Assembly: GCA_927443345.1 (NCBI GenBank)
Contig: CAKMKJ010000049.1
Span: 1 to 35,940 of the forward strand
Length of the DNA stretch: 35,940 nt
Source: an uncultured Anaerolineaceae bacterium
GTDB lineage: Bacteria; Chloroflexota; Anaerolineae; Anaerolineales; Anaerolineaceae
Direction of reading: 5' to 3'
The position numbers and the translations under genes are program-made. Numbering within the stretch: the first letter of the stretch is position 1; each line of letters begins with the position of its first letter. The notes under the pieces were generated by a model. It was not told where the DNA came from and ran no database searches. It saw nothing but the letters and a program-made list of their open reading frames with translations. Below, one piece after another: positions 1-35,940 of the stretch.

Positions 1-668
1 TGCTGATTCAACAAAGAGCGCGTAAACCTGGTCAAAGACTGCCGCAGTTCCCGGCGTCAGACATTGACTCAATATTGACTCTGATTGATAAGCAAGAATT
101 CTTGAATTCTGAAGATGAACAAGATCATTTGATCAAATTGCGCGACCGGGCCTTCTTGATGACGCTTGCTGATACCGGATTGCGTGTACATGAAGCCTGC
201 AATTTACGCCGTGGCGATCTTGATTGGAATGAAGGAAAAGCCATGATCATTGGCAAAGGCAACAAGCAAGCCATTATTCGTTTTTCTACACGCAGTACTG
301 ATGCCTTGAAAGATTATTTGAAAATCCGCACCACCATCGACGGCGGATCCAAAACACCGCTTTCCGCCCTCCCCCTCTTTGCCAGGCACGATCGCGGCGC
401 AGGTAAAAAGGTTAAACCAATGACCACCACCACAGGGCGCAACATAGTCACCGATAGAGTACGTGAATTGCTTGGAGATGAAGCCGTTGGCACCATTACC
501 CCCCATTCTTTCAGGCATTACTTCGTCACAAGGGTGCTGAGAGCCTCTGGGAACCTCAAATTGGCCCAGGAACTGGCCAGGCATACAAATATCGCCGTGA
601 CGCAGCGCTACGCCCATTTATCCGATGATGAGCTTGATAAAGGTTATTGGGACGCGATTGAAGGATAA
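1..668 (+). CDS. Tyrosine recombinase / integrase, C-terminal part (5' truncated by window edge)
   Basis: Catalytic domain of a phage-integrase/XerC-D type site-specific recombinase, which cuts and rejoins DNA through a covalent 3'-phosphotyrosine link. The frame is open to the left edge (codons in phase from base 3), so the TTG at 75 is not the true start and the N-terminal core-binding domain lies outside the window. The full catalytic set is visible: Arg in TGLRVHEA, Lys in GKGNKQA, His and Arg in PHSFRHYF, His in ARHTN and the Tyr nucleophile in TQRYAHLS. It ends in TAA at 666-668 and faces the cold-shock gene tail to tail. It could be a chromosomal Xer protein or an integrase of a mobile element. 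The visible half cannot decide, and no att site was recognised next to it. Confidence 0.9.
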   Translation, partial: LIQQRARKPGQRLPQFPASDIDSILTLIDKQEFLNSEDEQDHLIKLRDRAFLMTLADTGLRVHEACNLRRGDLDWNEGKAMIIGKGNKQAIIRFSTRSTDALKDYLKIRTTIDGGSKTPLSALPLFARHDRGAGKKVKPMTTTTGRNIVTDRVRELLGDEAVGTITPHSFRHYFVTRVLRASGNLKLAQELARHTNIAVTQRYAHLSDDELDKGYWDAIEG

Positions 669-679
669 TTGCTGGTGAT

Positions 680-714
680 AAAAAAAACAGCCCCTTGTCA
701 TCAAGGGACTGTTC
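680..714 (-). terminator. Rho-independent terminator of the cold-shock gene
   Basis: A 12-bp stem (686-697 with 702-713) has a 4-base loop. Read on the minus strand all pairs form, with one G-U wobble, and the stem is followed by a run of U from the A-tract at 680-687. On the plus strand the wobble becomes an A-C mismatch and there is no U run, so the signal mainly serves the minus-strand gene. Confidence 0.85.
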
Positions 715-732
715 GAATGTGCAGTTGAAAAC

Positions 733-945
733 TTAGTTTACGACTGTTACATTGCTGGCCTGAAGACCTTTGGGGCCCTTCTCGATTGCGAATTCAACCT
801 TCTGGCCTTCTTCTAGGTTGCGATATCCATCGCCTTGAATAGCAGAGAAATGTACGAAGACATCTTCTCCACCCTCGCGGGAGATGAAACCATAACCCTT
901 GGTTCCGTTGAACCATTTGACCGTGCCGATAATACGTTCTGACAT
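733..945 (-). CDS. Cold-shock protein (CspA family)
   Basis: Small single-stranded nucleic-acid binding protein of one cold-shock domain, 70 residues, acting as an RNA chaperone in the cytoplasm. The RNP-1 type motif KGYGFISRE and the RNP-2 type motif DVFVHFSAI are intact, and [14 protein letters not shown] is typical of the family. The start is set at the ATG of MSERIIG (943-945). A strong AGGAGG lies just upstream, and the longer frame (to 972) would translate through that ribosome binding site. A transcribed leader upstream is possible, as is usual for cold-shock genes; a TTGACT box on the minus strand (1006-1011) could be a -35, but no convincing -10 was seen. Confidence 0.95.
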
Positions 946-1011
946 TTTTTTGCCTCCTATAGCAAAAACCACTTATGTTTTAGGATTTGTTCGTTCTCTC
1001 GGACCAGTCAA

Positions 1012-1047
1012 ATAAAAACAGCCCTGGAGCTTTCGCCTTGGGCTGTC
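1012..1047 (-). terminator. Rho-independent terminator of typA
   Basis: On the minus strand a perfect 7-bp outer stem (ACAGCCC / GGGCTGT, 1018-1024 with 1040-1046) encloses an inner hairpin closed by a GAAA tetraloop. It is followed by TTTTTATT. It lies about 100 bases past the typA stop and just ahead of the cold-shock gene leader. Confidence 0.8.
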
Positions 1048-1140
1048 TGTTATTACATCCAACAAGAACTACTTTGCATCCTACTGGATATAACTTTATC
1101 ATAATTAGCAATAGAAGTCAAGCACCAATATGTCAGACCT

Positions 1141-3000
1141 TTAATTCTCTCCCATCAACTCTTTAGACTTCTTGGTTTGCTTCCCACGTTCATCCGTATT
1201 GAGAATGCGTTTGCGAATTCTAAAGTTTAAAGGAGTGACTTCAAGCAGTTCGTCATCCGCCAGGTATTCAATCGCCTGATCGATACTCATTGTAAGAGGT
1301 GGAACCAACCTGATCTCTATGTCTTTGTTTGAATTGCGCATATTGGTTAGATGTTTCTTTTTGCAAACATTGACAGCTAAATCATCAGGCCTCTGGGTTT
1401 CTCCAACCACCATACCTTCATAAACGTCAATACCAGCACCGATGAACAAGACACCTCGTTCTTCAGCATTTTTCAAACCAAATGTGGTTGTGAGGCCACT
1501 TTCCCAAGAAACAATTGAGCTAGTCGACCTGGAATTAATCACGCCCGCCAGGGGTAAATAGCCAAGGAAGATTGAATTAAGGGTTCCCATTCCTCTTGTG
1601 GCCGTTAGAAATTGATATCTGAATCCCAACAAACCACGCGTCGGCACAGTGTAAGTCAAATGTACTGTGTTATCCGGATTATTAATCATATTGAGCATTT
1701 TGCCGCGTCGTCCGCCAAGCATTTCAACCACCGTCCCTACTGTCTCGGGACTGGTTTCGATATGCAATTCTTCAAAAGGTTCCAGCATATTTCCACTTTC
1801 ATCCTCTTTAAAAATAGCCTCAGGTCTGGATACCTGGAACTCGTAGCCCTCACGCCGCATGGTTTCAATCAGAATGGCTAAGTGTAGCTCACCCCTACCC
1901 GCCACCTTGAAGGTATCAGCAGCTTCTGTTTCTTCTACGCGCAATGCCACATTATTTCTAAGTTCGTCAAAAAGACGCTCGCGCAGCTTGCGTGAGGTGC
2001 CCCATTTTCCTTCTTTGCCAGTAAATGGTGAAGTGTTGACCCCAAATGTCATGCGCACGGTGGGTTCTTCCACTTCGATAGAAGGCAAAGCCACAGGATT
2101 ATCAACATCAGCCAGAGTTTCACCGATTGCAATCCCTTCGAGACCTGCTATCGCCACGATCTCGCCCGCTTCAGCAGATTCAACCTCGACTTTTTCAAGT
2201 CCCTGGTAAATATACAAATAGCGGGTGCGTTCTGGCAGAATCTTGCCATCTTTCTGCATTCTGGCCACAGGTGCACCAGCTTTCATTTTTCCAGCATGGA
2301 TACGACCAACAGCCGTCACACCGCGATATTCATCGTAACCAAGATTGGTAACCAAAAGTTGTAGGGGTGCATCCATATCTACCATTGGGGGTGGTACCGT
2401 ATCAAGAATTGCTTCAAAAAGAGGTTCAAGATTCGGACTCAAGTCTATCGTTTTACTGGCTTGTTGTGTGATTGCGTTGGCATAAATAATCGGGAAATCA
2501 CATTGTTCATTCGAAGCGCCTAACTCAACAAACAAATCAAAGGTCAGGTTGACTGCCCTTTCAGCGTCTGCATCTTTGCGATCCATTTTATTAATCACAA
2601 CAATGGCGCGGTGTCCCATTTGCAAAGCTTTTTTCAGTACAAAACGCGTCTGTGGCATTGGTCCTTCTGCAGCATCCACCAACAGCAAAACACCGTCCAC
2701 CATATTCATGACACGTTCAACTTCTCCACCGAAATCAGCATGTCCAGGGGTGTCAACAATATTGATCTTTACCATACCACCGCGCTTTATGTCGGGGATG
2801 ACAATTGCGGTATTTTTGGCAAGAATTGTGATTCCACGTTCTCGTTCAAGATCGTTAGAATCCATAACACGTTCGACAATAGCCTGATTGTCTCTAAAAG
2901 TTCTGGCTTGTTTCAAAAGACCATCCACCAGCGTTGTTTTGCCGTGGTCAACGTGCGCGATAATTGCTATATTACGAATATCTGACCGTTCTTTTATCAT
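1141..3000 (-). CDS. typA: Translational GTPase TypA/BipA
   Basis: Ribosome-associated GTPase of the EF-G/LepA superfamily, linked to stress and low-temperature growth and to 50S assembly. Its 619 residues match the usual family length. GTP-binding motifs are in order: G1 AHVDHGKT (about 15-22), the switch motif [13 protein letters not shown]3 DTPGHADF, G4 NKMD. The TypA-specific C-terminal region is present (for example [11 protein letters not shown] and [17 protein letters not shown]). The start ATG at 2998-3000 has GGATGATGG upstream. A TATAAT box (minus strand, 3039-3044) lies about 40 bases upstream. It sits next to the cold-shock gene on the same strand, but the terminator between them suggests separate transcripts. 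Confidence 0.97.
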
Positions 3001-3038
3001 TTACCATCATCCTATTCCAGTTGCTCAATATACGACCA

Positions 3039-3046
3039 ATTATAAT
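3039..3046. promoter_or_regulatory. Symmetrical -10 box ATTATAAT between typA and patatin gene
   Basis: The octamer ATTATAAT is its own reverse complement, so it presents TATAAT on both strands. On the minus strand it is well placed to drive typA, with a leader near 30 bases. On the plus strand it would give a leader of about 100 bases for the patatin-like gene. No good -35 was found for either direction. Confidence 0.5.
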
Positions 3047-3157
3047 ATCAGAGCCTGACGGAATTGAACAGGGGCTTATGCACGTGTTCTGCAACGTTAA
3101 CGTTTTGATAACGTAATTACTAACAAGAAATTAACATCATTTTATTAGAATATATTT

Positions 3158-4018
3158 ATGACAGACACTCTTGCCCTTGATAAACAAAAAAAATTAGGTC
3201 TTGCTTTAAGCGGAGGCGGTGCTCGCGGTTTCGCTCATATTGGTGTCCTCAAGGTATTGACTGAAGAAAATATTCAAGTTTCTTGTCTCTCTGGTACCAG
3301 CATGGGTGGGCTTGTAGGTACACTATATGCCATTGGATATACTGCCAAAGAAATTGAAAAAATAGCAGTTAAACACACAACCTTGCGAGAAATGATCAAT
3401 TTGGTTGATCGAACACCTCACCGCCGCGGATTAATCTTAGGGCAACGTCTCAGGAACTTGTTTGCTCAATTAATAGGCAAAGATACCTCCTTCAGTGATA
3501 CATTAATTCCGCTTGCTCTCAATGGTGTAGATTTGATTACATCACAAGAGGCAGTGCTAACCGAAGGCAATTTGCTCGACGCAGTGATGTCCACTATAGC
3601 CATTCCAGGATTTTTTGCTCCTGTTAAAATCGGCAAAATGCAGTTGATTGATGGTGGTACATTGAATAACTTGCCTGTAAAAAACCTTAAAGTCTTTGCA
3701 CCTGAAGTTGTCATGGCTGTGGATGTACATCCCGATACAACACGCGAAGTACCCTGGCAGTTTTCTGACCAAAAGGCACGTTTTCCACTGCCTGTGCCAG
3801 ATTTCTTTTTAGATTTTTATCGGGCTGAATTGATCATGATTACCAAATTAACAGAACTTAATCTACAACAAGATGGCCCTGACCTTCTCATCAGACCCAA
3901 ACTTCCACCTGAAATTACAATGTTCTATGGCTACCAAAAAGCGGATAAAATAATTGCGCTGGGTGAAAAATCCATGCGCAAGAATCTTGAGAAATTGAAG
4001 CCATTTTTGTTTGATTAA
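3158..4018 (+). CDS. Patatin-like phospholipase / acyl hydrolase (RssA-type)
   Basis: Serine lipid acyl hydrolase of the bacterial patatin family, 286 residues, with no signal peptide, so probably cytoplasmic or membrane-peripheral. The oxyanion loop SGGGARGFAHIGVLKVL (18-34), nucleophile elbow GTSMG (Ser48) and the Asp of the dyad in IDGGTLNNLP (Asp165) are all present. The physiological lipid substrate cannot be read from sequence. A TAGAAT box (3146-3151) ends 6 bases before the ATG and there is no Shine-Dalgarno sequence, so a leaderless message is possible. It ends a few bases before the 3' end of the convergent membrane-protein gene. Confidence 0.9.
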   Translation: MTDTLALDKQKKLGLALSGGGARGFAHIGVLKVLTEENIQVSCLSGTSMGGLVGTLYAIGYTAKEIEKIAVKHTTLREMINLVDRTPHRRGLILGQRLRNLFAQLIGKDTSFSDTLIPLALNGVDLITSQEAVLTEGNLLDAVMSTIAIPGFFAPVKIGKMQLIDGGTLNNLPVKNLKVFAPEVVMAVDVHPDTTREVPWQFSDQKARFPLPVPDFFLDFYRAELIMITKLTELNLQQDGPDLLIRPKLPPEITMFYGYQKADKIIALGEKSMRKNLEKLKPFLFD

Positions 4019-4025
4019 TTCAGGG

Positions 4026-4883
4026 TTATTTATTCTTCATACCATATTTCAACAATATCAAATAGACACCGAACATAATCAATCCGATGGAGCCTGTGTT
4101 TTGGAAAAACCCCAAAGCATTATCTGGATTTCCGCCAATATAAAGTCCAGCTCCTACCATTGTTAACACTCCGCCTGGAATTAGCGGCCACCATGTAAAT
4201 TTCCGCGAGAAGATTTTGGAAATTACCGCGATCAAAATCCAGCCAAGCGCAAACCACATTAACATGGTTCCAGTTTGCTGAAGTCCATTTTTTTCAACAG
4301 GGTCATTCCATGCAAAAAATACGCCGGCTCCTATTGTAGATACCAGCAATCCTGGAATTAATAACCCAATGGCTCGTTTGCGCGTTCCCCACAATAAAAA
4401 AACTACCCCTATCGCAAGAGATATCGAAAAAATGAAGGTCAATATTGTTTGCTTTGAAATAAGAAAATTTAAACTAATAGCGCCTGAAATTGCCGCCACA
4501 AAAAGTGCCCACCAGGCCGTGGTTTTTCTTATGACTGCAAGAAAAACAAACAACAATAACCATGAAAAAGAAAATATTCCAATAGCTGCAAATAATAAAG
4601 TAAAAGTTTTATAGTATACGAGTCGCTGAAATATTATAAAGAAAGCAGAACTTAATCCAAATAGGATAAAGCCAGGAATTATCAATAATCTTCTTTTCGA
4701 GATGATTCCCCAGGATAAGAGGATCAAACTAATAAATACTGGTAATGCTAATGAAAGCCAATTCGTTTTGATGCGTTGATCCAGCAAAAACAATAATCCG
4801 GTCAAGATTAATACAACCCCAACCAGAGGAGCAAATTGCTCCCACGATTGCTTTGATTCATGTTTGATATCGTTATCTATCAT
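4026..4883 (-). CDS. Polytopic membrane protein with internal repeats, last gene of a two-component operon
   Basis: Unrecognised 285-residue protein with about ten hydrophobic helices and a short charged N-terminus. A motif of the form [R/K]..LLIPG.L...GAG.F recurs three times (LLIIPGFILFGLSSAFF, IGLLIPGLLVSTIGAGVFF, WWPLIPGGVLTMVGAGLY), each after a basic cytoplasmic-looking turn, suggesting internal duplication. Hydrophobic segments of this style resemble the membrane regions of LiaF/LiaI-type envelope-stress proteins, but no family can be assigned. It begins 10 bases after the response-regulator stop, so it is almost certainly co-transcribed with it. It may be a partner or output of the kinase. 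Confidence 0.8.
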   Translation of the reverse strand: MIDNDIKHESKQSWEQFAPLVGVVLILTGLLFLLDQRIKTNWLSLALPVFISLILLSWGIISKRRLLIIPGFILFGLSSAFFIIFQRLVYYKTFTLLFAAIGIFSFSWLLLFVFLAVIRKTTAWWALFVAAISGAISLNFLISKQTILTFIFSISLAIGVVFLLWGTRKRAIGLLIPGLLVSTIGAGVFFAWNDPVEKNGLQQTGTMLMWFALGWILIAVISKIFSRKFTWWPLIPGGVLTMVGAGLYIGGNPDNALGFFQNTGSIGLIMFGVYLILLKYGMKNK

Positions 4884-4893
4884 ACTTTTCTCG

Positions 4894-5553
4894 TTAGATG
4901 GTGATAATTCCTAGTTCTTTAGCCTTTAAAACTGCTTGCATTCTGTCTCTGACACTCAACTTGCTTAAAATACTTGAAAGGTGATTTTTTACAGTACCTT
5001 CAGAGATAACCAGCCTTTCTGCAATTTCACGGTTGCTGGCACCAGTAGCTACTAACCTCAAGATTTCGATTTCTCTTGGCGACAGCGGATCGGCCAGGAA
5101 AATATCTTGATTGCGAGGCGTGGGTTTGGATATACGCGAAAATTCAGAAATTACTTTTGCGGTTATCGATGGTAATAAGAAATATTCGCCCTTATTGGCC
5201 GCACGAATAGCTTCTGTCAGTTTGTCTGAAGAAACATCTTTCAGTAAGTATCCAACCGCTCCAGCGCGCAGCCCTTCAAAGACAGTTTCATCATCATCGA
5301 AGGTGGTCAGAACTATTACCTTTATCTTCTTTCCCAATTGAACAATCTTACGCGTGGCTTCAACCCCGTCCATTACCGGCATGCGCAGGTCCATTAAGAC
5401 AATATCAGGTGACAGGTTGAATGACAATCTCAAAGCTTCTTCACCATTGCTGGCATCACCCACAACTTCAAGATCAGGATAGGCGCTCAACAATGTTTTT
5501 AGCGCTTCCCGGAATAGGGATTGGTCATCGGCTATCAGAATTTTAATGCTCAT
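4894..5553 (-). CDS. NarL/FixJ-family response regulator
   Basis: DNA-binding response regulator, 219 residues. The receiver domain occupies about 1-125, with the acidic pocket at Asp9/Asp10, phosphoacceptor Asp55 in IVLMDLRMPVMDG, Thr83 and Lys105. A LuxR-type helix-turn-helix occupies about 155-215 (LSPREIEILRLVATG, NREIAERLVISEGTVKNH). The ATG overlaps the end of the kinase gene by 11 bases, pointing to translational coupling and a cognate pair. The regulated promoter is unknown, but autoregulation of the operon is common in this family. Confidence 0.95.
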   Translation of the reverse strand: MSIKILIADDQSLFREALKTLLSAYPDLEVVGDASNGEEALRLSFNLSPDIVLMDLRMPVMDGVEATRKIVQLGKKIKVIVLTTFDDDETVFEGLRAGAVGYLLKDVSSDKLTEAIRAANKGEYFLLPSITAKVISEFSRISKPTPRNQDIFLADPLSPREIEILRLVATGASNREIAERLVISEGTVKNHLSSILSKLSVRDRMQAVLKAKELGIITI

Positions 5554-6739
5554 TTTGACTCGGTATGATAATTTTTATTTTAAATCCCTTTCCAGAAGAC
5601 GTGGTTATTTGTGTTTTGCCATTGAGAAGGCGTACTCTTTCTTGAATCCCTAACAATCCAAATCCGTGATTAATTTCTTCACTGCCAATTCCATCATCGA
5701 TAGATTCAAGTTCAATTCTATCCGGATTTGAATAATCCAGTGTTAGTATTACCGAAGACGCATTCGAATGTTTGTTAGCATTATTGATCGTTTCCTGTGC
5801 AGCTCTGAATAGAGTTAAATCTTGTTGAGCATTAATTGGTCTTGGTTCTCCTTTAATGATCAACTCAATGCTTCGATTTGAAGTAGACGCTGCATTTGCC
5901 ATATCAGATATGCGTTGAAATAAAGGCGGCATCTCATCAGGTTCTTGCCGCAATGCAAAAACCGAATTTCTTACATCAACCAGCGCCACCGAAGAAAGGT
6001 TTTGAGCGTTTTCCATCAGACCCTGTGCTTTCTTATTATCTTTACTTAGGATGGCTCGTGCAGCCTTAATCTGCATATTAATCGTCGTAAGATAATGACC
6101 CAAACCATCATGAATTTCTCTGGCCATGCGGTTTCGTTCTTGGATAATAGTAAATTCTCTCACACGATCGGCATATTCACTGAGGTGTTTATTCGCTTCA
6201 GATAATTCAGCAGCCAAATTCTCAAGTTTTAACCTTGCTCGTTGTTCTGTTACTGCCATTTGGGTAAAGATCAATATAAAAACCTGTCCTGCAAAAAATA
6301 ATGGCACACTGGCCCAAACAATCGCTAACCTTGATGAGTACAAATAAACTGCAAGTATAAAGGTCAAGATTATTCCCACGTTTGCTGCAAGCATCCAATC
6401 CTGGTCAAGCAGCATGGCTGTATGTGCTACTAAGGGTAACAAAATGAGAGAATTAAACCCTGCTCCCTTCCCATAATAAACAATCAATCCACCAAGTATC
6501 AATTGAAGCAAAAAATATATGATCTTGGTAATCATTGTTCCGCTTCTTGAGGCGTAAGCAAAACCATAGATACCGTTTGTTATATACGCAATACCTAAAA
6601 GAATGATGACTGTGATTAAGAAGGGGTCAAACAAGGATCCATTACTGAAAGCAGCAAAATATGAAATAAACACGACCAATGCAAAAGCCAGGTCAGTGCC
6701 GGTGTTTATCGTAAATCCAGAATTATCTTTCCTTTCCAT
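5543..6739 (-). CDS. Membrane sensor histidine kinase (HisKA_3 / NarL partner type)
   Basis: 398-residue kinase. Residues about 15-165 form around six hydrophobic helices with hardly any extracytoplasmic loop, so it may sense something in or at the membrane. A short coiled-coil linker (165-195) follows, then the dimerisation/phosphoacceptor motif REIHDGLGHYL with His210. The ATPase domain has ETINNANKHSNA (N-box), DDGIG (348-352) and GFGLLGIQERV. This layout is typical of kinases that phosphorylate NarL-type regulators, and the regulator is the next gene. An extended -10 (TGCTATAAT, 6747-6755) ends 7 bases before the ATG with no Shine-Dalgarno sequence, suggesting a leaderless operon message. 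Confidence 0.95.
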   Translation of the reverse strand: MERKDNSGFTINTGTDLAFALVVFISYFAAFSNGSLFDPFLITVIILLGIAYITNGIYGFAYASRSGTMITKIIYFLLQLILGGLIVYYGKGAGFNSLILLPLVAHTAMLLDQDWMLAANVGIILTFILAVYLYSSRLAIVWASVPLFFAGQVFILIFTQMAVTEQRARLKLENLAAELSEANKHLSEYADRVREFTIIQERNRMAREIHDGLGHYLTTINMQIKAARAILSKDNKKAQGLMENAQNLSSVALVDVRNSVFALRQEPDEMPPLFQRISDMANAASTSNRSIELIIKGEPRPINAQQDLTLFRAAQETINNANKHSNASSVILTLDYSNPDRIELESIDDGIGSEEINHGFGLLGIQERVRLLNGKTQITTSSGKGFKIKIIIPSQNEH

Positions 6740-6746
6740 TTTGACA

Positions 6747-6755
6747 ATTATAGCA
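6747..6755 (-). promoter_or_regulatory. Extended -10 promoter of the kinase operon
   Basis: Minus-strand TGCTATAAT, a perfect extended -10 element. No recognisable -35 is seen, as is usual with extended -10 promoters. The distance to the kinase ATG (7 bases) would put the transcript start at or next to the start codon. Confidence 0.65.
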
Positions 6756-6893
6756 TTGTGGTCACCCCCTTGCCCCGGTCATGAGTCATATTCCTTTCAC
6801 CCTTGCTCTTTATAAGCGTGCGATGCCTGTGACCTCTTACACATTCACCATTTCAAAAGAGTGCTTACACTTGAATTAAGATATGGAGGTAAA

Positions 6894-8459
6894 GTGAACA
6901 TTTTGATGGTGTATCCGCAATTTCCTGATACTTTTTGGAGTTTCAAGCACGCTCTGGAATTTATCAATAAAAAGATTAATAATCCCCCCCTTGGCCTTAT
7001 GACAATTAGCCCTCTTCTACCCAAGAAATGGACAAAGAAACTAATTGACACAAATATTCATGAATTAACCAACGAAGACTTGAGGTGGGCTGATATGGTT
7101 TTAATCAGCGCTATGGATGTTCAACGCGATGACTGCCAAAAAGTGATCCATAGGGCTAAATCTTTTGGTAAAACAGTCATTGCTGGTGGACCATTATTCA
7201 CGACAGAGTATGTTAATTTCACAGAAGTTGACCATTTTATTCTCAACGAAGGCGAACTCACACTCCCCCTATTTCTTGCAGATCTTGAAAGCGGTATAAA
7301 ACCCAAACGCGTTTACAGCACAGATGAATTTGCAGACATGCATCAAAGTCCAGTGCCAGATGCCAGTTTGATCGATATATTCGAATACGAGTGCATGAGC
7401 ATCCAGTTCTCACGCGGATGCCCTTTTCAATGCGATTTCTGTAATGTAACAGCTTTATTAGGCCACAAACCCCGTTTGAAAACTACAGCACAGGTAATCG
7501 CAGAACTTGAACAATACTATCGGGCCGGCTGGACCAGGAATGTGTTTTTTGTAGATGATAATTTTATTGGTAACAAAAAATATCTCAAAGAAGATGTCTT
7601 ACCGGCCATCATTAAATGGCGTAAAGGGAAGAAAGGATTTTCCTTTATCACCGAAGCATCTGTGAACATGGCAGATGATCCTGAGTTGATGCGTTTGATG
7701 AGTCTTGCAGGTTTTACCAATGTGTTTGTTGGCATAGAAACACCTAATGAATCCAGCTTGATCGAGTGTGGAAAAAACCAAAATGTAAAACGAAACCTGA
7801 TTGATAGCATCAACAAGATTCACAATGCTGGCATTCAAGTGATGGCCGGCTTTATCGTTGGATTTGACAACGACACACCAGCAATTTTTGACGAAATGAT
7901 CAATTTCATCCAGGAATCAGGAATCGTCACAGCCATGGTAGGTTTGCTGCAGGCACCAGGTGGAACGCAACTTTATCACCGCCTTGAGCGTGAAGGCAGA
8001 ATCTTGCATGAGATGTCTGGCGACAACGCAGATGGTAGTACTAATATCATCCCTATTATGGACCCTGTGTTACTAAAAAACGGATACCGCAAGATTATCA
8101 ATACCTTGTATTCCCCCAAGTATTTGTATCCACGTATAAAAACGTTGTTAAAAGCCTACCATCCAATAAAAACGCCCGGCCAGGTTTATGCCAATGAAAT
8201 TGCAGCTTTTTTCAAGACAATTTGGCGCATGGGATTAAAACCGGGTGAAGGACGCTATTTTTGGGACTTGGTTCTTTGGACGTTGTTAAATTGCCCTTCC
8301 AAATTCGCATTGGGAATTACTTTGTCAATTTATGGATATCACTTCCGTAAAGTTAATCGTATTAATCAGGCAAAAGAAAAGATTGCTACCAGAATTAGCT
8401 CTCAAAGTTACTTGAAGAAACCAACCATAAAACAACCTCTCAACCAATCAGCTCAATGA
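6894..8459 (+). CDS. B12-binding-domain radical SAM protein (DUF4070 type)
   Basis: 521-residue protein. The N-terminal cobalamin-binding-like Rossmann domain covers about 1-135 (ILMVYPQFPDTFW, ADMVLISAM, VIAGGP). It lacks the classical DxHxxG cobalamin-ligand motif. The radical SAM core starts at SRGCPFQCDFC (Cys176, Cys180, Cys183 for the 4Fe-4S cluster) and includes VFFVDDNFIGN and FVGIETPN. The roughly 130-residue C-terminal region is of the DUF4070 kind. Such proteins carry out radical chemistry, often on lipids or unusual metabolites; the substrate here is unknown. The GTG start is chosen because GGAGG sits 4-5 bases upstream; the longer frame would run through it. It overlaps the convergent nuclease gene by 7 bases at the stop codons. 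Confidence 0.9.
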   Translation: MNILMVYPQFPDTFWSFKHALEFINKKINNPPLGLMTISPLLPKKWTKKLIDTNIHELTNEDLRWADMVLISAMDVQRDDCQKVIHRAKSFGKTVIAGGPLFTTEYVNFTEVDHFILNEGELTLPLFLADLESGIKPKRVYSTDEFADMHQSPVPDASLIDIFEYECMSIQFSRGCPFQCDFCNVTALLGHKPRLKTTAQVIAELEQYYRAGWTRNVFFVDDNFIGNKKYLKEDVLPAIIKWRKGKKGFSFITEASVNMADDPELMRLMSLAGFTNVFVGIETPNESSLIECGKNQNVKRNLIDSINKIHNAGIQVMAGFIVGFDNDTPAIFDEMINFIQESGIVTAMVGLLQAPGGTQLYHRLEREGRILHEMSGDNADGSTNIIPIMDPVLLKNGYRKIINTLYSPKYLYPRIKTLLKAYHPIKTPGQVYANEIAAFFKTIWRMGLKPGEGRYFWDLVLWTLLNCPSKFALGITLSIYGYHFRKVNRINQAKEKIATRISSQSYLKKPTIKQPLNQSAQ

Positions 8460-10228
8460 TGTAATTGAAATTCAATCATCATTGGATCGTGATCCGAAAA
8501 AGCTTTTGAAAAATCAAGAAAAGTGTTTACATGTACAAACCTGGCTTGAAGCACACGATTGGCCAGGTTTTTATTGATAAAAATATAATCCAATGCTTGA
8601 GCATTTCCTTCAAAAATATAAGAGTAGCGCTCTTCAGGTTTCTCAAAGTCGGCAGTATTGATGATAATGTCCTGCGTAATGGTTGTAATCGTTGTAGACC
8701 AAGGCAAATCGTTCATATCTCCAACAATAAAAGTAGGGATGTCTGAACTGAATGCGTAAATTTTGCTCACTTGTTCAAAAATTAGTTGTGCCTGGTCAAC
8801 CCGCTTATGCTCTTCAGGTTTTTGAGGAGGCTGCAGATTGCCCCAATATGGACTGTTGGCACCTTGTGAGGTTAAATGCACGCCAAGAACAACAAACTGC
8901 TGGTCATTTTGAGTGAGCAGCCACATGCGTGGTTTTCGTGTTCCATTGAAAACGGAAGCACTTTCTCCAATAATCAATGGGTTTTGATTGAACGAAAGGT
9001 TTCCATTTTTATAAACCATCTTTTGTGACTGTGAAATTTCCTTATCCAGTGTTATCCCTTTATCCTGGCGAAATATCAATACAGTTCGAATGTTTCCACC
9101 CTCCAATCCCCCGTCCTGGTTGTTGATTGGAGGTGTATCAGAAAATGCATACTCCGGTCCACCAGCTTTTTGGATACTGGCAATTAATTTTTGAATTGTG
9201 TATTCAGCTTTGATATTGCCATCATCTATACTGCCGCTGTTATCTAATATCTCATTTAATACAAGTACATCCGGCGATTGGAGATACTTTACGATCTGCC
9301 TTGCTATTTCTGAAAATTTCTTGTTTTCATCCAATGGAGAAAGGTTTTCAACATTATAAGTAGCCAGGGTCAAACCATCAGAAACCAGGATGAACGGCTC
9401 AATGAAGGGTTGCTGGTGCTTGAACTCAACTGGAGATAAAGCAAGCAGTTTAAAATTCCCGTAGGAATAATCCATCACACCAGTAATCAGAGAATCAAAC
9501 CTATCTCCAACATATATTTCACCATCAAAGATCGTAGGAAGTTTTATCATCAGTTTTTCAGGATTAGCATCAAATTGGGTATTGAGCAAAGCGCCATGGC
9601 TTGATACCAAATTTTCATTTATTAAAACATCTGAGAGCACTGTAATCTCATTATATGCATTTCGTGATTCGATCACCTGACCACTGCTAATTTGAACCAA
9701 CATGGATTCCAGGCTCTCAAAAAAATCAAGGCCATCTTCATGTGGGTCAAAGTTTTTCATCTCATCATTATCAATTATCACTGTTGGCAACTCCCCAATC
9801 AGATCATCAATCACGATTGGAGCAGGCAGTACGTAATTTGATTGAAGGATCGTATATTTTGAATCCCCTATTTCTGTTTGTGAAAGATTGTGATCTCCTG
9901 GTGCTCCATCAGCGAACTCTTCAATGATTCCATCCACTCGCACTAAATCTGCCACCATTACCAGCGGATAATATTTTGTGAAAACAAATATTGCTTCTGA
10001 TGAACAAAATTGATTATCAGGAATGACAGCTTGCATCGTAAAGCCATTTGAAACCTTGTGCGTCACGACTCCCACAATATCACTTACTCTTTTCCCAACA
10101 TAAGGAGAAGTATGGCTGCAGCCCTGAATGTCGTGAATTTCAAGCTGATCCTGAATAGGATTGTCTCCACCTGTACAGGAGGAAATCAACAAAATAATTA
10201 ATGATGTTAGAATCCAGATTTTTTTCAT
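8453..10228 (-). CDS. Lipoprotein with endonuclease/exonuclease/phosphatase (EEP) domain
   Basis: About 591 residues. The N-terminus MKKIWIL... is a lipoprotein signal with lipobox ISSC followed by TGGD, so the protein is probably anchored outside the cytoplasmic membrane. The middle part (about 40-280) looks like the beta-rich OB-fold region found in secreted nucleases. The C-terminal half carries the EEP catalytic set: [42 protein letters not shown] and [10 protein letters not shown]. It is a likely extracellular nuclease or phosphatase for nutrient scavenging. The second ATG (10226-10228) is preferred because GGAAG lies upstream of it; the first ATG is at 10240. No partner gene is adjacent in the same direction. 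Confidence 0.88.
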
Positions 10229-10255
10229 TTTTTCTTCCATCTATTTCTATACCCT

Positions 10256-10265
10256 ATTGTATAAT
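10256..10265. promoter_or_regulatory. Overlapping divergent -10 boxes for glpK and the nuclease lipoprotein
   Basis: TATAAT on the plus strand at 10260-10265 serves glpK (start codon 10297, leader near 25 bases). TACAAT on the minus strand at 10256-10261 could serve the lipoprotein gene. The two boxes share two bases. No good -35 is visible on the plus strand. Confidence 0.5.
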
Positions 10266-10296
10266 TTTTCTGATGCTCATTCCAGAGGAGGATTTC

Positions 10297-11793
10297 GTGA
10301 ATAAATTTGTTGGCGCAATAGATCAGGGTACAACCAGCACTCGTTTTATAGTCTTTGATCACCAGGGCAATATTGTTGCCGTTGATCAAAAAGAACACAA
10401 ACAATATTACCCTGCCCCTGGCCTTGTCGAACACGACGCCATCGAAATCTGGAACAACACACGTGAGGTGATGCTCAATGCCATGCGTATTTCAGGTCTT
10501 GTTTCTGAAGATATCGTCGCGCTTGGAATCACCAATCAACGTGAAACCACAGTTCTTTGGAATAAACAAACAGGCCAACCTTACGGCCATGCCATTGTCT
10601 GGCAGGATACACGCACGAATGAAATCTGCAATAAGTATGCTCTTGAAGGTGGCATTGACCGTTTCCGTGAAAAAACGGGGTTGCCTTTATCCGTTTACTT
10701 TTCAGGCCCCAAGATCAAATGGATTCTGGATAACAACCCTGAAGCCAAACAAGATGCAGATAAAGGCCTGGTACTCTTTGGCAACATGGATTCCTGGCTC
10801 ATCTGGAATTTAACCGGAGGAATTCAAGGCGGAATTCATGTGACAGATGTCAGTAATGCCTCCAGAACCATGTTGATGAATATTAAAACCTTAAAATGGG
10901 ATAAAGACATGTTGGCAGTCATGGGTATTCCTGCCAATATTTTGCCAAAAATCGCTTCGAGTTCCGAGATTTACGGCTACACCCAGAATACGCTTGATCG
11001 TGTTCCTATTGCCGGGGATCTCGGAGACCAGCAAGCTGCGCTGTTTGGGCAAGGTTGTTTTCACACTGGTGAAGCCAAAAATACTTATGGCACCGGCTGT
11101 TTTATGCTGATGAATACCGGTGAAACCCCTGTGATCAGTAAAAACGGATTACTCACAACTGCTGGTTACAAAATCGGTACAGCCCCTGCAGTATACTGCC
11201 TTGAAGGGTCAATAGCCATTGCAGGTGCACTTGTTCAATGGCTGCGTGATAACTTCCAGATCATTGATAAATCATCAGATATCGAGCCACTTGCACGCAC
11301 GGTGGCAGATAATGGCGATGTGTTTATCGTTCCCGCTTTTTCTGGCCTCTTCGCACCTTATTGGCGCTCAGATGCCCGCGGGGTGATCACTGGCTTGACC
11401 CGTTTTGTAAATAAAGGTCATCTTGCAAGAGCAGCTCTTGAATCCACAGCTTTTCAAACCCATGAAGTACTTGATGCCATGGAAATTGATTCTGGCGTTA
11501 AGTTGCTGACATTAAAAGTGGATGGCGGAATGGTGACTAACGATCTACTAATGCAGTTCCAGGCCGATATTTTGGATGTACCCGTAGTGCGTCCGCGTAT
11601 TACTGAAACCACAGCGCTCGGTGCCGCTTACGCGGCAGGTTTGGCTGTTGGATTCTGGCAAAACACAGACGAATTACTAGTTAACTGGCAAAAAGATAAA
11701 GAATGGGTACCAAACATGTCAGAAAAAACCCGTTCAGTGCAATATGCAAAATGGAAAAAAGCGGTCTCGCGTACCTTCGACTGGATTGAATAA
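10297..11793 (+). CDS. glpK: Glycerol kinase
   Basis: FGGY-family carbohydrate kinase that phosphorylates glycerol to glycerol-3-phosphate with ATP in the cytoplasm. Its 498 residues are the normal family length. The N-terminal phosphate-binding [16 protein letters not shown], substrate region ([21 protein letters not shown]) and the second-domain motifs ([46 protein letters not shown]) are all intact. The GTG start at 10297 has a perfect GAGGAGG (10285-10291); the longer frame from 10201 would pass through the promoter and ribosome binding site. No glycerol facilitator or glycerol-3-phosphate dehydrogenase lies nearby. The product can feed phospholipid synthesis, where PlsX (20143) also acts. 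Confidence 0.97.
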
Positions 11794-11806
11794 GCCTTAA
11801 TTTTGC

Positions 11807-11835
11807 TTGACGTTACCCTGCATGACGGGTAAACT
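11807..11835 (+). promoter_or_regulatory. Sigma70-type promoter of rplY/ctc
   Basis: TTGACG (11807-11812), a 17-base spacer and TAAACT (11830-11835). It would give a leader of about 80 bases. A small hairpin (TGCTG...CAGCA, about 11842-11858) lies in the leader. Confidence 0.7.
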
Positions 11836-11922
11836 TACGAACTGCTGTCTTTGCAGCACCAAATCTTAGATAGAGCGAAGGTAACCAAAACATCGGTGAG
11901 AGGCGCTCGAAGGAAAATGATA

Positions 11923-12567
11923 ATGGAAAAGGTCGTCATTCATGCAACAAAACGTACTGTTATTGGCAAACAAGTCAGCGTTCTACGTCGTGATGCCAAA
12001 TTGCCAGGTGTGATCTATGGCCACAAAATCGATCCCATTGCTATCACCATGGAATTGAAAGAATCCACCAGAGTGCTTAACAACACCACATCGTCCAGCG
12101 TTATTACCATCGATTTGGAAGGTGTTGAATATGCTGCTTTGGTTCGTGAGAAACAGCGTGATGTTATGAAAAACCGCTTCATCCACATTGACTTCCAGGC
12201 CGTTTCTCAAACCGAGAAGATTCGTGCTGAAGTTAATATTGAAGTTGTTGGTTTGTCCCCCGCGGTCAAAGATTATAACGGTGTTGTTGTCGAAGGCATC
12301 ACTAAAGTGAACGTTGAGGCATTACCTAAAAACCTCCCCGAACGCTTTGTGGTTGATCTTTCCAACCTCAAAAAAATCGGTGATTCCATTTCTCTGCGCG
12401 ATATTGTCATCCCGGATGGCGTAGAATTCCTGGATAGTCTTGATGAAACTATCATTAGTATTAATAACCCTGCTGCTGAAGAAATCGAAGAAGTTGTCGC
12501 CGCTGAAGAAGGTTCTGAACCTGAAATAATTGAAAAAGGCAAAAAAGACGAAGAAGAAGCCGAATAA
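11923..12567 (+). CDS. rplY: Large ribosomal subunit protein L25, long CTC/TL5 form
   Basis: 5S rRNA-binding protein of the 50S subunit, 214 residues. The N-terminal L25 domain (about 1-90; IHATKRTVIGKQVSVLRRDAKLPGVIYG) is followed by the second TL5/CTC beta domain (about 95-185; PAVKDYNGVVVEG, LPERFVVDLSNL). An acidic tail rich in Glu closes the protein, as is common in the long form. The ATG of MEKVVIHA is chosen because AAGGA lies 8 bases upstream; an ATG two codons earlier is too close to it. It has its own promoter and terminator, so it is transcribed alone. The long form is also called general stress protein Ctc. Confidence 0.95.
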   Translation: MEKVVIHATKRTVIGKQVSVLRRDAKLPGVIYGHKIDPIAITMELKESTRVLNNTTSSSVITIDLEGVEYAALVREKQRDVMKNRFIHIDFQAVSQTEKIRAEVNIEVVGLSPAVKDYNGVVVEGITKVNVEALPKNLPERFVVDLSNLKKIGDSISLRDIVIPDGVEFLDSLDETIISINNPAAEEIEEVVAAEEGSEPEIIEKGKKDEEEAE

Positions 12568-12587
12568 GCTTCAAGAATTTACCATCC

Positions 12588-12620
12588 AAAAAGCAACAGG
12601 TTGCCCTGTTGCTTTTTTAT
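12588..12620. terminator. Bidirectional terminator between rplY and NUDIX gene
   Basis: A 13-bp stem (12588-12600 with 12605-12617) closed by a TTGC loop, with A-tract on one side and T-tract on the other. It works for rplY on the plus strand and for the convergent NUDIX gene on the minus strand, whose stop codon it overlaps. Confidence 0.9.
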
Positions 12621-13186
12621 TTGCCAATTTTCAATAATTGCTGGGTAATTCTGGCAGTTAATCCCCAAAGGTGTTCCCCTTCGAAATCATGATAATGTAT
12701 CACTTTGCGAAAAAATTGATTTTCGACCATATGATCTTGTTCATAGAAATTGTCCGGGTTTGTCAGCCAATCCAACGGAATCAAGAAAATCCGTTCAACT
12801 TCATCTAAATTAATTACAAAATCTGGCAAACATTCCATTACACCAACATATGGATAAACTACAAAATTTGAAATGGTGCGGATGGTTTCAAGCCCACCAA
12901 TAATTGTGATACAGTCCGGATTGATGCCAATTTCTTCATAAGTTTCTCTCAGCGCAGTCTGCACCGTGTTCTCATCTTGAGGTTCATAAGCCCCACCCGG
13001 AAAAGACACTTCGCCTTGATGGGTTCTGACGTTTTTGGTCCTGCGTGTATAAACAATCTTCCATTCATCACTATCTTTGACCAATAATATGAGCACTGCT
13101 GCGGCAAAATCAATTCCATCAGGATTGGATGAAGCCAGGGTTGCCTGATTCAAAGATTGAGATAATCTGTGTACAATTTCATCCAT
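12617..13186 (-). CDS. NUDIX hydrolase, CoA pyrophosphatase-like
   Basis: 189-residue NUDIX protein. The sequence before the NUDIX box (VYTRRTKNVRTHQGEVSFPGG) resembles the extra signature of the CoA-diphosphatase subgroup (NudL/Nudt7 type). The box itself reads GGAYEPQDENTVQTALRE followed by TYEEIGI, with the one-residue longer spacing usual for that subgroup and the metal-binding EExG intact. It would hydrolyse CoA or a CoA derivative to phosphopantetheine and 3',5'-ADP. The start lies 5 bases after the TrmI stop, so it is the last gene of the tRNA-modification run. Substrate is inferred from motif only. Confidence 0.88.
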   Translation of the reverse strand: MDEIVHRLSQSLNQATLASSNPDGIDFAAAVLILLVKDSDEWKIVYTRRTKNVRTHQGEVSFPGGAYEPQDENTVQTALRETYEEIGINPDCITIIGGLETIRTISNFVVYPYVGVMECLPDFVINLDEVERIFLIPLDWLTNPDNFYEQDHMVENQFFRKVIHYHDFEGEHLWGLTARITQQLLKIGK

Positions 13187-13191
13187 GGATT

Positions 13192-14106
13192 CTATTCTTC
13201 AGTTGCTTCGTCTACTACGATGAGTTCATCCATTTCTGTGGATTTTTCATCTTCAATCCCCAGCACGCCAATTTCTTTAAGCAATTTCGGATCAGCCAAA
13301 TCATGGTCAATGGTGACCGATCGGGCAAAAATCAGATAACCGGTATGGGCAATCATGCGGTCTGTCGGACGGAAACGTGAAGGTTCGGTTTTGTAATAAC
13401 GCTGTGAAATATCACAAACATCAATAAATGCAAAGTCGTTGCGGCGCAAGGCTGTCAGCAACGATGTAACCTGATTCATGGTAGGTAAAATACTGGCAAA
13501 AAAACCACCCGGTTTCAGAGCCATTTTAACCTGTTTCAAGTAATCATATGGGTTTGCCACATCCAGAAAAACGGCATCCACACCAATTTCATCGAACCCT
13601 TCACGAATATCACGAACTTTAAATTCAATATTGCCGGTCAGTCCAAGTTTTTCGAGGCTGCGGATGGCGATTTTTTGATTGGACTCCTTGGCTTCATAGG
13701 AATAAATGCGCCCACTGTCGCCAATTGCATAAGAAAGCGCAGTCGTAAATGATCCGCTGCCAGTTCCAGCCTCAATGATCCTGGTGCCAGGTTTTACCCC
13801 AAGCTGAATCAAAATGTATCCGATTTCTTTTGGGTACATAATTTGGGTTGCACGTTTGGTGCTTTTTAAAATATCTGGCAGCGATGGCTGAAGCAAAAAG
13901 AATGGGCTGCCATTATGACTGAATATTTGAATGCCCCATGGCTTGCCAATCAAATCATCGTGCTTGATCACACCCCTGTGAGTATGAAATTCTCCTCCAT
14001 CAATCAGTGTAAAAATGAATGATTTATGGCTCAATCCCACTAATTGGATAAGATCACCGGCCCGAGTATAGGCTTGTTCGATTTCAACTGACAATAAGTC
14101 CTCCAA
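13192..14106 (-). CDS. trmI: tRNA (adenine-N1)-methyltransferase, TrmI type
   Basis: SAM-dependent enzyme that forms m1A58 in the T-loop of tRNA, normally as a homotetramer. In its 304 residues, a beta-rich N-terminal domain (about 1-85, with GEFHTHRGVIKHDDLIG) is followed by the Rossmann methyltransferase. Motif I is IIEAGTGSGSFTTAL, followed by VDAVFLDVANPYDY and LKPGGFFASILPT. The start ATG is at 14104-14106, 12 bases after the small membrane-protein gene. The C-terminal tail is acidic. Its position behind iscS and mnmA makes a tRNA-maturation cluster. Confidence 0.93.
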   Translation of the reverse strand: MEDLLSVEIEQAYTRAGDLIQLVGLSHKSFIFTLIDGGEFHTHRGVIKHDDLIGKPWGIQIFSHNGSPFFLLQPSLPDILKSTKRATQIMYPKEIGYILIQLGVKPGTRIIEAGTGSGSFTTALSYAIGDSGRIYSYEAKESNQKIAIRSLEKLGLTGNIEFKVRDIREGFDEIGVDAVFLDVANPYDYLKQVKMALKPGGFFASILPTMNQVTSLLTALRRNDFAFIDVCDISQRYYKTEPSRFRPTDRMIAHTGYLIFARSVTIDHDLADPKLLKEIGVLGIEDEKSTEMDELIVVDEATEE

Positions 14107-14118
14107 AAGTTAAACGCT

Positions 14119-14397
14119 CTACTTTTTATGATTATTTTCTACGCTTGCCATGCTCAGCCACCAACCTGCGAACAGAAGCACTATGGAACCAATCAGACTA
14201 GTTCCCAAATTGATTGGTCCCAATGGTAAAAAATGCCAATTGGCAAGAAAACCAACCAGATGTCCCAACCAAAAACCGGCAATCGCCAACAAGTTATACA
14301 TCAACAACCATTTAAATCCGCCGCCACGCCAGAAATGAAATGCATTCCCTAAAACTAACGCCATTAAAATACCAAGAATTACAGATGGAAATGTCAT
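14119..14397 (-). CDS. Small membrane protein of unknown function (92 aa)
   Basis: Three hydrophobic segments (about 5-22, 29-50 and 64-85) and a short charged C-terminus. I do not recognise a family. It starts 2 bases after the mnmA stop, with GGA upstream of the ATG, and is followed 12 bases later by trmI, so it is an integral member of the tRNA-modification transcript. Its role there is unknown and may be unrelated to tRNA. Confidence 0.75.
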   Translation of the reverse strand: MTFPSVILGILMALVLGNAFHFWRGGGFKWLLMYNLLAIAGFWLGHLVGFLANWHFLPLGPINLGTSLIGSIVLLFAGWWLSMASVENNHKK

Positions 14398-14399
14398 CT

Positions 14400-15479
14400 T
14401 TATTCCTTCATGGTTGATTGAATAATTCCGCTACCTAGAACTTCATCATCATTATAAAGCACAGCAATCTGTCCGGGGGTGGCGTCGCGAACAGGTTTAT
14501 CCAAATCGATCCTGATACTACTATCTTCCAAAATTGTATAGTTGCATGGCGCTGGTATGGATTTATACCGTATCTTCACTTGTGCAGTGCCAAAATGTTT
14601 ATCGTGATTTCCAGAAATCCAATTAAATGGATTTGTAAGAATAACATTCTGACCTAATTCGTCTTGTGTTCCAATGATGACTTCGTTCTTGTTTGAATCC
14701 AGAGAAATCACATAATGCGGAATACCCAGTCCTGAACCAAGACCTTTACGCTGACCTATTGTATATTGATTCAATCCTTGGTGTTCTCCCACGATGTCGC
14801 CGGATACATTTTTGATCAAGCCTGGTTTTGCCAGAACAGTTCCATATTGCTTCAAGAAACCACGGTAACCCTGTGCGCCAACAAAACATAAATCTTGTGA
14901 ATCTTCTTTTTCAGAAACAGTTAAGCAATACTTACGCGCCATTTCGCGAACTTCGGATTTGATCAGACCACCCAATGGAAAAATGGTGTGCTGTAATTGG
15001 CTTTGGGTCAAACCTGACAGTGCGTAAGTTTGATCTTTTTTCTCATCCACGCCTTTAATTAAATGGCATAATCGGTTTTCGTCTTTCCGAATTCGGGCAT
15101 AATGACCGGTTGCCATGAATTCAGCTCCCATTTCGGAGGCTTTCCTCAGCAATTCGCCCCATTTAATAGTTCGATTGCATTGAAAGCATGGATTCGGCGT
15201 TAGTCCATCTTGATAGGCTTGAATGAAATAATCAACCACATTTTGTTTGAACGATTCTTTTACGTCAATCACATAGAATGGAATGTGGAACAGTGAAGCC
15301 ACTTCGCGTGCTTGGGCAATACTTTCAGGCGTACAACAAGCATTTTCTGCCTGATCGCAATCACCCACCCACATCTTGAGCATCATCCCTGTGACGTCAT
15401 ATCCCTGTTCCACCAACAACCCCGCCGCTACGGAACTATCCACACCGCCGCTCATGGCAACTACAACCTTATCGCCCAT
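14400..15479 (-). CDS. mnmA: tRNA-specific 2-thiouridylase MnmA
   Basis: Makes 2-thiouridine at wobble position 34 of Lys, Glu and Gln tRNAs, using ATP and sulfur relayed from a cysteine desulfurase. It has 359 residues. The PP-loop AMSGGVDSSVAAGLL (8-22) is at the N-terminus. The two catalytic cysteines are Cys98 (TPNPCFQCNR) and Cys198 (DLCFVGAQGYRGFL), and the tRNA-binding region and C-terminal beta-barrel (GQIAVLYNDDEVLGSG) are intact. The start is placed at ATG 15477-15479, preceded by GGAG; the longer frame adds 12 residues unlike the family. It overlaps the end of the cysteine desulfurase gene by 11 bases, so sulfur donor and acceptor are coupled. Confidence 0.96.
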   Translation of the reverse strand: MGDKVVVAMSGGVDSSVAAGLLVEQGYDVTGMMLKMWVGDCDQAENACCTPESIAQAREVASLFHIPFYVIDVKESFKQNVVDYFIQAYQDGLTPNPCFQCNRTIKWGELLRKASEMGAEFMATGHYARIRKDENRLCHLIKGVDEKKDQTYALSGLTQSQLQHTIFPLGGLIKSEVREMARKYCLTVSEKEDSQDLCFVGAQGYRGFLKQYGTVLAKPGLIKNVSGDIVGEHQGLNQYTIGQRKGLGSGLGIPHYVISLDSNKNEVIIGTQDELGQNVILTNPFNWISGNHDKHFGTAQVKIRYKSIPAPCNYTILEDSSIRIDLDKPVRDATPGQIAVLYNDDEVLGSGIIQSTMKE

Positions 15480-16641
15480 TCTCACTCCGCTTTTCTTTTC
15501 GCAGAAGATTAACAATTTCAGGCAAAGCAGTAATAAATCTGTCTATTTCTTCTTTTTTGGAAAACTTTCCTAAAGTAACGCGTAAAGAACCTATTGCCAG
15601 CTCAGGTTTAATGCCCATGCCAAGCAGTACTTCTGATGGTTTGGGGTTGCCAACTTTGCACGCTGACCCGGAGGAAACTGCAAAGCCCGCCATATCAAGC
15701 GCAATCAACAAATCGTTGCCTGAGAGACCTTCAAACACAAAACTTGCGTGGTTTGACAATCTATTCGTGTGATCACCGGTTAAATGGGTTCCTGATATAT
15801 TTTCAAGTACGCCTGTGATTAGTTGGTCACGAAGGCTCAACAACCGTATATTTTCTGTTTCAACAGATTCAAGGTTTAATTCCAATGCTTTTGCCATGCC
15901 AACAATCAGCGGAACGTTGCTTGTGCCAGCCCTGAGCCCTGATTCTTGAGCCCCGCCGGTAATTTGTGTTAGTAAAGGTGCAAATTTCTTTTTGAACAGC
16001 ACACCGACACCTTTTGGCCCATATAACTTATGGGCGCTGATACTCATATAATCCACATCAAGTCCATTTAAATCTATATTGAGATGAGCCGCTGCTTGCA
16101 CGGCATCAGTGTGGAACAAAATCCCCTTTTCATGACATATCTTAGCTGCTTCCTTAATCGGATTAATAGATCCAATTTCATTATTTGCATAGATGATGGA
16201 AACCAATGCCACTTGTTTATTTAATTGTTCTTCCAAAGAAGATAAATCAATTATCCCGTTATTGGCTACGCGCAATTTAGCATAAATAAACCCTGATTTT
16301 TGCTGCAATTGTGAGGCAGTACGAGTAATTGCGTCATGTTCTACACTGCTGGTCAAGATTTTTGTTGCCCCGGTGCGCTTTCGCTGTTCAGTTGCTGCCC
16401 CACGCAGTGCCAGGTTATCACTTTCGCTGCCGCCACTAGTAAAGATGACGTCGTAACCATCAGCATTGTATAAACTTTTTATCGTGCGGCGGGCTTGTTC
16501 GATAGCGCCGTCTGCTTGTTGTCCATAGTAATGCGCAGATGACGGATTGCCAAACTCATGGCTGAAATATGGCAGCATGGCTTCCAAAACTTGTTGATCT
16601 ACGGGGGTTGTTGCGGCGTAATCCAGATAAATCCTGTCCAA
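15469..16641 (-). CDS. iscS: Cysteine desulfurase (NifS/IscS class)
   Basis: PLP enzyme that takes sulfur from cysteine as a persulfide for tRNA thiolation and Fe-S clusters. It has 390 residues. DYAATTPVD is at the N-terminus, with His102 (SSVEHDA), Asp179 (HTDAVQA), PLP lysine Lys205 ([10 protein letters not shown]) and active-site Cys328 in SSGSACKVG. The start is TTG (16639-16641) with GTGAGGA upstream. It overlaps mnmA by 11 bases, so MnmA is its most likely acceptor; no iscU-like scaffold is nearby. A TGCTATAAT box lies upstream. Confidence 0.95.
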
Positions 16642-16661
16642 TTTTCCTCACATTGCGCATG

Positions 16662-16670
16662 ATTATAGCA
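16662..16670 (-). promoter_or_regulatory. Extended -10 promoter of the iscS-mnmA-trmI run
   Basis: Minus-strand TGCTATAAT, 20 bases upstream of the TTG start. It leaves room for a short leader holding the GTGAGGA ribosome binding site. It is identical to the element ahead of the kinase operon. Confidence 0.65.
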
Positions 16671-16705
16671 TGGTTAGACAAGCAGTTTTTTTCAAATCTA
16701 AACAC

Positions 16706-16714
16706 TGATATAAT
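16706..16714 (+). promoter_or_regulatory. Extended -10 promoter of the phosphohexomutase gene
   Basis: TGATATAAT, a TGn-extended -10 with perfect TATAAT (16709-16714). It ends 28 bases before the ATG, and GGAG sits at the right distance from the start. No strong -35 is visible. Confidence 0.65.
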
Positions 16715-16742
16715 TGACAATCTGAATATTATTGGAGTGAAT

Positions 16743-18164
16743 ATGAATTCAAAAATTATTTTTGGTACTGACGGTTGGCGTGGAGCAATCGCTGAAGATT
16801 ATACATTTGAGAACGTACGCAGGTGCACCCAGGGATTTTCTGATTACCTTCTGAAAGAAGGGTTCAAGGGGAAGTGGATTGTTGTGGGTTACGACAAACG
16901 CTTTTTGTCGGAGTTTTTCGCCCGCACCGTCTGTGAAGTCTTGGTTGGTAACGGAATGAAAGCTTATTTAACGGATGGTGCCACTCCCACCCCGGTGATT
17001 TCTTATGCCGTCGTGGACAAAAAAGCCTCCGGCGCTGTCAACATCACTGCTTCACATAATCCCCCTGTGGATAATGGCTTCAAGGTCCGTGATTCAAACG
17101 GCGGAGCCATTCCTCCTGATGATCTCAAAATGATTGAAAGCCTGATCCCAGACACTGACCTGAACGTCAAACAATTGGCTTATGATGAATGTATCAAAAA
17201 TGGTGATGTGGTTGTATTTGATGCATCAGTCAATTACATAACACATTTAGCTGACCTTATTGATCTGGAACCCATCAAAAAAGCCGGCCTTACCGTCATG
17301 GTCGATGCTATGTGGGGCAACGGCGCGGAATGGTTTACCCGCTTGTTGAGTGGCGGCAAAACAAAGATCATCGAAATTCACAACACCCGCAATCCGATTT
17401 TTCCTGAAATGAAACGCCCTGAACCCATTCCGCCCAACATTAATGTTGGCCTCAAAGCCACCACAGATAATAACGCTGACATTCTCTTGATCACCGATGG
17501 TGATGCAGATCGCGTTGGTATCGGCGATGAGAATGGAGTGTTTATCAACCAACTTCAGGTATATGCCCTCCTTGCCTACTATTTGCTTGAAATACGCAAG
17601 CAGCGCGGTACGATCGTCAAAACGCTTTCCACAACCAGCATGCTCGAAAAACTGGGCAAACTATATGATGTGCCGGTCATTGAAACCGGTGTTGGTTTCA
17701 AATACGTGGCTCCCAAAATGGTTGAAACGGACGCCATGATTGGCGGCGAAGAATCTGGCGGTTATGCCTTTAGAGGCAATGTCCCCGAACGTGATGGCAT
17801 TTTAGCCGGCCTTTTCATGCTTGATTTTATGGTCAAAACAGGCAAGAAACCCTCTGAACTTCTGGCTGAACTCTTTTCGAAAATCGGCGCACATTATTAT
17901 GACCGCGTTGATACAGCATTTTCAGGCGATAAAAGCGCTCGCCAGAAAGCCATTTTGGACGCCAAACCTGAAACTATCGGCGGCATCAAAGTAACAGGTC
18001 TGAACACCACCGACGGCTACAAATTTGAGTTGGAAGATGGTGGATGGCTCTTGATCCGGTTTTCTGGAACTGAAGCCATTATGCGTGTCTACTGTGAGAC
18101 CACACAACAAGATAAGGTTCAGTCTATTTTGCAAGACGGATTGCGCATTGCCGGATTGGCATAA
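16743..18164 (+). CDS. Phosphoglucomutase/phosphomannomutase family protein
   Basis: Alpha-D-phosphohexomutase of 473 residues that moves phosphate between C6 and C1 of a sugar. All four domain signatures are present: phosphoserine loop [16 protein letters not shown] (Ser104), metal loop [15 protein letters not shown], sugar-binding GEESGGYAF and phosphate-binding [12 protein letters not shown]. The motif set fits phosphoglucomutase/phosphomannomutase better than GlmM, but the sugar specificity cannot be fixed. The ATG at 16743 has GGAG at the right spacing; the longer frame reaches back antisense into iscS. It is directly followed by the TatD gene (2-base gap). Confidence 0.93.
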
Positions 18165-18166
18165 TT

Positions 18167-18964
18167 GTGCTCTTTGTTGATACGCACTGCCACTTGAATT
18201 TTGAACCTTTTCAAGAAAACGTATACCAAATTGTGGAACGTGCACAAGAAGCTGGTGTTAAAAGGATAGTTGTCCCTGGCATTGATCTAGTCACAAGCAG
18301 AAAAGCCGTTGAATTGGCAGTGAAATTTGATTGTATTTATGCCGCTGTGGGTATCCATCCCAACGAAGCGGAAAAATTTGATGATAGCCAGATAAAGGCT
18401 CTTGAAGTCATGCTAAGTGAGCCAAAAGTTGTTGCTATTGGCGAAATTGGACTCGATTTCTATCATCACCCGGAAAATGCTGGCTTTCAAGACAAACTGC
18501 TGGATTCCATGTTGGCTCTAGCGAAAAACCATCATAAACCGGTAATTCTTCACAGTAGAAACGCATTAGATGCTTTGTTGGTAAAGATTAAACAATGGAT
18601 TGTCGATCAACAACCTAATAACAACGCGTATTTAGGTATATTTCACGGGTTTGAAGGAAACTCTGCCCAAGCCAAAGAAATAAGATCCATGAAAATGGCT
18701 ATCGGTGTCGGCGGACCCATCACCTTCAAAAATGCGCACGATAAACATATAATGGTAACTGAACTTGGCCTTGAGAATCTGGTATTAGAAACAGATTCGC
18801 CACTGCTCTCGCCCCATCCTTATCGGGGTCAAACCAATGAACCTTTCCGGATTCCTTTGATTGCAGAAAAGATCGCTTCATTACTGAAAATACCAACAGA
18901 AAAAGTAAGTGAAATTACGAATCAGAACGCACAATCTTTATTTAGATGGGACGAAATCAATTGA
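18167..18964 (+). CDS. TatD-family metal-dependent deoxyribonuclease
   Basis: 265-residue TIM-barrel hydrolase of the TatD/YcfH family (3'-5' DNase; D-aminoacyl-tRNA deacylase activity is also reported in the family). Metal-binding residues are visible in DTHCHLNF, GEIGLDFYHH (Glu), ILHSRNA (His), FHGFEGN (His) and ETDSPLLSPHPYRG (Asp). The start is GTG at 18167, two bases after the mutase stop; no ATG fits, because the first residues are already the metal motif. It overlaps the prenyltransferase gene by 19 bases. Confidence 0.93.
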   Translation: MLFVDTHCHLNFEPFQENVYQIVERAQEAGVKRIVVPGIDLVTSRKAVELAVKFDCIYAAVGIHPNEAEKFDDSQIKALEVMLSEPKVVAIGEIGLDFYHHPENAGFQDKLLDSMLALAKNHHKPVILHSRNALDALLVKIKQWIVDQQPNNNAYLGIFHGFEGNSAQAKEIRSMKMAIGVGGPITFKNAHDKHIMVTELGLENLVLETDSPLLSPHPYRGQTNEPFRIPLIAEKIASLLKIPTEKVSEITNQNAQSLFRWDEIN

Positions 18965-19932
18965 TTTCTACGACAACAACTTTACCCGAGATTCAAGCAG
19001 GCATCGAAGCAGTAGAAAAGCTAATGCGCACGCAGGCGGATGACTATAATGGTGACCTGAAATCCGCTCTCTCATTACTTCTCTCCTCAGGTGGCAAACG
19101 CATTCGCCCAAGAATTATTTTATTATTAGGAAGAATCCTAAAAGCCAATGAAGATACATTAATCACCCTGGCTTCAGCGATTGAGTTATTACATACAGCA
19201 ACACTGGTTCATGATGACTTGATTGATGGCGCTTTATTGCGCAGAGGTGTTGCCACACTCAATTCCAAGTGGTCTGCTGCAGCAACGGTCTTAACCGGTG
19301 ATTTCATTTTTGCCAGCGCAGCGTATTTAGCCGCAAAAACCAACTCAATTGAGGTTATGAAGGTTTTTTCAACAACCCTAATGACCATAGTAAATGGTGA
19401 AGTGAATCAACTTTTTAACTCGCGATGTAACACCAGCAAATCTGATTATTACAAACGAATTTATGCCAAAACTGCATCCTTGTTTGAAGCTGCCACACAT
19501 ACCACATCCATTCTCAGTCCCGTTTCTGACTTGGATCGTGACCGCATGCGAAGATTTGGATATGAACTTGGCATGGCTTTTCAGATTGTAGATGACGTGC
19601 TGGATTATTCAGGTGATCAAGCGGTGGTAGGCAAACCGGTTGGCGGTGACCTTCGTCAAGGTCTCGTAACCCTTCCCATGCTTTACTTCATTGAGTCTAA
19701 TCCACAAAATGAAGTTGTCCAATCCTTGCTTCAAGGTAAATGCATTGAAGATGATCAAGCTGTGGACAATGTCATCCAGGCGATCCTAACAAGTTCAGCC
19801 ATTGAACACTCTTTAAACGAAGCCGAACAATTTGCCAAACGCGCCCTTGATTTGATTGCTGATCTACCTGCATCTCCGTATAAAGATGAGCTCGTTTATC
19901 TGACAGAAACCAGTATTGTACGTAAGAACTAA
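18946..19932 (+). CDS. Polyprenyl diphosphate synthase (trans-isoprenyl type)
   Basis: Head-to-tail isoprenoid chain-elongating enzyme, about 328 residues. It has the GGKRIRPR substrate motif, first aspartate-rich motif HDDLIDGALLRRG, second motif VDDVLDYSGD and the closing KPVGGDLRQGLVTLP. It supplies a polyprenyl diphosphate for quinone side chains or lipid carriers; the residues before the first aspartate motif (LLHTATLVH) suggest a medium or long chain, but length is not certain. The start may be ATG 18946 (inside tatD) or TTG 18961; neither has a clear ribosome binding site, and coupling to tatD translation is likely. Confidence 0.93.
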   Translation: MGRNQLISTTTTLPEIQAGIEAVEKLMRTQADDYNGDLKSALSLLLSSGGKRIRPRIILLLGRILKANEDTLITLASAIELLHTATLVHDDLIDGALLRRGVATLNSKWSAAATVLTGDFIFASAAYLAAKTNSIEVMKVFSTTLMTIVNGEVNQLFNSRCNTSKSDYYKRIYAKTASLFEAATHTTSILSPVSDLDRDRMRRFGYELGMAFQIVDDVLDYSGDQAVVGKPVGGDLRQGLVTLPMLYFIESNPQNEVVQSLLQGKCIEDDQAVDNVIQAILTSSAIEHSLNEAEQFAKRALDLIADLPASPYKDELVYLTETSIVRKN

Positions 19933-19950
19933 CTCTGAACCTTTAAAAAC

Positions 19951-19974
19951 AAAAAGCCGCTTTAGCGGCTTTAG
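19951..19974 (-). terminator. Terminator of tRNA-Leu transcript
   Basis: An 8-bp stem (19953-19960 with 19965-19972) with a 4-base loop. On the minus strand it is followed by TTTTTGTTTTT, directly past the tRNA 3' end. On the plus strand it may weakly end the prenyltransferase message. Confidence 0.8.
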
Positions 19975-19977
19975 TAG

Positions 19978-20059
19978 TGCGCTGAGAGGGACTTGAACCC
20001 TCACGCCTTGCGGCACATGGCCCTCAACCATGCCTGTCTGCCAATTCCAGCACCAGCGC
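19978..20059 (-). tRNA. tRNA-Leu (anticodon GAG)
   Basis: Class II tRNA of 82 bases read on the minus strand. Acceptor stem GCGCTGG pairs with TCAGCGC (last pair G-U) and discriminator A follows. Anticodon stem CATGG/CCATG has loop TTGAGGG, giving anticodon GAG (reads CUC and CUU). The long variable arm is closed around TGCCGCAAGGC. The T-arm GAGGG-TTCAAGT-CCCTC is perfect. The 3' CCA is not encoded. Confidence 0.95.
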
Positions 20060-20071
20060 GACAACTTGACT

Positions 20072-20099
20072 ATTATAACTGGCAACGTGGTAGTGTCAA
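20072..20099 (-). promoter_or_regulatory. Near-consensus promoter of tRNA-Leu
   Basis: Minus strand: TTGACA (20094-20099), 16-base spacer, TATAAT (20072-20077). Both hexamers are perfect. The tRNA 5' end lies 12 bases downstream of the -10, so the primary leader is only a few bases. The promoter overlaps the region ahead of plsX on the other strand. Confidence 0.9.
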
Positions 20100-20142
20100 G
20101 CATATCCGTTGGCAGCCAAAGTATTTTAAAAAAGAGGAAATC

Positions 20143-21165
20143 ATGACAATTATTCTTGATGCAATGGGAAGCGATGACTATCCCGAACCCGAAATTTTAG
20201 CAGCCATTGAACTGCAAAAAATGGGCGAAGATGTACTGCTGGTCGGCAGCCAGGAGATTATAAAACAGCATCAATCCAAACTTGGTCTTGATCATATCAA
20301 AATACAAGTCTTTGATGCTCCTGATATTGTTGAGATGACCGATAAACCGGTGGAATCCGCCCGAAAAAAACCCAACAACTCCATGGCAGTCGGTTTAAAC
20401 CTGGTCAAAGAAGGCAAAGCTGAAGCCTTCGTTACAGCCGGCAACACAGGTGCTGCCTATTTCAATTCAGTCACCATTCTCAAGCGACTCTCGGGCATAT
20501 CCCGTCCAGCACTCACCGCAATCATCCCCGTGAAAAATCGCAAATGCGTATTCTTGGATACCGGCGCAAATGCAGACTGCCGTCCTGAATTTTTACTGGA
20601 ATTTGCAGTCATGGGCAGCACCTATGCAGGCATACTTTTCAACACTGACGCCGCAAAGGTCGGTTTACTCTCTAATGGCGAAGAAGCTGGCAAAGGCAAC
20701 CAACTGGTCAGGGATGCCTATCCACTGCTTCAGAATAGTGGTCTAAACTTTTACGGCAACGTTGAACCTAAAGAAGTTTATGCCGGTCATGTAGATGTTG
20801 TTGTTGCAGACGGTTTTTCTGGCAATGTTTTTATCAAATCCAGTGAATCTGTGGCAAAATTGATTCTGGATATTCTTAAAGAAGGCATTTCATCGCGCTT
20901 TTTGAGTAAAATTGGTTATCTGTTGGCCAAACCAGCTTTTTCGTCACTCAAGAAAATGATGGATCCATCAGAAACAGGTGCTGGCATTCTTCTGGGAGTC
21001 AACGGTCTCGTATTTATAGGCCACGGTCGTTCTGATGCACGTGCTTTGATCTCGGCCGTAAAACTTGCACGTAGCACAATCGACAAAGGTCTTATGGAAT
21101 CCATGCGCACTGAAATCCAGGCCAAATTATCACAACCCTCGCTTTCATCAGAAGAAAAAGGATAA
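20143..21165 (+). CDS. plsX: Phosphate acyltransferase PlsX
   Basis: Peripheral membrane enzyme that converts acyl-ACP to acyl-phosphate, the donor for PlsY in phospholipid synthesis. It has 340 residues, as usual. The N-terminal DAMGSDDYPEPEI corresponds to the family's DAMGGD motif. Also visible are NSMAVGLNLVKEG, AGNTGAAYF, LLSNGEEAGKGN, VADGFSGNVFIKS and a C-terminal GRSDARALISAVKLA. The ATG at 20143 is chosen because GAGG precedes it and because the longer frame (from 19993) would run antisense through tRNA-Leu. No fabH or acpP follows, unlike the arrangement in many bacteria. Confidence 0.95.
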   Translation: MTIILDAMGSDDYPEPEILAAIELQKMGEDVLLVGSQEIIKQHQSKLGLDHIKIQVFDAPDIVEMTDKPVESARKKPNNSMAVGLNLVKEGKAEAFVTAGNTGAAYFNSVTILKRLSGISRPALTAIIPVKNRKCVFLDTGANADCRPEFLLEFAVMGSTYAGILFNTDAAKVGLLSNGEEAGKGNQLVRDAYPLLQNSGLNFYGNVEPKEVYAGHVDVVVADGFSGNVFIKSSESVAKLILDILKEGISSRFLSKIGYLLAKPAFSSLKKMMDPSETGAGILLGVNGLVFIGHGRSDARALISAVKLARSTIDKGLMESMRTEIQAKLSQPSLSSEEKG

Positions 21166-21167
21166 TC

Positions 21168-21866
21168 ATGAAAATTGTCTCAAACGAAAAATTGATCAAG
21201 CGTAACACTCGAATTGGCAATATAACTTCCTTGGCCTCTGTAGCTGTCCTTGGCGTGGGTATGTATTTTTCTTTCAAAGATGTGGATGGCCAGTACCTGC
21301 CTTTGACCTTTTCATCTTTGATAGTAGGGTTCCTGCTCTTTCAGGTCGGTAATTTTTATATGAACCGTTTTGGCAAATCACCCCGCCCTGACCAGAAAAT
21401 CAGTGCCGCCCTCAAAGGTATGGATGATAAATATACCCTCTATCACTTCACAACCAACATTCCCCATTTGTTGGTCGGACCAAGCGGCATTTATTGCCTT
21501 TTACCCTATAACCAACCCGGGACAATTGCCTATAATGCAACAAAAAATCGCTGGAAGCAAACTGGCGGCAATTTCTTCTTAAAAACCTTTGGTGGCGATA
21601 GTCTGGGACGTCCTGATTTGGATGCTAATTATGCTATTTCTGATATCACCAAATATTTTGAAAAGAAGGGTGTTGACCTTGGAACCACGGTACCTGATCC
21701 TATTCTGGTATTCGTAAATGATAAGGTCACGCTAAACTCTGAAGGTTATGCAGGTGGCGCTGTTACCGCAGATAAACTCAAAGAGTACATCAGAAAACGT
21801 GCTAAAACTGCGCCATTAACCCCTGAATTATTAACCACGATTTCACAAAAATTAGACTCGAAGTAA
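21168..21866 (+). CDS. Membrane protein with NERD-like domain
   Basis: 232 residues. Two hydrophobic helices (about 18-38 and 44-62) are followed by a soluble domain. The segment LYHFTTNIPHLLVGPSGIY, then YNQPGTIAYN and NRWKQ, resembles the core of NERD (nuclease-related) domains: a hydrophobic-x-His-hydrophobic-hydrophobic-hydrophobic-GP-x-G strand, then strands ending in a Trp. The catalytic Glu/Lys pattern of active nucleases is not evident, so this may be a non-catalytic relative. It begins 2 bases after the plsX stop and is probably co-transcribed. Function unknown. Confidence 0.7.
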   Translation: MKIVSNEKLIKRNTRIGNITSLASVAVLGVGMYFSFKDVDGQYLPLTFSSLIVGFLLFQVGNFYMNRFGKSPRPDQKISAALKGMDDKYTLYHFTTNIPHLLVGPSGIYCLLPYNQPGTIAYNATKNRWKQTGGNFFLKTFGGDSLGRPDLDANYAISDITKYFEKKGVDLGTTVPDPILVFVNDKVTLNSEGYAGGAVTADKLKEYIRKRAKTAPLTPELLTTISQKLDSK

Positions 21867-21868
21867 AA

Positions 21869-21899
21869 ATATCCTGAATTAATTCTAAATTCAGGATAT
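21869..21899. terminator. Hairpin 1 between NERD-like and pseudouridine synthase genes
   Basis: A perfect 12-bp stem (21869-21880 with 21888-21899) and 7-base loop directly after the NERD-like stop. On the minus strand it is followed by TTTTTAC, so it may also end the pseudouridine synthase message. Confidence 0.7.
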
Positions 21900-21916
21900 C
21901 CTTCATTTTTATTTGC

Positions 21917-21949
21917 AGAGGAGGTTCGTGAACCTCCTCTATTTTTATT
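21917..21949 (+). terminator. Hairpin 2, terminator with 11-bp perfect stem
   Basis: AGAGGAGGTTC and its exact reverse complement are separated by 2 bases (21917-21940) and followed by ATTTTTATT on the plus strand. With hairpin 1 it forms a tandem stop between converging genes. Confidence 0.8.
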
Positions 21950-23168
21950 GTTGTTCGTCTTTTTTGGTCGTTCTTCTTGGGCTGCGCACGGTTGTACTTC
22001 GCGTTCCAGTCGAATGAGCTGAGTTACCACTAGCACCACGAGAACTAGTGCGAGGTGGACGCGAACCGCTGCCAGTAGGTCTTCGCGGGCTGCGATTACC
22101 TACGGCACCTGGTTTACCCGAATTACTCCGTTTGCCGTCGTTATAAGTACTTTTTTCTTCAGGGCTGAAAGAATCAGTTTTGCGTGAGCCACTGTTGTAG
22201 GTACTGGTGGTGCTCCGTGTGCTTCGCGAACCAGAAGGTCGCGAAGCAGATGGTCGCGCACTTGAAGGACGCGTACCGGTAGGTTTTGTGCCAGTTGGGC
22301 GTTCGCTGCTTCGGTCAACACTTTGCGGTGTCCGGCTGCTCGGCCTTGGTTTTGAAAAATCGTTACGTTTTGTTGCTTCTTCAGGGTCAGTTTTTGTGTA
22401 TGATCTGGCTGCCCCCATTCTTCTTGGGGTTTTTAAAAGCCGGGGCGGTCGTGAAGTGTCTTTCAATGCCCCAATCTCTTCACTGGTAAGCGGCCTATAA
22501 TCGCCGGTTTTCAACTTTCCCAGTCTTAATGTGGCAATTCTGGTACGCACTAACTTGACGACAAACAAACCAGTTAACTTTGCAGTTTCACGAATTTGAC
22601 GTTTGTGTCCTTCTTTCAAGATCACGCGAATCCAGGTTCCCTTACCTGCTGTTCCTTCAACAGTGACACTTGCCGGTGACGTTCTGTGTCCATCTTCCAA
22701 CACCACACCTCGGCGCCAAATTTCCATTTGTTTGACATCGGGATGAGTTGCCACCAATACACGGTATTCTTTCTCATGTTGATAGCGTGGATGCGTCAAT
22801 TTATTGACCATGTCGCCATCATTGGTGAGTATAACAAGTCCTTCGCTTTCGTAATCAAGTCGTCCAACGACTGCTAAATCTGAGGCACCCTCGACCATAT
22901 TAAAAACTGTTCGCCGGGTATCTTCATCATAGACTTTATCGCATAGAACAAACCTGGGTTTGTAGTAAGCGATATAGCGTAACTGAAGTTCTGTAGGCAA
23001 TGTCTTACCATCAACTGTGATGGTATCTGATTCAGCATCTGCTTTTTCGCCTAAAAGGACGGTTTTGCCATTAACTGTAACTCGACCTGTGGTAATTAGA
23101 TCTTCACAAGATCTTCGCGAACCGAAACCGGCCCGTGCCAGAATTTTTTGTACTCTTTCTTCAACCAT
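21945..23168 (-). CDS. rRNA pseudouridine synthase (RluB/RsuA family) with long disordered tail
   Basis: 407 residues. Residues 1-60 form an S4 RNA-binding domain (RVQKILARAGFGSRRSCEDL) and 65-235 the RsuA-type catalytic domain with Asp105 in GRLDYESEGLVILTNDGD and the HKRQIRE motif. The remaining ~170 residues (from about 237) are low-complexity Arg/Ser/Thr/Pro/Gly sequence, including a pentapeptide repeat [R/K]P[S/T]xx at about 290-314. Ordinary family members end near 240-250, so the tail is a large addition, probably disordered and RNA-binding. The exact target base (23S U2605 for RluB) is inferred from family. The start is 3 bases after scpB, an arrangement common in bacteria. Confidence 0.93.
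   Translation of the reverse strand: MVEERVQKILARAGFGSRRSCEDLITTGRVTVNGKTVLLGEKADAESDTITVDGKTLPTELQLRYIAYYKPRFVLCDKVYDEDTRRTVFNMVEGASDLAVVGRLDYESEGLVILTNDGDMVNKLTHPRYQHEKEYRVLVATHPDVKQMEIWRRGVVLEDGHRTSPASVTVEGTAGKGTWIRVILKEGHKRQIRETAKLTGLFVVKLVRTRIATLRLGKLKTGDYRPLTSEEIGALKDTSRPPRLLKTPRRMGAARSYTKTDPEEATKRNDFSKPRPSSRTPQSVDRSSERPTGTKPTGTRPSSARPSASRPSGSRSTRSTTSTYNSGSRKTDSFSPEEKSTYNDGKRSNSGKPGAVGNRSPRRPTGSGSRPPRTSSRGASGNSAHSTGTRSTTVRSPRRTTKKDEQQ
22212..22301 (-). repeat. 15-bp coding tandem repeat in the pseudouridine synthase tail
   Basis: About six imperfect 15-bp units encode RPTGT, KPTGT, RPSSA, RPSAS, RPSGS and RSTRS (residues 290-319). The protein period is better kept than the DNA sequence, which implies selection on the Arg-Pro spacing or recent slippage followed by drift. 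Confidence 0.75.
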
Positions 23169-23171
23169 TAG

Positions 23172-23744
23172 TTAATCCTTCAAAAGGGTGTTTCTGGATT
23201 GCTCTGATTCGGGTTCTTCCACATCATATGGCGGAAGTTGTTCCAATGAATTTAAGCCAAAATGCTGCAAGAAATCAACAGTTGTTGAAAACAAAATCGG
23301 ACGCCCCGGTCCATCTGCCCTTCCTACTTCCTGGATCAACCCTTTAGATAATAAGCTCTTAATCACACCGTCACTGCTGACACCTCGAATCGCATCAATG
23401 CCAGGTCTTGTAATCGGTTGTTTATACGCAATAATAGCCATGGTTTCAAGTCCGGCACGTGATAAGCGTTGTGTTGATTCAATGCCCAAAAACTTTTCTA
23501 CATCACCTGCGTATTCAGCAGCAGTTGTAAGCTGATAGCGTCCTCCATTACTTTGAATTGCAATCCCACGTCTGCCAGAATATTCCTGCTGAAGCTGCAC
23601 CATCGCAGATTCAACCTCCTTTGACGGGATCGTCAACGCTTCACTAATTTGTGAAACGGTGGCAGGACCCGATGCCACAAAGAGGAGGGCCTCAATGCGT
23701 GGGATGTGATTTGTTACAGTCATTTCAGGTGATTGATCAGTCAT
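23172..23744 (-). CDS. scpB: Segregation and condensation protein B
   Basis: Partner of ScpA and SMC in the bacterial condensin, built of two winged-helix domains. It has 190 residues, the usual size. Family signatures seen are IEALLFVASGPATVSQIS near the N-terminus, ETMAIIAYKQPITRPGIDAIRGVSSDGVIKSLL split across the second winged helix, and LIQEVGRADGPGRPILFSTT. scpA is not in the window; the gene downstream is the pseudouridine synthase. The leader is short, without a clear Shine-Dalgarno sequence. A symmetrical ATTATAAT box lies about 37 bases upstream. Confidence 0.95.
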   Translation of the reverse strand: MTDQSPEMTVTNHIPRIEALLFVASGPATVSQISEALTIPSKEVESAMVQLQQEYSGRRGIAIQSNGGRYQLTTAAEYAGDVEKFLGIESTQRLSRAGLETMAIIAYKQPITRPGIDAIRGVSSDGVIKSLLSKGLIQEVGRADGPGRPILFSTTVDFLQHFGLNSLEQLPPYDVEEPESEQSRNTLLKD

Positions 23745-23752
23745 GCTATAAT
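23744..23752 (+). promoter_or_regulatory. Extended -10 box overlapping the scpB start
   Basis: Plus-strand TGCTATAAT (23744-23752) lies against the scpB start codon and could drive the lipoprotein gene with a leader of about 55 bases. It competes as candidate with the symmetrical box at 23782-23789. Confidence 0.45.
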
Positions 23753-23781
23753 TGCAAAGTTAAGAAATAATTTAGCGCTTC

Positions 23782-23789
23782 ATTATAAT
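23782..23789. promoter_or_regulatory. Symmetrical -10 box ATTATAAT between scpB and the lipoprotein gene
   Basis: Self-complementary octamer giving TATAAT on both strands, 23 bases ahead of the TTG start of the lipoprotein gene and 37 bases ahead of scpB. It is the second occurrence in the window of this octamer between divergent genes. Confidence 0.55.
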
Positions 23790-23812
23790 CTAATAATTGG
23801 TTTGATACTATT

Positions 23813-25366
23813 TTGACACGAAAAATCCTCTTTCTCACCTCTATATTTTTGGTATTTTTATCTGGCTGCGATATTTTGTCCACAGGTAAAAATATCAACG
23901 TTGTAATTGTAGATTATGCTTCTCAAAAAACGTTGAGCGTTCCATCAGGCAGCAGCGTAAAGCAAGCAATTGAACTCGCTGGTATATCTCTCAATGGTCT
24001 TGACAAAACCAATCCCATCAGCACTACCCTTCTATCTGAAAACACTACCATTACCATTACCCGTGTTACTGAAGAATTCTCCATTGAACAATCCATTGTT
24101 CCGTTTGAACAGCAAACGGTTAAAAATGAATCACTTCCAGAGGGGCAATCTGTTTTAATTCAGGCCGGCTCGAATGGCATTCAGCAAAACACATATCGCA
24201 TCCTTTTCGAAAATGACGTTGAAACATCAAGAACCTTCGTTAGTAGTGAAATTACTCAGGCTGCCAAACCAGAAATTCTCATGATTGGGGTTCAATCTCC
24301 ATTCACGCCACAAACCATTTCAGGTATGATCGCTTACATCTCTTCTTCAAACGCATGGATTATGGAAGACAGTACAATCAACCGCCGCCTGGTGGTATCC
24401 ACCGCTGATCTTGATGGCCGTGTATTTTCGGTATCACCAGATCGTGAATGGCTGCTATTCTCGCGCCTTTCTACTGAAGAAGGACTCATCAATACCTTAT
24501 GGGTCGTTAATTTGAACGCTGAGTCTCCTGAGCCCATTAGCACAGGCATTTCTAACGTGGTCAACTATGCAGATTGGGTTCCCGGCAGAGGACGCACATT
24601 CGCTTTTTCTACCGTTGATCCAGTGCCTACTGCTCCAGGTTGGAATGCGAATAATGATCTGCTGCTTTATCGATTTGATGCCGACGGAAAACCGCTTGAA
24701 ACAAAAATGATTGTGGACAAGAATTCAGGTGGTATTTCTGGTTGGTGGGGTGCAAGCTACGAATGGTCTACTGATGGAAGTAAAGTAGCCTACACCAGAC
24801 CTGATTCCATTGGATTGGTTGACTTAGATTCTGGCGCGTTGATCCCCTTGGCAGAATACGATGTTTTTAACACAGGCAGTGATTGGGCATGGGTACCCGG
24901 CATAAAATGGTCACCAGACGATCAATCAATTTTCACAACGCTTCTACCAGGTTCTTCAAATGGCACATTCACAGTACCGACATTATCTGTAATATTGATC
25001 GACGCACAGAAAGTGATCAATCTTGTTCCCAACTGCGGATTATTCTGCTATCCCGCACCTTCACCGGTAAACAAAGAGGGACGTTATTCTGTCGCCTACC
25101 TTAGCGCTATCTTGCCAGATCAAAGCGAAACCAGCCGCTACAATCTCAAAGTCATTGATCGTGATGGCTCAAATCAACGCAAGTATTATCCCGATGAAGG
25201 GATTCAAGGTTTATTACCGCAAACCCTCAAATGGTCTCCATCATGGTCAGATGACCAACTTTTAGCCGGTATTGCTCAAGGCAATCTTATCCTGGTCAAT
25301 ACAGATCTGGGCTCTATCAAACAAATAACCGGAGACGGCTCCATCAGTAAAGTGGACTGGAAATAA
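23813..25366 (+). CDS. Lipoprotein with ubiquitin-like (DUF348-type), G5 and beta-propeller domains
   Basis: 517 residues. The signal peptide with lipobox FLSGC (Cys19) predicts a lipid-anchored extracytoplasmic protein. Residues 28-86 look like the small DUF348/ubiquitin-like fold that precedes G5 in YabE/resuscitation factors. Residues 86-160 match G5 (GQSVLIQAGSNGIQQNTYRI, IGVQSP), a domain tied to cell-wall or glycan binding. Residues 165-517 carry repeated blade-like segments with W-SPD or W-TDGSK turns (SPDREWLLFSR, WSTDGSKVAYTR, WSPDDQSIFTT, WSDDQLLAGIA), as in TolB/WD40-like propellers. No other start supports the signal peptide, so TTG 23813 is used although it lacks a ribosome binding site. 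Probably a surface binding or sensing protein; ligand unknown. Confidence 0.85.
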   Translation: MTRKILFLTSIFLVFLSGCDILSTGKNINVVIVDYASQKTLSVPSGSSVKQAIELAGISLNGLDKTNPISTTLLSENTTITITRVTEEFSIEQSIVPFEQQTVKNESLPEGQSVLIQAGSNGIQQNTYRILFENDVETSRTFVSSEITQAAKPEILMIGVQSPFTPQTISGMIAYISSSNAWIMEDSTINRRLVVSTADLDGRVFSVSPDREWLLFSRLSTEEGLINTLWVVNLNAESPEPISTGISNVVNYADWVPGRGRTFAFSTVDPVPTAPGWNANNDLLLYRFDADGKPLETKMIVDKNSGGISGWWGASYEWSTDGSKVAYTRPDSIGLVDLDSGALIPLAEYDVFNTGSDWAWVPGIKWSPDDQSIFTTLLPGSSNGTFTVPTLSVILIDAQKVINLVPNCGLFCYPAPSPVNKEGRYSVAYLSAILPDQSETSRYNLKVIDRDGSNQRKYYPDEGIQGLLPQTLKWSPSWSDDQLLAGIAQGNLILVNTDLGSIKQITGDGSISKVDWK

Positions 25367-25418
25367 AGCAATCATAACTTTTTAGGTTATTAAATTTATA
25401 TTTTTCGTTGGAGAATTC

Positions 25419-25874
25419 ATGAGTGTGATAAACAAAAAAAAAGAAATCAAACGTTTTATTAAATTTGGTATTGTCGGATTTACAGGATCTGTTATAGATT
25501 TTGGAGTTTTTAACCTTTTAACCATCGCCTTTGATGTTGCATCGATTGCCTCAAGCACAGTGTCTTTTGCTCTTGCTGTGATCAACAATTTTGTATTAAA
25601 CCGATTTTGGACCTATCCAGAAACCCGTCAAACCCCTATTTATAAGCCACTGGTTAAATTTATCATTGTGAGCTGTCTTGGTCTGGCCATCAGAATTCCG
25701 CTATTTGCATGGCTTGAAAAAGTGCTCATTCCTCTGGCTGAAAAAACCATCCCAAATGTGCTTACCCCCACCATCGTTGGACACAACCTTTCGCTTGCAA
25801 TAGTCATCGGCGTAGTTATGTTGTGGAATTTCTTTGTAAATCGTTTCTGGACCTTCAAAAGCGTCCCCGCATAA
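25419..25874 (+). CDS. GtrA-family membrane protein
   Basis: 151 residues with four hydrophobic helices. Family marks are FIKFGIVGFTGSVIDFGVF near the N-terminus and the twice-occurring VNRFWTF-type motif (NNFVLNRFWTYP and WNFFVNRFWTFK), which ends the second and fourth helices. GtrA proteins are thought to flip or position polyprenyl-phosphate sugars for surface glycosylation. TTGGAG precedes the ATG. Its role could connect to the GT-C enzymes at 30385-34721, although it is not in their operon. Confidence 0.92.
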   Translation: MSVINKKKEIKRFIKFGIVGFTGSVIDFGVFNLLTIAFDVASIASSTVSFALAVINNFVLNRFWTYPETRQTPIYKPLVKFIIVSCLGLAIRIPLFAWLEKVLIPLAEKTIPNVLTPTIVGHNLSLAIVIGVVMLWNFFVNRFWTFKSVPA

Positions 25875-25893
25875 GAGAACCCCGGAGTTATAT

Positions 25894-26874
25894 ATGGCCT
25901 CGCATGAAGAAAGATTAAAACGTTGTCTCGCTGGTGAAGTAGTGGATCGTGTGCCTGTTTCATTATGGCGGCATTTCCCGGTTGAAGATCATTCGCCTGC
26001 GTTACTTGCCCGTGCGGTGGTAAGTTTTCAAGAAACCTATGATTTTGATTTCGTAAAAATTACGCCATCCTCTTCATTTTGTGTAACGGATTGGGGTTCG
26101 CGCGATCAATGGAACGGCAATCCCGAGGGATCGTGCGAGTATGTTCAATATCCGGTTCATCATTTTGAAGATTGGGAGAATATCCGTCCGCTTTCACCTG
26201 CCAAAGGAGCACTCGCCGGCCAACTTGAATGCATAAAATTGATCAGGCAGAATCTTCCTAAAGGCACACCAATTATTCAAACCATCTTCAATCCACTCTC
26301 TCAAGCCAAAAACCTGGTCGGAAAAAGCAATCTGCCTGTCCACATGCGCTTAAGTCCAGAAGAAGTGCTCAAAGCCTTACGCGTTATTACCGAAACAACA
26401 ATTGAGTTCATTCAATCTGCCAAGAAATTGGGTATCGACGGCATCTTTTTAGCAATTCAACATGCCCAGGCTGGAATTCTCAGCCCTGCGGAGTACGATG
26501 AATTTGGTATTCCCTTCGATCTTGAAGTTCTCAAAGAAGTCAAGGATTTATGGTTGAATGTCGCTCACTTACACGGTAATGACGTATACTTTGGCAAGAT
26601 CAGTCAGTATCCTGTTGATGTTCTCAATTGGCACGATCTTGAGACTCCTCCTGATTTGACTACGGCAAAGCTGCTTTTCCCTGGCGCTGTATGCGGCGGA
26701 TTGAGGCAGTGGGAAACGCTGGTTAATGGCACTCCTGAATCAGTGACTGCTGAAGCCCGCAAAGCCATATCTTGTACAGAATCACATCGGTTCATTTTAG
26801 GGACAGGCTGTGTACTACCGATCACTGCCCCCCATTCAAACATCCTTGCGGTCAGACAATCCGTGGATTTGTAG
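25894..26874 (+). CDS. Uroporphyrinogen decarboxylase superfamily protein (not HemE)
   Basis: 326-residue TIM-barrel protein of the UroD/MtaA superfamily. It begins with the family pattern ERLKRCLAGEVVDRVPVSLWRH and has ILSPAEYDEFGIPF and GTPESVTAEARKAI near the C-terminus. It lacks the substrate motif RQAGRYLP of HemE, so heme synthesis is unlikely. Corrinoid methyltransferase relatives hold zinc with an HxC...C set. Here the equivalent places appear to be His225-Leu-His227 (AHLHGND) and Cys306 (GTGCVLP), with an additional Cys267. A methyl-transfer or demethylation role is possible, but no corrinoid protein gene is adjacent. It lies 19 bases after GtrA and 10 before rsmD, so likely co-transcribed. 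Confidence 0.82.
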   Translation: MASHEERLKRCLAGEVVDRVPVSLWRHFPVEDHSPALLARAVVSFQETYDFDFVKITPSSSFCVTDWGSRDQWNGNPEGSCEYVQYPVHHFEDWENIRPLSPAKGALAGQLECIKLIRQNLPKGTPIIQTIFNPLSQAKNLVGKSNLPVHMRLSPEEVLKALRVITETTIEFIQSAKKLGIDGIFLAIQHAQAGILSPAEYDEFGIPFDLEVLKEVKDLWLNVAHLHGNDVYFGKISQYPVDVLNWHDLETPPDLTTAKLLFPGAVCGGLRQWETLVNGTPESVTAEARKAISCTESHRFILGTGCVLPITAPHSNILAVRQSVDL

Positions 26875-26884
26875 AAAGCAAATA

Positions 26885-27451
26885 ATGGGTCAACCCAGGA
26901 TTATCTCAGGCAAGGCCAGAGGCATCCGTTTGCAGGATGTACCCGGTGATATCACCCGACCGATAACTGATCGCGTTAAGGAAGCTGTATTTAACATTTT
27001 CAGTTCGGATATTCTTGAATCTAATTTTCTTGACCTTTTTGGCGGCACCGGCAGCGTCGGCATTGAAGCACTCAGCCGCGGAGCGCGTTCAGTAACATTT
27101 GTTGACCTGAACACCGCTGCCATAAATGTCATCAAAGCGAATCTGAAATCAACCCGTCTTGAAACCAACGCTCACATCCACCAGATGGATGCCTTTCGCT
27201 TTCTTGAATCTCCCCGCAGCGAAAAATATGAGTATATTTACATCGCTCCGCCCCAATACAAAGAAATGTGGATCAAAGCCCTGCAAATGGTGGATCAGCG
27301 TCTTGATTTACTGACAGAAGATGGTTGGGTCATCGTCCAAATTCACCCGGTTGAGTTGGCGGAAGTCAATTTATCTAATCTACACGAATTCGACCGCCGT
27401 GAATACGGTTCAACTCTGGTGTTATTCTATGCCCGCAACGATCTGGTCTGA
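26885..27451 (+). CDS. rsmD: 16S rRNA (guanine966-N2)-methyltransferase RsmD
   Basis: SAM-dependent enzyme modifying 16S rRNA in the assembling 30S subunit, 188 residues. The N-terminal PRIISGKARGIRL and RPITDRVKEAVFNIF are characteristic. SAM-binding motif I is FLDLFGGTGSVGIEALSRGA, followed by VTFVDLN. The catalytic motif IV, normally DPPY or NPPY, reads IAPPQYK, so its first residue is Ala and a Gln is inserted before Tyr. The ATG at 26885 is preferred over the longer frame, which overlaps uroD-like coding. The stop abuts the stop of the convergent NUDIX gene with no base between. Confidence 0.92.
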   Translation: MGQPRIISGKARGIRLQDVPGDITRPITDRVKEAVFNIFSSDILESNFLDLFGGTGSVGIEALSRGARSVTFVDLNTAAINVIKANLKSTRLETNAHIHQMDAFRFLESPRSEKYEYIYIAPPQYKEMWIKALQMVDQRLDLLTEDGWVIVQIHPVELAEVNLSNLHEFDRREYGSTLVLFYARNDLV

Positions 27452-27946
27452 TCACCCAAAAGTGGTAATACGTTTTCCATTTTCATCATACCCATAATGG
27501 GCGTGGAAGATTTTTGGTTTATCAACAAGAATTCTTTCAACCAATTCAGGGATATCTTCAACAACCTTGATTTCGCTTAATTCATTCACGCTTACCCAAT
27601 GCAGTGACCCTTCTTCGGAATCATTGACGGTTCCATTTGTCTTACTCCCAGTCATTACAAACAACATAATCCCTTTTTGATCTTCAACATCGATCATAAT
27701 CGTGCCGCATAAATGCAGATCGCTGCATTCCAGGCCCGCTTCTTCCATCAGTTCCCGCCGTGCTGCAGATAAGGCATTCTCACCCCGTTCAACATGGCCG
27801 CCTAAGCCATTATAGTAACCTGCCCAAATCTTTTTGGTTGCAGAACCTTTTTGCAACAATACCTCATCACCCCGAAAAACCAAAATCAAAGTTCGCGGAA
27901 CCACCTGGTAGCGGTCTTTTAGAATTATCTGTGGGTTAATGGCCAT
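27452..27946 (-). CDS. NUDIX hydrolase, MutT/8-oxo-dGTPase-like
   Basis: 164 residues with a canonical NUDIX box GGHVERGENALSAARREL followed by MEEAGL, matching Gx5Ex7REUxEExGU exactly. WAGYYNGLGGHVERGE and a downstream EEGSLHWVSVNEL are typical of MutT-like dNTP pool-cleaning or general nucleoside-diphosphate-X hydrolases. Substrate is not certain. AGGA precedes the ATG. It lies behind the PPi-phosphofructokinase but after that gene's terminator, so it depends on read-through or its own weak promoter. Confidence 0.9.
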   Translation of the reverse strand: MAINPQIILKDRYQVVPRTLILVFRGDEVLLQKGSATKKIWAGYYNGLGGHVERGENALSAARRELMEEAGLECSDLHLCGTIMIDVEDQKGIMLFVMTGSKTNGTVNDSEEGSLHWVSVNELSEIKVVEDIPELVERILVDKPKIFHAHYGYDENGKRITTFG

Positions 27947-27955
27947 TATTTTTCC

Positions 27956-27992
27956 TAAAAAACAAGGATAAGGGGTTTCCTTATCCTTGTTT
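27956..27992 (-). terminator. Terminator of the phosphofructokinase gene
   Basis: A perfect 14-bp stem (27960-27973 with 27979-27992) and 5-base loop. On the minus strand it is followed by a U-rich run into AGGA of the next gene's ribosome binding site. It stands 14 bases past the phosphofructokinase stop. Confidence 0.85.
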
Positions 27993-28006
27993 GAAACAAC
28001 TAATTC

Positions 28007-29176
28007 TTAGCTTAAGAACATAGGAACGCCCATAAAATCACGAATCTTGGGGCGATATTGGTCAATATCATAGAAGCTGGTGACGTCAACGCGTTTCTGA
28101 CCGGCCAAGACCATATTGATAGGCACAGTTGTGTATTTTCCGCCGTGAAGGGCAACTAATTTTCCGGTTTCATTGCGCTTGATCAATTGAACAGCCAGGC
28201 TGCCATAAGACATTGCGACCATGCGATCCAAAGAATCAGGAGCCCCGGACCGCATCAAATAACCCAACTGTTGGTACATGATATCTTGACCGGTAATACG
28301 TTTAATTTCGGCTGCACATTCTTCACCAACACCGCCCAATTTTTTGTGACCGTAGGCATCTTCTTCACCGGTTTCAATCACTAAACCGCCTTCCATAATA
28401 GCGCCTTCACTGATGGTCATCATGCAGTAATTGGATGGATTATTGCGCTTGTCTTCCATCAAGTATTCTGAAAGTCTATTAATATCAAACGGAACTTCAG
28501 AGATGATAGATCGATCAACATAGCTTAAATAGGCTGAGATAAGACTTGTTTCGCCGGAATTTCGTCCAAAGAGTTCTACAATACCGATCCGTTCATGTGA
28601 ACCTACAGAAGTTCTCATATTGGTAATGAAATCTACTGCTCTGGTTACTGCAGTAGAAAAACCAATGCAGTAATCGGTGCCAAAAACATCGTTATCCATG
28701 GTTTTTGGAATACCCACCACGGGGAAGTTCTCTTTGTTCAAGCGTACAGAAAAGCTCAGTGTGTCATCACCACCAATGGTCACCAGGGTGTCTATGCCGA
28801 GGTGTTCAAGCACCTTGAGGACATAATCGGTGTAATCCATAGTGCCTTCATCATCAATCTTCTTGCCATAGGAAGAATTCTTGAGAAAATCGGGGACATT
28901 CTTGGGTTTTACTCTTTGGGGGTTGGTTCTTGAAGTATGAAGAAAGGTGCCGCCGGTGCGGTCAATCTTTCGCACATCTTCTTGATGCAAAGTTTTCACA
29001 TAATAGTCATGTGTGGAGGGTTCATCGAGATTGTATTGCAACAATCCGCCCCAACCTCTGCGAATACCGACCATTTTGTAGCCAAGCTCGAAGGCATTCA
29101 TGGCGACAGCCTTCATGGCAGGGTTCAAACCTGGAACATCCCCACCACCAGTTAATATTCCAATTGTCTTCGTCAT
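28007..29176 (-). CDS. 6-phosphofructokinase, predicted PPi-dependent
   Basis: 389-residue phosphofructokinase family protein that converts fructose-6-phosphate to fructose-1,6-bisphosphate. N-terminal [15 protein letters not shown] binds the phosphoryl donor. The two specificity positions read GGDDT (Asp138) and PKTMDND (Lys158). In ATP enzymes these are Gly and Gly (GGDGS, PGTIDND), while Asp plus Lys marks the pyrophosphate-using enzymes. The reaction would therefore be reversible and use PPi. [11 protein letters not shown] and [18 protein letters not shown] are family regions. GAGGAG lies ahead of the ATG. The neighbour upstream on the same strand is the DegS-like kinase, 43 bases away. 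Confidence 0.93.
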
Positions 29177-29219
29177 CTCTTTCTCTCCTCAATGATAATA
29201 ATTTCGGACACTTTTATTA

Positions 29220-30290
29220 CTAAACAGCAACCGGTTCGTCCTCAACCGGAATTATTAACGTAACCTGGGTTCCTTCACTTTCAGAAGATACCACATCAAG
29301 TGAACCACCTAACAGTTGAGATCGTTCTCGAATTAACTTCAATCCCAATCCACCTGTAGATTGCATTTCAGATTGTTTAATCCCTTTACCGTTATCTTTA
29401 ATCTCTGACTTAACCAGATTATTTTCAAGTGTTATGGAGACATCAATTTTGATCTTGCTGACATTATCTTGATTGTGTTTAATGGCGTTTCCAATTAACT
29501 CTTGCACCGCGCGGAAAACAAAAACTTCAAGATAGGGTTTGAGGCGGCGGTATGTCCCGATCACGATGAGATTAACATCAACCCCTGTTTGTTCTTTCAT
29601 GTTGTTTACATAGCGTTTTATCGTCGGAACAAGACCAAGATCATCTAACATCATGGGACGCAAATCTGAGATATAAGTTCGAATTTTTTGGAAAGTACCC
29701 ATGGCTGAAAGTTTCAACTTCTCGAGCTCTTCTTTTGCCTTGGTCTGATCAATTTCATACATCCGTGTGGCAATTTCAGACTGAACAATAAAGTTTGATA
29801 GGGCTTGGGCCGGACCGTCGTGCATTTGACGCGATAATTTCTGTCGCTCTGACTCTTGCGAAGTGATTAACATTTCAAGCATGGATACTTTATCAGTGCT
29901 TTCTTGCATGGCACTGTTCTTTGCCTGCCCATTATGCAGATACTCGAGAACACTTTCAATCAGTGCATGGTATTTTTGAAGTGCATTTTTTTGTTCTTGA
30001 AGTTTATCAAGCTGCCCGCGCATCACGAGCAGGCGCTGTTGAGCATCCATAGCCGAGTTAAAGGCATTGCGGATGTCGGCTTTTGATACAGCGTCTGAAT
30101 CACCCGATAGCTGCTGTAATTGGGCTGTGACATTCGCCTTAATTTGCATTAATCGATTTAATTCATTCTGACTTTGATTCAGGGTTGCAGAAACCTCGGT
30201 TAAGGTTGTTTTCGTGGCTTCATAATCAGCCAGCAACCTTTCCTGGTACTCGTCAGTCGCATTTGCTATTGCCATTGGATCTTTGTCCAT
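29220..30290 (-). CDS. Soluble DegS-like sensor histidine kinase (orphan)
   Basis: 356-residue cytoplasmic histidine kinase without membrane helices. Residues about 10-150 are predicted coiled-coil by heptad-like composition, as in DegS. The phosphoacceptor is His157 in ESERQKLSRQMHDGPAQALS (the HDGPAQ form typical of DegS/NreB-like kinases), followed by the N-box AVQELIGNAIKHNQ (Asn268), DNGKG (299-303) and GGLGLKLIRERSQLL. No response regulator adjoins it. The closest in the window is at 4894, in a different operon. GGAG lies 5 bases before the ATG, and a TGCTATACT extended -10 (minus strand, 30333-30341) is upstream. Confidence 0.92.
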   Translation of the reverse strand: MDKDPMAIANATDEYQERLLADYEATKTTLTEVSATLNQSQNELNRLMQIKANVTAQLQQLSGDSDAVSKADIRNAFNSAMDAQQRLLVMRGQLDKLQEQKNALQKYHALIESVLEYLHNGQAKNSAMQESTDKVSMLEMLITSQESERQKLSRQMHDGPAQALSNFIVQSEIATRMYEIDQTKAKEELEKLKLSAMGTFQKIRTYISDLRPMMLDDLGLVPTIKRYVNNMKEQTGVDVNLIVIGTYRRLKPYLEVFVFRAVQELIGNAIKHNQDNVSKIKIDVSITLENNLVKSEIKDNGKGIKQSEMQSTGGLGLKLIRERSQLLGGSLDVVSSESEGTQVTLIIPVEDEPVAV

Positions 30291-30332
30291 ACATGCTCCG
30301 CGAGAAACGTTTTCTGAATAATTAATTGTTAA

Positions 30333-30341
30333 AGTATAGCA
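30333..30341 (-). promoter_or_regulatory. Extended -10 box ahead of the DegS-like kinase
   Basis: Minus-strand TGCTATACT, one base off the TGCTATAAT found before two other operons, 42 bases upstream of the ATG. No clear -35 is visible. Confidence 0.5.
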
Positions 30342-30384
30342 TAACTGATAATGACTGAAGATTTTTTAATATTGTTTAGACATT

Positions 30385-31878
30385 TCAATCTCGTAATTTT
30401 TTGATTTCCACTGTCTCTATTCCAGAGGCCGTCGCCAATACAAAATCTTCTTCAAGTCGACCAAATTCAGTAAACCCCGGGTACCAATCTTCAAAAACCA
30501 CCAAATAATCTGCTTTCACTTCAATCAGATAGCGCTCAATTTTTTCTTCGTCGCGGATGATCGGTATCAGTTCGGGCTGAATTAATCCCGCCAGATCAAT
30601 GATCTTACGCTCTCCAAAATACCCCATGGCACCTATGTCATGAACAGCGACGAGCGAATCAATTTCTGTATTCTCTTTTATCCATAACGCTGGCTGAACC
30701 ATCAATCGATCAATGGTTTGGAGATCAGCAGCCAATGTTTTTATGCCAGCAATCATAAAAATAAAACTACAAAGAAATATTCCAATCATGGCTGGCTTTA
30801 TTACATTTCGAACCTTTGGATTTGTTTCTACATGAGCAGAAAGGAATCGAACAGTTCCAATGATTCCAATTAGAAAAAATATAGAGATCATGGGGAACAA
30901 ATAACGACCATGTTGGTAGGTCATGGGCAACCGCATAGCATAGAGAACACCATAACCGAGGAACCACAAAATCGCAGCAATCATCCACCAATTATGCTTC
31001 TTCACTGATTGGTAAATTGCCAAAACGAACCCTGGAATTAAGAAAATCCCTGCCCCCGAAATCGGCACAATTAAGATGTTTCCGAAACGTTGCACAAATG
31101 GCTGCTGCAAAACACTGGCATATTCTGTTTGTTTTGCAAAAAACGTATTTGGAACCACGGATCCTGAAATGGAATAATTAAATAAACCATAAAGTACAAG
31201 CAGTCCGAGCATAGGAATCAAGAAAAATAATCCATCTCTAAATCTAAAATTGCGAGAAATGATTTGGATAATTATCAATAAGAATACAGGACCCAACATC
31301 GTGATGCCATCAGGCCTGATCCATACAATTAACCCGCATAAAGTGCCCAACCAACCCCAGTACTTTCCGCTAAGTAAAATCCAAAATATATAGATACTTG
31401 CAAGACAATATAACAGCGTCTCCATGCCTGATGCAGAACTCCACAACAAATGCCAATCAAAAATGACAAAAAGGCTTCCCGCAATTCCAATTATTGGCGT
31501 CTTACTGAAGAAATGCTGAAGAATTTCATTGATGACCAGTGCAATAGCAATCAACATGGCTGTTGATAATAGTGATGTCCACAAGAATGGTGTTTGTAAT
31601 CCCAGCATGAAACCGATACTCAATAACATCGTCCATAGTGGGGATGTGGAGCCAGCAGATACTTGACCAGGTATAAATTCCCACCCCCCGCTTTGCGCCA
31701 GGTTCCTGGCATAGGTTTGGTGAATCCAGGCGTCATCCAGTGGAAAACCCGGTTGCATATGCAAATTGCCGAGCACAATGAAAATCACTCCAATGGCCAA
31801 TGTACATGCAGCAACAATCCAGCGCTGGTTCTTAATTTCAGTAATTAATACTGATATTTTCCTATGGTTTGAATTCAT
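30385..31878 (-). CDS. GT-C type membrane glycosyltransferase (third gene of operon)
   Basis: About 497 residues with ten or more hydrophobic helices. The first periplasmic loop has FPLDDAWIHQTYARNLA and, further on, SAGSTSPLWT. The paired acidic residues after helix 1 are the mark of GT-C enzymes (GT39-like), which use polyprenyl-phosphate sugars. A soluble C-terminal part of about 90 residues (AVHDIGAMGYFGERKIIDLAGL) is of the kind seen in bacterial membrane glycosyltransferases. The ATG at 31878 is chosen because GGGGAA precedes it; it overlaps the previous gene by 17 bases. The acceptor is unknown; surface glycolipid or glycoprotein is likely. Confidence 0.88.
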   Translation of the reverse strand: MNSNHRKISVLITEIKNQRWIVAACTLAIGVIFIVLGNLHMQPGFPLDDAWIHQTYARNLAQSGGWEFIPGQVSAGSTSPLWTMLLSIGFMLGLQTPFLWTSLLSTAMLIAIALVINEILQHFFSKTPIIGIAGSLFVIFDWHLLWSSASGMETLLYCLASIYIFWILLSGKYWGWLGTLCGLIVWIRPDGITMLGPVFLLIIIQIISRNFRFRDGLFFLIPMLGLLVLYGLFNYSISGSVVPNTFFAKQTEYASVLQQPFVQRFGNILIVPISGAGIFLIPGFVLAIYQSVKKHNWWMIAAILWFLGYGVLYAMRLPMTYQHGRYLFPMISIFFLIGIIGTVRFLSAHVETNPKVRNVIKPAMIGIFLCSFIFMIAGIKTLAADLQTIDRLMVQPALWIKENTEIDSLVAVHDIGAMGYFGERKIIDLAGLIQPELIPIIRDEEKIERYLIEVKADYLVVFEDWYPGFTEFGRLEEDFVLATASGIETVEIKKLRD

Positions 31879-33448
31879 AAACGCTGTTCCCCGCCATTTC
31901 AAACATAAAATCAAAATATTCTTTCAGCCTGGAATCGTTTTGAAATAGTACAATGACATCCGTTCGTTCATTATTTAAGACTAAGTATTGCGCGTCATAA
32001 CGTTCACTCACCTCAAGAAGCGCGTTTGTTCCACCTGTTGGGATCATGATACCAGGTCTGCCCGTTGCCAATGTATATCCAGGCGGATTATTAACCATGA
32101 TCACACCATCTCGATCATTGGTCATTTCAATCAGTTTGTCTTCAATTGAAATAAAACCATTTTGAGTCTGGTTCCACGGAATTTCACTCGCGTTACTGTT
32201 AGTAATTTTTTGACTAAAAATCATTGCAGAAAAAAAACCTGCGACCACCACCAATGCCGGTCCAAACATCCTCCACGAGCGCTCAGTTTTCCAGTTTCGA
32301 TGTTTCACGCCCCATTGGATTATTACCTCCAACCCAACTGGCACCAGACTCCACAAAATAACTTGTATAGAAGATAAAGAGTGAAAGAAACCTCCTCTTT
32401 CACCTGCGTACGGAAAAATCAGTGTCATTGCAGCCAAAATAGCCAGAAGCAAGATACTTGCCAGTTTTATCACAATTGATCGTCGTTGTTTCCAATAACC
32501 AATAACCATCATTGGCGCAAGAAATATCGCCCCGCCTGCAGCAATTAAGGTTTGCAGATTTCCACCCAATGCTTTGAGACGATCCAATGCGATATTTCCA
32601 ATTCCAGATGCAATCCAACTGGAAAATGTCAGTTCACTTGATGGATACACGAAAAGGTCGTCATATTTTGTCAGCCAAAGCATTAAACCATTCCCTGAAG
32701 GAAACACAGCATTAAATGTTGCTAAATTACGTAGATACCAGGGGGCCATGACCAATGCAAAACCAAGCAAGACGATAAACAAATTAACTAACTGGTTGAT
32801 CCAAACCCTTTTTTTCACCCCCCCGACGAATAATACTGCTAGAAATCCTCCCGGCAGCCATAGCAGTCCGTCTGAGCGAATCAGACTTAATAATCCCGCA
32901 GCGACTCCGGTGCCAATAAACCAAAGATTGATTTTTACATCCCCTGCAGGATTTCTTATAGCAAACCAAATGCTGGTAAAGAATAAACCGCCAAAAAACA
33001 TGTAAGGCGTGAACGTCTCAGTTAGCGTAATGAAAGGAATATATAAACCTGAAAACACCGCCAACAAGCCAGCTAGCCAGCCTGCTCGCCTGTTCGGCAG
33101 GAACCTGGTGGCAAAAAAAGCCGCCATCAATGGGATGCAAGCCGCCATTAATATAAAAACCAACCTGGCGTAGAAAAAATCAATACTCCCCGACATCCAC
33201 ATTCCGACTGCAGCAAAAATCGATGTGCCTGGCAGCCAAAATGCGAAACCTGGCGTAGACACACTTGAAGGATCATTAAGATAATTCCAGATGAAGTTTT
33301 CTACAAAATCATGGTGCTGAACAATCCTGATGCCCTGTCCGAAATAATACTCAGCATCCATATATCCCGGCACCTTCTGGAGGGTCGCAAGCAGACTGAA
33401 AAAAAACAGTGCAACCAGAAATAATATGCCGTAATCCGATTTTTTCAT
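31862..33448 (-). CDS. GT-C type membrane glycosyltransferase (second gene of operon)
   Basis: 528 residues. A short N-terminal helix leads to VPGYMDAEYYFGQG, the acidic first-loop motif of ArnT/PMT-like (GT39) transferases, followed by PGFAFWLPG. About ten helices and a C-terminal soluble segment (about 430-528, including MVNNPPGYTLATGRPG) follow. It starts 1 base after the stop of the preceding gene and lacks a strong Shine-Dalgarno sequence, so translation is probably coupled. It is a different family member from its neighbours, not a recent duplicate. Confidence 0.88.
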   Translation of the reverse strand: MKKSDYGILFLVALFFFSLLATLQKVPGYMDAEYYFGQGIRIVQHHDFVENFIWNYLNDPSSVSTPGFAFWLPGTSIFAAVGMWMSGSIDFFYARLVFILMAACIPLMAAFFATRFLPNRRAGWLAGLLAVFSGLYIPFITLTETFTPYMFFGGLFFTSIWFAIRNPAGDVKINLWFIGTGVAAGLLSLIRSDGLLWLPGGFLAVLFVGGVKKRVWINQLVNLFIVLLGFALVMAPWYLRNLATFNAVFPSGNGLMLWLTKYDDLFVYPSSELTFSSWIASGIGNIALDRLKALGGNLQTLIAAGGAIFLAPMMVIGYWKQRRSIVIKLASILLLAILAAMTLIFPYAGERGGFFHSLSSIQVILWSLVPVGLEVIIQWGVKHRNWKTERSWRMFGPALVVVAGFFSAMIFSQKITNSNASEIPWNQTQNGFISIEDKLIEMTNDRDGVIMVNNPPGYTLATGRPGIMIPTGGTNALLEVSERYDAQYLVLNNERTDVIVLFQNDSRLKEYFDFMFEMAGNSVYEFKP

Positions 33449-33449
33449 T

Positions 33450-34700
33450 TCATTTGAGATTAATCAGTCTAGATTTTAGTTCAACAGAATTTGATTTTAT
33501 AACCCACCACTTTGACCAGTATAACAAAAGAATGGTCGTAATTGGCAGCGGCAAAAATAAAAATGAACTTACTCCCGTTTGGAAATTTTCCGACATGGTC
33601 AATAAAAATATGGACCAGTTTCCAATAAATAACAAGGCCAGTATGACCAGGATGAACCCGTTGGCCTTAATTTTCCACCGTTCAAAAAGCAGTTCAAGCC
33701 CCATAATCAGCGCAGGGTATAGAAGTACATAATTCAATGGACTAGTCTTAATTCCGCTCCATGTGCCTAATGCCAGCGTTAGCAAGGCAGTCCAGATAAA
33801 ACGTTTTTGGCCGCCTGCGATAGCTTGCCACCATTCATATACTAAAATTAACACAATTACGATTGATAATCCTATCGCAAACCGCTCGCCAACCGCTCCC
33901 CAGCGGCTGATCAAAACATCGCCAGGTGTTCCCGGATCTATCTCACGGTAAGAACCAATGATATTTGTCAAAAATTGGATAACCCAGCTTGGCAAGATTG
34001 CAAATGAAAATCCAATTAACAGGATGAAAGTGGCTGAAAACCAGGCAATGATCTTGCCGCGGTGTGTTCCAATAACCCATACCAGAACAAACACCAGAAA
34101 CAAACCCACCGGCACCGGCAAAATGGTCGTGAAGGCTATTAGCAGCCCCGCTGCTTCATCCTGTTTGTTATGGATGGTTATCAGTATGCCTAATACCAAT
34201 AACGTTACCGGGATGATTAGATTGCCATCCAACAGGGGCATAATGCCATGAAACCCAAACAAACCAAATAGAAACAGCGCTGATAATAGAATGGGATTAA
34301 TCTTCCAATAGGTCAACTGCATACTTAATAAGACAATAGCAATTAAGCATAATTCCAGGAAAGTCATCCATAACGCCCTTGCCATCACAAAATCAGCGAT
34401 TAGTGCAAAAGGGCTGTAAACAAGCATTCCATATAGTGGCAATGAAAATTTTGGCAGTGAACCGATACTCGAAGTCTCCAACACTTTATATTCAGCCATT
34501 ATATTCTGGCTTGTCTCAATGGCGTATGGGCTCTGACCTTGGGTGATGAAGCTCCGCATAGCCGACCAATTGATCAGAAAATCTTCCCCGCCTGGATTGG
34601 CCTGTGCAAACTGAAAATTGATCCAGGTTAACAACACACATAACATCAGGATTGCACTTGATATTAAAATTATTTTGTGCTTCTGTAACTTTTTTATCAC
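33450..34700 (-). CDS. GT87/DUF2029-like membrane glycosyltransferase (first gene of operon)
   Basis: About 416 residues with around ten helices. The first external loop carries GGEDFLINWSAMRSF and then GQSPY, matching the GxDF..W.A.....G..PY pattern of DUF2029/GT87 mannosyltransferase-like proteins. Further along, ISRWGAVGERF and KTSPLNYVLLYP are typical loop sequences. The GTG at 34700 has GGTGAG upstream and is preferred; a TTG at 34721 would extend it by seven residues. It heads the three-gene operon, divergent from the nitrilase gene and served by the ATTATAAT box at 34736-34743. Confidence 0.82.
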   Translation of the reverse strand: MIKKLQKHKIILISSAILMLCVLLTWINFQFAQANPGGEDFLINWSAMRSFITQGQSPYAIETSQNIMAEYKVLETSSIGSLPKFSLPLYGMLVYSPFALIADFVMARALWMTFLELCLIAIVLLSMQLTYWKINPILLSALFLFGLFGFHGIMPLLDGNLIIPVTLLVLGILITIHNKQDEAAGLLIAFTTILPVPVGLFLVFVLVWVIGTHRGKIIAWFSATFILLIGFSFAILPSWVIQFLTNIIGSYREIDPGTPGDVLISRWGAVGERFAIGLSIVIVLILVYEWWQAIAGGQKRFIWTALLTLALGTWSGIKTSPLNYVLLYPALIMGLELLFERWKIKANGFILVILALLFIGNWSIFLLTMSENFQTGVSSFLFLPLPITTILLLYWSKWWVIKSNSVELKSRLINLK

Positions 34701-34735
34701 AAACTCACCACTTGAATTCAAATATGCTTAACGCC

Positions 34736-34743
34736 ATTATAAT
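34736..34743. promoter_or_regulatory. Symmetrical -10 box ATTATAAT between GT operon and nitrilase gene
   Basis: Third ATTATAAT between divergent genes in the window. On the plus strand TATAAT (34738-34743) ends 9 bases before the nitrilase ATG. On the minus strand (34736-34741) it would start a transcript near 34729, just ahead of the glycosyltransferase gene. Confidence 0.6.
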
Positions 34744-34752
34744 TGAATCTTG

Positions 34753-35505
34753 ATGAAAAAAATCGCCCTCGCTCAAATGAATGTCGAATACGGCAACACA
34801 CAGAAGAACACCGCTGTTGGAAAACAATTAATTAATTCTGCTATCGAACAAAAATGTGATCTGGTGTTACTGCCCGAGTTATGGTCTACCGGCTTCGACT
34901 ACCATCATCTTGAAAAACATGCAGACCAAAATTTTTGGTTGATTACCTATTTACAAGAGCTGGCAAATTCTTCAAAGCTCACAATATGTGGATCTTTCAT
35001 CGAAAAACAAGGAAGCCTTTTTTATAATTCATTTAATACAATTCAACCAAAATTACCAAGGACACGTTATTTTAAGAATCATTTATTCAGCCTGATGCAT
35101 GAAGACAAGTATTTTACCGCCGGAGAAGTCTCCATTCCTTTCGGTTCATCACTGGGACAAACCGGCATGAGCATCTGTTTCGATTTGCGTTTTCCAGAAC
35201 TCTTTCTTGATATGAGACTTCATGGAGCAGAAGTATTTTTAATGACCGCACATTGGCCTCTGACACGCATAAACCATTGGGATGTTCTGCTACAAGCCCG
35301 TGCCATTGAAAATCAAGCCTATATGATCGCAGTCAATTCAGTTGGTCAAAGTGGAAAAGATGTTTACGGCGGACACAGCTCGATTATCGCCCCTGATGGT
35401 GAAATAATTTGTCGCGCACCTGCCGATGAAGAAGGTCTTTTTATCGCAGAAATTGACCCTGGCAAAGCAAAACACTTACGCGAAAAATTCGTCATGCGCC
35501 AATAA
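34753..35505 (+). CDS. Carbon-nitrogen hydrolase (nitrilase superfamily), omega-amidase-like
   Basis: 250-residue nitrilase-fold amidohydrolase. The catalytic triad is present: Glu42 (LLPELWSTGFDY), Lys108 (RTRYFKNHLF) and Cys142 (GMSICFDLRFPELF). FEATURES such as HWPLTRINHWDVLLQARAIENQ place it nearest the YafV/omega-amidase group that deaminates alpha-ketoglutaramate, but substrate is not certain. ATG 34753 is used; an in-frame TTG precedes it directly. The -10 lies so close that the message may begin at the start codon. No terminator of its own was seen before the insertion sequence, 20 bases past the stop. Confidence 0.92.
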   Translation: MKKIALAQMNVEYGNTQKNTAVGKQLINSAIEQKCDLVLLPELWSTGFDYHHLEKHADQNFWLITYLQELANSSKLTICGSFIEKQGSLFYNSFNTIQPKLPRTRYFKNHLFSLMHEDKYFTAGEVSIPFGSSLGQTGMSICFDLRFPELFLDMRLHGAEVFLMTAHWPLTRINHWDVLLQARAIENQAYMIAVNSVGQSGKDVYGGHSSIIAPDGEIICRAPADEEGLFIAEIDPGKAKHLREKFVMRQ

Positions 35506-35572
35506 AAATAGACGACCTCAATTATTGAACTGCCCCCTTTAAACAAGACAGAAAAAGAAAGACCCTAGTGAG

Positions 35573-35940
35573 TTAGATGGACAGACACCTAAGTTGATAA
35601 GGTGTCTGTCTTGTTTTTAATTGTATCCTTTCATAATTGTAAAAGAAAATGTAATCATTAATCGTTTGATTAACCTCCTCGAAAGTTGAATTGGGAAATT
35701 GGCGTAAACCTTCTTCTTTAAGATGACCGAAAAAGTTTTCCATAGGTGCATTGTCCCAACAGTTGCCACGCCTAGACATCGAAGGTGAAATGTTGTATTC
35801 TCTGGTTAGGGCAAAATATATCTGCGAAGAGTATTGATACCCTTGGTCACTGTGGAGGATCAGTCCATCAGTGACCACTTCTTTTTGTAAAGCTTTTTTC
35901 AAGGTATTTGCCACCAACCCTAGAGAATTTTGTTTTGCAA
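35573..35940 (-). CDS. IS3-family transposase OrfB, C-terminal part (5' truncated by window edge)
   Basis: C-terminal part of the integrase-like (rve, DDE) transposase. The frame is open to the right edge, so the TTG at 35917 is not the start. The second catalytic Asp is in ILHSDQGYQYSS and the Glu in NAPMENFFGHLKEE, with the conserved SRRGNCWDNA between and YNYERIQLKTRQTPYQ at the end. The first Asp and OrfA are outside the window. The C-terminal codons overlap the hairpin at 35580-35610. Confidence 0.93.
   Translation of the reverse strand, partial: AKQNSLGLVANTLKKALQKEVVTDGLILHSDQGYQYSSQIYFALTREYNISPSMSRRGNCWDNAPMENFFGHLKEEGLRQFPNSTFEEVNQTINDYIFFYNYERIQLKTRQTPYQLRCLSI
35580..35618 (+). 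terminator. Terminator-like hairpin just inside the IS end, reading inward
   Basis: An 11-bp perfect stem (35580-35590 with 35600-35610) is followed by TTGTTTTT on the plus strand only. It would stop transcripts coming from the nitrilase gene into the insertion sequence, antisense to the transposase. A 12-bp segment at 35541-35552 can instead pair with 35605-35616 and would break this stem. Confidence 0.7.

Follow-up and report, generated by a model that had tools for sequence, protein, structure and literature searches.

Background

In protection of the IS10/IS50 type, an RNA structure encoded by the element near its end blocks expression from outside transcripts that impinge on the element. 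The insertion sequence described here differs from these elements in that terminator-like hairpins with U-tracts are found at both of its ends and that the element lies inside a terminator which was split by the insertion. ISPsy8, IS1397 and ISKpn1 have been described as IS3-family elements that enter REP palindromes (PMC1525189). As reported there, ISPsy8 shares with the present element the family, a position on the symmetry axis of a predicted hairpin and a 3-bp duplication (PMC1525189). However, the targets of these three elements belong to one repeated sequence family, whereas the stems entered here vary and the terminator shape alone is common to them (PMC1525189).

IS1272/TnSha1, a member of the IS1182 family, is reported to insert into terminators with a partial loss of the stem, and its source describes hairpins that are targeted by structure, with no consensus in their primary sequence and with several established as terminators, which is a likeness to the sites found here (PMC4923244). 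In contrast to the present element, part of the stem is deleted by IS1272 and no target duplication is made (PMC4923244), whereas here the transposase belongs to another family, three base pairs of the loop are duplicated, and both terminator arms are present in the window copy when compared to the empty site of a related genome (G001), leaving the stem without a deletion. ISSau2, from the IS150 subgroup, resembles the element in its IS3-family OrfB with an integrase core and an upstream OrfA in an overlapping frame; the main text of the ISSau2 paper does not contain the word 'terminator' and thus reports neither terminator targeting nor terminators at the ends under that word (PMC5771124). 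No description of intrinsic terminator targeting by IS3-family elements was found in the literature searched, although one may be in print.

The window, i.e. the whole stretch of 35,940 nt analysed here, belongs to an uncultured Anaerolineaceae bacterium (contig CAKMKJ010000049.1) and ends within an insertion sequence that follows a nitrilase-type gene. A first-pass annotation had proposed that a hairpin near the element's end would block transcripts arriving from the nitrilase gene, that an alternative pairing excludes this hairpin as in an attenuator and may tune an antisense RNA to the transposase, or that the inner repeat may be a second transposase-binding site. The comparisons reported below argue, with considerable confidence, for an IS3-family element that would insert into the loops of intrinsic terminators and carry its own predicted inward-facing terminators.

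Results

The element and its insertion site

The features at the right end of the element are collected in Table 1. The window and contig C80 share an exact 141-nt overlap at their ends, and the OrfB protein joined across both contigs matches NF033516 (transpos_IS3) with 270.4 bits at a cut-off of 160 and contains the domains PF00665 (rve) and PF13276 (HTH_21), which places it in the IS3 family. The terminal repeats TGAACTG...CAGTTCA and the short duplications agree with this assignment, as IS3-family elements have TG...CA ends and duplications of 3-4 bp. The full ends are TGAACTGCCCCCTTTAAACAAGACAGAAAAAGAAAG on the right (window 35526-35561) and TGAACTGAACCCCAAATAATAGACACAAAAAGAAAG on the left (C80), where the partner repeat, compared by eye, reads TGAACTGAACCCC...AAAAAGAAAG; we take these ends to resemble those of IS150. 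In OrfB, 35 residues separate the last D from the E according to the protein alignment, a spacing that is presumably the integrase-core motif of the IS3 family. OrfA comprises 114 aa with a PF01527 (HTH_Tnp_1) helix-turn-helix domain (31.8 bits, cut-off 24.1), and the orfA and orfB frames overlap on C80. Programmed frameshifting is expected in the IS3 family, and a run of seven A near the overlap of OrfA with the upstream-extended OrfB frame (L002:580-924, minus strand) fits this expectation. By eye, no convincing -35 box was found for a circle-junction promoter formed from the two repeats. A search of plasmid DNA returned 77 records, none of which covered 80% of the query, and the best of the 20 listed covered 32%; several plasmid records among those listed bear an IS3 annotation.

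Table 1. Positions of the features described at the right end of the element and in the adjoining host DNA (window coordinates)
Feature	Position	Strand	Basis
Nitrilase-type (CN_hydrolase) host gene	34753..35505	+	PF00795, E 1.8e-50
Half of the split host terminator, AAATAGACGACCTCAATTAT	35506..35525	.	C47/C49 flank pair; intact terminator in G001
3-bp target duplication	35523..35525	.	TAT on +, ATA on the other strand
Right part of the IS3-family insertion sequence, continuing past the window edge	35526..35940	-	Remainder on contig C80
Right terminal inverted repeat, TGAACTGCCCCC...AAAAAGAAAG	35526..35561	.	Ends compared by eye
Upstream arm of the alternative pairing, a 12-mer (AAACAAGACAGA) without conservation	35541..35552	+	Inverted repeat; relatives compared
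3' part of orfB (transposase)	35573..35938	-	rve, rve_2 and rve_3 matches; stop codon 35573-35575
Inward-facing terminator-like hairpin, antisense to the transposase, 12 bp, 9-nt loop	35579..35611	+	Last orfB codons
Downstream arm of the alternative pairing, overlapping hairpin arm and U-tract	35605..35616	+	
U-tract of the predicted terminator, TTGTTTTT	35611..35618	+	Sequence

An empty site is available in G001, a genome of the same genus, in which the nitrilase orthologue (76% identity) is followed by AAAAAGACGATCTCAACTTATTGAGATCGTCTTTTTT and then by the convergent neighbour, which is likewise shared. On the side of the convergent gene, contig C47 and G001 agree at 81% of the DNA over 1,503 nt, and the relative of this gene forms the end of C47, the contig that also holds the remaining half of the host terminator. 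From this synteny and the intact site, the element of the window has entered the loop of the bidirectional terminator that separates two convergent genes. Paired from the contig ends, the insertion reads GAAAAAAGACGATTTCAAATA-IS-ATAATTGAGGTCGTCTATTTTTATT (C47/window). The duplication is visible in the C47 flank, which ends in ...TTTCAAATA ahead of the left end, and in the window flank, which is ATAATTGAGG when read outward. In G003, a second species of the genus, the gene order is as in G001, with a different hairpin-like sequence between the genes (by eye).

The flanks of all own copies are palindrome halves when read outward. The other two copies, ATAAAAAACGAACCCGGGTGAAAA-IS-AAAAACCGGGTTCGTTTTTTAT (C80/C24) and AAAAAAACCAGGGCATATAG-IS-TAGTTCTGGTTTTTTTGAT (C35/C9), lie in the loops of different palindromes with A/T tracts. 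For each own copy the two sides are on different contigs and were paired from contig ends, and the window copy is the sole one whose pairing (C47/C49) has synteny support; the duplications of the three copies, TAG, AAA(A) and ATA, likewise depend on matching contig ends. On C9 (L003 from about 250), recurring intergenic repeats carry unoccupied copies of the palindrome entered in C35/C9.

Inverted, fold-back joins within the insertion sequence are present at two contig ends of G000, C9:1-252 (L003) and C47:55831-56016 (L020), and at the C47 join one base near the junction departs from an exact fold-back. Real rearrangements were considered and set aside for these joins: the C47 join leads on into the host gene in reversed orientation, and the contigs have exact 141-nt ends in common. 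They are probably fold-back artefacts of the assembly or the library.

Two pairings at the right end

Both proposed pairings were recovered by an inverted-repeat search with 100% matching arms, namely the 11-bp hairpin (35580-35590 with 35600-35610) and the exact 12-nt alternative (35541-35552 with 35605-35616), whose upstream arm does lie inside the terminal repeat that has its left partner on C80. Shuffling 35526-35625 300 times with dinucleotides preserved gave exact inverted repeats of 10 at most, so that neither observed length was reached. The 12 bp listed for the hairpin in Table 1 include the outer G·U pair. The stem (-18.8 kcal/mol in isolation) is followed by the U-run UUGUUUUU, counted from 35611, so that the stable stem and U-tract of an intrinsic terminator are both present. 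This U-tract is on the strand of a transcript from the nitrilase gene, and the hairpin thus faces inward; on the opposite strand there is no U-run immediately past the stem. A simple terminator scan did not list the site because it allows loops of 3-8 nt and the loop has 9.

RNA folding predicts that the two structures exclude each other in one RNA of this copy, which is physically plausible and is a property of attenuators. The minimum free energy (MFE) structure of 35530-35640 contains the terminator hairpin (-23.6 kcal/mol, z -2.0, with 4 of 200 shuffles as good). In isolation, the alternative reaches -11.8 kcal/mol and is weaker than the hairpin. When other pairs are allowed, the terminator state at -23.6 kcal/mol and the alternative state at -23.0 kcal/mol are nearly equal, with mean pair probabilities of 0.785 and 0.189, respectively, and the alternative becomes the MFE structure when the chain ends at 35616 or 35620, i.e. 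for two of the five chain lengths folded. The exact complement, the near-equal energies and these two chain lengths are what would favour an attenuator in which the 12-nt repeat segment is the anti-terminator and the choice of structure tunes antisense RNA to the transposase. On the other hand, with just 9 nt between its arms the terminator should be the first to form, and no signal or leader was noticed in unsystematic reading of the sequence.

The decisive comparison is with related copies. The other two own copies are identical to the window copy in this region (100/100 nt for C9 and 72/72 for C24) and therefore say nothing on conservation. Seven copies from six other genomes, with OrfB identities of 46-69%, were compared instead. 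In all seven, the hairpin measures 12-13 bp and its tail is rich in T (4-6 of 8 positions). When the eight copies are aligned, 99.0% of the cells of the terminator hairpin are standard pairs, four pairs show a two-sided change, a number reached by 2 of 500 shuffles, and the covariation score is higher than in all 500; the count of further pair types was not unusual (138 of 500 shuffles). Compensatory two-sided changes are seen, for example, in L026, L027 and L135. The longest exact complement for the alternative pairing, in contrast, is 12 nt in the window copy and drops to 5-7 nt among the seven relatives. No two-sided change was found for this pairing among the eight copies, and none of its measures departs from those of the shuffles: 81.3% of its cells remain paired, a share that shuffled alignments match, and 5 of its 12 pairs depart solely through broken cells.

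The relatives thus keep and covary the one structure and lose the other, a pattern that the first-pass annotation had itself named as speaking against its proposal, and an attenuator that tunes antisense RNA is highly improbable. The 12-nt alternative is a peculiarity of this element and is unlikely to play any regulatory part. What the annotation had said of the hairpin itself holds: it covaries in the relatives, its U-tract is on the incoming strand, and it would act against transcription entering from the nitrilase gene. A second transposase-binding site in the copy of AAACAAGACAGA within the 3' codons of orfB was also considered and finds no support. The letters shared by the 12-mer and the 3' end of orfB lie in the codons for K-T-R-(Q/K)-T, which is conserved in three aligned OrfB proteins, and the likeness to the repeat is gone in L135 and L027.

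Proposed terminator targeting across related copies

A total of 111 loci was processed (L025-L052, L053-L132 and L133-L135), of which L053-L132 are 80 of at least 563 relatives; six further matches without a locus and the partial L136 were excluded. Seven loci without ends (L029, L037, L049, L080, L089, L094, L098) and ten with less than 40 nt on a side (L032, L036, L050, L065, L087, L101, L105, L106, L107, L123) were dropped. The 94 retained loci and the three own copies give 97 flank pairs, in which the ends of L133 and L134 were placed by hand and many others were called automatically, some of them surely wrong. The three own copies and the seven relatives compared above form the close clade. 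Close relatives are rare: at E 1e-52 they occur in 7 of 400 genomes of the order, the own genome included, and among 400 genomes drawn from the phylum a close match was found in the own genome alone.

A copy was regarded as having a terminator-type junction if its joined flanks had a stem score of at least 16 and a T/A tract. By this rule, whose thresholds were chosen after inspecting the flanks, 33 of the 97 copies qualify, compared to a rate of 2.8% at random positions (174 of 6,240) and of 7.1% in re-paired flanks (273 of 3,836). All ten copies of the close clade pass, the lowest being L027 with a score of 16.3. At a score of 20 the numbers are 28 of 97, 55 of 6,240 and 80 of 3,836, respectively, with nine of ten in the close clade. 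Where this could be checked, the stems in the flanks do not belong to the terminal repeats, since the same transposase is found with different flanks (the own copies, L025/L044, L100/L102/L104 and L127/L132). A duplication of at least 3 bp was called in four of the seven close relatives, the exceptions being L026, L133 and L134.

Folding energy proved to be a poor discriminator of targets. With a cut-off of -12 kcal/mol, 8 of the 10 copies of the close clade pass, compared to 91 of 280 control positions in their loci, and over all loci 46 of 97 copies, 1,193 of 4,160 random positions and 216 of 1,443 re-paired flanks. A rule combining fold and tail is passed by 25 of 97 copies, 215 of 1,916 re-paired flanks and 137 of 2,080 random positions. 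It is failed by the three own copies, L025 and L027, as their A/U tracts are apparently pulled into the stem.

The enrichment could also arise without any targeting if selection had removed the insertions at other places and terminators between genes were merely the tolerated sites. Insertions into intergenic terminator loops would be harmless, and only survivors are visible. However, the junctions lie within 14 nt of both palindrome arms, which is the limit of the score, and not anywhere in the spacer, and re-paired flanks taken from equivalent places, like random positions, pass the rule far less often than the copies. A further argument comes from the distribution of targets on the transposase tree.

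End hairpins and the OrfB tree

Hairpins with T-tails were scored at both ends of the 94 loci, a set in which the window's own right end is not counted. On the antisense strand of the right end, 37 of 94 reach a score of at least 20, compared to 5 of 376 internal orfB windows; the sense strand of these ends gives 7 of 94. At the left end, an inward hairpin with this score is found in 31 of 94 as against 0 of 376. The left hairpin of the window element (-21.6 kcal/mol, z -3.6, with 1 of 200 shuffles as good) lies just ahead of orfA, and its arms, with one mismatch, cover a Shine-Dalgarno-like AGGAGG and run into UUUUAUG. In elements from Bacillota, e.g. L132, L075, L088 and L113, one arm of the inward hairpin is supplied by the left terminal repeat, which in a transcript from outside would find its partner in an inverted copy within the element.

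Nearly all terminator targets and right-end hairpins fall in one branch of the OrfB tree. This tree has 95 rows, including near-identical ones (83 are different) and the window's own, and is rooted at the midpoint; its split into branches A and B has 100/100 support and was read off the drawn tree, not preset. Branch A (42 rows) contains no right hairpin and one terminator target, whereas branch B (53 rows, window included) contains 38 right hairpins and 30 terminator targets. The contrast is also seen among credibly called ends, defined by a repeat score of at least 18, lowered to 17 where a duplication is present, with L133 and L134 added. Here, branch B has the right hairpin in 27 of 33, the left hairpin in 28 of 33 and a target in 24 of 33, compared to 0, 1 and 1 of 33 in branch A; the left hairpins in this comparison are counted from a score of 15. 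In branch B, 32 loci have both hairpins, 5 the right only, 2 the left only and 13 neither. Among the labelled rows, no clustering of the HT label was detected (13 changes, shuffled mean 13.3).

The coupling between hairpin and target is incomplete. Of the 37 branch B loci that have a right hairpin, 12 do not pass the target rule, and four loci of this branch pass it without a scored right hairpin; among the 12, L081, L099, L100, L104 and L110 resemble terminator halves by eye. When targets are scored by folding energy, the association with the right hairpin is looser, at 24 of 37 loci carrying the hairpin and 19 of 57 lacking it. By a stem score of at least 20 alone, 5 of 42 copies in branch A (L040, L041, L045, L051, L085) and 28 of 55 in branch B qualify; palindrome insertion is therefore not exclusive to branch B. 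In L051 (G131, branch A), a palindrome with long arms, CCTCCCCCAAATACGAC...GTCGTATTTGGGGGAGG, is associated with a 3-bp duplication and has no T-tract.

For the selection of tolerated sites, branch A serves as a control that went through the same processing. By the terminator rule it scores 1 of 42, about the random rate, although the 5 of 42 by stem alone have to be kept in mind. Some contribution of selection against other sites is possible, yet the position of the junctions in loops and the low rate of branch A are hard to explain in this way, and an origin of the pattern without targeting is considered unlikely.

The tree also bears on the possibility that the right hairpin is a mere by-product of the codons for the conserved C-terminus (K-T-R-Q-T-P...R-C-L-S) and has no meaning at the RNA level. 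The hairpin lies wholly within orfB, and the peptide is conserved in three aligned proteins, which speaks for this explanation. Nevertheless, the two-sided compensatory changes, a different stem at a similar place in the Bacillota elements, the T-rich tail on the antisense side (37 compared to 7 of 94) and the lack of any score of 20 among the 42 elements of branch A all argue against it, and a by-product of coding is very unlikely.

Discussion

The reading preferred here, an element that enters terminator loops and brings terminators of its own, suggests a sequence of events. The transposase would prefer palindromic or extruded terminator DNA and would recognise it by shape. An insertion into the loop would pull the host terminator apart into its halves, and the hairpins at the ends of the element would then stop transcription arriving from each flank. 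At the right end, the transposase gene would be spared antisense transcription and the nitrilase mRNA would gain a new 3' end about 110 nt beyond its stop codon. At the left end, outside transcripts that would otherwise drive the transposase may be stopped or translationally silenced. The end hairpins probably replace the terminator that the insertion broke.

A broader proposal, advanced with less confidence but considered more likely than not, is that a deep IS3 branch comprising elements from the order of the window's host and from Bacillota couples a shape-aimed targeting of terminator loops with inward replacement terminators, which would insulate both the element and the host genes.

For annotation, gene 3' ends at such elements risk being misread as regulatory switches, and a neat alternative pairing in a single sequence can fall to a few relatives. 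If the proposal is true, the recognition of DNA shape by the transposase, be it a cruciform or a palindrome, becomes directly testable. It would also mean that a widespread clade lives in a near-harmless niche by entering non-coding DNA that most operons have and by supplying a substitute for it, which would help to explain the low-cost persistence of such elements.
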